Source of the DNA: Ignavibacteriae bacterium HGW-Ignavibacteriae-1 | Lineage (GTDB): Bacteria > Bacteroidota > Ignavibacteria > Kapaibacteriales > UBA2268 | Direction: 5' to 3' | Assembly: GCA_002839825.1 (NCBI GenBank) | Contig: PGYU01000013.1 | Coordinates: 1 to 64,000, forward strand | Length of the DNA: 64,000 nt | Part shown: positions 1-64,000 of the stretch, piece by piece | How the letters are laid out: each line of letters begins with the position of its first letter | How positions within the stretch are numbered: position 1 is the first letter of the stretch | Notes under the pieces: model-generated | What the model was told of the DNA's origin: nothing | Database searches by the model: none | What the model saw: only the letters and a program-made list of their open reading frames with translations | Made by a program: the position numbers and the translations under genes

Positions 1-403
1 TAAACAGTTCGCCACGCTCATTCCAAATCAATTGAGTGGGTACGCCGTCCCATTTTTTGAAATTTTTCAATCTCCAATTTCTGATAGCGCCGCCCTTGCT
101 TGATATTTGAGCAACTAACAAATCATTTTCGATAGTTATAAATTGCTCTGAACCTTCGGAAAATGATGCAAAAGCATTGCCGTATTGCTTAACGGATGCA
201 AGTGAATCATCAAGTGGGATTTGTCCGAGAGTATCAAGCTGTGCGATTGGAGGCAAATCCTCTTCAATAATATTTTGCTCAACTTGAGTGGTATCTGCTT
301 TGGGTTTCTTGGGGGGCTCTTCATAATTTGCTTGTTGCCATAATGTCCAACCAACAACAACAATAAACATCATTACAAAGCCTAAAATCGTATTCCTATC
401 CAT
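1..403 (-). CDS. yidC: YidC membrane protein insertase, N-terminal part (truncated by window edge)
   Basis: Reverse-strand reading from ATG at 403: [35 protein letters not shown]...; typical YidC N-terminal TM helix plus linker; context yidD-rnpA-rpmH. Confidence 0.88.
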
Positions 404-671
404 GATTTCTTTGATTTGAATTTACAACAGTATGATTATGATCGCATCTTTCGGGAACAGGGTCAAAACCACCCCGATGCAATGGGTGGCATTTAGAAAT
501 GCGTTTGATTGATAGCCAGCTACCGCGTAGTATGCCCCAAGTTTCGACCGATTCAATGGTATATTGTGAGCAAGTTGGGTAGAATCTGCACGAAGGGGGC
601 AACATTGGCGATATAAATTTTTTGTAAAATTTAATCGGCAATATGATGATATATTTTAAATAGTCGCCCAA
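396..671 (-). CDS. yidD: YidD membrane protein insertion efficiency factor
   Basis: [28 protein letters not shown]...[14 protein letters not shown] signature; overlaps yidC start by 8 nt. Confidence 0.95.
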
Positions 672-1082
672 TTAAGTTCCTTTCGGTACATTTTGTATAA
701 TTTTATTCAGTAGTTGATGAACTCTTGGTTCAATGTCTTTAAGTCTAATCATCGAACTCGAATCAGCTTTTTGTCGCCAGCTAATCGTCAAATATTTCAG
801 TCCTGTGGGACTATGATTCGAGAAGAAGCTTCTGACACTGACTCGCAATAGTCTCTTGACTCTATTTCGCACAACAGCCTTCTTGCAGATTTTTTTTGAG
901 ACGCTTACACCGACGTAACTGTATTCGTTACTATCGTCCTCGCGAATTTTGAAATCTTCAAACTTAGATAAACTGTAGATTACAACTGCCATTATATCAC
1001 GTTCAACAAACTTTTTGCCCTTGCCGAAAACTCTATTAAAGGCATTGAAGCCTTTGAGTGGCTTTATTTTATAGTCGGACAT
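672..1082 (-). CDS. rnpA: Ribonuclease P protein component
   Basis: FNRVFGKGKKF..., SVSKKICKKAVVRNRVKRLLR signature; gene order rpmH-rnpA-yidD-yidC. Confidence 0.95.
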   Translation of the reverse strand: MSDYKIKPLKGFNAFNRVFGKGKKFVERDIMAVVIYSLSKFEDFKIREDDSNEYSYVGVSVSKKICKKAVVRNRVKRLLRVSVRSFFSNHSPTGLKYLTISWRQKADSSSMIRLKDIEPRVHQLLNKIIQNVPKGT

Positions 1083-1186
1083 TCTGGCAAACCGAAATAG
1101 TAATCAAAAAATAAGGCTCTACTCAAAATCGCAGCAATTAAGCTACAGTTTTAAGAAAAGCCCCACTAAAGTCCGTCGGCTTAATG

Positions 1187-1330
1187 CTATTCATCGCTGA
1201 CGGTAAGTCTCAAACGTCCTTTTGCACGACGGCGAGCCAATACCTTTCTGCCATTCTTAGTTGCCATACGCGCTCTGAAGCCGTGCTTATTGGCACGTTT
1301 ACGTCTGCTCGGTTGATAAGTTCTTTTCAT
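1187..1330 (-). CDS. rpmH: 50S ribosomal protein L34 (absent from ORF track because short)
   Basis: Reverse-strand 47 aa: [47 protein letters not shown]. Confidence 0.97.
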
Positions 1331-1381
1331 CTTAATACCTGGATAAAATAAAAAATTTTTTCGTTTACAAATTTAGAACTA

Positions 1382-1389
1382 CAAAGATA
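1382..1389 (-). promoter_or_regulatory. Putative Bacteroidota-type -7 element (TATCTTTG) upstream of rpmH operon
   Basis: TAnnTTTG match on minus strand ~52 nt upstream of rpmH start; no convincing -33 element. Confidence 0.4.
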
Positions 1390-1536
1390 ACAAATATTTC
1401 AGAAACCAACACTAAGAATTTGAAATGTTTAGAAAATTCATTGTTTTATGACGAATATCTTTGATTATTACAGTAATTTTTTATATTTTGGAAGTCTGAA
1501 TTTAAAACATCTTTTTCATTTTGTGGGAGATTTAGC

Positions 1537-2211
1537 ATGAATAAAGTAATTTGCACTTTGACTCTCTTGGTAGTTATGACTTCTTTTTCGATGGCTCAAC
1601 GTTACGGCGACGACGGTTATAACTTTAAACGTAATGACCCAATGGGTGCAGGGCTGTATTTGGGGTATAAAATGGGCGTAAACGCTGCCAAAGTGCCAAA
1701 CGGTATCGAAAACGGTTTGGGTTTAGCAAAAATGATTGACATTGGTTTAGAAGGCTATCTTCCGTTCGACCCGGCTTCACGCATGGGGTTGTTGTTCCAA
1801 TTAGCTTATGCTAACTACCCATACGAAACATCCGATGTAGCCGGAGGCGACCCAAGGGAAAACAACTTTACTAATATTGACCTCGGTGTGCAGTTTTTTA
1901 TAAGTGGTTTTACAGTTGGTGTAATCGCCGGTTTTCCTGCCGGTGGTACACTTGATGTCGGTGACCAATCTTATGATATTAATTCTGATGGTTTGGCAAC
2001 TTTGTTCTCGCTTGCACTTGGTGGGCATTTTAACCTTTTAAAAACTGACATGGGGCGAATGATTCTAAAAATTCAGGGGACTTATGCTGTTACAGGGCAA
2101 TTAGCGTCAGATTACAATGCGGACAACACAAGCTTCAACTACCATCCCGCATCTTTGATGTTTGGATTGGGTTGGATATTTGATTTAGAAAACAAGAAAG
2201 GTCCAAGATAA
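1537..2211 (+). CDS. Predicted outer-membrane beta-barrel protein
   Basis: Signal peptide (…TSFSMAQ), alternating aromatic/Gly-rich strands. Confidence 0.7.
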   Translation: MNKVICTLTLLVVMTSFSMAQRYGDDGYNFKRNDPMGAGLYLGYKMGVNAAKVPNGIENGLGLAKMIDIGLEGYLPFDPASRMGLLFQLAYANYPYETSDVAGGDPRENNFTNIDLGVQFFISGFTVGVIAGFPAGGTLDVGDQSYDINSDGLATLFSLALGGHFNLLKTDMGRMILKIQGTYAVTGQLASDYNADNTSFNYHPASLMFGLGWIFDLENKKGPR

Positions 2212-2226
2212 TTGAAGAGAGCTTAA

Positions 2227-2853
2227 ATGGAAAATTTATTCGAGGGTGCACTTAAATTCAGGAGCGAAGACTTTGAATCTCATCGCTCATTGTTCGAATC
2301 CTTAGGGAAGTTGCAGCAGCCGCACACCTTGTTCATAGGTTGTTCGGATTCTCGCTTAGTACCAAATTTGATTACACGTTCCCAGCCCGGTGAACTATTC
2401 ATCGTGCGGAATATCGCCAATATAGTGCCGATGTACAGGCAATCGGAAGAATATTTAGCTACTACATCGGCAATTGAATTTGCTATTCAAGCATTGGAAA
2501 TCAAAAAAATTGTAGTTTGTGGTCATTCCAATTGTGGTGGTTGCGCTGCACTTTACTATCCTGTCGAAAAATTAGCTAAGACACCACATACAGCCAAATG
2601 GCTCGAACTTGCTCATCCGGTAAAAACTGAAGTTTTGGCTTTGATGGGAGACAGTGTGGATGAATCAGCGCGTGAATGGATGACCGAGCAACTCAATATA
2701 GTGCTTCAACTCAAGCACTTAATGACATACCCATTTGTCGAGTCGGGTGTCAAATCCGGCGAAATCACAATACACGGTTGGCATTATATCATCCAAACAG
2801 GAGAGGTTTTTAATTATAATTTCGACCAGAAAGTTTTTGAACTCATAGCTTGA
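2227..2853 (+). CDS. Beta-class carbonic anhydrase
   Basis: FIGCSDSRLVPN ... VVCGHSNCGGC zinc-binding motifs. Confidence 0.95.
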   Translation: MENLFEGALKFRSEDFESHRSLFESLGKLQQPHTLFIGCSDSRLVPNLITRSQPGELFIVRNIANIVPMYRQSEEYLATTSAIEFAIQALEIKKIVVCGHSNCGGCAALYYPVEKLAKTPHTAKWLELAHPVKTEVLALMGDSVDESAREWMTEQLNIVLQLKHLMTYPFVESGVKSGEITIHGWHYIIQTGEVFNYNFDQKVFELIA

Positions 2854-2924
2854 GGGACTTTTAAGTTTCACTGCGAATTACTAATTACAAAATGCTTTTG
2901 ATGTTTAATAAAATTGAGGTGAAT

Positions 2925-3302
2925 ATGGATACTCCGAACTCTGTAACTGATGCAACATTTTTATTCAGACGTGATATTATCAAGAAGATGAATTCCGACA
3001 TGCGTTTTGTAGGAATCTTTTACATAATTTATGGTGCCATCACCTGCATAGGAATTATCACAGCTGTAATTGGTGTGCCTTATATCAAAATGGGAATGAG
3101 GCTCAGGGAATCTGCCGACAGTTTTGACAGATATACAGCGTTAGGCGATGACATGGATTTGAATATGGCTTTGGAGAAGCAACAGCGTTTTTATTTCATC
3201 AATAAAATCATGATTATTATCGCCCTTGCTTTCGTAGCCTTATATATAATATTTATTATCGTCCTTCTCAGCTTTATGGATTTCTCAAGTCTTATGGCTT
3301 AA
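2925..3302 (+). CDS. Small membrane protein (two TM segments), unknown function
   Basis: Probable start MDTPNS at 2925 preceded by GAGGTG; two hydrophobic helices. Confidence 0.6.
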   Translation: MDTPNSVTDATFLFRRDIIKKMNSDMRFVGIFYIIYGAITCIGIITAVIGVPYIKMGMRLRESADSFDRYTALGDDMDLNMALEKQQRFYFINKIMIIIALAFVALYIIFIIVLLSFMDFSSLMA

Positions 3303-3322
3303 AATACGAATTTGTAAATACG

Positions 3323-3359
3323 AAAAAGGCTGACTTGAGTTATCAAGTCAGCCTTTTTG
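3323..3359. terminator. Bidirectional rho-independent terminator
   Basis: AAAAAGGCTGACTTGAgttaTCAAGTCAGCCTTTTT. Confidence 0.85.
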
Positions 3360-3438
3360 TATGTCTTAAGTCGAAGTGATTATTTCAAAATCATCAATGG
3401 CATACGAGTTACTTTGCCGTTGATTTTTCCAATTACAT
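3324..3438. repeat. Direct repeat copy A flanking the cytochrome/barrel cassette
   Basis: ~115 bp, about 9 mismatches by hand alignment to 7179-7293. Confidence 0.9.
3376..3438 (-). pseudogene. Remnant of a T9SS protein C-terminus (VIGKINGKVTRMPLMILK*), orphaned
   Basis: Minus-strand translation matches the last 18 residues of the 7235-9400 protein, with no upstream coding remnant. Confidence 0.8.
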
Positions 3439-3566
3439 TTGTAAATTTAGAATGAATTTTGTTATCAAAATTGTCAAACGAGATACTTAGAAATTTGTTA
3501 AAAAAAAAATTATGAAAATAGTTATACATATAAATAAATTATGTGTACTACATGAGAATTATTTAT

Positions 3567-3574
3567 TATCTTTG
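3567..3574 (+). promoter_or_regulatory. Putative -7 element (TATCTTTG) upstream of decaheme cytochrome gene
   Basis: TAnnTTTG match ~80 nt upstream of ATG 3653; -33 element not obvious. Confidence 0.35.
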
Positions 3575-3652
3575 CTTTTAAAATTGTTAAAAATCGTTAG
3601 GGTTTTCGTTCTTATTATTAAATTATTATAAATTAATGTGAGGTAACTGCAT

Positions 3653-4579
3653 ATGAAAAAAATGTTGATTACAGTATTTATATTACTTTTATTAGGAATA
3701 ACGGTACTAATCAGTACTTCTAATAAAAGTAAATTCGGCACTTCTGCAAAAGAAGTGAATTGGGTTGAACTCAATAGTGGGTTCAAAGAGGCGACCTTTG
3801 TTAAGGATAAGAATGTTTGTTTGTCATGCCATGAAGAATCCGCAAACAAATATAAACATACATCACATAGTCGCGCTTTTGAATTTAGTAAGGAAGGAAC
3901 TCTGGAGTCAAAAGACTGCGAATCCTGCCATGGTCCTAGAAGTAAACATATAGAAGACCCGGATGGAAGCCTTACTTTTACTGAAGAACAGTATTCAAAA
4001 GTTTGTATGCAGTGCCATCAGGATAACAGTCGAATGTACTGGAGCGGAAGTATTCATAAGTCATCTGATGTAAATTGCGTAACCTGCCATTCGGTTATGG
4101 AACAAAAGAGTGATGAATTTTTACTCAGCAAGAACAGTCAGACTGAAGTATGCTCTGAATGTCATACCGATGTTAAAGCAAAAATGAACAAGACTTCTCA
4201 TCATCCGGTAAAAGAAGGACTGATGGATTGTTCTTCTTGTCATAATGCTCATGGAGCTCCCGGGACAGGTATGTTAGTTAAAGGTACTATAAATGAAACC
4301 TGTTATACTTGTCATCAAGACAAAAGAGGACCTTTCACATGGGAACATGCCCCTGTACGCGAAGATTGTTCAAATTGCCACGAGCCACATGGTTCGAATA
4401 ACAGAAATCTATTAACAACACAAAATGCATCATTATGTGTTAGTTGTCATCAGTATGGCGGTCATATCAATCAGTATCGATACAATCGCGTAAGCACTCC
4501 TTACGGAAATGGTTGTGTGAACTGCCATATGACTGTTCATGGTTCAAATCATCCATCAGGTGCTAAATTTACAAGATAA
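3653..4579 (+). CDS. Decaheme c-type cytochrome, MtrA/DmsE-like
   Basis: Ten CXXCH motifs (CLSCH, CESCH, CMQCH, CVTCH, CSECH, CSSCH, CYTCH, CSNCH, CVSCH, CVNCH); N-terminal signal/anchor; barrel gene immediately downstream. Confidence 0.93.
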   Translation: MKKMLITVFILLLLGITVLISTSNKSKFGTSAKEVNWVELNSGFKEATFVKDKNVCLSCHEESANKYKHTSHSRAFEFSKEGTLESKDCESCHGPRSKHIEDPDGSLTFTEEQYSKVCMQCHQDNSRMYWSGSIHKSSDVNCVTCHSVMEQKSDEFLLSKNSQTEVCSECHTDVKAKMNKTSHHPVKEGLMDCSSCHNAHGAPGTGMLVKGTINETCYTCHQDKRGPFTWEHAPVREDCSNCHEPHGSNNRNLLTTQNASLCVSCHQYGGHINQYRYNRVSTPYGNGCVNCHMTVHGSNHPSGAKFTR

Positions 4580-4592
4580 TAAGGAATAAAAA

Positions 4593-7136
4593 ATGAATAC
4601 AAATAACACTTGTATATTAATAATAATTATTTTATTAATATCATTAGTTTCTGCTAAAAGTCAGGAATCGCTTCAATTTAACGGTCAAATAACTCCGGGA
4701 ATAGGTTGGATAGACCTAAATACAAATTCCAGTAAATTTTATGAATACAGAGATATGAAAGAAGGGTTTTATATACCCGGCGTTCAACTGAATGCTATTC
4801 AGCCGAACAGTGGTTTTTATCTTCAGTTTGGTGGCAAAAGATTACTTTGGGACGACCAGGTAATCCGTCTTAATCTTGGTGATTACACAAGTTTCTGGAA
4901 TATATCCATTGACCATAAAAAGACACCAAACCGCTTAAGTAACAAGGCTATGACACCATATTCTTATCGTGGAGACGGTGTTTTTAATTCTGCAGGATAT
5001 GTTGGCATCATCAAAGATACCATTGATGCAAATGGAACCGTATCATTAGTACCTACGAAAGCACAAATGCATGTTAATGATTCGCTCGTAGCACAATTTC
5101 TTGAGAAAAACTTATTGCCTATAGATTTGGGAACTCAACGTAATAATACTTCTGTTACATTAAATTTGATGCAAACTGAAGAATTAAAATATAGTCTGAC
5201 TTATATGCACGAAACAAAAACAGGTAAAAGAAATAATTATGGCACACTCGGAGACAGACCGCCGAGAACATTAAACGTTCAATTACCTGAACCGGTTGAT
5301 TACACAGTAAGTGAAGTTCTCGCTAATGCTGAATATCAGACGAATGGATTTCAGGCAAGATTCAACTACACTTTGTCCAGTTTTTCAAATCAGTTGGATT
5401 TTCTGAGATGGGATAATATATTCTTTACTCCGGATACTCCAAACGACTATATTACAACTGTTGCAGGCACACCGCGTAATGCTTCACTTGTTGGTCAGAG
5501 AGCTTTGGCACCGGATAATATTTCGCATTATTTTACCCTTGCTACATCAATTATTTTGCCCTTTGAAAGCCGACTTACTGCTACAGGTTCTATTGGAATG
5601 ATGAGTCAAAATGAAAACTTACTTCCTTATAGTTATAGCGATCTTGGAGGCGATAGAAATGCTGCTAATGGTGATTCACTTAATTGGAATGACCCGAATA
5701 AATTGCCAATTAACACTGCTAGTGCTAAAATTAATACAATGAGGCTTGATTTCGAGTATTTGATTAATCCTTTTAATGCTCTGAATCTCAAAGCTTATGC
5801 ACGTTATTATAAATTAGATAATCAAACACCTATAAATCAGTGGCGATATGTTACTCAGGACGTTGCGACCACCGACGGCGATGTTTCTTATGTAAATTAC
5901 AGAAGAAATTTAGCTCATGGTTTTGATAATATGAAATTCGGTATAGACTTGAGATATTATCTTAATTTTTGGAGAACCTCTATTGGTCTTGGTGCTGTTA
6001 GGGAGAATATTAACAGGGAATATCGTGAAGCCAATACAGGCGAGAATATAATCAATGCATCTTTGAGAACACGCCCCATGAAGTGGCTTTCATTATCTGC
6101 AGGATACTTAATGGGTGACCGCCAGATTGACGAATATAATTATATGGTTACTAGTCAGAGCTATTGGTATTCATTTGAAAGAGGAGCTAATCAGGTTGAT
6201 AACCCACAGTTCCTATTTGCGAACCATCCTGATTTAAGAAAATATGATGTTTCGGATAGAAAAAGAAATAAAATGAATGTTTCTGCAAATCTGAATTTAT
6301 TGGATGACTTGGATTTATCGGCTTCATTTACTAACAAATCAGACGATTTCGATTCGCAGGTTACTCCGGTTGCACCATTTGCAAATACGCTTGTGCCGCT
6401 CCCGAACCCTGAAGATAAAAATGCTATGACACCCGGTAAACAACTTGGACTACTTAAAGACAACCGTCAAAATATATCAATTAATTTACAATATGTAGCG
6501 TCAGAGTGGCTTACTTTATCTATGTATGCTGACCAAGAAAATGCAAAATATGATATTCGCGGTATGGTTTATAATGAAAACTTAAGAAATCAACCTAGTA
6601 GCCAATCAAGTTCGCAACCAACACAATTAGGACCGTGGAACGATCCAAACAGATTATATATGTCGAACACAGAAGAAATCACAAATTCTATCGGACTTGG
6701 TGTTATGATTGAAGTCATTCCCGGAAAATTAAGATTCTCTACAGATGCTAATGTTTCTATGGCAACTGTTGATATGATATATTCCGGTTATGGCTCTGAT
6801 CCTTCATATTTGGGTAGAGATTGGGAGACTTTTGATTTCGGTTTCAACAGCCCGGGGAAAGCAGAATTTAATCAATACGTTGTAAATGCATCTGTTGAAT
6901 ATAAAGTATTCAACAATTTAACCTGTGGTTTGCATTTTATGTTCAATCAATATGAAATTACAGACTGGATTCAGGAACCTTCCGGAGCATGGGTAGAATT
7001 TGTCGAAAGTGAGAATTTCCTGCGTGATACATCACGAGATAATCGTTGGGGTAATCGCTTGGTTTCTTTGGGTAGTTACCTTGCACCAGGTTATACCGCT
7101 AATGCAGTATTTTTAAATATTACCTATATGTTCTAA
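4593..7136 (+). CDS. MtrB/PioB-like decaheme-associated outer-membrane beta-barrel
   Basis: 847 aa, signal peptide (LISLVSAKSQ), many alternating beta strands, C-terminal ...FLNITYMF; 13 nt after decaheme cytochrome. Confidence 0.85.
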   Translation: MNTNNTCILIIIILLISLVSAKSQESLQFNGQITPGIGWIDLNTNSSKFYEYRDMKEGFYIPGVQLNAIQPNSGFYLQFGGKRLLWDDQVIRLNLGDYTSFWNISIDHKKTPNRLSNKAMTPYSYRGDGVFNSAGYVGIIKDTIDANGTVSLVPTKAQMHVNDSLVAQFLEKNLLPIDLGTQRNNTSVTLNLMQTEELKYSLTYMHETKTGKRNNYGTLGDRPPRTLNVQLPEPVDYTVSEVLANAEYQTNGFQARFNYTLSSFSNQLDFLRWDNIFFTPDTPNDYITTVAGTPRNASLVGQRALAPDNISHYFTLATSIILPFESRLTATGSIGMMSQNENLLPYSYSDLGGDRNAANGDSLNWNDPNKLPINTASAKINTMRLDFEYLINPFNALNLKAYARYYKLDNQTPINQWRYVTQDVATTDGDVSYVNYRRNLAHGFDNMKFGIDLRYYLNFWRTSIGLGAVRENINREYREANTGENIINASLRTRPMKWLSLSAGYLMGDRQIDEYNYMVTSQSYWYSFERGANQVDNPQFLFANHPDLRKYDVSDRKRNKMNVSANLNLLDDLDLSASFTNKSDDFDSQVTPVAPFANTLVPLPNPEDKNAMTPGKQLGLLKDNRQNISINLQYVASEWLTLSMYADQENAKYDIRGMVYNENLRNQPSSQSSSQPTQLGPWNDPNRLYMSNTEEITNSIGLGVMIEVIPGKLRFSTDANVSMATVDMIYSGYGSDPSYLGRDWETFDFGFNSPGKAEFNQYVVNASVEYKVFNNLTCGLHFMFNQYEITDWIQEPSGAWVEFVESENFLRDTSRDNRWGNRLVSLGSYLAPGYTANAVFLNITYMF

Positions 7137-7178
7137 TCTTACAGATTTGAGATAATTGCAAATAGGAATTTTTCAAAG

Positions 7179-7213
7179 AAAAGGCTGACTCGATTACTCA
7201 AGTCAGCCTTTTT
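7179..7213. terminator. Rho-independent terminator between convergent genes
   Basis: AAAAGGCTGACT...AGTCAGCCTTTTT stem with T tract. Confidence 0.75.
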
Positions 7214-7293
7214 GTATGTTTAAAGTCGATGTGATTATTTCAAAATCATCAATGGCATACGTGTTACTTTTCCGTTGATTTTTCCAATTACAT
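7179..7293. repeat. Direct repeat copy B flanking the cytochrome/barrel cassette
   Basis: Matches 3324-3438; includes the real 3' end of the 7235-9400 gene. Confidence 0.9.
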
Positions 7294-9400
7294 AATAAAT
7301 ACCTGAAGCAACTTCAGCGCCTTCAAATGAAGCATGGAATTCACCTTCATTCACGAAACCTTGGAATAATTGCTTAACAATCTTACCTTGCGAATCTATA
7401 ACCATCAAATCAAGCCAACCGGCTTTGCCAACATTATAGGTCAAGCGTGTGTTTCCTTCTACCGGATTCGGCGAAGCTTTGATTGATAGTTCAGCATTCC
7501 CGGAAGCGCCGGGCTCTACGGTTGCCGGGTCGTAACCTGCTCCCATAAATGGAATAGTTGCGTTGCCGTTTACCGGGTCGTTAGATACAATCTTCAAACT
7601 AGCAATGTAATTCTTTGCAAGCAGTGGTGTAAATCTGATTTTCATTTCATGTACATTACCCGGTTCCAAAGTCGGAACAACTTCTGAACCGTCAATAATT
7701 TTGAATTGAGCTTTGTTTTCTGGGTCACCATCCCATTTAGTCTGGAAAATATTTAAATTGTTTTGACCTGAATTTGTGATGTACAATGATTCATCTGCAT
7801 CAGAACCCATTGCAACGGGACCGAAATCAAATTCATCTGTTGAAAATGAAATACCGGAAGTTGCATCTCTCGGGGCGCCCTTCGCTTTGACAATGATAGT
7901 TGCCTTTCCTTGGTTATTCAAACCATTTGAAGTGACTTCTATTCTGCCTTCGTAAGATCCGCCTAATTCATTTGAAGGTGTAAATTTAACCTTTATATAT
8001 TGAGTGGTGCCGGCTTGGACTGTTATCGGTACTTTTACGGTTTCCGTCCATGTAAAATGTCCGTCACCGTCATCCTCGATTTTAAGGGTTTCTATTACCA
8101 AAGCAATATTGCCGGTATTGGTAATAGCTAAATTTCTCGAAAGTGACGAGCCGTATGGTATTGTACCGTAGTCAACAGGTAAGTCGGAAACTTGAATTTT
8201 GGGCCCATGAAAGACTTGGTCGCCACCTTCGCCATATAGGTCAATAGTGATATTGCCATTGATAGCATCAGAAAAGATGTCAAGACTTTCACTATAAGCG
8301 CGAGGTTCGGTAGGTGAGAATTTCAAGTTGATATAATGAACGTCAAGTGGTTCCAATATTACTTGTCCGCCACCTTCTGTAATAAAGAATGCATCTGGGT
8401 CAACAAAATTCGCAATTTCAGATTTTGTAATAGTAAGTTTTTGGCGTCCATAATTTTGGACAGCTGCGGCAAGAAAGCCGTGTTGGTTTGGTTCGATTTT
8501 GCCGAAATCATAGCTGGCATTTTCTGCAACGATTTTTTGTTCGGGATGTGGTTGGTCTTGAACGCACCAATAAATTCCGTTAATCAAAGCAACGTTGAAG
8601 TGCCATGTGTGCCATGTATTTGCAATGTCAAAATTAACAGACCACAAAGCGCAACGTGCTTTTCCATTTTCACGTCTGACACCTGTAAAAACTGAATCTT
8701 CCACGGGGTTACCCGCAAATTCAGTAACTCTGTCGAATTGTCTTGCCTCAGATCCTTCTTTAATATTGAAAACGTCCACACTTGGGTACCATCTCATCGG
8801 GTCTCTGAAACCGCCATTGTTATGATTATAGCTCATATTGCAGGCTTTATCGAATCCGGCTGAGACCGGGTCGCCTTCGTAGCCCCAAATTTTAAATCCG
8901 TGGAATGTGCCGCTTTGAAGTAATTGTAGTCTTCCGAGATAGTTAATTCCCAAAAAATCTTCTAAGAATTTACGTGATTGAATATCACCACCGGATTTGA
9001 ATGCTTCGTATAATACAGCATTACCGATGATAAGAACTCCTTTTTGAGCGTCGAGCATTTGTTTGATTTTTGTCAATACCTTGATTCCGTCAACCGATGC
9101 ATCAAGCCCTTTGGTAACTCCCATTGGGAAAACTGCCACATCGTATTCTGTGATGTCTTTTTCTGCAAAAGTCGCTGCACCGAAGGGACGCTTAACAATA
9201 TACTTACGCAAGCCGACATCTTCAGTCAACTTATCCCAATAGCAAAGGTCAAATAGGTTAGTAATCTCAACATCTCCAGCCATTTGGTCTTCGAAATTGG
9301 TGAAAACGATGTAATACTTTTCGTCAGCTGATTGTGAATAGCCGACAGAGACAGAAAAAATCAGCGACAAAAAAACGAAAATTCTAAAAAAACGTGTCAT
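7235..9400 (-). CDS. Secreted choice-of-anchor-D/Ig-like protein with T9SS C-terminal sorting domain
   Basis: Signal peptide; repeated ~110-aa Ig-like modules (…SFSTDEFDFGPVAMGSDADESLYITNSG…); C-terminal KASPNPVEGNTRLTYNV...GIYYVIGKINGKVTRMPLMILK. Confidence 0.85.
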   Translation of the reverse strand: MTRFFRIFVFLSLIFSVSVGYSQSADEKYYIVFTNFEDQMAGDVEITNLFDLCYWDKLTEDVGLRKYIVKRPFGAATFAEKDITEYDVAVFPMGVTKGLDASVDGIKVLTKIKQMLDAQKGVLIIGNAVLYEAFKSGGDIQSRKFLEDFLGINYLGRLQLLQSGTFHGFKIWGYEGDPVSAGFDKACNMSYNHNNGGFRDPMRWYPSVDVFNIKEGSEARQFDRVTEFAGNPVEDSVFTGVRRENGKARCALWSVNFDIANTWHTWHFNVALINGIYWCVQDQPHPEQKIVAENASYDFGKIEPNQHGFLAAAVQNYGRQKLTITKSEIANFVDPDAFFITEGGGQVILEPLDVHYINLKFSPTEPRAYSESLDIFSDAINGNITIDLYGEGGDQVFHGPKIQVSDLPVDYGTIPYGSSLSRNLAITNTGNIALVIETLKIEDDGDGHFTWTETVKVPITVQAGTTQYIKVKFTPSNELGGSYEGRIEVTSNGLNNQGKATIIVKAKGAPRDATSGISFSTDEFDFGPVAMGSDADESLYITNSGQNNLNIFQTKWDGDPENKAQFKIIDGSEVVPTLEPGNVHEMKIRFTPLLAKNYIASLKIVSNDPVNGNATIPFMGAGYDPATVEPGASGNAELSIKASPNPVEGNTRLTYNVGKAGWLDLMVIDSQGKIVKQLFQGFVNEGEFHASFEGAEVASGIYYVIGKINGKVTRMPLMILK

Positions 9401-9446
9401 TTTAGATAACTCCTTAAATTATTTAAAGTAAATTTCATATTTAAAA

Positions 9447-9476
9447 ACAGCCGAAAGTTCAACACTTCCGGCTGTA
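9447..9476 (-). terminator. Stem-loop terminator downstream of the Omp28-like gene
   Basis: ACAGCCGaAAGTtcaacACTTcCGGCTGT with flanking A/T runs. Confidence 0.65.
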
Positions 9477-9500
9477 AAAATAAGCAAAAAAGAACAAAAA

Positions 9501-12056
9501 TTACTTAACGACAACAACGGACATTTGTGTTGTAACGCCGTTGATTTCAGCCATAATATAATATGTTCCGGAAGTTAGGTTACCTGCATTAATCTCGGCA
9601 TTGAAAGTGCCGGGTGCGAGGCTTTCTTTTACTATTTGTTGGATTGTTCTGCCACTTGCATCAATCATTTTGATATTGATGAATTGAGCAGCCGCTCCGT
9701 TGATTGTATAATTAAACGTTGAAACAGTATTGACAGGATTTGGTTCTACGCTCATCGAGAAAAGTCCGTCAACTGACACAACTTCGTCAACTGAAGAAGG
9801 ATTGAAACCAACACCTTCCAAAGTAATTGTTGCATTTGGAGTATTCGGGTCATTTGATTGTATTTTCAAATTTGCTGTGTAATTTGCAGTAGTTTCAACA
9901 TTGTCAGGAGAGAATTTAACTTCGATAATACGTGTTCCGCCTTCACCTAAAGATGCTAAACTGCCACCTTCGGTAATAGTGAAAGTGCCTTCAGCATTAT
10001 TCTCTAATTCAATTTTTGTGAAAGTCAATGGAGCATTACCTACATTTCTGAGTGTAAATGATTTAGTTTCGAATTCGCCCTTGTTCACAGTACCAAAATC
10101 AAGTTCTTGAGTGCTCAAAGTCATAGCAGGTGCTGTACCAGATGGTTCGCCAAACAACCAATCCATGATTTCGGTTGCAAGTTTTGATTTAATTTGGTCA
10201 TCCGCAGCTTCGAAGTTGAAACTTAGATAAACAATACGCGAACTACCGACTTGTGATTTAACGCCGGCAATTCCGCCGGTCTGAGTATAATTCAAGATTG
10301 GGGTAGCAGATCCGCTTGCTGTTAAATTTTCCGCAAAATATAATCTTTTGTTTGCAGCAGTTCCGGCACTTTTGTTAACTGAGAAATTCAAGCCATCACC
10401 GATTGGGTCACCACTAACACCTTGTACATCAGCATATAAATAACCTGTGATTTGACCTTGTGAGTTTGTTTGAACTAATTGCAAAGGATTTCCTGCATAG
10501 CCAATACCAAGAGTATTGCCAAAAAATGCTTTTGCATCTGCGGAACCATCAGTTGTATTGAAAGTAATATGCATATCAAGTTCGGAAGAAAGTAAGATTT
10601 TCTTACCGGCATTTACTGCACTTTTCAAATAGTTACGAATCAATGTTGCTTCTGCCCAATTTGTAGAGAAAAGTCCGCGAGTATTATAAGAAGACGTAAT
10701 ATGAATAAACTCAAAATTTCCGGCTTGGTATGCATTCAAAGCAGCATCAATTTTGCTGGTTGGCAATGGCATATAAACAATCTTTTGTCCATAATCCGCA
10801 TTCATCGCCAATGCTGATTTGAATAACTCTGAGTTTGGATTCAATCCAAATATAATATGCTTTGTATTATCAGTTAAAATATTGAATTCTGTATTTGTAG
10901 CCATTACTTTTAAGCCGTTCTTAGATACAGGCATTGCTTTTACATTAAAAGTAGCAAAATCAGGTTTGCCTGCAGGAGCATTAAGATTTACCAAAACTTC
11001 AGTATTACCTTTTGCAGGAAGAATAACCTTTGTCTTGCTTAAAGTTGGAGCCCAATTGCTTGGATAATTTGATTCAGTTGCATCTATAGAAAGGTCAACT
11101 TCAATTTCAAAATCTTGTGGATTGCTTACCACAATAGTGTGTGAAAAATCTTGACCTAATGTCATCATTGTGTATTCAAGGTCTGTTTCAAGTTTTGCAA
11201 AAGCAGGCATAACTTTGCCGACTTCGATTGCATTTACAATTGAACCATCAGTCAAAGATGTACCATTTACAACAAATGCTTGCACTAAACCAACAACATA
11301 CAAATCTTGTGGTTTCCAATCAGCAGCTTTTTTGAAACTAAATGTTTGAGAGTATGTTTCACCGGCTTTGACGCTCTTTTGAAATTTTTGTATATCACCA
11401 TAAGCACCGCCAAAAGCATGACGAACGACAGACATGTGTTCGTAGCCAACTATAACTGAGGGTTGTTTGTAGTATGGATTGTTTTCAAATCCCGGACGGT
11501 TTGATAAATAATTTTGTTGATTCCACTGATTGTTGTTAGGACCGGAGACTCTATCTTCCATTATATATACATTGAAAGCAAATTGACGTGGGTCATTTGT
11601 TAGCACTTCAGCTGTAATAGTAGCTGTAATCATTTCTGTAGTTGCATTGTAAGAATATTCTACATCCAACTCAAATATTGGAGGAGCGTTAAGTCTTGCT
11701 ATTGCTGCGCCTCTCCAAGCACCACGGTCTAAAGCCATTGCACCGCTATAAACTGTACGGTCAACGAGACCTTGCGGGTAACCGGTAATACCGAAAGATT
11801 GAGCTAATTGTCCTTGCAATGGCGATAAAGTCATAGCATCACCATTATGCCATTTCACTCCGATGATTTGGTCAGGGAATTCTTTCAAAACTTCGGAAAC
11901 TCTGTATGAACCATCCGGACACCAACCGCACCAAGCACCTGTATGTTGTTCGATAAGGACTCTTTTTTGTGCCTCGAGAGGCGTAGTAGCCGCAAACAAT
12001 ACGACTAAGCTGAGAATTGATAGCATTCTCAATACTTTTGTAAAACGTGTACTCAT
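9501..12056 (-). CDS. Omp28-related secreted protein with thioredoxin-like N-terminus, Ig-like domain and T9SS sorting domain
   Basis: VLIEQHTGAWCGWCPDGSYRV... (CGWC); C-terminal VEPNPVNTVSTFNYTI...LTSGTYYIMAEINGVTTQMSVVVVK. Confidence 0.85.
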   Translation of the reverse strand: MSTRFTKVLRMLSILSLVVLFAATTPLEAQKRVLIEQHTGAWCGWCPDGSYRVSEVLKEFPDQIIGVKWHNGDAMTLSPLQGQLAQSFGITGYPQGLVDRTVYSGAMALDRGAWRGAAIARLNAPPIFELDVEYSYNATTEMITATITAEVLTNDPRQFAFNVYIMEDRVSGPNNNQWNQQNYLSNRPGFENNPYYKQPSVIVGYEHMSVVRHAFGGAYGDIQKFQKSVKAGETYSQTFSFKKAADWKPQDLYVVGLVQAFVVNGTSLTDGSIVNAIEVGKVMPAFAKLETDLEYTMMTLGQDFSHTIVVSNPQDFEIEVDLSIDATESNYPSNWAPTLSKTKVILPAKGNTEVLVNLNAPAGKPDFATFNVKAMPVSKNGLKVMATNTEFNILTDNTKHIIFGLNPNSELFKSALAMNADYGQKIVYMPLPTSKIDAALNAYQAGNFEFIHITSSYNTRGLFSTNWAEATLIRNYLKSAVNAGKKILLSSELDMHITFNTTDGSADAKAFFGNTLGIGYAGNPLQLVQTNSQGQITGYLYADVQGVSGDPIGDGLNFSVNKSAGTAANKRLYFAENLTASGSATPILNYTQTGGIAGVKSQVGSSRIVYLSFNFEAADDQIKSKLATEIMDWLFGEPSGTAPAMTLSTQELDFGTVNKGEFETKSFTLRNVGNAPLTFTKIELENNAEGTFTITEGGSLASLGEGGTRIIEVKFSPDNVETTANYTANLKIQSNDPNTPNATITLEGVGFNPSSVDEVVSVDGLFSMSVEPNPVNTVSTFNYTINGAAAQFINIKMIDASGRTIQQIVKESLAPGTFNAEINAGNLTSGTYYIMAEINGVTTQMSVVVVK

Positions 12057-12393
12057 AATATCTCCTAAAAATTTATTTTTATTATAACACTTTATTGTGT
12101 ACTAACTTGCTTAGTAATACTATAACAATTTCAAATACTAAAAAGTTACAAATACTTTGAAAAATGTCTAAAAAATTAACAATTCTTTAAAACTTCCAAT
12201 CCTAATTTATAAAATTAAAAAAAAAATCAATATCAACAATATAAATTTCAAAAAAAGATAAACTATTTTGAAAATATTTCTTATATAGACTTCGCCTACT
12301 TAGAAAACTAACACTTAAGTTCACAAAAAGTTTCAATTTGATACACTTTTTTTCTCCAAAATTATTTATCTTGCAAGTTAGCAAAAATTTGTG

Positions 12394-12401
12394 TATTTTT
12401 G
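12394..12401 (+). promoter_or_regulatory. Putative -7 element (TATTTTTG) of tRNA-His promoter
   Basis: TAnnTTTG 10 nt upstream of tRNA; TTG at 12371-12373 with ~20-nt spacing. Confidence 0.5.
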
Positions 12402-12410
12402 TAATTCTAT

Positions 12411-12484
12411 GGCGGCTGTAGCTCAGCAGGTAGAGTGCCAGATTGTGGCTCTGGTTGTCGCGGGTTCGAGCCCCGTCAGTCGCC
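12411..12484 (+). tRNA. tRNA-His (GTG)
   Basis: Cloverleaf read by hand: encoded G-1 opposite C73, acceptor GCGGCTG/CAGTCGC, anticodon stem-loop CCAGA TTGTGGC TCTGG, T arm GCGGG TTCGAGC CCCGT. Confidence 0.95.
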
Positions 12485-12593
12485 CTTCAACTGCTTTAAT
12501 TTACGGGTCTGTCTCATAAAGCAGTGTAGTTTTCTTAAATATTGTACCCCAGCTATATATTTACTAATTGCTACCAGAAAAAAATAAATCTCA

Positions 12594-12694
12594 ACACCCC
12601 CTAACCCCCTCTTACAAGAGGGGGAACGGCTTTTGGGGGATTTCGTTGCTTTTCTCCCTCTCCTTTGGAGAGGGTCAGGGTGAGGTGAATTTGT
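12594..12694. repeat. Intergenic REP-like palindromic repeat
   Basis: CCCCCTCTTACAAGAGGGGG (12605-12624) and CCCTCTCCTTTGGAGAGGG (12656-12674). Confidence 0.75.
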
Positions 12695-12784
12695 CTTAAA
12701 ATATCGAATATACTGAAACGACTTTTGATAAGTTAATTTTCAATTATTGATAATTTTATTCTTATCGGGCAATATGGTAAACTT

Positions 12785-13921
12785 ATGAGACAAAGGATAT
12801 TCAATGTTCTGGGCTTTTTGGGAATTATAATCATAGCATTTATAGCGTTCAAAGTCATGACCACAAAAAAGCCTAAGACGCCTGATGTCAAAGCTTTTTC
12901 GACCACCAAATACGCCACAGCTATCAAAGCCGAATACGCTGACCACACACCAATTCTTGAAGCATACGGAAGACTTCGTTCGATGAATTCGATTGAAGTT
13001 TTTTCCGAAGTTGGCGGCAAGATGACACTCGCATCGTCAAGATTCAAAGTGGGCAATTCATTTCCAAAGGGAAGTGTTATGCTCGAAATCGAATCCGACG
13101 AAGCCGAAATAAATCTCTTTTCGTTGCGAAGCGAATTCCTGAATTTGCTTACCGGCATTATGGCAGATATCAAATCGGATTACCCGAACGAATACGGCAA
13201 ATGGTCAGGATACCTCGAGCGATACGAACTGAAAAAAAATATTGACGAATTGCCGCAATACTCAAGCTCCAAAGAAAAATATTTCTTAGCATCGCGAAAA
13301 GTTTTTCAATCATTTTATAATGTCAAAAATGCTGAATTGCGAATGCAGAAGCATATCTTGCGAGCTCCATTTGATGGCATCGTAACTGAAAGCATGGTAG
13401 AAGCCGGTTCATTGGTAAGAATCGGGCAAAAACTCGGCAAATTATCCGGCACCGGGCAATTTGAACTTGAACTTACCTTCACGTCGGATAATGCAAAATT
13501 GCTAATTGATGGCTCTACAGTCGAAATCAGTTCACCTGATAATGATATGAAGTGGCAAGGAAAAATCGCCAGAATAGCGCGTAATATTGACCCGGGAACT
13601 CAATCAGTAAAGGTATTTGTGTATCTCACGGGGCAGGGTTTGAAAGAAGGGATGTACCTAAAAGCGAACACACAAGGCATCAAAATCGCCGAAAGCATCG
13701 AAATACCTCGTGCTGCTTTAATAAATAATCGCTTTGTTTATGTTTCTTATGAGGGCAAATTAGCTAAAATTGAAGTTGAGGTAATCCAAATTGGCGACGA
13801 TATAGTATATATCAAAGGTGTCAACCCCGACACTGTCATCATAACCGAACCGCTTGCAAATGCTGAAATTGGGATGAGCATCGAACCATTATTCAACAAT
13901 GGCGAAAAAGGTGACCAATGA
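12785..13921 (+). CDS. RND efflux periplasmic adaptor (membrane fusion) protein
   Basis: N-terminal TM, LRAPFDGIVTESMVEAGSLVRIGQKLGKL motif; next to RND permease. Confidence 0.92.
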   Translation: MRQRIFNVLGFLGIIIIAFIAFKVMTTKKPKTPDVKAFSTTKYATAIKAEYADHTPILEAYGRLRSMNSIEVFSEVGGKMTLASSRFKVGNSFPKGSVMLEIESDEAEINLFSLRSEFLNLLTGIMADIKSDYPNEYGKWSGYLERYELKKNIDELPQYSSSKEKYFLASRKVFQSFYNVKNAELRMQKHILRAPFDGIVTESMVEAGSLVRIGQKLGKLSGTGQFELELTFTSDNAKLLIDGSTVEISSPDNDMKWQGKIARIARNIDPGTQSVKVFVYLTGQGLKEGMYLKANTQGIKIAESIEIPRAALINNRFVYVSYEGKLAKIEVEVIQIGDDIVYIKGVNPDTVIITEPLANAEIGMSIEPLFNNGEKGDQ

Positions 13922-16900
13922 GAGGGTTGCTAACGTGGTTTATTAAATATCCGGCTTGGGCAAATGTAATCAAAATTCTTATTATGATTTTTGGTCTTTT
14001 GGCTTTGCTCAACATGAAAACTTCCTTCTTTACCGAGCTTGATTCGAACATGATTTCCATTACGGTTGTCTATCCGGGTGCTTCGCCTGAGGAAATTGAG
14101 CAAGGCGTTGTCCAGAAAATCGAGGACAATCTGAAGGGAATCCAAGGAATTGACAGATATACATCTAAATCTCAGGAAAATTTCGCAAGTATAATGGTTG
14201 AAGTATTTCGCAGTTATGACATTGGCGAAGTTCTAATGGATGTCAAAAATGCTGTCGAGCGAATAAATTCATTTCCGCAAGGAATCGAACCGCCCGTAGT
14301 AGCCAAAACACCGGCTTCGGAATTTGCCATCAGTTTCGGCATCACCGGACCCGATGATTTGAACTCACTCAAAGCCACCGCAAAAATGATTGAATATGAT
14401 TTGAGGGCTATCTCGGGAATCTCGCAAATTGCAATCAGTGGATATCCGGAAGAGGAAATTGTAGCATATGTCCGAGACAATGACTTGCGTGCATTCGGCA
14501 TCACAATTGACGATGTAACGCGAGCATTACGGATGTCCAATGTCGAACTTACAGCCGGAACCATCAAAACTGAAAACGAAGAAATTATCATCAGGCTCAA
14601 TCAAAAGCATTATTTTGCAGAAAGTTTGACCGATATTCCGGTGCTTGCAATGCCTGACGGCAGAGTTGTAAGGCTTCGTGACATTGCCGAAATCAAAAAC
14701 ACTTGGGAAGACGACCCTCAACGAACATACATTAATGGCAAAAGAGCGGTTGTATTTACAATCAACAAAATCGTTGGCGAAAATATCTTAGAAATCACTG
14801 ATAATGTAAAGCTCTATGTTGAGGAATTCGATGCTAAAAATCCGAATTTTGAGGCAATGATTTTGAATGACTTCACCGAATCGCTCCGCAAAAGAATTGA
14901 TACTTTGATGAGAAATGGTACTCAAGGTGCCATGTTGGTGTTGCTTGCCCTCGCATTATTTTTGAATTTCAGATTAGCCTTTTGGGTCTCGCTTGCGATA
15001 CCATTATCATTTCTGGGTATGTTTTTGGTAGGATATATTTTCGGGATGACAATCAATGCGATATCATTGTTTGGTTGCATTGTTGTCGTCGGGATTCTGG
15101 TAGATGATGGGATTGTAATTGCCGAGCAGATTTATCAATATTACGAGCAGGGCAAAAAACCATTTGCAGCTGCAATCGAAGGGGCACTCACAGTGTTGCC
15201 GTCTGTGGTATTTGCTGTACTAACGACAGTCGTGATGTTCATGCCATTCTTGTTTTTAGATGGTCGTTCTGGTGCAGCAATGCGAGATATGGGATTTGTT
15301 GTGATTTTTGCACTGATATTTTCCCTAATCGAAGCTGCCATTATATTGCCATCACATTTGGCACATTCAAAAGCATTGCAAGGCGTCAAATCTGTTAATA
15401 AAATCAGACTATTCCTTGATAATATGTTGGCATATCCGCGTGATGTCTTTTATCGAAAATCCTTAGATTTTTTCCTCCGCTTCAGACTTATTGCCATTGG
15501 TATCCTGATATTAATAACTTTGGTTACATTTGGTGGAATCAGAGGCGGTCATATCAAATTCACCTTCTTTCCGTATATTGATACCGACGCTTTCGATATA
15601 ACTTTGGCGATGCCTTCCGGCACCAGAGATAATTTGACCGAAGAAGTCATGAACAGAATAGAGAAAGCAGCTTGGGAAGTCAATGATGAGTTTAAATCCG
15701 AACGCAAAGACGGCAAAAATGTAATCAAATATGTAATCAAAAAAGTCGCAGCTGGTGCTAGTTTTTCAGGTGGAATGGGACTTGCGTTTTCATCAGTCGC
15801 CACCGGAAGTGACGGCGTAATCCAAATTGTGCTGATGAATGGTGAGGAACGAAATCTCGAAAGTTTCAAAATAGCAAATGCTATCCGCGATAAAGTCGGA
15901 CCTGTTTACGAGGCTGATAAATTGCTTTTTGCAGGTGGCTCCATTTTCGGAAAGCCAATTTCATTTTCGCTCGTGTCGCCCAATCTCGAACATATCGAAA
16001 AAGCTAAAGAAGAGCTCAAAGCAGCCATGCAAAATATGTCCGAAATTGATGACGTTTCGGATAATGACCCGCAAGGATTGCGTGAGGTAAGAGTAACGCT
16101 CAAGGAAAAGGCTTTCTTGCTTGGATTGACTAATGCTGACATTGCTCGCAGGATTCGACAAGGCTTCTTTGGTGATGAAGTTCAAAGATTGCAACGTGGC
16201 GATGACGAAATCAAAGTCTGGGTTCGCTACTCCGAATCAGATAGGTCGAATTTGGGGAAATTTGAAAATATCAGAATTCGTTTGCCAAACGGCAACGAGT
16301 ACCCTTTGGGCGAATTGATAGATTATGAAATCGTTCGCGGCAAGACTGTGATTAATCATATTGACGGGAAACGAGAAGTAACGGTTAGTGCAGATATTGT
16401 GGACCAAAATGCAGAAGTTCCTCCAATTTTGGAACGAATCACAAAAGAAGTATTAGAGCCGATTTTCGAGAAATATCCCGGCGTTACAACCGTAGAATCC
16501 GGGCAGCGTCGCGAAGTTCTCAAAATGGCAAACACAGGCAGAACAGGGCTTTCGATAGCTTTCGTTATCATGTATTTTCTCGTTGTGCTTAGTTTCCGTT
16601 CATTCACCCAAGCCGCTGTTGTTTTTGCATTATTGCCTTTTGGGCTAATCGGAGCATTTTGGGGGCACTTTGCTCAAGCAACTCCAGTAAATATTATGTC
16701 TGTATATGGTTTGATTGCCTTGGTCGGGATTTTGGTCAATAACTCTATTGTTTACACCAACACGTTCAACGGCTACCTCAAGGACGGGATGAATGTCCAC
16801 GATGCACTTTTATCTGCCGGAGTCAACAGATTTCGCCCGATTTTACTCACGACAGCCACAACTGTTTTAGGGCTATTTCCACTGCTCGCTGAACGGAGCT

Positions 16901-17115
16901 TGCAGGCTAAGTTTTTAATCCCAATGGCAATTTCAGTTGCCTATGGCTTACTTGTAGGTTCAGTCTTTGTTTTGATTTATCTGCCGGTGTTTTTGAGCCT
17001 TTTGAACGATGCACGCAGAATTGTTCGCCGAATTGTAACAGGTAATAAAGTCAGCCCCGAAGAAGTCGAACCTTCAATAATCGAGGAAAAGAAAATCAAA
17101 TTGTACATGAACTAA
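13918..17115 (+). CDS. RND family efflux permease (AcrB/CusA superfamily)
   Basis: 1065 aa; VYPGASPEEIEQGVVQKIE, GILVDDGIVIAEQIYQYYEQG, GLIALVGILVNNSIVYTNT; ATGA overlap with adaptor. Confidence 0.95.
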   Translation: MRGLLTWFIKYPAWANVIKILIMIFGLLALLNMKTSFFTELDSNMISITVVYPGASPEEIEQGVVQKIEDNLKGIQGIDRYTSKSQENFASIMVEVFRSYDIGEVLMDVKNAVERINSFPQGIEPPVVAKTPASEFAISFGITGPDDLNSLKATAKMIEYDLRAISGISQIAISGYPEEEIVAYVRDNDLRAFGITIDDVTRALRMSNVELTAGTIKTENEEIIIRLNQKHYFAESLTDIPVLAMPDGRVVRLRDIAEIKNTWEDDPQRTYINGKRAVVFTINKIVGENILEITDNVKLYVEEFDAKNPNFEAMILNDFTESLRKRIDTLMRNGTQGAMLVLLALALFLNFRLAFWVSLAIPLSFLGMFLVGYIFGMTINAISLFGCIVVVGILVDDGIVIAEQIYQYYEQGKKPFAAAIEGALTVLPSVVFAVLTTVVMFMPFLFLDGRSGAAMRDMGFVVIFALIFSLIEAAIILPSHLAHSKALQGVKSVNKIRLFLDNMLAYPRDVFYRKSLDFFLRFRLIAIGILILITLVTFGGIRGGHIKFTFFPYIDTDAFDITLAMPSGTRDNLTEEVMNRIEKAAWEVNDEFKSERKDGKNVIKYVIKKVAAGASFSGGMGLAFSSVATGSDGVIQIVLMNGEERNLESFKIANAIRDKVGPVYEADKLLFAGGSIFGKPISFSLVSPNLEHIEKAKEELKAAMQNMSEIDDVSDNDPQGLREVRVTLKEKAFLLGLTNADIARRIRQGFFGDEVQRLQRGDDEIKVWVRYSESDRSNLGKFENIRIRLPNGNEYPLGELIDYEIVRGKTVINHIDGKREVTVSADIVDQNAEVPPILERITKEVLEPIFEKYPGVTTVESGQRREVLKMANTGRTGLSIAFVIMYFLVVLSFRSFTQAAVVFALLPFGLIGAFWGHFAQATPVNIMSVYGLIALVGILVNNSIVYTNTFNGYLKDGMNVHDALLSAGVNRFRPILLTTATTVLGLFPLLAERSLQAKFLIPMAISVAYGLLVGSVFVLIYLPVFLSLLNDARRIVRRIVTGNKVSPEEVEPSIIEEKKIKLYMN

Positions 17116-17128
17116 AAAATATGTTGAT

Positions 17129-18433
17129 ATGAAAAGAATCATTTTTGCTATAATATTATTGCTCCCTATCATAGTTCATTCGCAGCAAATGTACACGCTC
17201 GAAGATTTGGTTCGTGAATCACTTTTGAACAATTATTCGATAAAAATCGGGAAAGTTAGCGAGCAAATCGCAGAGAAAAACGTTAATATCGGCAATGCCG
17301 GAATGTTACCACGCATTGATATTACTCGTTCGTTCCAATATTCTATGACCGACCTCGAGCTACAATTAGCAACAGGACAGCGAATCGGCAGTGTGGATAA
17401 TATCACAACAACCAACAACGCCGGGTTGCAAGTAGGCTTGACTTTGTTTGACGGGCTTGCGATGTTTGCAAATTTTGACAAATTGAAAGATTTACGCGAA
17501 AGGAGCAAAATCGAACTAAAGATAATGATTGAAACCATGACTCGCGAACTTGCTTTGAATTATTTCAATGCCTTGAAGCAAGAATCAAATATGAAGATTT
17601 TGTCCTCAAGTCTTGAATTGCACGATAGGCGAATCGAAAGAATTAGGAATCGAATGGAATTCGGTGCTGCGTTGAATTTGGAATTGCTGCACGTTCAAGT
17701 TGACAAAAACACGGACAGTTCATCATTCATGCAAACCGAATTGGCGTTTACCAATTTCTTGCGAGCATTGAATTATCTAAGCGGAGCAAACATAATCCGC
17801 CAAATTCAACCGGATAGCATTGTAAATTTTGCAAATTTACAAAATATTGAAGCGTTGCGAGAATCAATGTATGAAAACAATGCTACGCTAATGCGCGCCG
17901 TGATTAATAAGGAGATTTCCGAAAAGGATAGAAAGCTCGTTTTGGCGCAATTTTACCCGCGAATTACTGCAACTGCAGGGTATAATTATTCTCGCTCGGA
18001 ATCGGACGCCGGATTTTTCCTTGTCAATCAATCTGAAGGTTTGGCGGCAGGAATCAATCTGCAATGGAATGTGATGGATGGTTCGAGACATATTATCAAT
18101 GCACAAAATTCGAAGTTGATGATTGAAATTCAGGAAATCAATATCGAAATGGTCCGAGCAAATTTAGACATGTTGCTCCATAACATGTATGAAAATTATT
18201 CACGGCGATTGGCTATTTACGAACTCGAACAATCGAACATCGCTATTGCCCAAAGCAACTTCGATCGCACAAGCGAGGAATATGATTTGGGGCGTGCGAC
18301 TTACATTGAGTTTCGCGAAGCACAGCTAAATCTTATGCGAAGTCAGGAGCGAATCAACAACGCCAAATACGATGCAAAATATGCAGAAATAGAATTGCAA
18401 ATCCTTACGGGCACATTTCAAATAGCCGAATAA
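17129..18433 (+). CDS. TolC-like outer-membrane efflux protein
   Basis: Signal peptide; internally repeated helical OEP domain; third gene of the RND operon. Confidence 0.92.
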   Translation: MKRIIFAIILLLPIIVHSQQMYTLEDLVRESLLNNYSIKIGKVSEQIAEKNVNIGNAGMLPRIDITRSFQYSMTDLELQLATGQRIGSVDNITTTNNAGLQVGLTLFDGLAMFANFDKLKDLRERSKIELKIMIETMTRELALNYFNALKQESNMKILSSSLELHDRRIERIRNRMEFGAALNLELLHVQVDKNTDSSSFMQTELAFTNFLRALNYLSGANIIRQIQPDSIVNFANLQNIEALRESMYENNATLMRAVINKEISEKDRKLVLAQFYPRITATAGYNYSRSESDAGFFLVNQSEGLAAGINLQWNVMDGSRHIINAQNSKLMIEIQEINIEMVRANLDMLLHNMYENYSRRLAIYELEQSNIAIAQSNFDRTSEEYDLGRATYIEFREAQLNLMRSQERINNAKYDAKYAEIELQILTGTFQIAE

Positions 18434-18449
18434 GATTAACACGGAAAAT

Positions 18450-19157
18450 GAGTTATTAAGTCTGAACAACACAACTTGTTCCGAAATTGAATCTGTTGTT
18501 GATGAAATTGCCGAAGCTGCATTATCAAAAGAAGAAAAATCAAACCACCAAACTAAAAAAAAAGCCCTTCGACGAGAGAAAATCAAAGCGATATTTCGGA
18601 AATAAGTGAAATATATAACAGAATTTCGCCATCTGTTCAAAAATCAAACAACATGTTGGTTAAAAATCAAACGCTTACGGATATTCTAAAACACCAATAC
18701 AAGAATTTGCACGTGTTAAAATTAAGCGCTATTCCACGTAGGATAATGCAGTTAGCCACGACTCAGGCTTCAGAGGGGAATTCATCAGCCAAATTGGTGA
18801 TGCATCCTAAATCGCTCGGCACGAAAGTTGTACAAATGAAATAGTGATGAATGTTGTCAAGTTGCAATTGACCGGTGAAAAAAGGGGAGCTCGTAGGCGG
18901 TAGAATCAACGATTGGAATGGTGGAAGTGAGATTACATAGCAAGGGACCGGAACTCGACAACGTGGAATACAAATTGAAATATATGAATGAGCAAGCTAA
19001 TTCGGGCAGACACAATCAAACGGAAAAGGTCAAAAACAGATTTAACGTACTTACAATAATGGAAAATCATCAGAAAGCAGCGGCAGAAACGACAAATTGG
19101 GATGATAACAAGATTTTACGACACGATAACGGTACAATAGTTGAAACATATATCTAA
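18450..19157 (+). pseudogene. Probable degraded fliK-like (flagellar hook-length control) gene
   Basis: Fragments in shifting frames: ...NSSAKLVMHPKSLGTKVVQMK* then IVMNVVKLQLTGEK in another frame; resembles a FliK C-terminal domain; directly upstream of flgD. Confidence 0.5.
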
Positions 19158-19178
19158 AAAAGTCATCAGGAGGATGCG

Positions 19179-19868
19179 ATGATTAATGAAATATCCGGTG
19201 CAAGCACCGGTTCGAATTCGGTAAAGAAGACGATTAGGAAAAAGCAATCTGCATTAGGACGCGATGAGTATATGAAGTTGCTCACATTTCAAATGCAAGC
19301 GAAAAACCCATTGAAAGCATATGACAATCAGGAATTTGCAGCACAATTGGTGCAATTTTCTCAACTCGAACAATTAATAGACATACGCTCATTACTCGAA
19401 GAACAAATGCTAAGCAATGCGATTTTGACACAAACGATGTCTAATTCTGCATTGCCCGGTATGCTCGGTAAAACAGCTAAAGCTTTTACAAATCAAGTTC
19501 AAGTGAGTGGTGTCAATGACAACATTCTTGGCTTTGAAACACCTTTCAATGTGTCTTACGGCAAGATGACGATTACCGATTCACAAGGTGTCATCGTTAA
19601 AGTTATCAAATTGACCGGCAATATGTTGAATAAAGGCTCACGAATAATTAATTGGGACGGCACAAATTTTAACGGTGATAAAGTGCCGGACGCAGACTAT
19701 AAATTTACAGTAGAACTCTTTGAATCAAACGGTAATGGTTTTTCTGCCGAGACATTCACTAAAGGTAAGATTGACGCCGTAAAATTCAAGAGCGACGGTA
19801 CTAAACTTGTTATCAATGGAATGGAATTGCCTTTGAATGCTATTTCGGATATCACAACAGACAATTAA
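19179..19868 (+). CDS. flgD: Flagellar hook assembly protein FlgD
   Basis: GRDEYMKLLTFQMQAKNPLKAYDNQEFAAQLVQFSQLEQL N-terminal motif; FlgD Ig/Tudor-like C-terminal half; AGGAGG at 19168-19173. Confidence 0.9.
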   Translation: MINEISGASTGSNSVKKTIRKKQSALGRDEYMKLLTFQMQAKNPLKAYDNQEFAAQLVQFSQLEQLIDIRSLLEEQMLSNAILTQTMSNSALPGMLGKTAKAFTNQVQVSGVNDNILGFETPFNVSYGKMTITDSQGVIVKVIKLTGNMLNKGSRIINWDGTNFNGDKVPDADYKFTVELFESNGNGFSAETFTKGKIDAVKFKSDGTKLVINGMELPLNAISDITTDN

Positions 19869-19890
19869 ATTTGCCAAAATTTCTTAAAAC

Positions 19891-19950
19891 AAAATCCCCC
19901 TTAATCCCCCTTTGAAAGGGGGAAAGCGAGCTTGCGAGCAGGGGGATTTT
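19891..19950. repeat. Palindromic intergenic repeat
   Basis: AAAATCCCCC ... GGGGGATTTT outer arms with inner TCCCCCTTTGAAAGGGGGA. Confidence 0.75.
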
Positions 19951-19975
19951 CATAAATATTTTTAAATCTCTTACA

Positions 19976-20491
19976 TTACCAAGCATATCCCAAAACTACA
20001 CCCAATCCGAATGGACGATATGTGAGACCGCTAATATCGAGAACATTAAAAGTAAGACTTACATAAGGTTCGACTACAAAACCGCCTTCAAAGACCCATT
20101 TGTAAGCAGCTTCTCCGCCAATACTTAATGAAGTACCACCGCTAAATGTAGAATGCTCAAAACTCCAAAAGCCTAAAGATACAGCCGGTCCAAAGCCGAA
20201 ACCTCTCAAAGCTTTATCTTCTTCTTGGAATAAATACCATCTGTATGAACCACCTACACCAAAAGCTGACCAACCCGCAAAACCCCAGTAAAGAGCATCA
20301 ACTGTGAAAGAATTTTCAGCAGTCACTTGTTGCTCGTATTTTGCATTGAAAAATCCAAAAGCTAAACCAATCGGGTTAACACCAATGGATTGGTTGTAAT
20401 TTTTCACAACACGTTGCGCGAACATATCTTGAACGCTTGCCGTCATCAAGATTATCGCAATTGCAAATATTAAAACGTACAATTTCTTCAT
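19976..20491 (-). CDS. Small outer-membrane beta-barrel protein
   Basis: Signal peptide; Gly/aromatic alternating strands; ends ...GVVLGYAW. Confidence 0.65.
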   Translation of the reverse strand: MKKLYVLIFAIAIILMTASVQDMFAQRVVKNYNQSIGVNPIGLAFGFFNAKYEQQVTAENSFTVDALYWGFAGWSAFGVGGSYRWYLFQEEDKALRGFGFGPAVSLGFWSFEHSTFSGGTSLSIGGEAAYKWVFEGGFVVEPYVSLTFNVLDISGLTYRPFGLGVVLGYAW

Positions 20492-20686
20492 AGAATCTCC
20501 CCAAAATTATTTTAACAACATTCATTCTATCAAATACAAATTAAAGTTAAACTTTTGATATATCCAAGTTCTATTTGAAAATTTGTTAAGATTTTTCCAG
20601 CTTAGTCAAAAGAATTTGTTATTCTTTAATATTTTCTTATTTTTACTTTATGAAATTCATTAACATTGTAATTTTAGCAACATTTT

Positions 20687-21232
20687 ATGAAGAAACATTT
20701 CGTAATTATCGTATTATTGGCAATCACATTTATTTCAATCAATGATGCAAATGCCCAAAACAGTTTATTTGGTGTAGATTTGGGTTTGGCTCTTCCTGCC
20801 GGAGGTTTAAACGCCGGAACGGGTTTTGGCATCGAAGCAAAAGGAATTATTCCGATGAAAAAACATCCGTACATCGCTTTCGGAATAGGTGTGGGTTATT
20901 ATTGGTGGGGTGAGAAAAAAATCTCCGGATATGACAACAGTCGAAGCAATATACCAATATCGGCAACCTTGATGTTGTTTGTTTCACAGAACCCAATCCG
21001 GTTATATTTTGGTTCAGACTTTTCGATGAACTTCATGTCTATTACATCTGAATCATGGTTTAGTGGTGTCAAAGGATCCAGAACTGACCAACACTTTGGC
21101 TTTGCTCCACTTTTTGGTATAATTGCACCTATCGGTGACAACACTAATATCATAGGCACTATGAAGTACAATCTTATCTTAATAGACGAAACTTTTAACT
21201 TCCTTTCTTTGCGCGTTGGCTTAACGTTTTAG
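20687..21232 (+). CDS. Small outer-membrane beta-barrel protein
   Basis: Signal peptide (ISINDANAQ); beta-barrel pattern ending ...LRVGLTF. Confidence 0.65.
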   Translation: MKKHFVIIVLLAITFISINDANAQNSLFGVDLGLALPAGGLNAGTGFGIEAKGIIPMKKHPYIAFGIGVGYYWWGEKKISGYDNSRSNIPISATLMLFVSQNPIRLYFGSDFSMNFMSITSESWFSGVKGSRTDQHFGFAPLFGIIAPIGDNTNIIGTMKYNLILIDETFNFLSLRVGLTF

Positions 21233-21305
21233 TTAGATGGAATCTCGCGGTGGGTGTAGATATTAATAATTGTGAATAATTTAACCATTTAGATATAGGT
21301 GTAAT

Positions 21306-22076
21306 ATGCTTAGAGTTTTAAAAAATCTTTTAAAGTTTTTATTAGCCACATTGATTTTGATTAGTTGTTCTTCATCAAATTTTTATTACCAACTTTACGA
21401 AATTGACTCAAATGACCTGAAAATTTCACAAGAAAAAGTAGAGTATGAAAATTCTGATGTCATGTTAACATTTGATTTTTGGGCGCAGAATGGTAAATCT
21501 AACATACAGATTTACAACAAGACTGATTATGATGTCATAATTGACTTAGAGCATTCACATCTCATTGTTAATAATTTAGCTGTACCTTATTATGAGGAAC
21601 GTGTGCATTCTTATAGTGATACAAAATCAGAAGAAAAAACAGAAAATACTTCTAAAGGTTCTGCTGTTTCTTCCGAGTATATGTCAACATCTACAGTAGA
21701 AATACCTGCAACCAAAAAGATTATTATTCCCCCAAAGTCATTTAAGATGATAAATGGCTTAGAACTTAATAATCAGCTTAACATGAATTGCAATTTAATT
21801 AGGTATCCAAGTCGAAGGGAGATTAATACTCAATATTTCCAAGAGGCACATTCGCCATATGTTTATCGTAATATTTTAACATATAGTCTTATGGAATCAG
21901 TGCCTGTCACAAAAAAAGTTGAAAATAGGTTTTGGGTCTCATCTATAACGAATTATCCGATAAATGAATTTATTGGTTGGAGAAAATCAATCATTTGCGA
22001 AACAGAATATTCATCATTAGTTTTCAAGCATCACCTTTCAAGAAGATTTTATATTGAGTATTTAAGAACATACTAA
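21306..22076 (+). CDS. Putative lipoprotein, unknown function
   Basis: Lipobox-like LILISCSSS near N-terminus; full-length ORF without overlap. Confidence 0.6.
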   Translation: MLRVLKNLLKFLLATLILISCSSSNFYYQLYEIDSNDLKISQEKVEYENSDVMLTFDFWAQNGKSNIQIYNKTDYDVIIDLEHSHLIVNNLAVPYYEERVHSYSDTKSEEKTENTSKGSAVSSEYMSTSTVEIPATKKIIIPPKSFKMINGLELNNQLNMNCNLIRYPSRREINTQYFQEAHSPYVYRNILTYSLMESVPVTKKVENRFWVSSITNYPINEFIGWRKSIICETEYSSLVFKHHLSRRFYIEYLRTY

Positions 22077-22091
22077 GTTTATACAAAAAAT

Positions 22092-22916
22092 CTAATCATT
22101 TACGGCTTTCTTCAAATGCAAATCCATCTGCGGAAACGGAATAGTCAGCCCTTTCTTAGGGAAAGTGTTGTAAACTTTCTCGTGCATATCGAAATAAATA
22201 TTCCAATAATCTTCACTTTTGCACCACACTCTTACAGTGAAATCAACTGAACTATTATTGAGCTTCGATAAAGCAATCAATGGTTCGGGTTCAGGCAGAA
22301 CTCGGTCATCTTCGGCAATTAGGCTCTGAAGAGTCTCGCGTGCTACTTCGGCGCTATCACCGTACGAAATCGAAAAGAGCATATCCACTCTGCGTTCAGT
22401 CTCGTGAGTGAAATTTATCAGTGATGAATTAGCCAAATTTCCGTTCGGCAAAAAGACTACGCGATTATCGAATGTTTTTAATAATGTGTTGAAAATCTGG
22501 ATTTCGTAAACTGTACCGATATATCCCTGAGTTTCGATTACATCGCCTACCCTGAATGGTTTGAACATGAGTATCATTACACCACCGGAAAAATTCTGCA
22601 ATGTGCCGGATAGCGACATCCCAATAGCCAAACCCGCTGCACCCAACAATGCTATAAACGAGGTCATCTCAAATCCGAGCATGGATGCAACTGAAATAAT
22701 CAACAAGACTCTGAGCAAGATATTTAATAATGTTCGCAGAAATGGACGCAAAGACGGGTCAATATGCTTTGCTTCTAAAATTCTGCCTAATGCTTTGCCC
22801 ACAAATTTTATGAGCCACAATCCAATAATTAAAGTCGGAATAGCGACGAGTAATTTCAACCCGTAGATTACTGCAATTTCTGATAAATAATTGACTAAAC
22901 TGTTAATGTTGTCCAT
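22092..22916 (-). CDS. Small-conductance mechanosensitive channel (MscS family)
   Basis: GAAGLAIGMSLSGTLQNFSGGVMILMFKPFRVGDVIE pore/beta domain motif. Confidence 0.95.
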   Translation of the reverse strand: MDNINSLVNYLSEIAVIYGLKLLVAIPTLIIGLWLIKFVGKALGRILEAKHIDPSLRPFLRTLLNILLRVLLIISVASMLGFEMTSFIALLGAAGLAIGMSLSGTLQNFSGGVMILMFKPFRVGDVIETQGYIGTVYEIQIFNTLLKTFDNRVVFLPNGNLANSSLINFTHETERRVDMLFSISYGDSAEVARETLQSLIAEDDRVLPEPEPLIALSKLNNSSVDFTVRVWCKSEDYWNIYFDMHEKVYNTFPKKGLTIPFPQMDLHLKKAVND

Positions 22917-23096
22917 TTACTTCCCGTGATATTTCAAAATATTTTTTATTAAACGATACCTATACAATGTTGCAATATATAGTTTGTGAGGCGAAATGTC
23001 AAATCAAAGGTGGACAGTCTGATAATCTCGGTGGTATCTCAAATCGTTTGACTTCGCAAGAAGAATTAATCACAAAAATGCTCTTCCTCCGAATTT

Positions 23097-25898
23097 TTAA
23101 TGTGCTTCGAGCCAATTTGAGCCGATTCCTGTTTCCACAATTACAGGAACTTCGCCCAATGTTAGAGCCGAGCTCATTTTATCAATCACAAGTGATTTGA
23201 TTTCGTCAATTTCACTTTTCTGCACTTCGAAGACAAGTTCGTCATGGACTTGGAGCAACATCTTAGAATTATATTTATTTTTGGCAAATTCATTGTGAAT
23301 CGTAATCATTGCGATTTTGAGCATATCACTTGCTGTGCCTTGAATTGGCAAATTGATTGCGGCACGTTCGGCAGCATTTCGCAAATTGAAATTCTTGTTG
23401 TCAATATCCGGGAAATACCGTCGGCGACCGCACAAAGTCTCTGCGTAGCCGTGTTTGCGAGTGAATTCTACAGTTAAATCCATATATTTTTTAATTCCTG
23501 CATATTTTGTGAAATAATTATCAATTATTTCCTTTGCTTCGGAGCGGGATAAGCTCAATCGCTGAGCCAAACCAAAACTTCCAAGCCCGTACATAATCCC
23601 GAAATTTACCGTTTTTGCAATTCGACGCATATCCTGATTCACTTCCGATATTGGCTTGCCGAACAGCACTGAAGCCGTTGCGGAGTGAATATCATGATTT
23701 TGGCGGAAGCTATCAATCATTTGCTCGTCGCCACAAATGTGAGCCATAATCCTCAACTCAATTTGTGAATAATCCGCAGACAATATCACGTAATCATCAT
23801 TTTTAGCTATAAAAGCCTTACGGATTTCCTTACCTTTGTCCGTTCTGATGGGAATATTCTGCAAATTCGGGTCAGTTGACGAAAGTCGCCCGGTGCTCGC
23901 CACAGTTTGGTTGTAAGTAGTGTGAATTCTGCCCGTAGTCTTGTTTATCAATCTTGGGAGCGAGTCCACATAAGTTGATTTCAATTTCTGGATTTGACGA
24001 TATTCGACGATATACGATGCAATCGGATATGATAAGGAAAGTTCGTTCAGCACCTGAACGTCTGTGCTATAGCCGGTTTTATTTTTTTTGATTGGCGGAA
24101 TTTGCATTTTTTCAAATAAAATTTCAGCTAATTGTTTGGGCGAATCAATATTGAATTCGATTCCTGCTTCTGCAAAAATCAACCTTTGCAAATCTGCGGC
24201 TTCAATTTCGATTTGTTTCGATACTTCAAGCAATGCACTTGTATCAATGCAAATGCCGTTCGCCTCCATTTGCGTCAGCACTTCAATCAGCGGAAATTCG
24301 ATATTATGCGCCAAATCGAACAGCTTTTTGTCCTTTGCTAATGCTTCGTCCAATTTTGCATAAAGTCGTAGCGCCAAATCGGCATCTTCTGAAGCATAAT
24401 CCTTGATGATTTCAGGGTCCACATCGCTCATGGAAATTTGCTCAGATTTTTTCTCACCAATTAACGAACTGATTGGAATCGGTTCGTAATTCAACCATTT
24501 TTTAGACAAATCATTCAGATTGTGCTTTTGGTCAGGGTCTAAAACGTAGGATGCCACCATGGAATCGAACGCAATAGGTGATAAATCAACACCGTGACGT
24601 TTCATGATACTCATGTCAAATTTGATGTTTTGACCACACTTTTTGATATTCGGATTTGTCAAAATCGGAGCAAGTTTGGAAATTGCGAGGTTTACGGGGA
24701 TTTGATTGTCGCGTCGTGGTGCGGGCTTTTTCTCGGAGAAGAGATTTGAACTGTATTCAGGCAAATTATCCTCATCATAATAAACCGGAATATAGCATCC
24801 GGTAAATTCGGCAATGGAAATCGCGATGCCTACGATGTTGCAAGTCGCACGGTCTAATCCTGTGGTTTCGAGGTCGAAAGAGAGTGTATTTGCGCGTGAT
24901 AATTCCGCAATCAAAGCATCTAATTTTTCGATTGAATCAATCAAGCGGTAATCCTTGTCAATACTGCCAAAGTTATCATGCTGCTTTTGCTCAATCTCAT
25001 GAGTGACATTGAGCCAAATTTCGGGATTGCTTTTTCTCCGCCATTTCTCGCGAATAGTATTGAAACCTGCTTCCGCGAATAATTTGTCCAATTCGATAAA
25101 TTGCGTTTCGCCCTTTTTCAAATCTTCCAAACTCGGCTCGAGTTGCATATTTGTATCAATAGTAACAAGCTCTTTAGAAAGCATTGCCATTTCTCTTTCA
25201 CCTTCGAGTTTTGTTCGGACGGATAGTTTCTCGATTTTATCCAAATTTTCGTATATTGCTTCAACGCTGCCGAACTCGACTACAAGAGGAATCGCCGTTT
25301 TTTCACCAATCCCTTTCACACCCGGCACATTATCGGAAGCATCTCCAATCAATGCCAGCACGTCAATCACTTGGTCGGGACGGACACCGAATTTTTCTTT
25401 AACTTCATTAATCCCGACGTATTCAAAGTCTTCGCCTTTGCGTCCGGGTTTCATTAGCGTTACTTTCTCGTCCACGAGTTGGTAATAGTCCTTGTCCGAC
25501 GTTACGCAGACAGCTTGCCAATCATTTGCAGATGCATTTTTGGCGATTGTCCCGATTATATCATCGGCTTCAAATCGAGCGATTTCGATGCATTTGATGC
25601 CAACGAATTCCAAGAATTGTTTGATTCGTGGCAATTGTGGGATTAATTCTTCGGGAAATTCTGCACGATTTGCTTTATATGCTTCGTAACGTTCGTGCCG
25701 AAAGGTTGGTTCTGCACGGTCGAAAGCTACGGAAATGTATTCGGGGTTTTCTCGCTCCAAAAGCGACGAAATCATGTTTGTAAAGCCAAAGAGCGCCCCC
25801 GTGGGTTCGCCCGATGGTGATTTCAAACCGGATTTTATCATTGCATGATGCGCCCTAAAGACCAAGGACATGCCGTCTATTAAAAATAATTTATTCAA
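23097..25898 (-). CDS. polA: DNA polymerase I
   Basis: 933 aa; 5'-3' exo domain, FDLETTG 3'-5' exo motif, polymerase motifs DYSQIELRIMAH and LLQVHDELVFEV. Confidence 0.97.
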   Translation of the reverse strand: MNKLFLIDGMSLVFRAHHAMIKSGLKSPSGEPTGALFGFTNMISSLLERENPEYISVAFDRAEPTFRHERYEAYKANRAEFPEELIPQLPRIKQFLEFVGIKCIEIARFEADDIIGTIAKNASANDWQAVCVTSDKDYYQLVDEKVTLMKPGRKGEDFEYVGINEVKEKFGVRPDQVIDVLALIGDASDNVPGVKGIGEKTAIPLVVEFGSVEAIYENLDKIEKLSVRTKLEGEREMAMLSKELVTIDTNMQLEPSLEDLKKGETQFIELDKLFAEAGFNTIREKWRRKSNPEIWLNVTHEIEQKQHDNFGSIDKDYRLIDSIEKLDALIAELSRANTLSFDLETTGLDRATCNIVGIAISIAEFTGCYIPVYYDEDNLPEYSSNLFSEKKPAPRRDNQIPVNLAISKLAPILTNPNIKKCGQNIKFDMSIMKRHGVDLSPIAFDSMVASYVLDPDQKHNLNDLSKKWLNYEPIPISSLIGEKKSEQISMSDVDPEIIKDYASEDADLALRLYAKLDEALAKDKKLFDLAHNIEFPLIEVLTQMEANGICIDTSALLEVSKQIEIEAADLQRLIFAEAGIEFNIDSPKQLAEILFEKMQIPPIKKNKTGYSTDVQVLNELSLSYPIASYIVEYRQIQKLKSTYVDSLPRLINKTTGRIHTTYNQTVASTGRLSSTDPNLQNIPIRTDKGKEIRKAFIAKNDDYVILSADYSQIELRIMAHICGDEQMIDSFRQNHDIHSATASVLFGKPISEVNQDMRRIAKTVNFGIMYGLGSFGLAQRLSLSRSEAKEIIDNYFTKYAGIKKYMDLTVEFTRKHGYAETLCGRRRYFPDIDNKNFNLRNAAERAAINLPIQGTASDMLKIAMITIHNEFAKNKYNSKMLLQVHDELVFEVQKSEIDEIKSLVIDKMSSALTLGEVPVIVETGIGSNWLEAH

Positions 25899-25956
25899 TT
25901 TCGTGTTTACTCGCTTTATTCAAAATTCGATAGAAAGAAATTTCAAAATATTATTG

Positions 25957-25964
25957 TAATTTTG
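25957..25964 (+). promoter_or_regulatory. Putative -7 element (TAATTTTG) upstream of purN
   Basis: TAnnTTTG match 35 nt before ATG 25999. Confidence 0.4.
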
Positions 25965-25998
25965 GGATATATTAGATTAACAATTTACGCAAATAAAA

Positions 25999-26595
25999 AT
26001 GAGTTTAAGAATAGCGTTTTTTGCATCACATGGCGGAAGCAATATGCAAGCAATTATTGATGCCATAAAATCAGGCGAAACTGATGCAGTTGCCGCATTA
26101 GTGATTTCGAATAATTCTGAAAGCGGAGCGATTGAAAGAGCCAAAAAAGAAGGAATTCCTTTCAGTCACATCAGTTCCAAAACGCATCCTGACGAAAACG
26201 AGCGAATCTCGACAATGATTGAAAAATTAGATGAGTGCAATATTGATTTGATAATTTTAGCCGGATATATGAAAAAAATCCCAAGTCAAATTATCGAGCA
26301 CGTCGGTGGGCGAGTTTTGAATATTCACCCGGCATTACTGCCCAAATTTGGTGGCGAAGGAATGTACGGAATGAACGTTCACAAGGCTGTCATCGAATCC
26401 GGCGAGACTGTTTCGGGGGCAACGGTTCATCTTGTGGATTCGGAATATGACCGCGGCAGAATTTTGATGCAAAAGGAAGTGCCCGTTCTTGCCGATGACA
26501 CGCCTGAAACACTTGCTGCAAGGGTGCTTGTAGCAGAGCATTTACTATATAAAGAGACATTGAAAAAAATAATTTCAGGTGATATAATTATCTGA
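25999..26595 (+). CDS. purN: Phosphoribosylglycinamide formyltransferase
   Basis: ASHGGSNMQAIIDAI, ILAGYMKKIPSQIIEHVGGRVLNIHPALLPKFGGEGMYGMNVHKAV, SGATVHLVDSEYDRGRIL. Confidence 0.95.
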   Translation: MSLRIAFFASHGGSNMQAIIDAIKSGETDAVAALVISNNSESGAIERAKKEGIPFSHISSKTHPDENERISTMIEKLDECNIDLIILAGYMKKIPSQIIEHVGGRVLNIHPALLPKFGGEGMYGMNVHKAVIESGETVSGATVHLVDSEYDRGRILMQKEVPVLADDTPETLAARVLVAEHLLYKETLKKIISGDIII

Positions 26596-29500
26596 CGATG
26601 ATAATTTTCCGCTTGTAAATTTTATCATTGTTTGTAATCACTAACAAATATACTCCGGTTGAATACAAATTGTGGTCAATTCCATGCTCGATATATGAAC
26701 CATTTGAGTGCAAAGAAGCTTTTTCGATGGAATTGCCGTTCATGTCGAAAAATTCTAATTTCGGGCTTACAAACTGAATTTTTCCGCTTGTCAGAATCAT
26801 CTTGTTATTATCGAATTTTATGGTAAAATCCTCGTCCGAATCTACAGAATGCACACTTGCAGGGTCATAAGCATTGCCTCGAATATAAAATGTGTTATCA
26901 CCTGCGAGAGTGCTGATGGTTAATTTCATTGATTTTTCACCTGAAGTTTTAGGTTCAAACCGCACTTCAGCACTTTCCAATTTGTCCGGAGCAAATGACG
27001 TTGTGAAATCAACCTTGAGGTAAATCTCGTCCGCTGATGTTCCTCCGTCATATTGTAATGACTGTGACATCTTTTCCAGTCGCATGTTTCCGTCATTTAT
27101 CAAGAAAATATGAGCAGCTTTGGAAGCTTGAATTGCTGTTGTATCGAAATCTAAAGTATCAGGGCTCGCAAGCGAAAGTGAATATTTGGCATTAATCGGA
27201 ATGATGTCGAATTCGAGAAATCCAATATCATATGCTTGATTCCAAAGTCGCGATTTGCCGCCGCTTGTAAATCCGGCGCCTGTGTTCACTTTGCCGAAGC
27301 GATAATCTAAAGTCAATTCATGTCGCCAAGTATAGCCCAAATCTTCCGATGAAGTTACTTCGCCATTGCTATGTAGCACCACGACAGATTTTGACGAATC
27401 AGGACAATATGAAAATACAGGAACCCGTTCGATAGTATTGAAATCGAATACATTTTCAGTCCAAGTTTGCCCACCATTGACAGTGTTGTAAACTTTCCCT
27501 ATGTTGGCTGCTGTTCCGGCGCCCGGTCCGAATGCAACAGCCGAATCTTGATTTACCAAAGTGATATACTTAATCAAACCGTCCGAAGCCACATCGGAGA
27601 TTTCCCACGTTTTCCCTCGGTCATCGGAATATATGATTCTGCCCGCACTTGTGCCTGCCATGACTTTATCGCCATAAGATGCAAATGCACCACGAACTAA
27701 TGCTTCGCCGCTTTGCAATGTGAATGTATTGGCGATTTCAGCCCATTTCCCGGCTTCTTTGCGAGCGATTCCAAAAGACTGGTTAGCTTTCAGCTTTTCG
27801 CCAAATGCGATAGTGGTCTCATCTTCATAAACGATAATTCCATGAATCTTCTTCACGAAACTCGAAATGTCTTCGCTCTGCCATGTTTTGCCCGTATCTT
27901 TGGTCGAAACTACTCTCGATTTCAAATTGCCGCCCGATACAGCTCCAAATGCTCGTGCAACCGAAAAAGCCTGAACAGATTGGACAGTATCATTCTGGAA
28001 AAATCCCAAAGTTCTGCCCCAATGATAAATCATACCACCGTCCATATCATAGTTATAGCCGCCCACCCAAAAGTCAAATCTTCCGGCTGATGATGCCGAA
28101 TTCCAAACTATTGCATCGTATTCGGGCGATGTTTCTGCCACTAAATATGTGTTATAAGTTGGTATTTCAATCGGCATTTTGACGGTTTCGATATTGAAAT
28201 ATCCTTCGTCATTTCGATATTCGATTATTAAATCAATATTGCCGCTAAACCAAGGGTTCAGTTGATTCAATTGGAAACCTAATGTTTTTTCAAAACTGGA
28301 ATTTCCTTCGAAATTATCAATTGTGAATTCAATTTCTTTTTGATTTACATAGTTTCCTTTGGCAATTATTTTCACGTCCAAATCATTGGTAGAGGAAAGG
28401 AAATTTCGAAATGTAAATTTTAAATTTGTTGGGTTGTACGATGTAATTGCATCTGAATTTTCAATTAAAATGTGTTCTATCGCTATTCCGGGAGAACTTT
28501 CGCCATCGGGGAAATTCATTGTGAGTGCTTTCCCTGCATTGAGCGAGCCGTAGAAGAAGCGTTCATACAAATGAAGCGATGGGTTGAAAAGATTAGCTGC
28601 GGCGCGGATTCTGTGCTTTATTTCATGTGTGCTGATTTCGGGCTTAACAGTCTTCAGCAAAGCGACGATTCCGCTCACAAAAGGTGCAGCCATCGAAGTG
28701 CCCGATTTTGTTTTGTATGTATTTAGAGGCATAGTGGACATAATGCCATCGCCCGGGGCGAAAATATCCACATTAATACCATAATGCGTAAAGCCCGATG
28801 GTGAGCCACCTTTGGTAATCGAACCAACTGAAATTATGCCGGGCAAAGATGCAGGATAAAATGGAAATTCATCATTATTAAGTATGAAATTTCCCGCTGC
28901 GGCAACGATTACTATGTTTTGTTCTAAGAGCGAATTTACAACGTCATTCATCAGTGGGTCGTGATATTCGCTGCTCCAACTGCAATTGATGATGTCTGCT
29001 CCCCGCATCGCAGCATATAGCATCCCTTCGTAAGGGCGGTAAATATTTCTTGAACCTGTTTGCGATGATAGATTATCGGTGGCGCATTTGACAGCTATAA
29101 TTTTTGCTCCCCAACTTGCTGAAGCAATGCCGATTTCGTTATCAGTCGTCGCAGCAGCAACTCCGCTCACATGAGTGCCGTGGTCATTATTGGAAAGAGT
29201 TGGTTTAGGATTATTATTCGCTTCCCACTGATGATTTTTTGCCTCGCTTTCGGAAATATCGCCTACAAAATCCCACCCAAAAACGTCGTCAATAAATCCG
29301 TTGCCGTCGTCATCAATTCCGTTGCCCGGAATTTCTGCCGTATTTATCAAAATCTGACTTTTCAAATCATTGTGGTCAATGTCAATTCCCGAGTCAACAA
29401 TTCCAATGCGAATATTTTCAGAGCTTTTCGATTTGTCCCACGCTGCCGAAGCCATTATTTGGTTCAATCCTGTTTGGTCTTTTAGTAGAGGGTCGTTAGG

Positions 29501-29950
29501 TGTTTCGTCCAATTGATAATATGCTTCGGGAACGCAATATTCTATGTCTTCGTGGGCATTGAGCAATTTAGCAAGTTTGAGCGAATTTTCGTAATCGGAG
29601 TGAATTCTGTAAATCATTCCCAAGCGATTTTTGCTCAAAAGCATATCGTTTTTGAAAAATTTTTGGAAAGGAGTTTCGATTGCTTCAATATTTATTTCAT
29701 CGCCAACAACAGTCTTGACAATTTTCAATATTTGCTCTTTACTCATATATTGATGCGGCTTGATATATATAGAACCACTGACAAATCCACCGTATTTTGG
29801 TGTTTTGATATGAAAGACCTTCCTTGGAGTGTAAAACCCGGAATGAACTTCTTTGCCTTTGATTACTATCTTGTAGGAGTAATCCTCCTGAGATGCATTT
29901 AATTGAATTGATATAAGAATAAGTAAAGTTAAAGATAACAACTTAAACAT
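26588..29950 (-). CDS. Secreted subtilisin-like (S8) serine protease with T9SS sorting domain
   Basis: IGIVDSGIDIDH, NDHGTHVSGVAAA, SGTSMAAPFVSGIVALL; T9SS-type C-terminus; ATG 29950 overlaps upstream stop (TGATG). Confidence 0.92.
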   Translation of the reverse strand: MFKLLSLTLLILISIQLNASQEDYSYKIVIKGKEVHSGFYTPRKVFHIKTPKYGGFVSGSIYIKPHQYMSKEQILKIVKTVVGDEINIEAIETPFQKFFKNDMLLSKNRLGMIYRIHSDYENSLKLAKLLNAHEDIEYCVPEAYYQLDETPNDPLLKDQTGLNQIMASAAWDKSKSSENIRIGIVDSGIDIDHNDLKSQILINTAEIPGNGIDDDGNGFIDDVFGWDFVGDISESEAKNHQWEANNNPKPTLSNNDHGTHVSGVAAATTDNEIGIASASWGAKIIAVKCATDNLSSQTGSRNIYRPYEGMLYAAMRGADIINCSWSSEYHDPLMNDVVNSLLEQNIVIVAAAGNFILNNDEFPFYPASLPGIISVGSITKGGSPSGFTHYGINVDIFAPGDGIMSTMPLNTYKTKSGTSMAAPFVSGIVALLKTVKPEISTHEIKHRIRAAANLFNPSLHLYERFFYGSLNAGKALTMNFPDGESSPGIAIEHILIENSDAITSYNPTNLKFTFRNFLSSTNDLDVKIIAKGNYVNQKEIEFTIDNFEGNSSFEKTLGFQLNQLNPWFSGNIDLIIEYRNDEGYFNIETVKMPIEIPTYNTYLVAETSPEYDAIVWNSASSAGRFDFWVGGYNYDMDGGMIYHWGRTLGFFQNDTVQSVQAFSVARAFGAVSGGNLKSRVVSTKDTGKTWQSEDISSFVKKIHGIIVYEDETTIAFGEKLKANQSFGIARKEAGKWAEIANTFTLQSGEALVRGAFASYGDKVMAGTSAGRIIYSDDRGKTWEISDVASDGLIKYITLVNQDSAVAFGPGAGTAANIGKVYNTVNGGQTWTENVFDFNTIERVPVFSYCPDSSKSVVVLHSNGEVTSSEDLGYTWRHELTLDYRFGKVNTGAGFTSGGKSRLWNQAYDIGFLEFDIIPINAKYSLSLASPDTLDFDTTAIQASKAAHIFLINDGNMRLEKMSQSLQYDGGTSADEIYLKVDFTTSFAPDKLESAEVRFEPKTSGEKSMKLTISTLAGDNTFYIRGNAYDPASVHSVDSDEDFTIKFDNNKMILTSGKIQFVSPKLEFFDMNGNSIEKASLHSNGSYIEHGIDHNLYSTGVYLLVITNNDKIYKRKIIIVR

Positions 29951-31989
29951 CAAAACTCCTGTTGTATTATTACGAAATAGCAATCGGGTTCTTCCCAAGG
30001 TTTTTTAGGGTCTATTCTATTCCGACAGCCCGGTTCTGCTTTTCCGGCGATAATCACCGAATAACTTTTACCCAATGTAAAAAGCACGTCGCTAAGGCGA
30101 TTGACATAGTTGTCGCTTTTTTCATCATAAAAGAAGAAAGTTACTTTCTGCTCTCGGATTTCAGTCGTATATGAAGAAAAAGTAAATTGTTCGACACTTT
30201 CCGAATAAGATTCGTCCGATTCCAATTTTTTGATAAATGTAATGGGAATATCATCTGTTGCATTTACAAAACGATACCTGAAAATAGAATTATCACTTAT
30301 ACCAAGTGGTTGGAATTTATTTGCAAAGATTTTGATATCATTGCTGTTACCTGAAGCTACAAACATAATTCTTTCATTTTCGGTTGATTCGATTTGGTGA
30401 GAGACACCGTTTACTCTGACTTCTATTGCGCCTTTGTCCACCACGGTGGCGATGGAATTTGAAGCGGATACTCGTGCGTCAACGACTAAATTTTGGATTG
30501 ATTTTGAGGATATTATATCAATATTTACAAAATCTGCATCACGAACAGCATTGACAACTTGCACAAATAAGCCTTCTTCGAGAAACGATACTGTTGTGTT
30601 GACAACATCATCTTCTACAACTGAAATCTTAGTTTTGCCGTCAGTATCTTCAGAAAGTATAAGCAAATAACTGCTACCGGCTTTGAATTCGCCTTTTGCT
30701 GAATAGAGCAATTTTGCAGGTTGCGAAGCCGTGAAAATACTCAGCGGAGCGACGCCTTCATAAAGTGCTAAAGACGATGATAATTCACCTTGAGAAATTT
30801 CAGATGCAAGTATTGTCCCCGACGAGTAACCATTTGGGAATAAAGCAGCATTTGGCTCGGCTCTTGCTCCAAGAGATACAGTTATTGCTTCGTAATTTTT
30901 GGAAGCGTGAAGAACTCTGACGATTGCCTTTCCGGTTACATCCTCTTGCAAACTGACGGGTTCGACCAAAAGCATTTCACCTGCAATTGTATTGCCTGAA
31001 TCGAGTATCACAAGTGAATAATTTTGCAAAACTTCTATTGATGATTTAAGATGGATTGTCTCATTACCGCCAACTGTCGCAGAAATGGAATCCCTGAAAA
31101 CTGTGTTGCAAACGCTAATCTGATTGTAATCGGTGATTTGGTCGGGTAGAACAGATGATGCAATTGAATTCCCGTTGAAGTTGATGTCAATTTCGTTTGA
31201 CGAAAGATTGATAATTCGGATATTTGCATTTCTATCCTCAACAACTCTTGGCGATGTAAGAGCCGCGCCGCTCATCTCATCTTCATCCAAAAGTTTCAAA
31301 GTCGGGTTGCCTTCACCGTCCTCTGTCACAATGAGTACGTATTGTTTGCGTGCTTCTAAATTTACTTCAAAGGTTTTGATGATTGATTCAATTCCACTTT
31401 TATTTCTAATTAAGGAAATTCCCATTGTCTCAGCAATCAAATTCAAGGGACTTACAGATGAATTCATGTAATTCACATTGCTGAACATGATTTCGCCGTT
31501 AGGGCAACCGCTCCTAACAGCAAATGATGAATTTGTATCGGGGAATAGATTTATGATTTTGAGCAAACTTTCGTAGTTGTTGTCGGGCAAAGCTGTCGTA
31601 GTTCTCAAGAATAGTAAAGTGTCCACGCTGCATCCGGGATTTGCCAAACATTCACGGCTTGGTACTGCAAAGTACGTATAGCGAGTGTTGCGCAAGAACT
31701 TTTGCAACATATCTAACTCATACTCTTTGTTGCTCCCCGAATAAACATTGAAAAAAGCCGAGTCAGCCGGAGGTTGAACAGAACTTGAGCTCGTGCCCCA
31801 CGGAGTTACATCCGTTTTGGTGATTCCGGACATATCCAAGGTTCTGGGGCTTTTGTCCTTGCTGAGATTAATAAAACGAACTCTGACGCTTTCGGCTTTC
31901 TCCGGAGGATTGACCAAAGCCGGGTTCTCTTCGATACAGGCGCTAAGAATTAACGCTAGAACAATTAGTAGTATGATTCTTTTTAACAT
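29950..31989 (-). CDS. Secreted lipoprotein with DUF4397-like repeats
   Basis: Lipobox LILSACIEE; repeated VRFINLS/IRIINLS/VRVLHAS/VQVVNAV modules. Confidence 0.65.
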   Translation of the reverse strand: MLKRIILLIVLALILSACIEENPALVNPPEKAESVRVRFINLSKDKSPRTLDMSGITKTDVTPWGTSSSSVQPPADSAFFNVYSGSNKEYELDMLQKFLRNTRYTYFAVPSRECLANPGCSVDTLLFLRTTTALPDNNYESLLKIINLFPDTNSSFAVRSGCPNGEIMFSNVNYMNSSVSPLNLIAETMGISLIRNKSGIESIIKTFEVNLEARKQYVLIVTEDGEGNPTLKLLDEDEMSGAALTSPRVVEDRNANIRIINLSSNEIDINFNGNSIASSVLPDQITDYNQISVCNTVFRDSISATVGGNETIHLKSSIEVLQNYSLVILDSGNTIAGEMLLVEPVSLQEDVTGKAIVRVLHASKNYEAITVSLGARAEPNAALFPNGYSSGTILASEISQGELSSSLALYEGVAPLSIFTASQPAKLLYSAKGEFKAGSSYLLILSEDTDGKTKISVVEDDVVNTTVSFLEEGLFVQVVNAVRDADFVNIDIISSKSIQNLVVDARVSASNSIATVVDKGAIEVRVNGVSHQIESTENERIMFVASGNSNDIKIFANKFQPLGISDNSIFRYRFVNATDDIPITFIKKLESDESYSESVEQFTFSSYTTEIREQKVTFFFYDEKSDNYVNRLSDVLFTLGKSYSVIIAGKAEPGCRNRIDPKKPWEEPDCYFVIIQQEF

Positions 31990-32177
31990 AGATAAAAGTC
32001 GTTTTTGTACAAAGATTATTTATAACAGACAAACAAGTTGCAATAAAGTTACAATTTACGAAAAAATTTAATTTGCTGTTAATATTAAGACGATTAAAAT
32101 TTATTTTTTTCGTTTAGTGATAAATTATTATCTTAGTATATATTTTTGGCACAATTTTTTCTGGATATATAGATTCG

Positions 32178-32735
32178 ATGATTTTAATAGATAATATATT
32201 AGTTGACGAGCGGATTGGGACGAGTGATTTCGAGTGCGATTTGACGAAATGCAAAGGTGCTTGTTGTACCTTTCCGGGCGAATACGGCGCCCCCGTTCTC
32301 GATGACGAGATACCCAAAATCATGGAAGCCATGCCTCATGCTCTCGAGCATCTATCCCAAAAATCTATCAAAGTTATCGAAGAACAAGGCTTTGTTTCCG
32401 GAATTCCGGGCAACATGACCACAGTTTGTATTGAAAAAAAGGATTGTGTGTTTGTCTTTTATGAGGGCGATATTGCATTGTGTGCCCTCGAAAAGGCTTA
32501 CTTAGAAGGCAAAACCGACTTCAAAAAGCCGGTATCATGCCACCTGTTTCCTATCAGAGTCGGTGATTACGGGGGGAAATCGCTATATTATGAGAAAATC
32601 TCAGAATGCGATCCGGCAATTACCAACGGAAGGAGAACGGGAAAAAAAATATACACTTCTGTCAAAGAAGCTATCATCAGAGAGCTCGGCGAGAGTTGGT
32701 ATAATAATTATCTTAATGTAATTAACGGTAAATAA
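32178..32735 (+). CDS. DUF3109-family Cys-rich protein
   Basis: FECDLTKCKGACCTFPGEYGAPVLDDE... SCHLFPIRV...CDPA conserved cysteines. Confidence 0.85.
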   Translation: MILIDNILVDERIGTSDFECDLTKCKGACCTFPGEYGAPVLDDEIPKIMEAMPHALEHLSQKSIKVIEEQGFVSGIPGNMTTVCIEKKDCVFVFYEGDIALCALEKAYLEGKTDFKKPVSCHLFPIRVGDYGGKSLYYEKISECDPAITNGRRTGKKIYTSVKEAIIRELGESWYNNYLNVINGK

Positions 32736-32743
32736 AGAGGAAT

Positions 32744-34483
32744 ATGAATATAACACTTGACCTTCGGACGTCTTTATCGCAAAGACTTACACCTCAGCAA
32801 ATTCAATATCTGAAATTGCTCCAGTTGCCGCTGGTGCAATTTGAGCAATATATAACCGAAGAACTCGAACAAAATCCGATGTTGGAAGACCCCAACAGTG
32901 CTATAGATGATGTCTTTTCCGACGACGAAGATGATTTTATTCCGAGTTTGCCCACGGCTCAAGACGCACAGTCCACTGTTTCAGAGCCTGATGTAGTTGA
33001 TGACCATTCTGAAACTGTATATACAGAGTCTCCTACTGAAGATTTTATCGTAAGCGAAGATGAAAAAGACCCATTCGAGATTTATGATATGGTCTGGCAA
33101 GATGATGTTGGTAACGAATCCCATTCGTCGGACAATTTCGATGATGACGAACGTACGCCATTTCAAATAAAAGATAATGTCACTTTTGAAGAGGATTTGA
33201 TAAGTCAACTGAATTTACTCGAATTGACAGAAGAAGAGTTGATGATTGGCGAAAGAATTATTGGCGATTTGGATAGCGATGGATATTTCAGACGCGAACT
33301 TCAAGATGTGATTGATGAATTGAATTCCGAAATTGCCCGAATTAATACATTGGCTCAAGGCAAGCATTATATCGAAATGCACCAGCAAAATGGGCAATCG
33401 CATTCAAATCCTGCAAAATATTACGAACTGACTTCCGAAAGCCGCCGTTTGCTCGAATCAGCTTTGCATCTGACTAATAACGAAGGTCAACCGACAAGTA
33501 TTCAAAATCATCAAAAAGCTGATGAATTAAAATTTTTCAAAAATATTGACATTGAAACAGGCGAAAGAGTGCTTTCGATTATTCAAGGACTTGAACCTCC
33601 GGGCGTAGCATCGCGAAATATACAAGAATGTCTGATTGCCCAAACTAAACATAAGGAAGCCGCTCCCGATAGAGATTTAGCGCTGGATGTATTGTCAAAA
33701 TGCTACGAACCCTTCATACGCAAGCATTACAAGCAAATCATCAAGGATTTGAATATTTCGGAAGATGAACTTCGGAATGCAATTGAATTTATCAAAAGAT
33801 TGAACCCGAAGCCCGGCGGCGGAGACAATCAACCCGAGATGAATTCTGTGATTCCCGATTTTATGATTAACCGCGATGAGGAATCGGACGAATTGATGAT
33901 TGGGCTGAACGACAGTCGCATCCCGCAAATCAAGCTCAATAACTTATATGATAAGCTTAAGAAAACTGCGAAACTTAAAAAATTCAACAAAGACACAAAA
34001 AAGTGGCTCAAAGATAAGCACGAAGATGCGAAATTCTTGATGCAGGCAATTGTACAGCGTAAAAATACTATGCTGAAGGTGATGACTGCCATTGCCCATA
34101 AACAGAAAGCTTTCTTTTACGAAGGTTCATCGGCGATGAAACCGCTCCGGTATAAAGACGTTGCCGAAGAATCGGGAATGGATATTTCAACTGTGTGCCG
34201 TATCGTCAATGGCAAATACGTTCAGACCGAATATGGAACCTACGAGCTAAAGCATTTTTTCAGCGAGGCATTGCCCACTGAAGACGGCGAAGATGTTTCA
34301 AACAAAGTCATCAAAGATGAATTGAAAGATATTATTGAAGCGGAAAACAAGAGCAAACCGTACAGCGACGAAGAATTGAGCAAATTGCTCGGTGATAGAG
34401 GCTATCAAGTTGCTCGACGTACAGTCGCAAAATATCGCGAGCAAATGCGAATTCCGGTGGCTCGATTACGCGTTGAGATTTGA
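32744..34483 (+). CDS. rpoN: RNA polymerase sigma-54 factor
   Basis: RLTPQQIQYLKLLQLPLVQFEQYITEELEQNPML; LEPPGVASRNIQECL; RpoN box ARRTVAKYREQMRIP. Confidence 0.95.
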   Translation: MNITLDLRTSLSQRLTPQQIQYLKLLQLPLVQFEQYITEELEQNPMLEDPNSAIDDVFSDDEDDFIPSLPTAQDAQSTVSEPDVVDDHSETVYTESPTEDFIVSEDEKDPFEIYDMVWQDDVGNESHSSDNFDDDERTPFQIKDNVTFEEDLISQLNLLELTEEELMIGERIIGDLDSDGYFRRELQDVIDELNSEIARINTLAQGKHYIEMHQQNGQSHSNPAKYYELTSESRRLLESALHLTNNEGQPTSIQNHQKADELKFFKNIDIETGERVLSIIQGLEPPGVASRNIQECLIAQTKHKEAAPDRDLALDVLSKCYEPFIRKHYKQIIKDLNISEDELRNAIEFIKRLNPKPGGGDNQPEMNSVIPDFMINRDEESDELMIGLNDSRIPQIKLNNLYDKLKKTAKLKKFNKDTKKWLKDKHEDAKFLMQAIVQRKNTMLKVMTAIAHKQKAFFYEGSSAMKPLRYKDVAEESGMDISTVCRIVNGKYVQTEYGTYELKHFFSEALPTEDGEDVSNKVIKDELKDIIEAENKSKPYSDEELSKLLGDRGYQVARRTVAKYREQMRIPVARLRVEI

Positions 34484-34957
34484 TTTTAATGCGTTTAGTG
34501 ATTTTTTCATATTGCCGATAAATATCAACCACGCGATTACTATCGTTGCCGTCGTGGCGTAAAAACCTGCATCGAAAGGTAATTTCGCCATTTTCATTTC
34601 GAATAGATAGGCTCTGACGGCAGTGAACAAAAGCAACAGAATGGCTGCTATCAAAGATGACTTGAATAATGAAGGCACAGACAGAATTGCGATATACCTG
34701 ATTGCCGATTTGCCCAAAATTAGCAAATATGACTTGAGAATGAAATAACTTGCAATCGGTATCAGCACCAAAAGCGCCAATGATACCAAATATATGATTG
34801 ATGGCAGTTTGGGACTGATATCAGCCAATCCGCCGGAAATCATAAATGCAAGAAAAAATGCTATCAATATCAAAATTGCAAAATATTTGCTATCGCAACT
34901 GATCTTTGTTTCGTCATTTAAGAGGTATGTTAATGTTTTCTTTGTATTTAGATACAT
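34466..34957 (-). CDS. Multi-pass membrane protein, unknown function
   Basis: Four or so hydrophobic segments; 18-nt convergent overlap with rpoN. Confidence 0.6.
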   Translation of the reverse strand: MYLNTKKTLTYLLNDETKISCDSKYFAILILIAFFLAFMISGGLADISPKLPSIIYLVSLALLVLIPIASYFILKSYLLILGKSAIRYIAILSVPSLFKSSLIAAILLLLFTAVRAYLFEMKMAKLPFDAGFYATTATIVIAWLIFIGNMKKSLNALKSNLNA

Positions 34958-35060
34958 TTTTTTTGTTCAATATAATTAGAAATAATTTTTTTTTGTTAAT
35001 TTACTTTTTTAAAATAACAAAAACGAAAATATAAATTACAAACAAAATTAGGATTACGTG

Positions 35061-35432
35061 ATGTCAGACCAAATAAAAATTCATAACCACCAAACTTACT
35101 CTATAATTGAGTTGAACGGAAGATTTTTACCGGGTGGCGACCCTGATGTATCGGACTTGATTAGAGACCATATCCGCGAACAAGCCGATTTGGGTGTCAA
35201 AGGTATTGTGCTTGATTTGCGCAATGTTGACTTCTTCGCATCTAATGCAATTGGTGCTTTGATGTCGGGTTACAATCTACTCATGGATAAGGGTGCAAAG
35301 TTGATTCTCTGGAGACCAAAATCATATCTTAGAGATAGCTTGAGACTTGTAAGAGTGGACAAGCTATTGTCAATAGTTGACGATATAGATGAAGCAATGG
35401 ACATGATGGGATTACCTCCTGTAAATGAGTAA
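35061..35432 (+). CDS. STAS-domain anti-sigma-factor antagonist-like protein
   Basis: GIVLDLRNVDFFASNAIGALMSGYNLLMDKGAKLILWRP. Confidence 0.85.
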   Translation: MSDQIKIHNHQTYSIIELNGRFLPGGDPDVSDLIRDHIREQADLGVKGIVLDLRNVDFFASNAIGALMSGYNLLMDKGAKLILWRPKSYLRDSLRLVRVDKLLSIVDDIDEAMDMMGLPPVNE

Positions 35433-35510
35433 TCGCTGAGCTAATTTTCCTAATACCGCAAAATTGCCATTTGACCGGCATTTGTGGTTAATTGTAATGA
35501 TATATATAAC

Positions 35511-35539
35511 AGTCCGTTTTTATACGGACTTATTTTTTT
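35511..35539 (+). terminator. Rho-independent terminator
   Basis: AGTCCGTTTTTATACGGACTTATTTTTTT. Confidence 0.8.
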
Positions 35540-35575
35540 AGAAAATTACTTGATTTTCAAACTAAATGAGATTGT

Positions 35576-35628
35576 CGTTAAGATTAAAACCTGATGATTT
35601 AACGTCTTTTATATAGATATGGTATCTA
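35576..35628. promoter_or_regulatory. Possible operator region upstream of permease
   Basis: Inverted repeats CGTTAA-N17-TTAACG (35576-35604) and TAGATAtggTATCTA (35614-35628). Confidence 0.3.
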
Positions 35629-35689
35629 CCTCATTTGCTTCAAAGGTAAAAAGTAAATGACGCCAAAAATGAAAATAGGAAATTGAAAA

Positions 35690-36952
35690 ATGTTGATGGG
35701 GATTATAGATGCAGTAGTTTTCATGTTTGTCGAAATGGCACCCTACATAGTGCTGGGGCTGATATTCGTGGGGCTGTTGAATCTGTTCATAAATAAAGAC
35801 CTTATCGCTCGCCAGATAGGGGAAAAAAGTTTTATGTCGAATCTGAAAGCTGCACTAATCGGAATCCCTTTGCCGCTCTGTTCCTGCGGCGTTATTCCGG
35901 GAGCGGTTTATATGTCCAAAAGCGGAGCTTCGAAAGGAGCGACAATTTCATTTTTGATTTCGACACCACAAACAGGCGTGGATAGTATAATAGCTACTTA
36001 CGGCATGATGGGACCTGTTTTTGCGATTTTCCGTCCATTAGCGGCTCTAATTATGGGTATTTTGGGGGGTACATTCATCAATACAATTGATAAAGATGAG
36101 CCCGAAAAGAAAAAATTCATCAATCTTGCTCAATTTCAACCTGCTACCAAGCCGGATTTAAGAACAAGAATCAATAGTACAGCCAAATATGCGTTTGTAG
36201 AATTTTTAGATGATATTTCAGCACAATTTGTTTTGGGTGTTATCATTGCAGGGCTGATTGCCTTTTTCATTCCTGATGATTTCTTTGCTGATTCGGCAAT
36301 TAATTCGGGAATTCTCGGCATGTTGATTATGATTGCAATCGGAATCCCGATGTATATTTGTGCTACGGCATCAATTCCTATTGCTTTGAGCTTGATGATG
36401 AAAGGTTTTTCTCCGGGCGTAGCATTTGTGTTTCTGGCAGCAGGACCCGCAACAAATGTAGCAAGTTTTGCCATTATATCGAAAACTCTTGGCAAGAAAA
36501 TTGCATTTTATTACGTCGGGACAATTGCTGTTCTCGCTATAGTAATGGGATATTTGCTCGAATGGATTTTTTCTGTCATTGGTACGTCTTCAATATTACA
36601 TGTTCACGAGCATGACCATGGAACATTTCTTATTCCACATAATTTTGCAATTATTATCAGTATAATTTTTGCTGTCATGCTTGGGTTCAGTTTTTATAGA
36701 AAGTATTTTGCAAAATTTTTTAGGAAAAGTGAGGGTAATATAATGGAATCAGGTACAGCACAAAGCGTAGTAGAAATTGAAGGAATGACTTGCAATCATT
36801 GTGTGGCAAATGTCAAAAGGGCTATAGAAAAAGTGCCGGGCGTACAATCTGTAGATGTCAGATTGGACGAGAATAAGGCATACATTCAAGGTGATTTTGA
36901 TATGAACAAAGTAAAAGCAGCAGTAGATGAAATCGGCTATAAAATTGTCTGA
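35690..36952 (+). CDS. SO_0444-like Cu/Zn efflux permease fused to C-terminal HMA domain
   Basis: PLPLCSCGVIPGAVYMSKSGASKGATISFLISTPQTGVDS permease motif; His-rich HVHEHDHG loop; C-terminal EGMTCNHCVANVKRAIEKVPGV HMA motif. Confidence 0.88.
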   Translation: MLMGIIDAVVFMFVEMAPYIVLGLIFVGLLNLFINKDLIARQIGEKSFMSNLKAALIGIPLPLCSCGVIPGAVYMSKSGASKGATISFLISTPQTGVDSIIATYGMMGPVFAIFRPLAALIMGILGGTFINTIDKDEPEKKKFINLAQFQPATKPDLRTRINSTAKYAFVEFLDDISAQFVLGVIIAGLIAFFIPDDFFADSAINSGILGMLIMIAIGIPMYICATASIPIALSLMMKGFSPGVAFVFLAAGPATNVASFAIISKTLGKKIAFYYVGTIAVLAIVMGYLLEWIFSVIGTSSILHVHEHDHGTFLIPHNFAIIISIIFAVMLGFSFYRKYFAKFFRKSEGNIMESGTAQSVVEIEGMTCNHCVANVKRAIEKVPGVQSVDVRLDENKAYIQGDFDMNKVKAAVDEIGYKIV

Positions 36953-36998
36953 TGTATCACCGAAAATTGAAAATATGCTATATTTGCATTTTTAAATA

Positions 36999-37496
36999 AT
37001 GATTGATATGAACAAAACAGCAATTTACCCGGGTACATTCGACCCAATTACTAACGGGCACGTAGATGTTATCGAACGAGCGTGTGAGATGTTTGACCAT
37101 GTGCATGTTGTGATAGCAGTGAATTCTAAGAAACAGACGCTCTTTTCTGAAGAGGAAAGATTAGTCATGATTAGAGAATCGCTCAAACATTTGGAAAATG
37201 TCTCCGTGATTGCACATCACCAACTTACTGTGGATATTGCTCGCGACACAGGAGCAGTTGCAATCGTTCGCGGCATTAGAGCCGTTTCGGATTTTGAATA
37301 TGAATTCCAAATTGCTCTCATGAATCGCAAACTTGAGCCAAACATTTATACTGTTTTCCTGACACCTCATGAAAAATATACTTATCTGAATTCGAGCATT
37401 GTTCGGGAAATGGCAAGTTATGGCAAATTTGCTGAAGATTTTGTTCCGCCAATTGTAGTAGAAGCTTTGAAAAAGAAATTTGAATCAAAATCTTAA
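36999..37496 (+). CDS. coaD: Pantetheine-phosphate adenylyltransferase (start may be 37008)
   Basis: AIYPGTFDPITNGHVDVIERA; VRGIRAVSDFEYEFQIALMNRKL; YTYLNSSIVRE. Confidence 0.97.
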   Translation: MIDMNKTAIYPGTFDPITNGHVDVIERACEMFDHVHVVIAVNSKKQTLFSEEERLVMIRESLKHLENVSVIAHHQLTVDIARDTGAVAIVRGIRAVSDFEYEFQIALMNRKLEPNIYTVFLTPHEKYTYLNSSIVREMASYGKFAEDFVPPIVVEALKKKFESKS

Positions 37497-37514
37497 AATA
37501 TACGGAGAAAATGA

Positions 37515-37763
37515 ATGAAATTAACTGTTGATATTAGTCTTTATCCACTTAGCGAAGATTTTATTCCTTTTATTAAGGAATTCATAATTCGGCTCAAATC
37601 ATACGAAAATCTGACGATTGCTACGAACAAGCTCAGTACTCAAGTTTCTGGCGAGTTTGACGAAGTAATGAAAATTATCAGCACCGAAATGAAAGCAACT
37701 TTGGAAGAGCAGCGTTCAGTGCTTGTGATGAAATTCTTGTTGGGCGATAAATTGAATGACTGA
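37515..37763 (+). CDS. YkoF/MTH1187-like thiamine-binding family protein
   Basis: 82 aa; MKLTVDISLYPLSEDFIPFIKEFI...LSTQVSGEFDEVM. Confidence 0.7.
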   Translation: MKLTVDISLYPLSEDFIPFIKEFIIRLKSYENLTIATNKLSTQVSGEFDEVMKIISTEMKATLEEQRSVLVMKFLLGDKLND

Positions 37764-37817
37764 TTTTAGGCATATAACTGCCTATGTAATTAAAAAAAAT
37801 GATGAACAAAGAACAAA

Positions 37818-38885
37818 TTGACCGATAAAGATAAAATATTGAATAATGATGACCAACGCGAGTTATCCGAAAGAGAAAGGCAAATCCTGCACAAAATAGT
37901 GCATTTGTACATTTTGAAGGCTTCGCCTGTGGGTTCGCGTTTCCTATCCAAATATATCGAGAATGATATGAAATTATCGCCTGCAACAATGCGAAACGTG
38001 ATGTCCGACCTCGAAGAATTGGAATATATCAGCCATCCTCACACCTCTGCGGGTAGAATTCCGACCGATAAGGGTTATAGATTTTATGTCAATTCGCTCC
38101 AAAGCTTTGAAAAGCTAAATAGTGCCGAACTTTCAGCCGTTAAGAAAACTTTATCACAAGGTGATTCGGATAATTTGCTCAAAAATGCCTCAAAAATACT
38201 TGGACTACTTTCCAAATATCTGGGCATCGTCAAATTTCCGCACCTACGCGATTTGATTATCCAAAAAATTGAGCTTATTCAACTAAGTTCGACCAGATTA
38301 CTTGTGGTGCTTGCATTGGAATCGAAACAAATCCGAACTGTGACGCTCGAAGCCGATTGCGAGATTGATTCGGCTGATTTGGATTCGCTTTCAATTTATA
38401 TCAACGAGCGACTTACTGCAAAACCTTTGAAGTTCATTCGCGATAATTTCGCCGATATTATTAGGGATTCCGACATGGGGAACACGCCTTTAGTTAGGCT
38501 ATTCACCGAATCTATTGATAGAATTTTTGCCTCATATCAATCAAGCGAACGGGTGCATATTGCCGGAACACCGAATTTGCTTGATTATCCCGAATTTGAA
38601 ACTCCCGAAAGATTCAAAGGCGTAATTGAATTAATCGAAGACGAAGATGTAATCGTCCATTTGCTCGATAATATTGAAAATAAAGATGGCGTAATTATCA
38701 GCATTGGCGCCGAGCACGAAAATCTTATAATGTCGGATTACAGCCTTATCAAATCTACTTACAAAATGGGTTCTGCAACCGGAACGATTGGATTAATCGG
38801 TCCGAAACGCATGAATTACGGCAAAATGATTACAATCGTCAAATATATTTCCGATTATCTATCCAAGCATAACGACTACAATTAG
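37818..38885 (+). CDS. hrcA: Heat-inducible transcription repressor HrcA (TTG start)
   Basis: LSERERQILHKIVHLYILKASPVGSRFLSKYI; LSPATMRNVMSDLEELEYISHPHTSAGRIPTDKGYRFYV. Confidence 0.95.
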   Translation: MTDKDKILNNDDQRELSERERQILHKIVHLYILKASPVGSRFLSKYIENDMKLSPATMRNVMSDLEELEYISHPHTSAGRIPTDKGYRFYVNSLQSFEKLNSAELSAVKKTLSQGDSDNLLKNASKILGLLSKYLGIVKFPHLRDLIIQKIELIQLSSTRLLVVLALESKQIRTVTLEADCEIDSADLDSLSIYINERLTAKPLKFIRDNFADIIRDSDMGNTPLVRLFTESIDRIFASYQSSERVHIAGTPNLLDYPEFETPERFKGVIELIEDEDVIVHLLDNIENKDGVIISIGAEHENLIMSDYSLIKSTYKMGSATGTIGLIGPKRMNYGKMITIVKYISDYLSKHNDYN

Positions 38886-38887
38886 GC

Positions 38888-39979
38888 TTACAACAGGTGA
38901 TTCATGTGCTTGCGACGCAGAAAATCAACTAATTCCTGAACGTCTTCGGTTTCGCCTTTTTTGCAAATCAAAATAGCATCATCGCTATCAACTACTACTA
39001 AATCATCGCATCCGACTATACCAATCATTTTTCCTTGCGACATTACAAAACAATTCTTATTATTTAGCGAAATGACATCGCCTTTGATAACGTTGTTGCT
39101 CGCATCTTTCATCGAAATTCTGTAGAGTTCGTCCCAATTGCCCAAATCGCTCCAATTAAAGGATGCTTTGACACAACGGACGTTTTCGGCTTTTTCGAGA
39201 ATACCATAGTCAATCGAAATCGAAGGTATTTGACCATATATGTTTTGCAAGAATTCTACATAGTTATCCCGACCAAACAAAGGCACTAAATCTATAAATC
39301 TCTCGTTTATTTCGGTCAAATATTTCCTGAATGCCGCCATCACAGTGCTTATTTTCCAAACGAAAATACCGCTATTCCACAAAAAATCTCCCGATTCGAT
39401 AAATCTGCGAGCGGTGCCGATATCCGGTTTTTCGGCAAAAGTCAAACATTGCTTAAGCCCTGATTCGTAGTATGGGTTGATTCCCGGATTGCCATTTTTG
39501 AATTGAATATATCCGAATTTGGTTTCCGGTCTCATTGGGTGAATGCCGATTGTGATGATATCATCCGCAAAATCGGCACAGTCGCCGGCGATATCCAAGC
39601 TATGGTAAAATTCGCCGAGATTAGAGATATTATGGTCAGAAGGAAACACAAACATTATCGTATCATCATCGTAATTTTTTTGCCTTATATAATGCGAAGA
39701 CAAAGCAATCGCCGGTGCAGTATTTTTGCCGAAAGGTTCATAAATTATATTTTCTTCGGGTAAATTCGGGAGTTGTTCATGAGTTATAATTCTATGTTCG
39801 TAGCCGGTTACGACAAAAATATCATCTTTTCCGAAATAGTTCTCAAGTCGCTCGTAAGTATTCTGTAGTAAGGTTCCTTCGCCAATCATATGAGTGTATT
39901 GTTTGGGATTTTTTTCTGTGCTTCGGGGCCAAAATTTAGCTCCCAATCCACCTGCTAATATCAATGCAACTTTTTTCAT
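38888..39979 (-). CDS. Mannose-1-phosphate guanylyltransferase
   Basis: LAGGLGAKFWPRSTEKNPKQY; VFPSDHNI; FAEKPDIGTA; FLWNSGIFVWK. Confidence 0.92.
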   Translation of the reverse strand: MKKVALILAGGLGAKFWPRSTEKNPKQYTHMIGEGTLLQNTYERLENYFGKDDIFVVTGYEHRIITHEQLPNLPEENIIYEPFGKNTAPAIALSSHYIRQKNYDDDTIMFVFPSDHNISNLGEFYHSLDIAGDCADFADDIITIGIHPMRPETKFGYIQFKNGNPGINPYYESGLKQCLTFAEKPDIGTARRFIESGDFLWNSGIFVWKISTVMAAFRKYLTEINERFIDLVPLFGRDNYVEFLQNIYGQIPSISIDYGILEKAENVRCVKASFNWSDLGNWDELYRISMKDASNNVIKGDVISLNNKNCFVMSQGKMIGIVGCDDLVVVDSDDAILICKKGETEDVQELVDFLRRKHMNHLL

Positions 39980-40254
39980 GCCGTTATTCTCATTCTTATC
40001 TTCAATACTATATGTAAAATTATGAAATAAACTTGCAATAATAAAATCAATTTTTGAAATTTTATCAAAATTTTCATTTCAAAAAAGTTTTTGTAGGCTC
40101 AACATTAGTCCATTCCTGACAAAAAGCATAATATACCTTAACAAATATAATGAAAATAAAATAATTTGTTGTGATGTTAATATTTCTTAAATTGGTATAA
40201 GCAAATTCTGCAAAAAGTTTTTACTTGAAGATTTATTAAATTATACTATCAATT

Positions 40255-41997
40255 ATGATGAAAGATAGAAAAATTGATACATTCCAAGTTAATTGTTTGA
40301 GCCATCAAACTTTTGTTTATGCTATCCTTTTGCTTATGCTGATACTTATGTCATCATATTCAAAAGCAGAAACAGACACGCTCAACTGGGTTTTTACAGG
40401 AAATGCAAGTGTATCTTCAGACTTTTATTCAATCAATTCATCTCCCGAAAACAGTATCAATCGTCGCCGCCCTACAGATTTGCACAGATTACTCTACAAT
40501 TCTAATTTGAAATACGGAATTTTCGAGTTGCCAATAACAATAGTACTATCTTCCAATCAGACAAACTTTACAACTCAAGCTCCCGGGGCACAGACATTTA
40601 TGCAATATTTGCAGAACCCGATGAATATAATAAGAATTGCCCCTCGAATTGGCGACCTGAGCCTTCAGTTTGGGTCATTTGTCCCTCGATATTCCGAGCT
40701 TTCCACCGGCAATGCCAATGTATTCGGGCTTGGTGCTGAATATACTCCCGATAATCTTGCAATCTCGGTTTTTTACGGAATTTCGCAACGCGGAGTCGAA
40801 TCCGATACTTTGCGCGGAATTCGTGGGGCATATGAGCGACGGAGTTTGACCGCACGAGTGCATTATGGAAGCAAACGCACAGGGCTTATCGGTATAAACG
40901 TGGTCGCTGCCGAAGATGTCGAAAGTTCGGTGAAATCTCCAAGTTTGGAACTTTTTCCCGAAAGAGGCTTTTTGACTACGATTAATTTTCTCGTTCCATT
41001 CACTGAAAGAATTTTTCTGGAGGGCGAAGCAGGTGGTTCACTTTTCACTCGCAACACGCGAGACAATGAAATCGAGAGCAGTAGTTTAGAATTTTTGTCA
41101 GTTTTGACACCTATTAAGACATCTACTCGAGCTGATGGTGCCGGAAGATTGAAATTCGGGATAGAATATGACACTTGGGGAATCGCAGCAAATGCGCTTT
41201 ACGTAGGAGACGGCTACGTCCCATTGGGGTACAGGTTTTTCATGTCGGACAGATTAGAGCTGACTTTGATGCCGAAATTACGTTTGTTCGACGGCACTAT
41301 TTTCGTTTCAGGCTCGATTGGCACACGCATTAACAATCTATCAAACACAAAATCCCAAACAAGCGAACAATTGTTGGCATCTTTAAATTCTGCAATTCGA
41401 TTTACAGATTATCTCAGTCTCAATGCGGGATATTCAAACTTTGGATTCAGAAACAGGACAGATAATGACACGCTGAAAATTGATGTCATTTCATCATCGT
41501 TTAATATTTCGCCCAATCTGATTTTACGTGGACAAAAGCTGATACATTCGATTACGCTTAGTTTTGCATTCGATGATTACAAAGACTACAACACATTTAC
41601 AACTGTAATCAACGAAAATTCTACTCGCAGCATAACCGGTGTTCACGTAATCAACTTCACCGAAATGCCTTTGACGACAGATTTGACGCTTATGCAACTC
41701 ACAAACGACATCAAGCCGTTCGAACTTAGCATCTATTCGATAATTGCAGGTGTGTCATACCGTTTTTTCGACAATACGCTCAATCCATCATTAAAAATTT
41801 CATACAATAACACAAGTTACTCGGGAGCCGGTTCGGATAATTCAATCGGGTTCAGGGCAAAAGTGGCTTATATTTACAACAAGAGTTTGACATTTACTGC
41901 CGAGGCATCATCCAACCAATATTCATACGGCGAATTGCGGAGTAATGCTTCCTTTGGCGAGACTTTCGTGCGACTTATGGTCGCATCAAGATTTTAG
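40255..41997 (+). CDS. Outer-membrane beta-barrel protein, first gene of three-gene unit
   Basis: 580 aa; signal peptide (SSYSKAET); alternating amphipathic strands, C-terminal ETFVRLMVASRF. Confidence 0.7.
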   Translation: MMKDRKIDTFQVNCLSHQTFVYAILLLMLILMSSYSKAETDTLNWVFTGNASVSSDFYSINSSPENSINRRRPTDLHRLLYNSNLKYGIFELPITIVLSSNQTNFTTQAPGAQTFMQYLQNPMNIIRIAPRIGDLSLQFGSFVPRYSELSTGNANVFGLGAEYTPDNLAISVFYGISQRGVESDTLRGIRGAYERRSLTARVHYGSKRTGLIGINVVAAEDVESSVKSPSLELFPERGFLTTINFLVPFTERIFLEGEAGGSLFTRNTRDNEIESSSLEFLSVLTPIKTSTRADGAGRLKFGIEYDTWGIAANALYVGDGYVPLGYRFFMSDRLELTLMPKLRLFDGTIFVSGSIGTRINNLSNTKSQTSEQLLASLNSAIRFTDYLSLNAGYSNFGFRNRTDNDTLKIDVISSSFNISPNLILRGQKLIHSITLSFAFDDYKDYNTFTTVINENSTRSITGVHVINFTEMPLTTDLTLMQLTNDIKPFELSIYSIIAGVSYRFFDNTLNPSLKISYNNTSYSGAGSDNSIGFRAKVAYIYNKSLTFTAEASSNQYSYGELRSNASFGETFVRLMVASRF

Positions 41998-42024
41998 TGC
42001 TAATTTTCTAAGGGAGTTTGAATT

Positions 42025-45000
42025 ATGAGGAAAATATTACCAATTTCCTTGCTTTTATTAGCAAGCATTTTTACAAGTTCGTTCGGACAATTGAACGTCC
42101 AGTTGGCTATTTCTCCCAATCCGTCGCCATATCTGTCGGATTGGCAGGAAAGGAGAGAAACAGCAACGATGATAATAACAAACTCATCTTCAGACCAATT
42201 TTTTGTAAAGTTGCATACTCGAATATATCAGGGTGGATTCTCGGACGGCGAAATTCAAGCCCAGACGATTACCGAGAGAATGCCTGTGATGTTTATTGAA
42301 CCAGGCGTCACAGTTTTGGATGCTACGGAGTTGATTCCATACGAATCAATGGAATTTTACGGACATGTAAATGAAGTTGTGATACGAACAGGAAAATTAC
42401 CTGCAAATAATTATACGATTTGTGTTCAACTTTTGGATGCTGAATTAAACGAACCCTTGACGCAAGACCAATGTCGGCAGTTCTTTATAACCGATTATCA
42501 AGGTCCTATGTTGCTTTTGCCGGAAAATTTGAGCGAATTAAAACCGGAATCTGTGAGTAATATAATTTTCCGTTGGACTCCTGTAGTTCCGCAGCCATTC
42601 GAGCCGGTTACTTATACTGTCGCAGTATTTGAAGTATTGCCCGGACAATCGCCCGATATGGCATTTCAGGCAAATTTCCCGATTCTGACTAAAGAGGCGA
42701 TGAATACGAATTTTACTCTTTGGACTCCGGATTTCGATTATCCTCAAACGGGAATGCAGTATATTTGGAGCGTTCGGGCTCTTGATTCGCGTGGAAATCC
42801 CTTGGGGCAAAATGACGGTTGGGCAGAGCCATTTATATTCAACGTCATAGAACGTAGCAGCGGATTTGGCGGTAATTGTTCGTGCGAGGATGTAAAGAAA
42901 ACGATTGAAACTCGAGATTGCAAATCATGCTATTCGATTGAAGTAGCAGGATTGCCGATTGATATTAATTGCGGTGTCCCGATTTATCTTTCTGAGGTCA
43001 ATTCACTTGTTACAGTCAAAAGTGATTTTCCGGTTGATTGCGGCGAGCATAGTTGGCTGTTGACGGGTACCGTATTTAAACCCAATCCTGAATATTTGAC
43101 AACTGATGCCAATGCTTCAAAATATATTACTGAACAAATTGAAATTCCGCTATCAAATACAAATACTGCTAACTTCGAGAGTTTTGGTTGGGGCAAATTC
43201 GAGCTTATTCATTCTATTAATGGTCTGACTATTTCAAGATTTCCATTTTTCTCGGACGAGCCACCAAGCGACGAGGTGCCAATCGCCAAAGGCGGTCATT
43301 TTATTAAAATTGTCAGCCCGCAAGATGCTTGTGTCGGCTCGGTAATTAGCGAAGTGGTTGACGGAATGGTAACTATCACATGGGAATCAACCGGAGAATT
43401 CGTTGATTTCGAGGTGGTAATTTTGGAAAATCCCTGCGGTAGATACCGTTATCCGGTTCCAAGCAAAGTGCCCGCAATTAAAGTGCCTGCAATGTCGCGA
43501 GTGCCATACGAAGGCGAAATTGAAGGTGAAGGCGAAGGTGGCGGTGGCGTTGTTCGTGAAGTACATAAAGAAAAAGTTACAGGTCGCGAAACTCGTTCAG
43601 ATTGGAGTACGACAAATTCTGTAGTTGTGCCACTGGCTGAATTTCTTGATGGAGGTGATGCATTTATCGTACAAATTGAGGGAAATGCCACATCAACAAA
43701 TGGCGAATTTTTTATGGTTTACTCCGAGCCAATTTGCTCCAGATATCGCCCGCTTGATTCTGATGGCGTACCAGTTGAGACTACGCCATGCTATCCACCA
43801 AGTCACCCCGAAAATGCCTGTATGCCCAATGTTAAAACCTTGCCCGGAAGCGAAATCTCACTTGGCGTATATTCAGAAGACTTAAAGTTGTTCGAATATC
43901 CGCGAGCTGTAGCTATGACTGCCGATGCTGTGGATTGGGACATGGTTGAAGTTCAGTGTAATCCAAACGAAGATTGCCCCGAAACTCGGAGTATGGAACA
44001 ATTCGCGGTTCGCGATTTTGTTAGCCCAACTCAATATAAATGGGAGCTCATCGGCAAGGGTTCACTCAATGACCCATTCGATGTCGGCAATATTTCGCAA
44101 CTTACAAATGACATTAATGATATTGTCAAAAAAATCGCTGAATTGAAAGAAAGAATTGATTCACTCAATCGTGCAAAAGATTTAAGAGTAAGCACACTTA
44201 AAACTCAGCAAGAAAATGCTGAAAAGCAAATCACAATCACAGACAGCACTATCAAAATATTAAGAGATTCGTTGATAACAATCACTCGAACTTTGACTGA
44301 AAAACGAGACAGCTTGACAATCATCATAAACGAGCGGATTGTTTTGAGTGATAGGATTATTTCAAAGCGTGATTCGGTTGACGGTGTGATTTTGGATTCC
44401 ATTTCATATTATGACGAACTGCTGTTAAACAAGCCCAGCAGCTACGAACTCGGATTATACGATGAAATTGCGGACGCTCGTGATGAAGTTGATGACGCGA
44501 ATAAAGACTTGCGGCAATCTCAGACAGACCTCGCCGACGAAGCCAAACGATTGCAAGATGAAATTATTCAAGCGTCCGATGCCGTTAAAACCCAACAAGA
44601 TGTAGTTAATAATATCAACAATCAGATTGAGGGAAATCAGCAAAGGGTAATATTTTTCGAGCGGCAGGCATATAAACTATTCGGTCAATTCGCTACTGTT
44701 GCTCGGAATTACATGCGCGAACGCGACCAATATCGTCGTTCAATGAGCAATTTCATCATTCAAAATTTTGATTTTGGTAGCGATATTCACGACACATTAA
44801 CTAATATTTTCCAATTTGCCGATAATGTAGCCGAAGACATTATCGGCTCGACAAATCAACAATATCGAATGACGCGCCTTGCAATTTTCGATTCGCTTAA
44901 TGTATCGTTTGCAAATGTAGCCGATGATAGTTGCAGAGCGAAATCTGATTCATTGCGTCGTGCTTTGTGCTCATCATCGCTTACATTTGTTTCGAGCTCA

Positions 45001-48000
45001 TATACACTTTATCGTCAAGCGTTGAGTTCCGCAATTGTTCAGAATTTTGTTGTGGATACATCTGCGATTGACAGCATTAAAAAGTACAGAAATATAGTTC
45101 GTTCTTTAGAGCCACAACTCCAAACAGCCAAAATTCAGTTGGAACAAACTTATGATGCTTATAATCAAGCTTTGGAAAATGATTCGACAACAATAGCACA
45201 GATTTTACAAGCACAAAAAGACCTCAAGGACTCGATTACAGCTCGAGAACAACGCTTGGCAAAGGTGGAAACCGAATTACGCGATACCGTAAGCAACCGA
45301 GAAGAGAAATTCACCAATAAACGCGTCGAATTTGTTGACCGGAAAGCCTTCCATGAGGAATTTCGCCAAATGACTATAATTGATATATCACGCCTGAGTG
45401 ATACTGTCCAAGTGAAAATATCGGATTCGACTGTGTGCATTACGGAGATAATCAAAATCCAAAGTGATAGCACTATAATCGAGAGCGATATTAAAATTCA
45501 AGAAGAATTGCTCAAAACGCTTCAAGATATTCTTGCACTCGATTCGAATGACATCAAAAAAGAAATTGATGATATGATAAGCAAACTCGAAGACGAAATC
45601 AAAGCCTTAGAAGACAAACTTAAAGCACTGAAAGACAGTTTAAATGTGAGTTTTGCAGGTACGAAAACTGCAACCGGTCCTAAAGTCTATTATATCCCGC
45701 CACCCTTGGAAGATATAATGAAAGATAAAGCGAGATTTGAAGAACTAAAAGATTCAGTTGCCAAAGCCGAAACAGACTTATTATTGGCAAAAGCCGAAAA
45801 AGAAGCAGGGCAAAAACAATTAGCGAGAATGTTAGAGAGAATTGGGCGCTCATTAATTCAATATGTTAATGCTGAGGAAAAAATCAGCGAGCTGGAAGAT
45901 GCGAAAAATGAGGCAGAGGATAAACTCGGCGAAGAAGACGAAGAATCCAAAGAATATGGCGAAAGATTAGACGGAATCCGCCAAACTGCCGAATCTGCTA
46001 AAAATACATCCGAGCAAAGACTAAATGATTTGGACCCTGACAAAATCAAGAGTGAGCTTGTTGTTATCAATCAGGACATCGTGACCAAGAAAGTTGACGT
46101 TGCCGACGCACTCAATGATTTCAATGATTCATACCTTGATTTAATAGACAAATCCTCCAATCTCGGTCAGTATAGAAAACAATTACAAGCACTGACAAAA
46201 CAATATGAGTCTACGCTTGACCGTGCAAATGAATTAAAAACAGCACTCACTCAATCACAAAACGAAGTTGCCCGTATGCGAGCTTTGAATGATTATGCAA
46301 GGACTCAATGGGCGAATGCTGATTTGGATAAAAATGAACAAGCATATCAAAACCAACAAGACAAAATTCAGCTTTTGGTAACGGCAATTCAAGTATTGCT
46401 CCAAAATCATAACAGCACTACTAATCAACAATCAGACGCCGAAGATGAGTTTATGGAGAAAATCGGCAAAGTAGCCGAAAAAATGGAAGAATTAAGTGAT
46501 TTATTTGATAATTATTTCGAAAAATGGAATGAATATCAGGCAGAAAAGCTGCAAGTCGCACATTGGAAAGTAACTAAAGTCAAAGCTGAAGACCTCGAAG
46601 GCAAAGTAGATGATGCCGAAACCAAACTCAACCAAATGATAAAAACTGATAGCCTTGATAAGCAATTCGACGTCACAAAAGTAGATGATGAACTGAGGAA
46701 ATATCAAGACGCAAAATCAAATGCTGATTCGGCTATTGCCGAAATCGTAAGAAAAGGCAAGGATTTGCTCGATGAATTAGATAAGAAAATTGAAGAAGCC
46801 GAAGATAAAGTTGTTGAGAAAAAGGAGGATTTACGCAAATTTTTATTAAATGAATTTAACACCGTTGACCTCGTCGTTCAGCTCAAAGTAACTGTAGATG
46901 ATGATGTAGTTGACGGATTTCGTTATGACGACAGCCAAAAAATCAAGTCAAAAGAACTTAGATATATGTCCAAGCGTGTGCCGGAATTCGCCAATGAATA
47001 CCCCGAAGTATCGCCTCCGCCTATTGACTTAATGGCGGGAGAATGTATGGTGAAATATAATTTCGATAAAGACCCCCCAATCACAGCTACCGACCCGAGC
47101 TTCTACAGAAAAGAACCTCGCACAATTGCACTTGTTTACAAAAATGGCGAGCCGCTTTGGCCCGAATGGCCCGTAATTGAAAACTCTGCTCCTACATTGT
47201 CTAAAGATATTGTGATTATGGCAGGGAATGCCCAAGATACTGATGATTTCTCTATTACCTGCGGCACTGATTGCGATACAAAACCCCTCAAAAGCGGAAT
47301 TATTGAATTGCCGCAATACATTTGGCGAGGTAATGGCAAATATTATCAGATTAACACGGCAAATTTAGAACATCAAGTCCTTGCTTTTTGGGAGCCGCCG
47401 GATGTGCCTCAACCATTTTGTGAAAAAGATTTCGAGGTAGTCAATGACTTCCGGGCAGCTCGGAAGGGACCCGATGACGATGTCTTGGACAAAAAGACTA
47501 AACCCCTGATTGTTCCCGGTGTGTTGATTGAAGTACCCGAAAAGATGATTGGTTGGTCCGAAAAGAAAGATTCAATCAAGGCAAGAGTTGTTAAAGGTGA
47601 CCACACCGGGCTTGCGGGAGAAAAAATCGAATACTCTGTCAAACTGCTCGTGGGTCGCTCAGAAGATTACGGATTTCCAACTGATTCTGTCAAAGTCGTT
47701 ACAACTGATGGTGACGGATACGCACCAATTGAATTCAACTTCGGCAAAGGATTTGCAAAATTTGAAATCAAAGTGAAATGGTTCCGAAAAGATACTTGCG
47801 AAATTAAAACAATTGAAGTCGAATCCCCACTCAAGATTCAAATGCTCCGATTTGCTTCGGGATTGAGCAAAGAAGCTTTAGATGGCGCCATGAAAATATG
47901 GGATGGCGCATCTGTTCAAGACATTGCCGGCACGATGAGCACTGATGACGAAAAGAGAATTTACGGAATTGCAGGTTTGTTCGATAATTATCCGAATTTT

Positions 48001-50505
48001 ATCAACGAAGAGTATATAAATTACGAACTTGATGACCCGAAACTCGCTGTTGACCCTGATTCTGTCGAAACCTCATTATTCGGCATTGCCGTCACCTATA
48101 TAGATGGCGATGTCCCCGAAAATGCAAAATTGGAGTTGACTGCACGTTGCGAAGAAGTTTTCGAACCCATTGCTGACCCATATGAAGATTCGATGGAGCT
48201 AAATACCACAAAAGAAGACAGATTCAAAATCGGCATTGATAAGTCAATTTTTACCGTTGTGATGGATGAACCATTCACAGTTGGCGAATTGATAAGCGGA
48301 ACGGGAAAACTTGAAATCGCTCCGGGCGGGCTTAATCCGGCATTTTTGACTCAACTTCTGAACATTGTTTTAGTCGCTGACGATATTTTCGTCGAAAATG
48401 AAGGGCAAGACATTGTAGCTCAATCCGGCAGAGTAATTTGGGAAGCCCCTGACGGCTTATCGGCGGATTTGCCGGGCTTCACATTTACATTAGATTCGCT
48501 GTCTTTGCGGGCGAAGCAAGCTGCTCAAATGGGTGGAAAAATTTCCAGTTCCAGCGACAAATTGCCTCACCCTGTTGGATTTGACGCTGAATTATATTCT
48601 GACGGTGAATTTTTCGGCAATGTTTATAATTTACCGGAAATAAATATTTCATCTTTCCGGCTAAACCAAGGAACTTCACTCGCAATTGATTGGTCGAGCA
48701 CTCGTTCTGTTGCCGGATTTAACAACAGCTTCAAGGGTATCGTAATCCGAACTGCAACTCTCGAGTTTCCCAATGTTTTCTCTCGAGAAAATTCACCCGA
48801 TAAAATGGCTCTTATTGTTGACAATTTTGGAATTTCAAGAGAGGGTGTTCAAGGCACAATTGCACTAAAAGGTGAGGTGACGGGCGGATTTGCAGGTTTT
48901 GAAATGACTTTGGAGCAAATCGCACTCGAATTCGAAATGGGTAAATTAAATCCCAAAACAATCACGCTCGAAGGTAATCTCACACCACCCTCAAACATTG
49001 TAGATGGTACAATTGCATTCAAAATCACCAAATCCGGCGATGATTGGATTGGCGAGATGACTACTAAGGGTGAAATTCTCGTCCCTTCAATCGGATTGAC
49101 GATTGCCTTAAATGACGGCACTAAGGCTGAATGGAATACTGCCAAAGAAGAAGGCTCATTGCTCGTCAACGGCATGTTTAAGTCCCGATTTACAGGGGAA
49201 ATTAATTTAGAAAATCTGAAAATCACGTCCGGTGGAGAGATAGATGCTGATGCTGTCCGTGTGAAAACTGACGCTGCTCTTGTTATTCGCGGATTCAATC
49301 TCAATCTCGATGAAGTAGCTTTAGTTCGAGTTTCCGGGGAAGGCTCTACATCTCAGTATGCTATCGAAGTGTCCGGTGGATTTGGCTTCCCGAGCATTCC
49401 GGTCAAGAAAATCGAAGGCAAATTAATCGTCAGCCCGGGATTGAAAATCGCAGTCGAAGTTTCTGATGCGGAAATTTCATTCGAGTACGGTCCCGTCGAA
49501 TTTAGCGGCAAAGTACAATTTGGAAATAATTATTTCAAGGGTGATTTTGATGTCGGGCTTAAGCAACCCAAATTTGGGCTAAAATGTTCTTTCATAATTG
49601 GTACTCAGGAAATCGATTCCGTTAATTATTACACTTATTGGTATGCAGAAATGCAACTTGCGCTCGGTCCAACAGGTATTCCACTTGGTAGCACAGGGCT
49701 TGCTATCACAAGGATTGGCGGTGGAGTGGGTTGGAATTACGACCCGCCAGTTGGTTCGCAGGAAGGTGCGCCGCGCAATACTGACGGATTCGCATTCAAG
49801 GCTCTGATTGGCATCGGTACTGTGCCCGGAGGTAAATTCCTGAATAGTCTCTTCACGATGGTCTATACTCCATCTAAGTTTTCGCTCGGTGGCAAATTAT
49901 GGTTACTCGAACAAGAGGATAATATATATGGCGAAGGTGTTTTGAATCTTTATTTTGACACTCAATCACCAAATGCTATTGATGGTTTCGTAAAAAGCTT
50001 TGTGGGAATTCCCGACGCAGAAGGAAAAATTATTCGTTTAGACGTCAAAATTAATTATAAAATAACTCGCGGCGGCAGTATTAGCGTAGAAAGCGAAACA
50101 CTCAATGGTGCTGTTTTGGATTTACTGAAAGCCGAAGGAACTGTTGTAATTAACGAAAATATTATTGATTTGAACGGACGAATATTTCTCGAATTCTACA
50201 ATGATGATATTAGCGTTGCCGGAGTTTTGACCTTAATTGTTGATTTCAAAGCCGAAGCATCAGGCTCATTCAAATATTTAGTGAAACAAACGCGGCTATT
50301 CGCAGGCGTGAAATTTGAAGGACATATTGACATCAATCTCGATACTCCATTTGGTGTTGCCGATATATTATCAGCTCAAGCGGAAGTGAATATGCAATTA
50401 GACGCTCGCCCAAGTCGAATCGAAGCGCGCGGTTTTGCATTTTTCTCCTATAGTGCATGGATTTATAGCGGCAATGCAAAAGTAGATTTTGGTTTTACAA
50501 TTTAA
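42025..50505 (+). CDS. Giant (2826 aa) secreted protein: Ig/FN3-like N-terminus, long coiled coil, beta-rich C-terminus
   Basis: Continuous ORF; signal peptide (FTSSFGQ); coiled coil at nt ~44090-46860; C-terminal repeated amphipathic strands incl. GSTGLAITRIGGGVGWNYDPP. Confidence 0.93.
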   Translation: MRKILPISLLLLASIFTSSFGQLNVQLAISPNPSPYLSDWQERRETATMIITNSSSDQFFVKLHTRIYQGGFSDGEIQAQTITERMPVMFIEPGVTVLDATELIPYESMEFYGHVNEVVIRTGKLPANNYTICVQLLDAELNEPLTQDQCRQFFITDYQGPMLLLPENLSELKPESVSNIIFRWTPVVPQPFEPVTYTVAVFEVLPGQSPDMAFQANFPILTKEAMNTNFTLWTPDFDYPQTGMQYIWSVRALDSRGNPLGQNDGWAEPFIFNVIERSSGFGGNCSCEDVKKTIETRDCKSCYSIEVAGLPIDINCGVPIYLSEVNSLVTVKSDFPVDCGEHSWLLTGTVFKPNPEYLTTDANASKYITEQIEIPLSNTNTANFESFGWGKFELIHSINGLTISRFPFFSDEPPSDEVPIAKGGHFIKIVSPQDACVGSVISEVVDGMVTITWESTGEFVDFEVVILENPCGRYRYPVPSKVPAIKVPAMSRVPYEGEIEGEGEGGGGVVREVHKEKVTGRETRSDWSTTNSVVVPLAEFLDGGDAFIVQIEGNATSTNGEFFMVYSEPICSRYRPLDSDGVPVETTPCYPPSHPENACMPNVKTLPGSEISLGVYSEDLKLFEYPRAVAMTADAVDWDMVEVQCNPNEDCPETRSMEQFAVRDFVSPTQYKWELIGKGSLNDPFDVGNISQLTNDINDIVKKIAELKERIDSLNRAKDLRVSTLKTQQENAEKQITITDSTIKILRDSLITITRTLTEKRDSLTIIINERIVLSDRIISKRDSVDGVILDSISYYDELLLNKPSSYELGLYDEIADARDEVDDANKDLRQSQTDLADEAKRLQDEIIQASDAVKTQQDVVNNINNQIEGNQQRVIFFERQAYKLFGQFATVARNYMRERDQYRRSMSNFIIQNFDFGSDIHDTLTNIFQFADNVAEDIIGSTNQQYRMTRLAIFDSLNVSFANVADDSCRAKSDSLRRALCSSSLTFVSSSYTLYRQALSSAIVQNFVVDTSAIDSIKKYRNIVRSLEPQLQTAKIQLEQTYDAYNQALENDSTTIAQILQAQKDLKDSITAREQRLAKVETELRDTVSNREEKFTNKRVEFVDRKAFHEEFRQMTIIDISRLSDTVQVKISDSTVCITEIIKIQSDSTIIESDIKIQEELLKTLQDILALDSNDIKKEIDDMISKLEDEIKALEDKLKALKDSLNVSFAGTKTATGPKVYYIPPPLEDIMKDKARFEELKDSVAKAETDLLLAKAEKEAGQKQLARMLERIGRSLIQYVNAEEKISELEDAKNEAEDKLGEEDEESKEYGERLDGIRQTAESAKNTSEQRLNDLDPDKIKSELVVINQDIVTKKVDVADALNDFNDSYLDLIDKSSNLGQYRKQLQALTKQYESTLDRANELKTALTQSQNEVARMRALNDYARTQWANADLDKNEQAYQNQQDKIQLLVTAIQVLLQNHNSTTNQQSDAEDEFMEKIGKVAEKMEELSDLFDNYFEKWNEYQAEKLQVAHWKVTKVKAEDLEGKVDDAETKLNQMIKTDSLDKQFDVTKVDDELRKYQDAKSNADSAIAEIVRKGKDLLDELDKKIEEAEDKVVEKKEDLRKFLLNEFNTVDLVVQLKVTVDDDVVDGFRYDDSQKIKSKELRYMSKRVPEFANEYPEVSPPPIDLMAGECMVKYNFDKDPPITATDPSFYRKEPRTIALVYKNGEPLWPEWPVIENSAPTLSKDIVIMAGNAQDTDDFSITCGTDCDTKPLKSGIIELPQYIWRGNGKYYQINTANLEHQVLAFWEPPDVPQPFCEKDFEVVNDFRAARKGPDDDVLDKKTKPLIVPGVLIEVPEKMIGWSEKKDSIKARVVKGDHTGLAGEKIEYSVKLLVGRSEDYGFPTDSVKVVTTDGDGYAPIEFNFGKGFAKFEIKVKWFRKDTCEIKTIEVESPLKIQMLRFASGLSKEALDGAMKIWDGASVQDIAGTMSTDDEKRIYGIAGLFDNYPNFINEEYINYELDDPKLAVDPDSVETSLFGIAVTYIDGDVPENAKLELTARCEEVFEPIADPYEDSMELNTTKEDRFKIGIDKSIFTVVMDEPFTVGELISGTGKLEIAPGGLNPAFLTQLLNIVLVADDIFVENEGQDIVAQSGRVIWEAPDGLSADLPGFTFTLDSLSLRAKQAAQMGGKISSSSDKLPHPVGFDAELYSDGEFFGNVYNLPEINISSFRLNQGTSLAIDWSSTRSVAGFNNSFKGIVIRTATLEFPNVFSRENSPDKMALIVDNFGISREGVQGTIALKGEVTGGFAGFEMTLEQIALEFEMGKLNPKTITLEGNLTPPSNIVDGTIAFKITKSGDDWIGEMTTKGEILVPSIGLTIALNDGTKAEWNTAKEEGSLLVNGMFKSRFTGEINLENLKITSGGEIDADAVRVKTDAALVIRGFNLNLDEVALVRVSGEGSTSQYAIEVSGGFGFPSIPVKKIEGKLIVSPGLKIAVEVSDAEISFEYGPVEFSGKVQFGNNYFKGDFDVGLKQPKFGLKCSFIIGTQEIDSVNYYTYWYAEMQLALGPTGIPLGSTGLAITRIGGGVGWNYDPPVGSQEGAPRNTDGFAFKALIGIGTVPGGKFLNSLFTMVYTPSKFSLGGKLWLLEQEDNIYGEGVLNLYFDTQSPNAIDGFVKSFVGIPDAEGKIIRLDVKINYKITRGGSISVESETLNGAVLDLLKAEGTVVINENIIDLNGRIFLEFYNDDISVAGVLTLIVDFKAEASGSFKYLVKQTRLFAGVKFEGHIDINLDTPFGVADILSAQAEVNMQLDARPSRIEARGFAFFSYSAWIYSGNAKVDFGFTI

Positions 50506-50523
50506 TTAATTCGGATAAAAATA

Positions 50524-52545
50524 ATGAAAAAAATAATTTTTATATTTCTATTTTATTCAATTGCAATTTATTCGCAAGACCCTGCGTATTTAATTTTTCG
50601 AAATTCAGGAAATGTTTATTTAAAATGGGAATATTTGCGAGATAATAATCATGAGCATTTCAATATTTATCGTCAATATGAAAATAGCGACACATGGGAA
50701 CAAATAAATCAAAAACCACTTAAATTAATTACGGATATTGACGAAATTGTTTATATTGGCGGCGAATATTACGGCTCTATTTATTTATCTTTAATGGGCG
50801 TCAAACGCGAAAAACGAGATATTACGAAAGCTGATATCATCGCTTGGCAAAATAATGCTGAAGCGTATTCCATGTTGAACGCATTGTCAGTCACTCAGCC
50901 GCTGATTTCCGAGCTAACCGGAACTTCATTTCTCGACGTGCCCCAATCCGGTGCACGAGTGCGATATAAAATTAATTCCATGAGAGCGGCAGATGAATTG
51001 CATTATATCACAAGCGAATTTATTGACCCGAAAATTGATGATATTGTGCCCACGCCGGACGATATTTCAATCAATCCGTTAAATAATTCCGCAAATATTA
51101 TATGGTCACGAAATTTAGACGTATTGCAATCGGGGCGTGCTGTTAATTTTAATATTTATCGTGCTGATAATATTACCGGTCCATATTTAATTGTAAATTT
51201 TGCTGATATGTTCCAAGGGATTTTAACAAGCGAAGAAGTCGAAATTGATACTAATTATTTTAATTTTTTAGATGCAAATTTAATTAACGGAAAAACTTAT
51301 TATTATTATTTAACGGGAGTTAATACTTTTGGATTTGAAAGCCAACGCAGTTCAGTTTATGAAGTAGTTCCGTCGGATAATCGCGTACCTATGTCGCCCG
51401 GCGATATTACAATTAATGAATTCGGTGGCAGACTTAAATTATCATGGAGAAATATATCTCGTGTCAGACCAATAGGTTACGAAATATTCAAATCAATTGG
51501 CGATACTGACAATTTCGTAAAAGTATTTCCGACTTTGGACGTTCAATATGATCCCGAAATTACAACTTGGACTGATGCTGATGTTCGTGAAGGCGAATTC
51601 TACAGTTATTATCTCGTAGCAATTGGTCAAACCGGGGTTCGAAGCGAGACTTCAGATACTCTCACTTTTATCATTGATGATTATATTCCACCTTCTGCAC
51701 CGGTAGGCGTTGTGGCAGTCGGAGATACGGGTGCTATCAAGCTGAGTTGGGAGGCTAATACCGAACATGATTTGCTCGGCTATCAAATTGAACGCTCATC
51801 AGATTCGAGATTTGCTACACGCTTTTTGGTAAACGAAAAGCCAATTACGGGAACTGAATTTATTGACACCGTGCGCCGCGAATCCCAAAGCGATATTGCA
51901 TATTTTGTTTACGCGCTCGACAAAAGCTACAACCGTTCACTTCCATCAGAGCGAGTCATAGTGCGGGTGATAGATGTCGTGCCGCCCTTGACACCCGAAA
52001 TGACAAGCATTTACGAAGAGGGCGATAGTTATTTCGTCAATTGGACAAAATCCCCCGATAGTGACTTGAAAGCCTATCGTTTGTATCTTTCAATCGGCGA
52101 TTCGAGCAATTTCATACTCAAGACCGAAACTAATTCTCTTACATTTTCTGACCGAATCAGCGAACGCAAAGAGCATTATTTCAAAGTCTCCGCCGTTGAT
52201 TTGTCCGGCAATGAATCTCCTTTTTCACGAATCAGACGGCTCGAAATTGAGGACGAAGCTCCCCGACCACCGGATTCAGTACAAGTAGTTCAAGAAGAAA
52301 AATATGTCAATATCGAATGGAAAGCGCCCGAAGACGAGCGTGTAGTGGGCTTCTTCATTCAGCGAAATTATGTCGAAAAAGGTAGCCCGATGGTTGATTT
52401 GGCTGTCTTGAAAGCTGATAAGAGCAGATTTATGGATTGGGATGTCGATATTAATCGCGAATGTACCTATTATATCTACTCTCGCGACGAAAAATGGCGT
52501 TTGAGCAAACCGGTGGTGATAAATTATGTACCCAATTCAAAATAA
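50524..52545 (+). CDS. Secreted fibronectin type III-like repeat protein
   Basis: 673 aa; signal peptide (SIAIYSQ); repeats of type KLSWEANTEHDLLGYQIERSSD / VNWTKSPDSDLKAYRLYLS / NIEWKAPEDERVVGFFIQR. Confidence 0.85.
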   Translation: MKKIIFIFLFYSIAIYSQDPAYLIFRNSGNVYLKWEYLRDNNHEHFNIYRQYENSDTWEQINQKPLKLITDIDEIVYIGGEYYGSIYLSLMGVKREKRDITKADIIAWQNNAEAYSMLNALSVTQPLISELTGTSFLDVPQSGARVRYKINSMRAADELHYITSEFIDPKIDDIVPTPDDISINPLNNSANIIWSRNLDVLQSGRAVNFNIYRADNITGPYLIVNFADMFQGILTSEEVEIDTNYFNFLDANLINGKTYYYYLTGVNTFGFESQRSSVYEVVPSDNRVPMSPGDITINEFGGRLKLSWRNISRVRPIGYEIFKSIGDTDNFVKVFPTLDVQYDPEITTWTDADVREGEFYSYYLVAIGQTGVRSETSDTLTFIIDDYIPPSAPVGVVAVGDTGAIKLSWEANTEHDLLGYQIERSSDSRFATRFLVNEKPITGTEFIDTVRRESQSDIAYFVYALDKSYNRSLPSERVIVRVIDVVPPLTPEMTSIYEEGDSYFVNWTKSPDSDLKAYRLYLSIGDSSNFILKTETNSLTFSDRISERKEHYFKVSAVDLSGNESPFSRIRRLEIEDEAPRPPDSVQVVQEEKYVNIEWKAPEDERVVGFFIQRNYVEKGSPMVDLAVLKADKSRFMDWDVDINRECTYYIYSRDEKWRLSKPVVINYVPNSK

Positions 52546-52634
52546 TTCACAATAAATTGCTATTATATGGGAAATCTTTCATATATTGTGATTTGAATAA
52601 CAATATTATTTGAAAAATAAAATTGAGAATGTAA

Positions 52635-54692
52635 ATGATAGTAAATGAATTGATTGCTCCTAAGAGCATAGTGATAATTGGGGCTTCGAACGATGTTGAA
52701 AAGCCGGGTGGTAAGATACTGAAAAATATTATTGATGGCGGCTTCCGAGGGAAATTGTCCGCTGTCAATCCAAAAGAGGAAATCGTGCAAGGTGTGCGGT
52801 GCTTCAAGGATGTCGCTGAAATTGACAATGTCGAATTGGCTATTTTGGCTATCCCTGCGAAATTTTGCCTCCCAACCATAGAAACCCTTGCCAAATCCAA
52901 GGGTACGAAGGCTTTCATAATTTTGTCAGCAGGATTTAGCGAGTTTGGCGAATCGGGCAAAAAGCTCGAACAACAAATCGTCAAAGTGGTTGAAAGCGTG
53001 GGTGGAACTCTAATCGGACCGAATTGTATCGGTGTGATGACTCCTCATTACAAGGGCGTTTTCGCAGGATTAGTCCCGCAACTCAGCAACAGAGGTTGCG
53101 ATTTGGTTTCGGCTTCGGGGGCTACGATTGCTTTCATACTCGAAATGGCAGTTCCACGCGGCTTGATGTACAATAGCATCCTCTCTGTCGGTAATAGCGC
53201 CCAAATCGGGGTAGAGGAGATTCTCGAATATTGGGACGAAACATACGACGAAAAAACCAGTGCCAGAGTGAAGCTATTCTACCTTGAGCAAATCAAAAAG
53301 CCCGAAAAGCTATTGAAGCACTGCCGCTCCTTGATTATGAAGGGTTGCAGAATTGCTGCTATCAAAGCAGGAACGACCGAAGCCGGCTCACGTGCCGTGT
53401 CCTCGCATACCGGTGCTTTGGCAGGTTCTGATGCAGCGGTTGATGCCTTGTTCCGCAAAGCCGGAGTGGTGCGTTGCTTCTCGCGTCAAGAGCTTTTCTA
53501 TGTCGGCGGAGTATTGTTGCACAAGCAATTGGAAGGTCCCAACATTGCCGTTATTACCCATGCAGGAGGCTCCGGAGTGATGCTGACTGACTCTTTAGCT
53601 AAAGGTGGTTTGGACATCCCCAAGATTGAAGGTCCGGCAGCTGATGAACTTTTAGCCCAACTTTATCATGGCTCGTCGGTTTCAAATCCGATTGACTTCC
53701 TCGCAACCGGAACAGCCGACCAACTCGGCACGATTCTGGAATACGTTGATAGAGAGTTTGATAATATTGATGGCTCTGTCGTGATATTCGGGACTACGGG
53801 AATGTTCGACGTAACGGGTGTTTACGATGTGCTTCACGAGAAAATGAAATGGTGCAAAAAGCCGATTTACCCTTGTTTGCCATCAGTTGTCCAAGCCGAA
53901 AAAGCGGTCAAGCACTTTTTGTCGCTCGGCAGAGTGGACTTTACCGATGAAGTCGCTATTGGCAATGCACTCACCAAAGTCTATCACACACCGAAACCTG
54001 CAAAAGAATTCGATTTGCCGACAATTGACGTCGCGACTATTCGCCAAATTATCGAATCAAGCGATTCCGGCTATCTTAGCCCCGATAAAATCCAAACTTT
54101 GCTCGATGCATCGGGGATTCCGCGCGTACCGGAAAAATTGGCAAATACTGCCGAATTAGCCGTGCAATACGCCGAAGAATTGGGCTATCCAATCGTGATG
54201 AAAGTTGTTGGACCCGTGCACAAGACGGACGTCGGCGGAGTTGTGCTCAATATCCGTCACCCCGACATTATCCGCAAAGAATTTGACAGAATGATTGAAA
54301 TCAAAGATTGCACAAGCGTCTTGCTCCAACCAATGTTCAACGGCACCGAGCTATTCGTAGGGGCAATGAAAGAACCCGACTTCGGGCATATCATTTTGCT
54401 TGGTCTCGGCGGAATATTCATCGAAGTGCTGAAAGATGTCGCTTCGGGCTTGGCTCCAATCAGCAAAGAGGAAGCGCTGAAAATGATGAGCGAACTGAAA
54501 TCATACAAACTCATCGAAGGTGTGCGGAAGCGCGAAGGTGTAAACAAGGAAATCTGGGCTGATATTATTGAGCGGCTCAGTGCTTTACTCGCAGCCGCAC
54601 CCGAAATCATCGAGCTCGACCTGAACCCACTATTAGGCAAATCCGACTCTGTAATCGCAGTTGACGGCAGAATCAGGATAGAACGGGAGTGA
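52635..54692 (+). CDS. ADP-forming acetate-CoA ligase (fused alpha/beta acyl-CoA synthetase)
   Basis: SIVIIGASNDVEKPGGKILKNII; VSSHTGALAGSDAA; C-terminal ATP-grasp LGYPIVMKVVGPVHKTDVGGVVLN. Confidence 0.93.
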   Translation: MIVNELIAPKSIVIIGASNDVEKPGGKILKNIIDGGFRGKLSAVNPKEEIVQGVRCFKDVAEIDNVELAILAIPAKFCLPTIETLAKSKGTKAFIILSAGFSEFGESGKKLEQQIVKVVESVGGTLIGPNCIGVMTPHYKGVFAGLVPQLSNRGCDLVSASGATIAFILEMAVPRGLMYNSILSVGNSAQIGVEEILEYWDETYDEKTSARVKLFYLEQIKKPEKLLKHCRSLIMKGCRIAAIKAGTTEAGSRAVSSHTGALAGSDAAVDALFRKAGVVRCFSRQELFYVGGVLLHKQLEGPNIAVITHAGGSGVMLTDSLAKGGLDIPKIEGPAADELLAQLYHGSSVSNPIDFLATGTADQLGTILEYVDREFDNIDGSVVIFGTTGMFDVTGVYDVLHEKMKWCKKPIYPCLPSVVQAEKAVKHFLSLGRVDFTDEVAIGNALTKVYHTPKPAKEFDLPTIDVATIRQIIESSDSGYLSPDKIQTLLDASGIPRVPEKLANTAELAVQYAEELGYPIVMKVVGPVHKTDVGGVVLNIRHPDIIRKEFDRMIEIKDCTSVLLQPMFNGTELFVGAMKEPDFGHIILLGLGGIFIEVLKDVASGLAPISKEEALKMMSELKSYKLIEGVRKREGVNKEIWADIIERLSALLAAAPEIIELDLNPLLGKSDSVIAVDGRIRIERE

Positions 54693-54717
54693 GGGGTTTG
54701 TCAAGACATTGATTCGA

Positions 54718-55020
54718 AACCTTCCGAAGGTTTCAAACCTTCGGAAGGTTAATAGATGAATATTGAACTTGTAAATCGTAGGGACAGAACAGCGTTCTGT
54801 CCAAAACATAGCCCACGGTTTTAACCGTGGGTAAAGATAAAACCAACCACCCCGTCAGCTAAAGCTGCCACCCCTCAAGAGGGGAATTAAAGTCTTAGGG
54901 ACCATAACAGCGCTCTGTCCTTTCGTTTTTTACCCCGAAGGTTTATATATCGTTGTTCCGTCAGTTGTAACAACTGACGAGACGGAAAAGTCTGACAGAT
55001 GAAGAAGACTTCCGAAGTCT
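54718..55020. repeat. Cluster of distinct palindromic repeats
   Basis: AACCTTCCGAAGGTTtcaAACCTTCGGAAGGTT (54718-54750); GGACAGAACagcGTTCTGTCC (54782-54802); CCCACGGTTttAACCGTGGG (54812-54831); CCCCTCAAGAGGGG (54871-54884); CGTCAGTTGtaaCAACTGACG (54959-54979); AGACTTCcGAAGTCT (55006-55020). Confidence 0.85.
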
Positions 55021-55082
55021 AATTTTTAATCATCTTAATCACAATAATCATACAAATCATAGTTCAGACAAATACTAATAAC

Positions 55083-55553
55083 CTACTCAATCACATCCAG
55101 CTCTTTTAACTTCAACTTTATCGTTTCAGCTACGCTTTTGGGAGTATATTTCTTTGCAAATAAATCATCAAACATCAACAATACTTCTTTATCTTGGTAT
55201 CTGATGATGATTGCAGGGCTCTTTGATATTTCAGTATCTCTAAATTTAATATTGGACATAAAGTTGCGAGGCGATGATTCAACAAAGAGGATTTCATTAT
55301 ATTTTAATTTTTTCTTTAGCTCAAACGCTGCTACCTGAGCACTTTTCTTTTTCTTCACTGATTTTGTTATGACTATTGTATTTAGCTTTTCTTTCCATAA
55401 GTATGATGACTTTTCAATAATGTCTAAACAATCACTACAATAAGGTGAATTTAGTACAATAACAAGGCTATTATCAAAAAAACTTTCATCAACTTCTTTC
55501 AAATCTGATGTGAATAGAGCCTGAAAACCCAATATTAGAAATAATAATTTCAA
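55083..55553 (-). CDS. Thioredoxin-fold-like secreted protein
   Basis: N-terminal hydrophobic signal; LVIVLNSPYCSDCLDII (CSDC); SPAIIIRYQDKE cis-Pro-like segment. Confidence 0.55.
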   Translation of the reverse strand: MKLLFLILGFQALFTSDLKEVDESFFDNSLVIVLNSPYCSDCLDIIEKSSYLWKEKLNTIVITKSVKKKKSAQVAAFELKKKLKYNEILFVESSPRNFMSNIKFRDTEISKSPAIIIRYQDKEVLLMFDDLFAKKYTPKSVAETIKLKLKELDVIE

Positions 55554-56623
55554 TTTGATTTCCTTAAAACCACTTTGTAAAATCCATCTGAGCCATTGCC
55601 AAAGTGATAAAGCATGTTAGATTGATTTTTATGTTGCAAAATATAGCTATTATGCATCTTGTCCTCGGATAAAGAAATATCTGATGACTCTAAGAACCAA
55701 TGATTGTCTTTCTTAGCCCAAATATCATATTTGAAATTATAAAGTGAATGAGAACTATCTAAAAACAAATCATCATTGTCCGAATAACAAACAAGTAAGT
55801 GATTTGCATCAAGAAAATTCACTCTATGAATCAAATTTCTTGTGATGGTGTCGGATTGCAAGAATGAAATCACTGCCATTGGGTGCTTGCCATCAAATTT
55901 TTCAAGTTCATAAGTATTAGCTTTCCAATTATCGAATTTTCGGGTCAAAGTATCAAGGGTTTGGAAATTTTTATCTTTAATATAAATGCTGTAGTTGGTA
56001 ATATCAGTTACGGCATATGACCCTTGAAAATAATCAATTACATTTCTCGGTTGAAATAAGGTCCAATAAAAGCCTTTAGTATATTCAATATTTATAAAAC
56101 GATGATTAGTATCAGAAAGGCTTAGTTGCCAACTAAATAAATCGTCCTTATTAGAGCTTTTTGGTCTGTATGTGTCAGATAACCCGACTAAAATACCTTT
56201 ATCAAGAATAATTCTATTTGCATAGTAGAGTCTATCCTGTTTGAAAATTTCATCCAAGTCGTAAATTTTATCCAACTTCAACTCAGTTGACCCATCATAT
56301 ACATATTTTATTACTTTTTTTGCAACGCAAAATATCAATGTATCAGCGTCGCTACAAATATTTGTCATGAGGTATTTCTCGCAATTGTTTGTATACAGCC
56401 AATCAACTTCGATAATTAGATTGATAATATCAGTTGAATCTTCGATGTTTACTAACGCGATTGAGCAATCTTGACTTAACATTCTATCGTAATAGTACAT
56501 TTTGTTGTTTATCTCAACAATATCAACCCAACTTATTCTCGATAAACCTTCGGCAGGAATTTCATATTCGGAAATATTTCCAAATAAACTCTTTAAAAAA
56601 AATAATATTATTAATGTGTTCAT
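55550..56623 (-). CDS. Secreted protein of unknown function, possibly beta-propeller
   Basis: Signal-like N-terminus; overlaps the downstream thioredoxin-fold gene by 4 nt (ATGA). Confidence 0.5.
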   Translation of the reverse strand: MNTLIILFFLKSLFGNISEYEIPAEGLSRISWVDIVEINNKMYYYDRMLSQDCSIALVNIEDSTDIINLIIEVDWLYTNNCEKYLMTNICSDADTLIFCVAKKVIKYVYDGSTELKLDKIYDLDEIFKQDRLYYANRIILDKGILVGLSDTYRPKSSNKDDLFSWQLSLSDTNHRFINIEYTKGFYWTLFQPRNVIDYFQGSYAVTDITNYSIYIKDKNFQTLDTLTRKFDNWKANTYELEKFDGKHPMAVISFLQSDTITRNLIHRVNFLDANHLLVCYSDNDDLFLDSSHSLYNFKYDIWAKKDNHWFLESSDISLSEDKMHNSYILQHKNQSNMLYHFGNGSDGFYKVVLRKSN

Positions 56624-56764
56624 AAGCTTTTATATCAAAACTTTAAAAAATGAAAAATGTATTACCGTCTATGTAACAATTCCGTTTACAAATTAAACAC
56701 AAAATTTATACTATCCAAGAAAAATCGTATCTTTGTACATGTTTTTCAAGAAAAAGGTGATGGA

Positions 56765-58252
56765 ATGAAAAATGTTACTTTGTGTGCTATGCTTCTGATG
56801 TTTGCAATGGCGAGCGTTTCGGTTGCGAGAACATTGAAAGTAGGCGCTTCGTATGAATTTGCGAGCTTTGCCCAAGCAGCAAATCAAGCTGCCGCGGGTG
56901 ATACGATTTTGTTCTTTGACAGCCCGATTACTCAATCGAGCTACATTTCCGACCTTCGCGGCACTGCGGATTTGCCAATCGTAATCTCGTCCGGTACGGG
57001 TGATTACATTTTGTTCAGCGGCGGTGGCAGTGCTTTTCAGTTGTCAAATCCGGCAAATTTGCACATTTCTCGCTTGGCATTCGAAGGGCAAACCCAAAAT
57101 GGCGTCAATATTGATGATGGTGGCGACTTCAGCAATCCCGCTCTCAACATCACTTTTGATGATTGCAAGTGGCTTGGGATGAACGCCAGCGGGAATAATG
57201 ATTGCTTGAAAATGTCGGGAGTGGTGAATTTCGCTATCACTAATTGCAGTTTTGCGGATGGTTCGGCAGGCGGGAGCATTATTGATATGGTCGGGTGCCA
57301 CGATGGAATTATCGAAAAAAATGTTTTCAGAAACGGCGGCTCTAATTCTATCCAAGCCAAAGGCGGAACGAAAAATATTCAAATATCTCGTAACTTGTTT
57401 GTAAATGGAGGTTTGCGTGCATTGAATATTGGTGGTAGCACCGGAATGGAATATTTCCGTCCGCTTGATGCACCTGCCGAATCGGAAGAAATTATCGTTT
57501 TTTCCAATATATTTTTCGGTTCACAAGCTCCTTTTGCTTATGTCGGGACGCGTAATTCGAAAGTCATAAATAATACAATAATTAATCCCGATAAATGGGT
57601 AATCAGGATTTTAAGAGAAAATAATCATGCTCAGATGCAGTTCGATGCAGGGAATGAATTTTCAAATAATATTGTCTATTTGTCAAATGCTGCTGCGGCG
57701 CCTTCAATAAATATTGGTCCAAATACATTATCCGAGGCATATTCATTCAGGAATAATCTGTGGTACAATCATGAAAATTTTGATTGGATTTCACCAAATG
57801 TCCCGGTTTCCGAATTAAGCAGTATCCGTGGCATTGACCCATTATTCACAAATTTAGCAGATTCGAATTTAATTCCAGTGCAAAATTCTGTAATTAAAGG
57901 CTCAGCTTATGTAAATAATTACGCTAAATATGATTATTATGGCAATAAATTCGGCAATCCTCCTTCGATAGGCGCAATCGAGATAGATGCAAGTAGTATC
58001 GAAGAAAATAATATTTCCCAAAATATAATAATTAGTCCAAATCCTGCTCAAAATTCAATTAATATTAATTATAATAATAATTCAAAATATTATATCGAAA
58101 TAATTAATATTAACGGACAAATTGTAATCGAAAAAAGAGAAATAATCTCCAATGAAAATATTGATATTTCACATTTGGCTATCGGGACATATTTACTTTT
58201 AATCGAATCCGGTGGAAGAAAAATCCCCAAACTTTTTATAGTAAATCGTTAA
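56765..58252 (+). CDS. Right-handed beta-helix protein with T9SS sorting domain
   Basis: Probable start MKNVTLCAMLLM at 56765; repeated parallel-beta-helix rungs (ITNCSFADGS, IIEKNVFRNGG, ISRNLFVNGG); C-terminal IISPNPAQNSININYN...GTYLLLIESGGRKIPKLFIVNR. Confidence 0.8.
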   Translation: MKNVTLCAMLLMFAMASVSVARTLKVGASYEFASFAQAANQAAAGDTILFFDSPITQSSYISDLRGTADLPIVISSGTGDYILFSGGGSAFQLSNPANLHISRLAFEGQTQNGVNIDDGGDFSNPALNITFDDCKWLGMNASGNNDCLKMSGVVNFAITNCSFADGSAGGSIIDMVGCHDGIIEKNVFRNGGSNSIQAKGGTKNIQISRNLFVNGGLRALNIGGSTGMEYFRPLDAPAESEEIIVFSNIFFGSQAPFAYVGTRNSKVINNTIINPDKWVIRILRENNHAQMQFDAGNEFSNNIVYLSNAAAAPSINIGPNTLSEAYSFRNNLWYNHENFDWISPNVPVSELSSIRGIDPLFTNLADSNLIPVQNSVIKGSAYVNNYAKYDYYGNKFGNPPSIGAIEIDASSIEENNISQNIIISPNPAQNSININYNNNSKYYIEIININGQIVIEKREIISNENIDISHLAIGTYLLLIESGGRKIPKLFIVNR

Positions 58253-58322
58253 AAAATATTTTCATTCCTGCAGAAAATTTCGTAAATTTATGATATGCTT
58301 AAAATGAAATTTAGGAAAGACT

Positions 58323-60215
58323 ATGGGAGAAATTGAATTGACGGGCGATGTTTATTATCCGTCGCAGGAAACTATTGCCAATGCGAATTTGAAAGACAGA
58401 AGCGAGTTCGACAAACGTGCTGAGCAAGATTACGAAGGCTTTTGGGCAGATTTCGCCAATGAGTTGGATTGGTTCCAAAAGTGGGACAAAGTCATTGATG
58501 ATTCCGAAAAGCCCTTCTACAAGTGGTTTACAGGCGGACGTACCAACATTTCGTATAATTGCTTGGATAGGCACGTCAAGACTCACCGTCGCAACAAATT
58601 GGCGCTAATATGGGAAGGCGAAGACGGCGAACACCGCACTATGTCCTATTTCAGGTTGCACAATGACGTTTGCCGATTTGCCAATCTGCTCAAAAGTATG
58701 GCTGTCAAAAAAGGCGACCGCGTTACGATTTACATGGGCAGAACGCCTGAAATCATCATCGCAATGCTTGCATGTGCACGTATCGGTGCCGTGCACTCAG
58801 TTGTTTACGGTGGTTTTTCAGTCGAATCGCTGACCGAGAGAATCGAAGACAGCCAATCTCGTGTATTGATTGTAGCCGATGGTGCTTATCAACGCGGCAA
58901 AATCGTGAAACTCAAGGACATAGCCGACGAAGCTTTGCAGAGAGCAGGTACAGTTGAGCACGTCATCGTCGTGAAGCGTACAGGGCACGATGTTTACATG
59001 GAGCCCGGCAGAGATATGTGGTACCACGAATTAATCAAATTGCCGATTGCGAACCAACCAAGTGTTGTTGAAGAAACTTCGTCCGAAGACCCGCTTTTCA
59101 TTTTATATACTTCCGGCACAACCGGCAAACCCAAAGCGATTTTGCACACTCATGGCGGATATATGGTCGGGACTTATGTCACAACGAAATACTATCTAGA
59201 TGTCCAAGATGCCGATAGAATCTGGTGCACAGCTGACCCGGGCTGGATTACCGGTCACAGCTATATCGTTTACGGACCATTGCTTAATGGTGCGACTATT
59301 TTTATGTACGAAGGGGCGCCATACCATCCGTATCCTAATCGCTGGTGGCAAATGATAGAAAAATATGGAATTAATATCCTTTATACTGCCCCAACTGCGA
59401 TTCGCGGATTTATGCGTTTCGGAGATTCGTGGGCTAACCGCCACGACTTGTCGTCACTTCGAATTCTTGGCTCTGTTGGCGAACCAATCAACCCCGAAGC
59501 TTGGAAATGGTATCACAGAGTAATCGGTCGTGAACGTTGCCCTGTAATAGATACATGGTGGCAAACTGAAACCGGAATGCACATGATTTCGCCCTTCCCG
59601 ACGATGCCTTTGAAGCCCGGCTCAGGTTCATTGCCCTTCCCGGGAGTAAAAATGGAAGTCGTTGATGAGCAGGGAAATCCGGTCAAAGCAAATGAGGAAG
59701 GATATTTGATAATTAAAACGCCGTGGCCCGCCATGGTTCGCACTATTTTCAACGACCCACAGCGAATGGTTGACCAATATTGGACTAAATATCCCGGGGC
59801 GTACATGACCGGCGACAGCGCCAAAATTGACGAAGATGGCTACATCTGGGTTATCGGTAGAGTGGACGATGTCATAAAAGTGTCCGGTTATAGGCTTGGC
59901 ACCGCTGAAATCGAAAGTGCTTTCGTTAGCCATCATGCCGTAGCTGAAGCTGCTGCAATAGGTGTGCCACACGAAATCAAAGGAAATGTGATTTATGCAT
60001 ATATCATTTTGAAGCAAAATCAACAGCCAAGTGATGAACTAATAGAGGAATTGCGCAAGCATATTGCTCATGAAGTTGGTCCGATTGCCAAGCCCGAGCA
60101 TATCGAATTTGTAGATAAATTACCCAAAACCCGAAGCGGCAAAATCATGCGACGAGTGCTCAAGGCACAAGCGATGGGAGAAGACCCGGGCAATATTTCG
60201 ACACTTGAGGAGTAA
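58323..60215 (+). CDS. acsA: Acetyl-CoA synthetase (AMP-forming)
   Basis: VYGGFSVESLTERIEDSQSRVLIVADG; ILYTSGTTGKPKAILHTHGGY; DTWWQTETGMHMI; PKTRSGKIMRRVLKA. Confidence 0.97.
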   Translation: MGEIELTGDVYYPSQETIANANLKDRSEFDKRAEQDYEGFWADFANELDWFQKWDKVIDDSEKPFYKWFTGGRTNISYNCLDRHVKTHRRNKLALIWEGEDGEHRTMSYFRLHNDVCRFANLLKSMAVKKGDRVTIYMGRTPEIIIAMLACARIGAVHSVVYGGFSVESLTERIEDSQSRVLIVADGAYQRGKIVKLKDIADEALQRAGTVEHVIVVKRTGHDVYMEPGRDMWYHELIKLPIANQPSVVEETSSEDPLFILYTSGTTGKPKAILHTHGGYMVGTYVTTKYYLDVQDADRIWCTADPGWITGHSYIVYGPLLNGATIFMYEGAPYHPYPNRWWQMIEKYGINILYTAPTAIRGFMRFGDSWANRHDLSSLRILGSVGEPINPEAWKWYHRVIGRERCPVIDTWWQTETGMHMISPFPTMPLKPGSGSLPFPGVKMEVVDEQGNPVKANEEGYLIIKTPWPAMVRTIFNDPQRMVDQYWTKYPGAYMTGDSAKIDEDGYIWVIGRVDDVIKVSGYRLGTAEIESAFVSHHAVAEAAAIGVPHEIKGNVIYAYIILKQNQQPSDELIEELRKHIAHEVGPIAKPEHIEFVDKLPKTRSGKIMRRVLKAQAMGEDPGNISTLEE

Positions 60216-60330
60216 GGAGGATTAGTTTAAGAAGCCATTCATCAAGCATGACAAATGAAACTAAAATATTCATAAATCGTCTAATAAATTAGCGTCATAA
60301 ATTATGGTGTTTAATTTTTTTGGAGGATTT

Positions 60331-61059
60331 ATGAAATGGATTTTATTTGCATTTATAGCCGCTTTTTTCGCGGTTTCTTGCTCGGATACTTCTAACAATC
60401 CGCAAGGCAACAGGGTTGTTTTAAGTTCTGCTATGACAGAGTCCAACGTAAGTTCGATGGTTCACAAGAGCTCTGACGCTGTTCAAAGCGCAGAGTATGC
60501 AGACTCACTCCTGATAACTGACTTTAAGATGTTGATTTCAAGAGTTAAGTTTCACGGAGGAAACACTACTTCTAACGACACAACTTTTGATGAAAGTAAA
60601 GGACTTCAATTTGTGACCGGAGCTTTTGTTGTTCGTTCGGATTCGAATAATTCTGGGGTTGTTTTCGCTGATGCCTCTTTAAAAGAAGGAACGTATAACA
60701 AGATTAAGATAGAAATGCACAGATTATCCCCTTCAGACCTTGTGAATTATCTTACTAAGCCGTACTTCAGTGATTTTGCTACTTCGGACCGCCACACAAT
60801 CGCTGTCAGAGGTAAGTATTACCAAAATGGCGAAGCATTTGATTTCACGTACTTTTCTAATGTTGTGTTGAATTTCACATTCAATCTCGATCCACCGATT
60901 ACAATTGATGATTCAGGGGAGTATAGATATGAATTCGCTTTCGACCCTGCAATTATGTTTACAGAATCTAACGGTAGTATTTTTGTACCGAGCATGTTAA
61001 CTTATCGTGATAAAATCGAAAAGAATATAAAAGCCAGCTTCAAATTGAAAAAGAAATGA
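60331..61059 (+). CDS. Putative lipoprotein, DUF4382-like
   Basis: Start MKWILFAFIAAFFAVSCSD (lipobox) preceded by GGAGG; LLITDFKMLISRVKFHGG. Confidence 0.6.
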   Translation: MKWILFAFIAAFFAVSCSDTSNNPQGNRVVLSSAMTESNVSSMVHKSSDAVQSAEYADSLLITDFKMLISRVKFHGGNTTSNDTTFDESKGLQFVTGAFVVRSDSNNSGVVFADASLKEGTYNKIKIEMHRLSPSDLVNYLTKPYFSDFATSDRHTIAVRGKYYQNGEAFDFTYFSNVVLNFTFNLDPPITIDDSGEYRYEFAFDPAIMFTESNGSIFVPSMLTYRDKIEKNIKASFKLKKK

Positions 61060-61109
61060 TGCGATTAAAGATTGAAAAGAACAATCTGAAGGCTTTTTAA
61101 ATATACATA

Positions 61110-61145
61110 AATGTCCTACGCTCCAAAGTGTAGGGCATTTTTTGT
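61110..61145 (+). terminator. Rho-independent terminator
   Basis: AATGTCCTACgCTccaaAGtGTAGGgCATTTTTT. Confidence 0.8.
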
Positions 61146-61278
61146 ATTAGGACTGAACTCTAGACTAATAATTGACTCTCATTTCGCATATTGTATAATG
61201 AAATTCATCTAAAAGCTATCATTTTGCATTTAATTCGTACTTTCGTACAATGATGTAAAACGTTATTGTTAGGAAAAT

Positions 61279-61932
61279 ATGAAAACGTTTCTGTTACTAT
61301 TATGCTTATTCTTCTCCTCCTTCGATGCTATTGCCCAACAGGATAGTACCAAAATCAGCTTCAGACTGGTCGAAGACGAGGATTTGTTAATGGCAAATGA
61401 ATTGAATGGAATCCAGATGCTTGCAATTGTTTGCAATGATACCAATATGAAAGGCAAAAGATTTTTACTGACTTATGATGAGTATAAAGACGGCAAATTT
61501 AGCTATACTGATGATTTGGGCTTTGATTGTGTGGACCAGAAGTACACTTTTGTCGTTGAAAATGATACAATGATTTATTATATCAATTACTGTGACGAAG
61601 TAGCATATTCAGATGTTTCTAAAGAATATTCCATCAGAATTGGCGGTAAATTGGAAAATGACACATTCAATATGAGGATAAATTACCAAAGTATGAAAAT
61701 GATGAAGGTTCTTGATGGCGGTGCACAATATTTGTTACGAGAATTGAAACATAAAGATGGTGGCAATCCGATAGCAATTGGCAAACGCACTCCGATTTTC
61801 ACATATTCTCCGCCTTATGATACCGGCTCAGGATTGAATCATTACTGCATTCTGAATCACGAACCTCCTGAAATATGGAGTGAGAAGTATAATTTGGAGC
61901 ATTTTTATGTGTTTTATCTGGAAATCAAGTAG
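61279..61932 (+). CDS. Secreted protein of unknown function
   Basis: Signal peptide MKTFLLLLCLFFSSFDAIAQ; single intact ORF. Confidence 0.6.
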   Translation: MKTFLLLLCLFFSSFDAIAQQDSTKISFRLVEDEDLLMANELNGIQMLAIVCNDTNMKGKRFLLTYDEYKDGKFSYTDDLGFDCVDQKYTFVVENDTMIYYINYCDEVAYSDVSKEYSIRIGGKLENDTFNMRINYQSMKMMKVLDGGAQYLLRELKHKDGGNPIAIGKRTPIFTYSPPYDTGSGLNHYCILNHEPPEIWSEKYNLEHFYVFYLEIK

Positions 61933-62170
61933 CATTGTGATTGTTAAGTATATTCGTATTTGAAATATTTTTCGTTTCTTCATGATTTCTTCACAATAAC
62001 ATTTTGTTGGATTCGTAAGAGTAGCTATGTTGAAAGCAAAGCAAATAAATTTTTCTTTTTCTAAAGCCAATTTCCGATTGAGCTTGTTCCGGAAAGATAT
62101 TGCAAACCTTTTTGGAGGGTATATCTGCTAAGGTAGTACCTTATTTTGTATATATTCGGGACATGGTTAT

Positions 62171-64000
62171 ATGTATGCTTATCTGAAAAATAGCTTATTG
62201 CTGTCTTTGATTTTCACTCTCTTTTTATCAATCTCCACATACTCTCAAGCTCTATTCATCAACGAAATGATGTCGTCAAATAGTGGTTTTTACTTTGATG
62301 AAGATGGTGACGATAGCGATTGGATTGAGATTTATAATAATACATCATCACCAATCAATTTGTTGGGATATTGCCTTACGGACAAAAGCAAAGAACTCCA
62401 AAGATGGTGTTTCCCGGATACTACAATAGGGGCATACGCTTATCTTGTTGTATTTGCATCAAACAAAGACCGTGCAATAAAGGGAGCCGAATTACACACA
62501 AATTTTGCAATTTCAGCCGCTGGTGAGGACTTATTCTTGACTTTTAATGACGAAATCGTTCATATGCTGCCGGAAATTGAACTCCAATCAAATCATAGTT
62601 ATGGATTGTTTCCCGACGCAAGTAGTGAATTACAAGTATTTTCAATCCCTACACCGGGCGAAACTAATTGGTATCAAGCACCGTTTGAAGAGCTAAGTTT
62701 CTCGCATCGCGGTGGCATTTACGATGAAACCTTCGTCTTAACTTTAGAAAACAAGCGTCAAGAGAATAAAATACATTATACAACTGATGGAAATGACCCT
62801 ACTCCGGCTTCAATTTTGTATGAGGCGCCATTGATTATGGACTCACGATTGCACTCGCAAAAAAACATCTCGCAAATTCTAATGTCACCGCCTGATTTAT
62901 ACAATCCGCCGCCTATAGAATCCGTACCCAAAGCTATTATTATCAAAGCGGCGGTTTACAATTCTACAGGTGACAGAGTCAGCGATGTAATCACACACTC
63001 GTATTTCATTAAGGAACTTGGAATTAATCATAATAATTTACCAATCGTATCATTGAGTATTCAACATGAAGATTTGTTCGACTATGAAACAGGTATTATG
63101 GTTCCGGGTGTACATTGGGATTCAACAAATATCTTATGGAGTGGCAATTATTGGGGTCGGGGAGACGAATGGGAACGTTCAGCATTTGTCGAATTATACG
63201 AACCGGATAATTCTGTAGGTTTTTCTCAAAATATTGGTTTGAGAATGCACGGTAATATAGTGAGAGTTTATCCTCAAAAAGGATTTAGAATGTATGCTCG
63301 AAGTTCGTATGGAAAAGATATAATTAGATATAAGTTATTCGACGAAAGAAAAACAACTGATTTTAAAAGGCTCATACTCAAACCTTTTTCATCTTCGGGA
63401 AGGGAGACAGGCATTGAGAATTTCCTTGCCAATAAATTTGCAGAGCAATTAAATATTGATGTCGGGGCGTCAAGACCTGTAATATTGTATTTGAATGGCG
63501 AATATTGGGGGATTTACTATATCTATGAAAGAGTTGATGAACATTTTATTTCAACCTACAATGATACTAATACTGATAGTGTAGATGTTATTAGCGATTA
63601 TACAGGCTTTGCTGCTGAAGGAAGCGGTGAGGACTATTTGAAATTAAATAATTTTATTGAAAATCATGATTTGACTGTGTCCGATAACTATAATATCGTA
63701 AAGGATTGGATTGATATTAATAGTTTCATTGATTATCTATTACTAAATATCTATCTTGCCAATAATGATTGGCCCGTTCAAAATATGAAATGTTGGCGTT
63801 CGCAAAGGGAAGGAAGCAAGTGGAGATGGGTGGTTTATGATAGCGACGCCGCTTTGATTTATCTGGATTACAATATGTTTCATCACTCATTAAACACAGA
63901 TAGAGATATTTGGAGTGCACCACCTGTTGCAACTTTGTTCTTTCGTAAATTGATGGACAATGAAGATTTTAGATCTCAATTTTTTCATAGGTTTGAATTT
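62171..64000 (+). CDS. CotH kinase family secreted protein with lamin-tail-like N-terminus (truncated by window edge; absent from ORF track)
   Basis: Hand translation from ATG 62171: MYAYLKNSLLLSLIFTLFLSISTYSQALFINEMMSSNSG...DSDWIEIYNNTSSPINLLGYCLTD; KRLILKPFSSSGRETGIENFLANKFAEQLNI...RPVILYLNGEYWGIYYIYERVDEHF; RWVVYDSDAAL. Confidence 0.88.
   Translation, partial: MYAYLKNSLLLSLIFTLFLSISTYSQALFINEMMSSNSGFYFDEDGDDSDWIEIYNNTSSPINLLGYCLTDKSKELQRWCFPDTTIGAYAYLVVFASNKDRAIKGAELHTNFAISAAGEDLFLTFNDEIVHMLPEIELQSNHSYGLFPDASSELQVFSIPTPGETNWYQAPFEELSFSHRGGIYDETFVLTLENKRQENKIHYTTDGNDPTPASILYEAPLIMDSRLHSQKNISQILMSPPDLYNPPPIESVPKAIIIKAAVYNSTGDRVSDVITHSYFIKELGINHNNLPIVSLSIQHEDLFDYETGIMVPGVHWDSTNILWSGNYWGRGDEWERSAFVELYEPDNSVGFSQNIGLRMHGNIVRVYPQKGFRMYARSSYGKDIIRYKLFDERKTTDFKRLILKPFSSSGRETGIENFLANKFAEQLNIDVGASRPVILYLNGEYWGIYYIYERVDEHFISTYNDTNTDSVDVISDYTGFAAEGSGEDYLKLNNFIENHDLTVSDNYNIVKDWIDINSFIDYLLLNIYLANNDWPVQNMKCWRSQREGSKWRWVVYDSDAALIYLDYNMFHHSLNTDRDIWSAPPVATLFFRKLMDNEDFRSQFFHRFEF

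What the first reader, a model, noticed from the sequence alone, without database searches (positions are those of the whole stretch)
3324..7293. MtrA/MtrB-like electron conduit cassette bracketed by ~115-bp direct repeats carrying the neighbouring gene's 3' end
The decaheme cytochrome and barrel genes (3653-7136) lie between two near-identical segments (3324-3438 and 7179-7293, ~9 mismatches by hand). Each contains the same terminator and the 3' codons of the adjacent T9SS gene. The left copy is an orphan tail. This fits insertion of the two-gene cassette at the boundary between the 2925-3302 gene and the T9SS gene with duplication of the junction, i.e. acquisition as a unit. No transposase or integrase is visible.
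Basis: partly seen in the sequence, partly recalled or inferred. Interest (0 to 1): 0.75.

Follow-up and report, generated by a model that had tools for sequence, protein, structure and literature searches.

The report
Electron-conduit gene pair inserted at gene end
A two-gene outer-membrane electron conduit was inserted as one piece between two neighbouring genes of an Ignavibacteria-class bacterium, leaving a duplicated copy of the neighbour's 3' end on its far side, and two sister species still have the uninterrupted site with a single copy.

Summary
Segments 3324-3438 and 7179-7293 match at 106 of 115 positions; with gaps the match extends to 3302-3438 / 7160-7293 (90%). Two congeners (G001, G002) carry the same locus with no cassette and exactly one copy of the segment. 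The MtrB barrel is found in 1 of 60 sampled relatives, the window's own genome. The insert is about 3.7 kb: a promoter region, a DmsE/MtrA-type decaheme cytochrome and an MtrB/PioB barrel. The duplicated unit is the whole intergenic terminator plus the last 59 nt of the T9SS gene. New here: two related cassettes in other Ignavibacteria families show the same kind of mark. In G501 a 60-nt repeat of the pdxH 3' end lies on both sides. In G310 a 60-nt exact copy of the tRNA-Lys 3' end lies on the one side visible. Restored gene end plus displaced copy is the signature of Campbell-type integration of a circular element at a gene 3' end. It resembles an integrase-less cis-mobilizable element (CIME), not a transposon. 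G000 carries only two tyrosine recombinases, both shared with its congeners, so the enzyme, or RecA in its place, is inferred. Horizontal mobility of mtr genes was already known; this is a variant with a clean scar.

The parts
2925..3302 (+). Left host neighbour, DUF5362-family membrane protein
   Evidence: PF17319, 92 bits; orthologue at the same place in G002 (82% aa) and G001 (77% aa)
3302..3438 (.). Left repeat copy: intergenic terminator plus orphan 59-nt tail of the T9SS gene (115-nt ungapped core 3324-3438)
   Evidence: single copy in G001 and G002
3323..3362 (.). Terminator-like hairpin, left copy (GGCTGACTTGA/TCAAGTCAGCC, T run on the + strand)
   Evidence: read from sequence; inverted match to the right copy
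3439..3652 (+). AT-rich (19% GC) leader of the insert; contains TATCTTTG (3567-3574), similar to a Bacteroidota -7 element
   Evidence: GC; promoter element is inference from sequence
3653..4579 (+). DmsE/MtrA-type decaheme c-type cytochrome, 308 aa
   Evidence: TIGR03508 244.6 bits over cut-off 192.2; best PDB hit chain 6r2q_A, 1.6e-64
4593..7136 (+). MtrB/PioB-family outer-membrane barrel, 847 aa
   Evidence: PF11854 269.8 bits; profile hits PDB 6r2q_B, 3e-16; TIGR03509 below its cut-off
7160..7293 (.). Right repeat copy: intergenic terminator plus the true 3' end of the T9SS gene (115-nt ungapped core 7179-7293)
7235..9400 (-). Right host neighbour, choice-of-anchor-D protein with T9SS C-terminal sorting domain (721 aa)
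   Evidence: NF012200; TIGR04183 21.1 bits, just below its cut-off of 23; orthologues 90% and 88% identical in G002 and G001

Best explanation
A circular DNA carrying the two-gene MtrA/MtrB-like unit and a copy of the [T9SS gene 3' end + terminator] segment integrated by one reciprocal crossover into that same segment of the host chromosome. Integration gives a copy at each end: one completes the T9SS gene and the other is left as an orphan tail beyond the insert. Shown: the insertion, its boundaries, the duplication, the single-copy empty site in two congeners, and displaced gene 3' ends beside two other cassettes of the same type. Inferred: the circular intermediate and the crossover. The crossover was either site-specific (attL/attR of an integrase-less, CIME-like remnant acted on in trans or by a since-lost integrase) or RecA-mediated through the roughly 135-nt homology. 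The cargo should work as a trans-outer-membrane electron conduit, with the decaheme cytochrome threaded through the barrel, feeding or drawing on unidentified extracellular partners.
For: Empty site with one repeat copy in both congeners. Barrel in 1 of 60 relatives. The two copies share 5 informative sites against G001+G002, versus 1 and 2 for the alternative splits, so they are each other's closest relatives. The orphan tail has no private change and both tail differences are synonymous, as if both copies had diverged while still coding, in separate genomes, before being joined. Same architecture in G501: pdxH 3' end, 60 nt, 90%, E 1e-17, on both sides of the cassette. In G310 a 60-nt exact copy of the tRNA-Lys 3' end lies about 660 nt from the cassette. 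In 183 random flank pairs none had such a repeat. Integration at tRNA or protein-gene 3' ends with a restored gene, and decay to CIMEs, is documented (PMC5704250; PMC4383910).
Against: No integrase in or near the cassette. Genome-wide only two tyrosine recombinases, both with orthologues in G001/G002, and no serine resolvase. The repeat is longer and less identical than typical att repeats (8-60 bp, PMC5704250). The three repeat sequences share no obvious common site. Three other cassettes of the same clade (L081, L082, L083) show no comparable flanking duplication. The copy-divergence argument rests on few sites.
Confidence: 0.6

Rival explanations
1. Illegitimate insertion: a staggered break in the host segment was filled in and sealed around a linear foreign fragment (or a replication template switch copied it), duplicating about 135 nt of host DNA.
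For: Explains a long duplication with no recombinase and no common target motif; copies are sisters within the G000 lineage.
Against: Does not predict that the repeats are gene 3' ends in three independent cassettes. Predicts that the orphan tail drifts neutrally; none of its 59 nt has a private change where about 3-4.6 are expected (P about 0.01-0.05).
Confidence: 0.2
2. The terminator/tail segment was first tandemly duplicated in the host and the cassette later entered between the copies by some other route.
For: Short tandem duplications are common (general knowledge); nothing in the sequence excludes it, and the copies are sisters.
Against: Needs two events, and insertion exactly between the copies; no congener shows a tandem duplication.
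Confidence: 0.1
3. The cassette with its repeats is ancestral to the genus, and G001 and G002 each lost it by recombination between the repeats.
For: Recombination between direct repeats would regenerate a perfect empty site with one copy, as seen.
Against: Needs at least two independent losses plus absence in 57 further relatives; the two G000 copies group together rather than with G001/G002, against a duplication older than the genus.
Confidence: 0.07
4. Assembly or binning artefact: the cassette contig was joined from another genome or strain.
For: The assembly has 43 contigs and read data could not be examined.
Against: Cassette and both host flanks lie on one 66.6-kb contig; copies differ at 9 sites and each joins unique flanks, so one copy cannot have been duplicated by the assembler; GC and GC3 of the cassette are close to the flanks.
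Confidence: 0.03

Closest known systems
Horizontally transferred mtrCAB clusters and their genomic scars (Baker et al. 2022, PMC8805035)
   Same: A decaheme + barrel electron conduit inserted into otherwise syntenic DNA of relatives that lack it
   Different: That work concerns MtrCAB and its text does not mention Ignavibacteria or Bacteroidetes; here there is no mtrC in the insert and the scar is a duplicated gene 3' end
CIME (cis-mobilizable element; PMC5704250, citing Pavlovic 2004 and Bellanger 2011)
   Different: CIMEs are recognised through a parent ICE/IME with the same att site; none was found here, and the repeat is longer and only 90-92% identical
Porin-cytochrome (Pcc) clusters, including Ignavibacterium album (PMC4245776)
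   Same: Two-component periplasmic multiheme cytochrome + outer-membrane barrel in the class Ignavibacteria
   Different: This pair is of the DmsE/MtrA + MtrB/PioB type, with no outer-surface cytochrome gene in the insert
MtrAB part of the Shewanella baltica MtrCAB complex (PDB 6r2q; identity of the entry from general knowledge, its depositor labels are uninformative)
   Same: Both proteins match the two chains by sequence
   Different: The barrel is about 150 aa longer and the match covers only its middle

Membership tests
MtrA/DmsE decaheme cytochrome (TIGR03508) | Score above the curated cut-off; 10 CXXCH motifs | tested here: met
   244.6 bits vs 192.2; 10 CXXCH counted in the translation
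MtrB/PioB barrel | Pfam PF11854 above gathering score | tested here: met
   269.8 vs 23 bits
MtrB/PioB barrel | NCBIfam TIGR03509 above cut-off | tested here: not met
   184.2 vs 240.05 bits: related subfamily, not TIGR03509 proper
MtrB/PioB barrel | Full trans-membrane barrel fold | tested here: inconclusive
   AlphaFold model of low confidence (mean pLDDT 41.6, 6 sequences), strand-rich only
MtrCAB complex | Outer-surface decaheme MtrC/OmcA encoded in the cluster | tested here: not met
   Only two ORFs of note in the insert
CIME / integrative element remnant | Flanking direct repeats, one restoring a gene 3' end | tested here: met
CIME / integrative element remnant | Uninterrupted attB-like site with one copy in relatives | tested here: met
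   G001 and G002
CIME / integrative element remnant | No integrase or transfer genes of its own | tested here: met
CIME / integrative element remnant | A related ICE/IME with a matching att site, or demonstrated excision or mobilisation | not testable with these tools
   None seen; excision needs PCR or reads
Transposon insertion | Short target duplication (general knowledge: about 2-15 bp), terminal inverted repeats, transposase | tested here: not met
   115-138-nt duplication; no transposase in the insert

The most novel reading that the evidence does not exclude
A family of minimal MtrAB-type elements of about 3.5-4 kb in Ignavibacteria and related Bacteroidota moves repeatedly between genomes by integrating at the 3' ends of unrelated genes (T9SS gene, pdxH, tRNA-Lys) and restoring them, without encoding a recombinase: a mobile electron-transfer module using a borrowed recombinase or homologous recombination.
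Probability: 0.2. Interest if true: 0.75.

Novelty: new variant of a known kind. Interest (0 to 1): 0.52.

Why it matters
Horizontal spread of extracellular electron transfer is usually inferred from gene trees. Here the insertion can be read to within a few bases against intact sites in sister species, and it moves a complete two-gene conduit as a unit. Recurrence of displaced gene 3' ends beside related cassettes gives a searchable signature and a testable mechanism for how a lineage acquires a trans-outer-membrane electron path in one step.

Tried and rejected
Transposition with target duplication: rejected, the repeat is too long and there is no transposase or inverted termini. Other copies of the repeat in the genome as a dispersed element: none. 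The same kind of repeat elsewhere in the window, or in about 54-63 kb of each congener: none comparable. Cassette on plasmids or viral contigs: no match. Empty site for the G501 cassette: its same-genus genome G609 gave no pdxH match and other family members do not share the synteny, so unresolved. Donor identification: nearest barrel only 57% identical and the branching within the 7-member clade is unresolved. An integrase-like ORF beside the G310 tRNA fragment was suspected by eye but no Pfam or PHROGs family supports it. The barrel structure model was too poor for a fold search. GC and GC3 do not single the cassette out as foreign.

Full report
What was checked. Allowing gaps, the match runs from the DUF5362 stop codon to 59 nt inside the T9SS gene, 3302-3438 against 7160-7293, 138 columns, 89.9%. 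The longest exact runs are 31, 22 and 22 nt; the 31-nt run spans the T9SS stop codon. The right copy is the true 3' end of the T9SS gene (7235-9400, minus strand). The left copy is an orphan that still spells the same 18 residues.

What the insert is. Between the copies lie 214 nt of very AT-rich leader (19% GC), a 308-aa decaheme cytochrome (TIGR03508, over its cut-off; best PDB match 6r2q chain A) and an 847-aa MtrB/PioB barrel (PF11854 over its cut-off, TIGR03509 below; 6r2q chain B by profile). There is no outer-surface cytochrome, transposase or integrase.

Empty site. The window lies in genome G000, contig 23. Two same-genus genomes keep the neighbourhood: carbonic anhydrase (97% and 94% aa identity), DUF5362 (82%, 77%), the T9SS gene (90%, 88%). 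In both, window 1-3438 and window 7179-12500 align to one uninterrupted stretch and overlap by 113 nt: one copy of the repeat, no cassette. A 60-genome sample of relatives holds the barrel only in G000, by protein search and by PF11854 profile. The cassette is therefore most simply a gain in the G000 lineage.

Age and relation of the copies. In a four-way alignment, 5 informative sites join the two G000 copies against G001+G002, with 1 and 2 for the alternatives, so the copies come from the same or a very near lineage. Yet in the noncoding half they differ by 15.5%, about as much as G000 from G002 (16-18%). The orphan tail has no private change in 59 nt, and both differences from the right copy are synonymous. 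At the noncoding rate about 3-4.6 private changes would be expected in the orphan (Poisson P of zero about 0.05-0.01). This mildly favours copies that diverged as coding sequence in separate genomes and were joined later, as when an incoming circle carries its own version of the gene end. The numbers are small and this is a lean, not a proof.

Relatives of the cassette. Within the class, PF11854 was above its cut-off in 17 of 391 genomes, several only marginally. Barrels of the same length class (51-57% identical, next to a decaheme gene 63-65% identical) occur in G515, G584, G501, G680 and G310 (G501's decaheme gene reads in two frames). A GTDB scan added Prolixibacteraceae (50%) and more distant ones in Deltaproteobacteria, Desulfuromonadales, Elusimicrobiota and Gemmatimonadota (33-41%). 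Named records place the class as Ignavibacteria. Trees of both genes put the window with the Ignavibacteria and Prolixibacteraceae group at full support, with unresolved branching inside. Distribution is patchy and the neighbours differ at each site, which fits transfer, but no donor is identified.

A recurring mark. Flanks of the other cassettes were searched for direct repeats. In G501 (L084) a 60-nt repeat, 90% identical, E about 1e-17, brackets the cassette: the left copy is the 3' end of pdxH (PF10590) plus the following spacer, the right copy is an orphan tail. In G310 (L072) a copy of the tRNA-Lys 3' part lies about 660 nt before the decaheme gene; a tRNA-Lys reading as intact stands on another contig of that genome, and 60 nt are identical. 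tRNA 3' ends are conserved and the G310 contig is a binned 6.6-kb piece, so that case is weaker. None of 183 random flank pairs in the window had such a repeat. Three further cassettes (L081, L082, L083) had no comparable one.

Mechanism. A restored gene end at one side and a displaced copy at the other is how tRNA- or gene-end-targeted islands look (PMC4383910; PMC5704250). [quoted passage not shown] That is the closest description of what this works like. Membership is not established, because no parental element or recombinase is known. G000 has only two tyrosine recombinases, both with orthologues in the congeners, and no serine resolvase. RecA-mediated crossover through 135 nt of homology would leave the same picture. 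Illegitimate fill-in joining remains the main rival.

Function. By family the pair is a trans-outer-membrane electron conduit. G000 carries other multiheme cytochromes elsewhere, with counterparts in the congeners by family search, but none was tied to this pair; direction of electron flow and partners are unknown.

Known or new. Horizontal spread of mtr genes with genomic scars was shown by PMC8805035, and porin-cytochrome pairs in Ignavibacteria by PMC4245776. The new elements are the base-level insertion against intact sites in sister species, the gene-end duplication, and its recurrence beside related cassettes.

Noticed in passing
L084:248-307 and L084:4541-4599: A second MtrAB-type cassette bracketed by a duplicated pdxH 3' end; a DoxX-like remnant follows its barrel, whereas in L077 (same genus) an intact DoxX-like gene follows the barrel (DoxX identified by eye).
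   Followed up: partly
L072:455-533: 60-nt exact duplicate of the tRNA-Lys 3' end next to a third MtrAB-type cassette; an unidentified ORF (3-368, minus) looks integrase-like by eye but matches no family.
   Followed up: partly
window 18434-18580: About 9.6 kb present in both congeners at this place is missing from the window; a FlgD-like ORF follows at 19179-19868 (identified by eye only).
   Followed up: no
window 20624-22100: About 1.5 kb absent from G002 and only partly matched in G001, with a 181-aa ORF (20687-21232) and a 256-aa ORF (21306-22076).
   Followed up: no
L106:694-2220 and L113:688-2220: The congeners encode an eight-heme cytochrome ending in a T9SS-like sorting tail, a possible secreted electron carrier; no such hit was listed for G000.
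   Followed up: no
L072:4734-6059 and L092:1-848: A small cytochrome-like gene plus a TauE-like exporter sit beside the cassette in both an Ignavibacteria and a Prolixibacteraceae contig, suggesting a larger unit shared across classes.
   Followed up: no
L081:8875-8944: Fluoride riboswitch near the end of the cassette contig (Rfam RF01734).
   Followed up: no

What the first reader, a model, noticed from the sequence alone, without database searches (positions are those of the whole stretch)
40255..52545. Candidate undescribed three-gene surface/periplasmic system built on a 2826-aa coiled-coil protein
Three co-directional genes with 27- and 18-bp gaps encode a ~580-aa barrel, a 2826-aa protein and an FN3-like protein, all with signal peptides. 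Four other large secreted proteins in the window carry T9SS tails; none of these three does. A barrel, a very long spacer protein and an adhesive-fold protein suggest an envelope-spanning or surface-display apparatus. Function is unknown; this is inference.
Basis: inference. Interest (0 to 1): 0.8.

Follow-up and report, generated by a model that had tools for sequence, protein, structure and literature searches.

The report
Barrel–TANFOR–FN3 outer-membrane gene module

Summary
In detail: 580-, 2826- and 673-aa genes with signal peptides, 27- and 18-bp gaps and no T9SS tail. They are a conserved module, not a one-off. The giant's N-terminus (aa 22-280) is a divergent TANFOR domain, the delivery-type domain of a described class of Bacteroidota polymorphic toxins (Jana 2020, PMC7073777). 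In 248 Bacteroidota genomes, 54 of the 55 with a strong TANFOR-type N-domain also carry the barrel, in 20 families; 190 have neither (Fisher 9e-50). 72 of 91 N-domain genes have a barrel within 12 kb. Gene order is usually barrel-TANFOR-FN3, sometimes TANFOR-FN3-barrel. In six ORFs N-domain and barrel are fused. That paper never mentions a barrel.

The barrel model has about 24-26 strands, no POTRA domain and no named family. Here the cargo is not toxin-like: its C-terminus is conserved (32-39% identity), beta-rich and without an immunity gene, and a roughly 900-aa coiled coil with a conserved Pro-rich turn is inserted.

Best reading: a dedicated outer-membrane export or anchoring partner, an Ig-domain-guided giant cargo and an FN3 accessory, possibly working with T9SS. 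Linkage is shown; direction of transport and function are inferred.

The parts
40255..41997 (+). outer-membrane beta-barrel, 580 aa, about 24-26 strands, no POTRA, C-terminal Phe
   Evidence: AF2 model pLDDT 83.8 pTM 0.69; Foldseek best MtrB 6r2q_B E 1e-9 and FimD/PapC ushers; no Pfam family over cut-off for 24 orthologues
41998..42024 (.). 27-bp intergenic gap
42025..50505 (+). 2826-aa middle (giant) protein with N-terminal signal sequence
   Evidence: full-length orthologues in several other lineages, about 28-32% identity over the whole length
42088..42864 (+). aa 22-280: divergent TANFOR-type N-terminal domain (Ig/FN3-like, two invariant Cys)
   Evidence: TIGR02542 16 bits E 0.008 for this copy, only hit in own genome; 17 of 28 orthologues match, best 2.3e-14
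42865..43794 (+). aa 281-590: variable region
   Evidence: low identity in alignment
43807..44094 (+). aa 595-690: conserved domain before the coiled coil, weakly similar to the one after it
   Evidence: hhalign E 6e-4, probability 28%, weak
44122..45639 (+). aa 700-1205: first coiled-coil arm (helical break at about 920-1010)
   Evidence: heptad z 6.4 and 3.4; SMC/Rad50 coiled-coil-type similarity only
45640..45729 (+). aa 1206-1235: conserved Pro-rich turn (YYIPPPLE), possible hairpin tip of the coiled coil
   Evidence: 26-33 of 60 identities across distant orthologues (aa 1201-1260) where flanking coil mostly has 5-18
45730..46869 (+). aa 1236-1615: second coiled-coil arm
   Evidence: heptad z 5.5 and 4.0
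46942..47904 (+). aa 1640-1960: strongly conserved domain of the full-length form (EPRTIAL...EWPVI)
   Evidence: alignment A3
47905..50502 (+). aa 1961-2826: beta-rich C-terminal region; aa ~2200-2680 shared with the short forms
   Evidence: hhalign E 2.5e-10 and 2e-15 to short-form families; AF2 model pLDDT 62 overall, 80-90 over the last ~350 aa, all strands
50506..50523 (.). 18-bp intergenic gap
50524..52545 (+). 673-aa FN3-repeat protein with signal sequence
   Evidence: Pfam fn3 in 8 of 17 orthologues, best E 5e-21; follows the middle gene in most loci

Best explanation
The three genes are one instance of a widespread Bacteroidota module. A dedicated, wide outer-membrane barrel serves a giant exported protein. 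The conserved N-terminal TANFOR-type Ig-like domain of that protein (about 260 aa) is the docking or targeting element, and a multi-FN3 protein acts as accessory stalk or adaptor. All three cross the inner membrane by Sec. The barrel then either translocates the giant protein or holds it at the cell surface after export by another route (T9SS is present in every module-bearing Bacteroidota genome tested). In Flavobacteriaceae the cargo appears to include the published polymorphic toxins, with a gene in the immunity position. Here the cargo is instead a structural protein: a coiled coil, plausibly folded back on itself as a rod of the order of 55-75 nm (inference from residue count), between conserved domains, plus a beta-rich C-terminal region. 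Shown: the module, the near-obligate barrel/N-domain pairing and the fusions. Inferred: export or display, direction, and stalk function.
For: Genome-level pairing 54 of 55 across 20 families, 190 of 248 with neither, Fisher 9e-50; 72 of 91 N-domain genes have a barrel within 12 kb against about 1% by chance. Gene order B-M-F in 32 loci, M-F-B in 5, median B-M gap 21 bp and M-F gap -4 bp, labelled genes all on one strand in all loci but one. N-domain and barrel fused in one ORF in 6 loci. Loci found with the curated TANFOR model TIGR02542 also carry the barrel, adjacent (L161, L162, L166) or nearby (G437, G500, G434). In Flavobacteriaceae the order is SprB-repeat/T9SS-tail protein, barrel, TANFOR-type giant, then a small gene in the immunity position. 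All three proteins have signal sequences, and the barrel ends in Phe.
Against: No transport or localisation evidence of any kind. In the fusions the N-domain lies before the barrel and could be periplasmic, not cargo-like. Barrel TM-scores to known translocation pores are only about 0.4-0.55 and many barrels score similarly. The window's own N-domain scores far below the TANFOR cut-off (16 against 67 bits). A few N-domain proteins outside Bacteroidota (Gemmatimonadaceae L146, WOR-3 L136, KSB1 L140) have no barrel in the fetched stretch. FN3 is not found in the fetched stretch of many Flavobacteriaceae loci.
Confidence: 0.6

Rival explanations
1. T9SS does the export and the barrel is only a dedicated outer-membrane anchor or shuttle for the TANFOR protein, as SprF is for SprB. 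(This is a sub-variant of the main reading, so its probability overlaps with it.)
For: Every one of the 58 module-bearing Bacteroidota genomes has SprA, against 133 of 190 without the module (Fisher 4.5e-8). Jana 2020 proposed T9SS export and found T9SS substrates next to TANFOR genes.
Against: None of the three proteins has a T9SS tail. The listed SprA-negative genomes are mostly one family (f35), so the association rests on few independent lineages. The barrel does not match PorP/SprF or any Pfam family. A Gemmatimonadaceae genome with the N-domain protein has no SprA (G512), though also no barrel in the fetched stretch.
Confidence: 0.4
2. The barrel and the beta-rich giant form a conduit for lipid or glycan across the periplasm (LptD/AsmA-like), with the coiled coil as periplasmic spacer.
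For: C-terminal region is all long amphipathic strands; Foldseek top hits are LptD and ApoB100.
Against: TM-scores are about 0.1 and model pTM is 0.37, so the hits are not interpretable. No AsmA, TamB, DUF6603 or LptD family match. No inner-membrane anchor. Many barrel-linked TANFOR-type proteins lack a detectable match to this region, and toxins of the class are known.
Confidence: 0.12
3. The giant protein is itself a polymorphic toxin with an unrecognised C-terminal toxin domain.
For: TANFOR-type N-domain; published class carries C-terminal toxins (PMC7073777).
Against: C-terminal 1187 aa are 32-39% identical across distant lineages, nearly as conserved as the N-domain (37-45%), whereas toxin tips are interchangeable; the next gene is the FN3 protein, then a CoA-ligase-type gene, not an immunity gene.
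Confidence: 0.06
4. Three ordinary envelope genes that happen to sit together.
For: Single copy in this genome; flanking genes are housekeeping (HrcA-like, sugar nucleotidyltransferase, CoA ligase).
Against: Recurrence in 20 families, fusions, co-occurrence.
Confidence: 0.02

Closest known systems
TANFOR-domain polymorphic toxins (TIGR02542; Jana, Salomon and Bosis 2020, PMC7073777)
   Same: Homologous N-terminal domain, giant secreted protein, Bacteroidota, FN3 proteins enriched next door, T9SS-positive genomes; some of the barrel-linked loci found here have the published SprB-tail protein / TANFOR / immunity-position layout
   Different: This copy is far below the family cut-off, has a conserved non-toxin C-terminus, a coiled coil and no immunity gene; the barrel partner is not mentioned in that paper (0 occurrences of 'barrel')
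Two-partner secretion / CDI (T5bSS, CdiB-CdiA-CdiI)
   Same: Analogous layout: dedicated outer-membrane barrel gene, then giant cargo with conserved N-terminal domain and variable C-terminus, then immunity gene in the toxin versions (comparison from general knowledge)
   Different: No POTRA or Omp85 domain, about 24-26 strands rather than 16, Ig-like N-domain rather than a TPS beta-helix domain; not a member
T9SS with PorP/SprF-assisted type B substrates (SprB)
   Same: Bacteroidota, barrel next to giant surface protein, co-occurs with SprA
   Different: No sorting domain on the cargo, barrel has no sequence match to PorP/SprF
Chaperone-usher pilus ushers (FimD, PapC) and MtrB/PioB sheaths
   Same: Wide 24-26-strand barrels are the closest solved folds
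   Different: No sequence relation found, no chaperone or haem proteins in the module; TM-score 0.4-0.55 only

Membership tests
TANFOR polymorphic toxins | N-terminal TIGR02542 domain above curated cut-off (67 bits) | tested here: not met
   16 bits, E 0.008, aligned to profile 80-137 of 145; no genome of 297 in the phylum sample passed the cut-off either
TANFOR polymorphic toxins | N-domain homologous to TANFOR by profile | tested here: met
   17 of 28 orthologues hit TIGR02542, best 2.3e-14; TIGR02542 loci L160-L167 all match the N-domain profile built here, E about 3e-33 or better
TANFOR polymorphic toxins | variable C-terminal toxin domain with immunity gene downstream | tested here: not met
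   C-terminus conserved 32-39%, no toxin family, FN3 gene downstream
TANFOR polymorphic toxins | Sec signal and T9SS-positive genome | tested here: met
   signal sequence (by eye); SprA E 3.5e-285
Two-partner secretion (T5bSS) | Omp85 barrel with POTRA domains | tested here: not met
   no Pfam match in 24 barrels; barrel strands start at residue 46, about 24-26 strands
Two-partner secretion (T5bSS) | cargo crosses through the partner barrel | not testable with these tools
   needs genetics
T9SS substrate | C-terminal sorting domain (TIGR04183/PF18962 and type B) | tested here: not met
   no hit in the three proteins, while four neighbours hit
PorP/SprF barrels | PorP_SprF family match | tested here: not met
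   not among Pfam hits to 24 barrels at E up to 0.1
MtrB/PioB | TIGR03509 match and multihaem partner | tested here: not met
   0 NCBIfam hits for the barrel; no CxxCH in the module; a separate relative of MtrB/PioB lies at 4593-7136
DUF6603 / AsmA / TamB | family match in the C-terminal region | tested here: not met
   none at E up to 1 in Pfam or NCBIfam; fold comparison inconclusive

The most novel reading that the evidence does not exclude
The barrel plus TANFOR N-domain is a previously unrecognised outer-membrane secretion or display system of Bacteroidota, independent of T9SS and of type V secretion: a wide barrel recognises an Ig-like N-terminal domain and passes or anchors interchangeable giant cargo (toxins in some lineages, long coiled-coil rods in others), with an FN3 protein as accessory.
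Probability: 0.35. Interest if true: 0.9.

Novelty: new variant of a known kind. Interest (0 to 1): 0.72.

Why it matters
How TANFOR-class toxins leave the cell is an open question; the one paper found on the class could only hypothesise T9SS. An almost obligate, previously unmentioned barrel partner, with gene fusions, gives a concrete candidate and a simple knockout test. It also shows that the same delivery-type domain heads non-toxin, structural-looking cargo in Kapabacteria/Ignavibacteria, so the system is broader than toxin delivery.

Tried and rejected
Single-sequence search with the giant C-terminus found only its own genus in the family, nothing in viral contigs or plasmids; this would have suggested a lineage orphan, but the barrel and FN3 searches and then the N-domain profile revealed the wide family. 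Pfam, NCBIfam and PDB sequence searches gave no family for the barrel or the C-terminus. The diverse 28-sequence alignment was too variable for a collection scan; a 10-sequence subset worked. The C-terminal AF2 model (pTM 0.37) and its LptD/ApoB100 Foldseek hits at TM about 0.1 were rejected as evidence of fold. SMC/Rad50 hits were rejected as generic coiled-coil similarity. The co-occurrence test has a mild circularity: the barrel profile was built from barrels found beside N-domains; but absence of the barrel from 190 genomes and the single-sequence barrel search do not depend on that, and only a short barrel fragment (G183) is left without an N-domain when weaker hits are counted. Genomes are also not phylogenetically independent; the 20-family spread is the better guide than the p-value.

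Full report
Observation. The three ORFs are present at the stated coordinates and on one strand, with gaps of 27 and 18 bp. No Pfam or NCBIfam family passes its cut-off in any of them. Each starts with a hydrophobic Sec-like signal; this was judged by eye. Four other window proteins match the T9SS sorting domain, two of them slightly under the cut-off, and none of the three does.

Is it conserved? The giant's C-terminus alone is found by BLAST only in the genus (3 of 54 family genomes). The barrel and the FN3 protein are found in 110 and 167 of 245 genomes of the class, and their hits often lie 6-9 kb apart. Fetching those regions showed a giant gene between them in most cases. Full-length orthologues (about 2660-2830 aa, roughly 28-32% identity over the whole length) occur in several lineages. 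Other loci have shorter middle proteins, mostly about 1500-2100 aa, that share the first about 260 residues (22-42% identity) and, in part, a beta-rich region (hhalign E 2.5e-10 and 2e-15), but show no match to the coiled-coil part. So the coiled coil is an insert, not the core.

What the N-domain is. An alignment of 28 N-domains was scanned member by member: 17 match TIGR02542 (TANFOR), best E 2.3e-14; the window copy matches at E 0.008, 16 bits, below the 67-bit cut-off, and is the only match in its genome. Conversely the TIGR02542 loci found in a phylum sample match the N-domain profile built here with E-values of about 3e-33 or better. Jana et al. 2020 (PMC7073777) described TANFOR proteins as polymorphic toxins, noted FN3 and SprB/T9SS-tail proteins nearby, and hypothesised T9SS export. 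Their text never mentions a barrel. No other paper on the domain was found in the library apart from one that names it once; subscription literature and preprints are not covered.

The barrel is the new part. In 248 Bacteroidota genomes, a strong N-domain (E up to about 1e-25) occurs in 55 and a strong barrel (E up to about 1e-30) in 57; 54 have both, 190 neither. These 54 fall in 20 families as labelled by the tool. The apparent exceptions mostly vanish with weaker hits: G029 and G207 have fused versions, and G333 has an N-domain at 1.6e-18 about 6 kb from its barrel. Physically, 72 of 91 N-domain genes have a barrel within 12 kb, where chance would give about 1%. In a scan anchored on the N-domain alone, 28 of 36 loci show the barrel, and some of the rest are contig ends. 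Across all loci the order is barrel-middle-FN3 in 32, barrel-middle in 16, middle-FN3-barrel in 5, with median gaps of 21 and -4 bp. Six ORFs carry the N-domain and the barrel in one chain. In Flavobacteriaceae the barrel sits directly between an SprB-repeat protein with a T9SS tail and the TANFOR-type giant, which is followed by a small gene in the immunity position.

Structure. The barrel model is confident (pLDDT 83.8, 24 sequences) with about 24-26 long strands and no POTRA-like domain; nearest solved folds are MtrB (TM 0.55) and FimD/PapC ushers (about 0.3-0.4). That says wide barrel, not family. The C-terminal model of the giant (aa 1640-2826) is poor overall (pLDDT 62, pTM 0.37) but its last about 350 residues are mostly at 80-90, all strands; fold matches are not interpretable. 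The coiled coil (aa 700-1615) has clear heptad periodicity and one strikingly conserved Pro-rich turn at aa 1206-1235 (YYIPPPLE), which suggests an antiparallel hairpin; this is inference.

Mechanism. Barrel upstream, giant cargo with a conserved N-terminal domain, variable rest: this works like two-partner secretion, but it is not a member (no POTRA/Omp85, different N-domain, more strands). The recurring fusions and the near-obligate pairing argue that the N-domain and barrel touch. Whether the barrel is the pore or an anchor is undecided. T9SS is present in all 58 module genomes against 133 of 190 others (p 4.5e-8), but most listed SprA-negative genomes belong to one family, so this does not prove dependence.

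In this organism the cargo looks structural, not toxic: its C-terminus is nearly as conserved as its N-domain and there is no immunity gene. The source genome belongs with Kapabacteria/Ignavibacteria-type lineages, judging from named relatives; some of those record titles are plainly mislabelled MAGs.

Verdict. Observation confirmed; interpretation partly supported and extended. The module and the barrel-TANFOR link are well supported and, as far as the searchable literature shows, undescribed; function remains inferred.

Noticed in passing
window 3653-7136: A 308-aa secreted protein with 10 CxxCH haem motifs is followed directly by an 847-aa MtrB/PioB-type outer-membrane barrel (TIGR03509, 184 bits, cut-off 240): a likely extracellular electron-transfer conduit.
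   Followed up: partly
G000 genome-wide: At least 150 Por_Secre_tail (PF18962) matches in a 3.2-Mb genome; 150 of 216 candidates were scored, so the real number may be higher.
   Followed up: no
L078 4746-11445; L080 5231-12865; L121 9932-20527: Tandem or duplicated TANFOR-type middle genes behind one barrel, including a short and a full-length form in L121.
   Followed up: no
L189_2, L190_3, L191_2, L192_2, L107_4, L178_4: In-frame fusions of the TANFOR-type N-domain to the barrel in genomes of the same class as the window.
   Followed up: partly
L180_8, L183_4, L184_3, L185_1, L186_2, L187_1, L188_1: Barrels of one family (f39, Flavobacteriaceae-like) carry an extra C-terminal stretch of about 240 aa; the two copies scanned (L184_3, L185_1) have no Pfam match.
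   Followed up: no
L140, L141, L146, L136: TANFOR-type N-domain proteins of 3100 to over 3700 aa in KSB1, Gemmatimonadaceae and WOR-3 MAGs, outside Bacteroidota; the Gemmatimonadaceae genome has no SprA.
   Followed up: partly
many 800-930-aa proteins, e.g. G343:C4:464645-465283: Weak partial matches of the barrel profile (positions about 113-272 and 287-378) in a different 800-930-aa protein family common in Bacteroidota; possibly a distant barrel relative.
   Followed up: no
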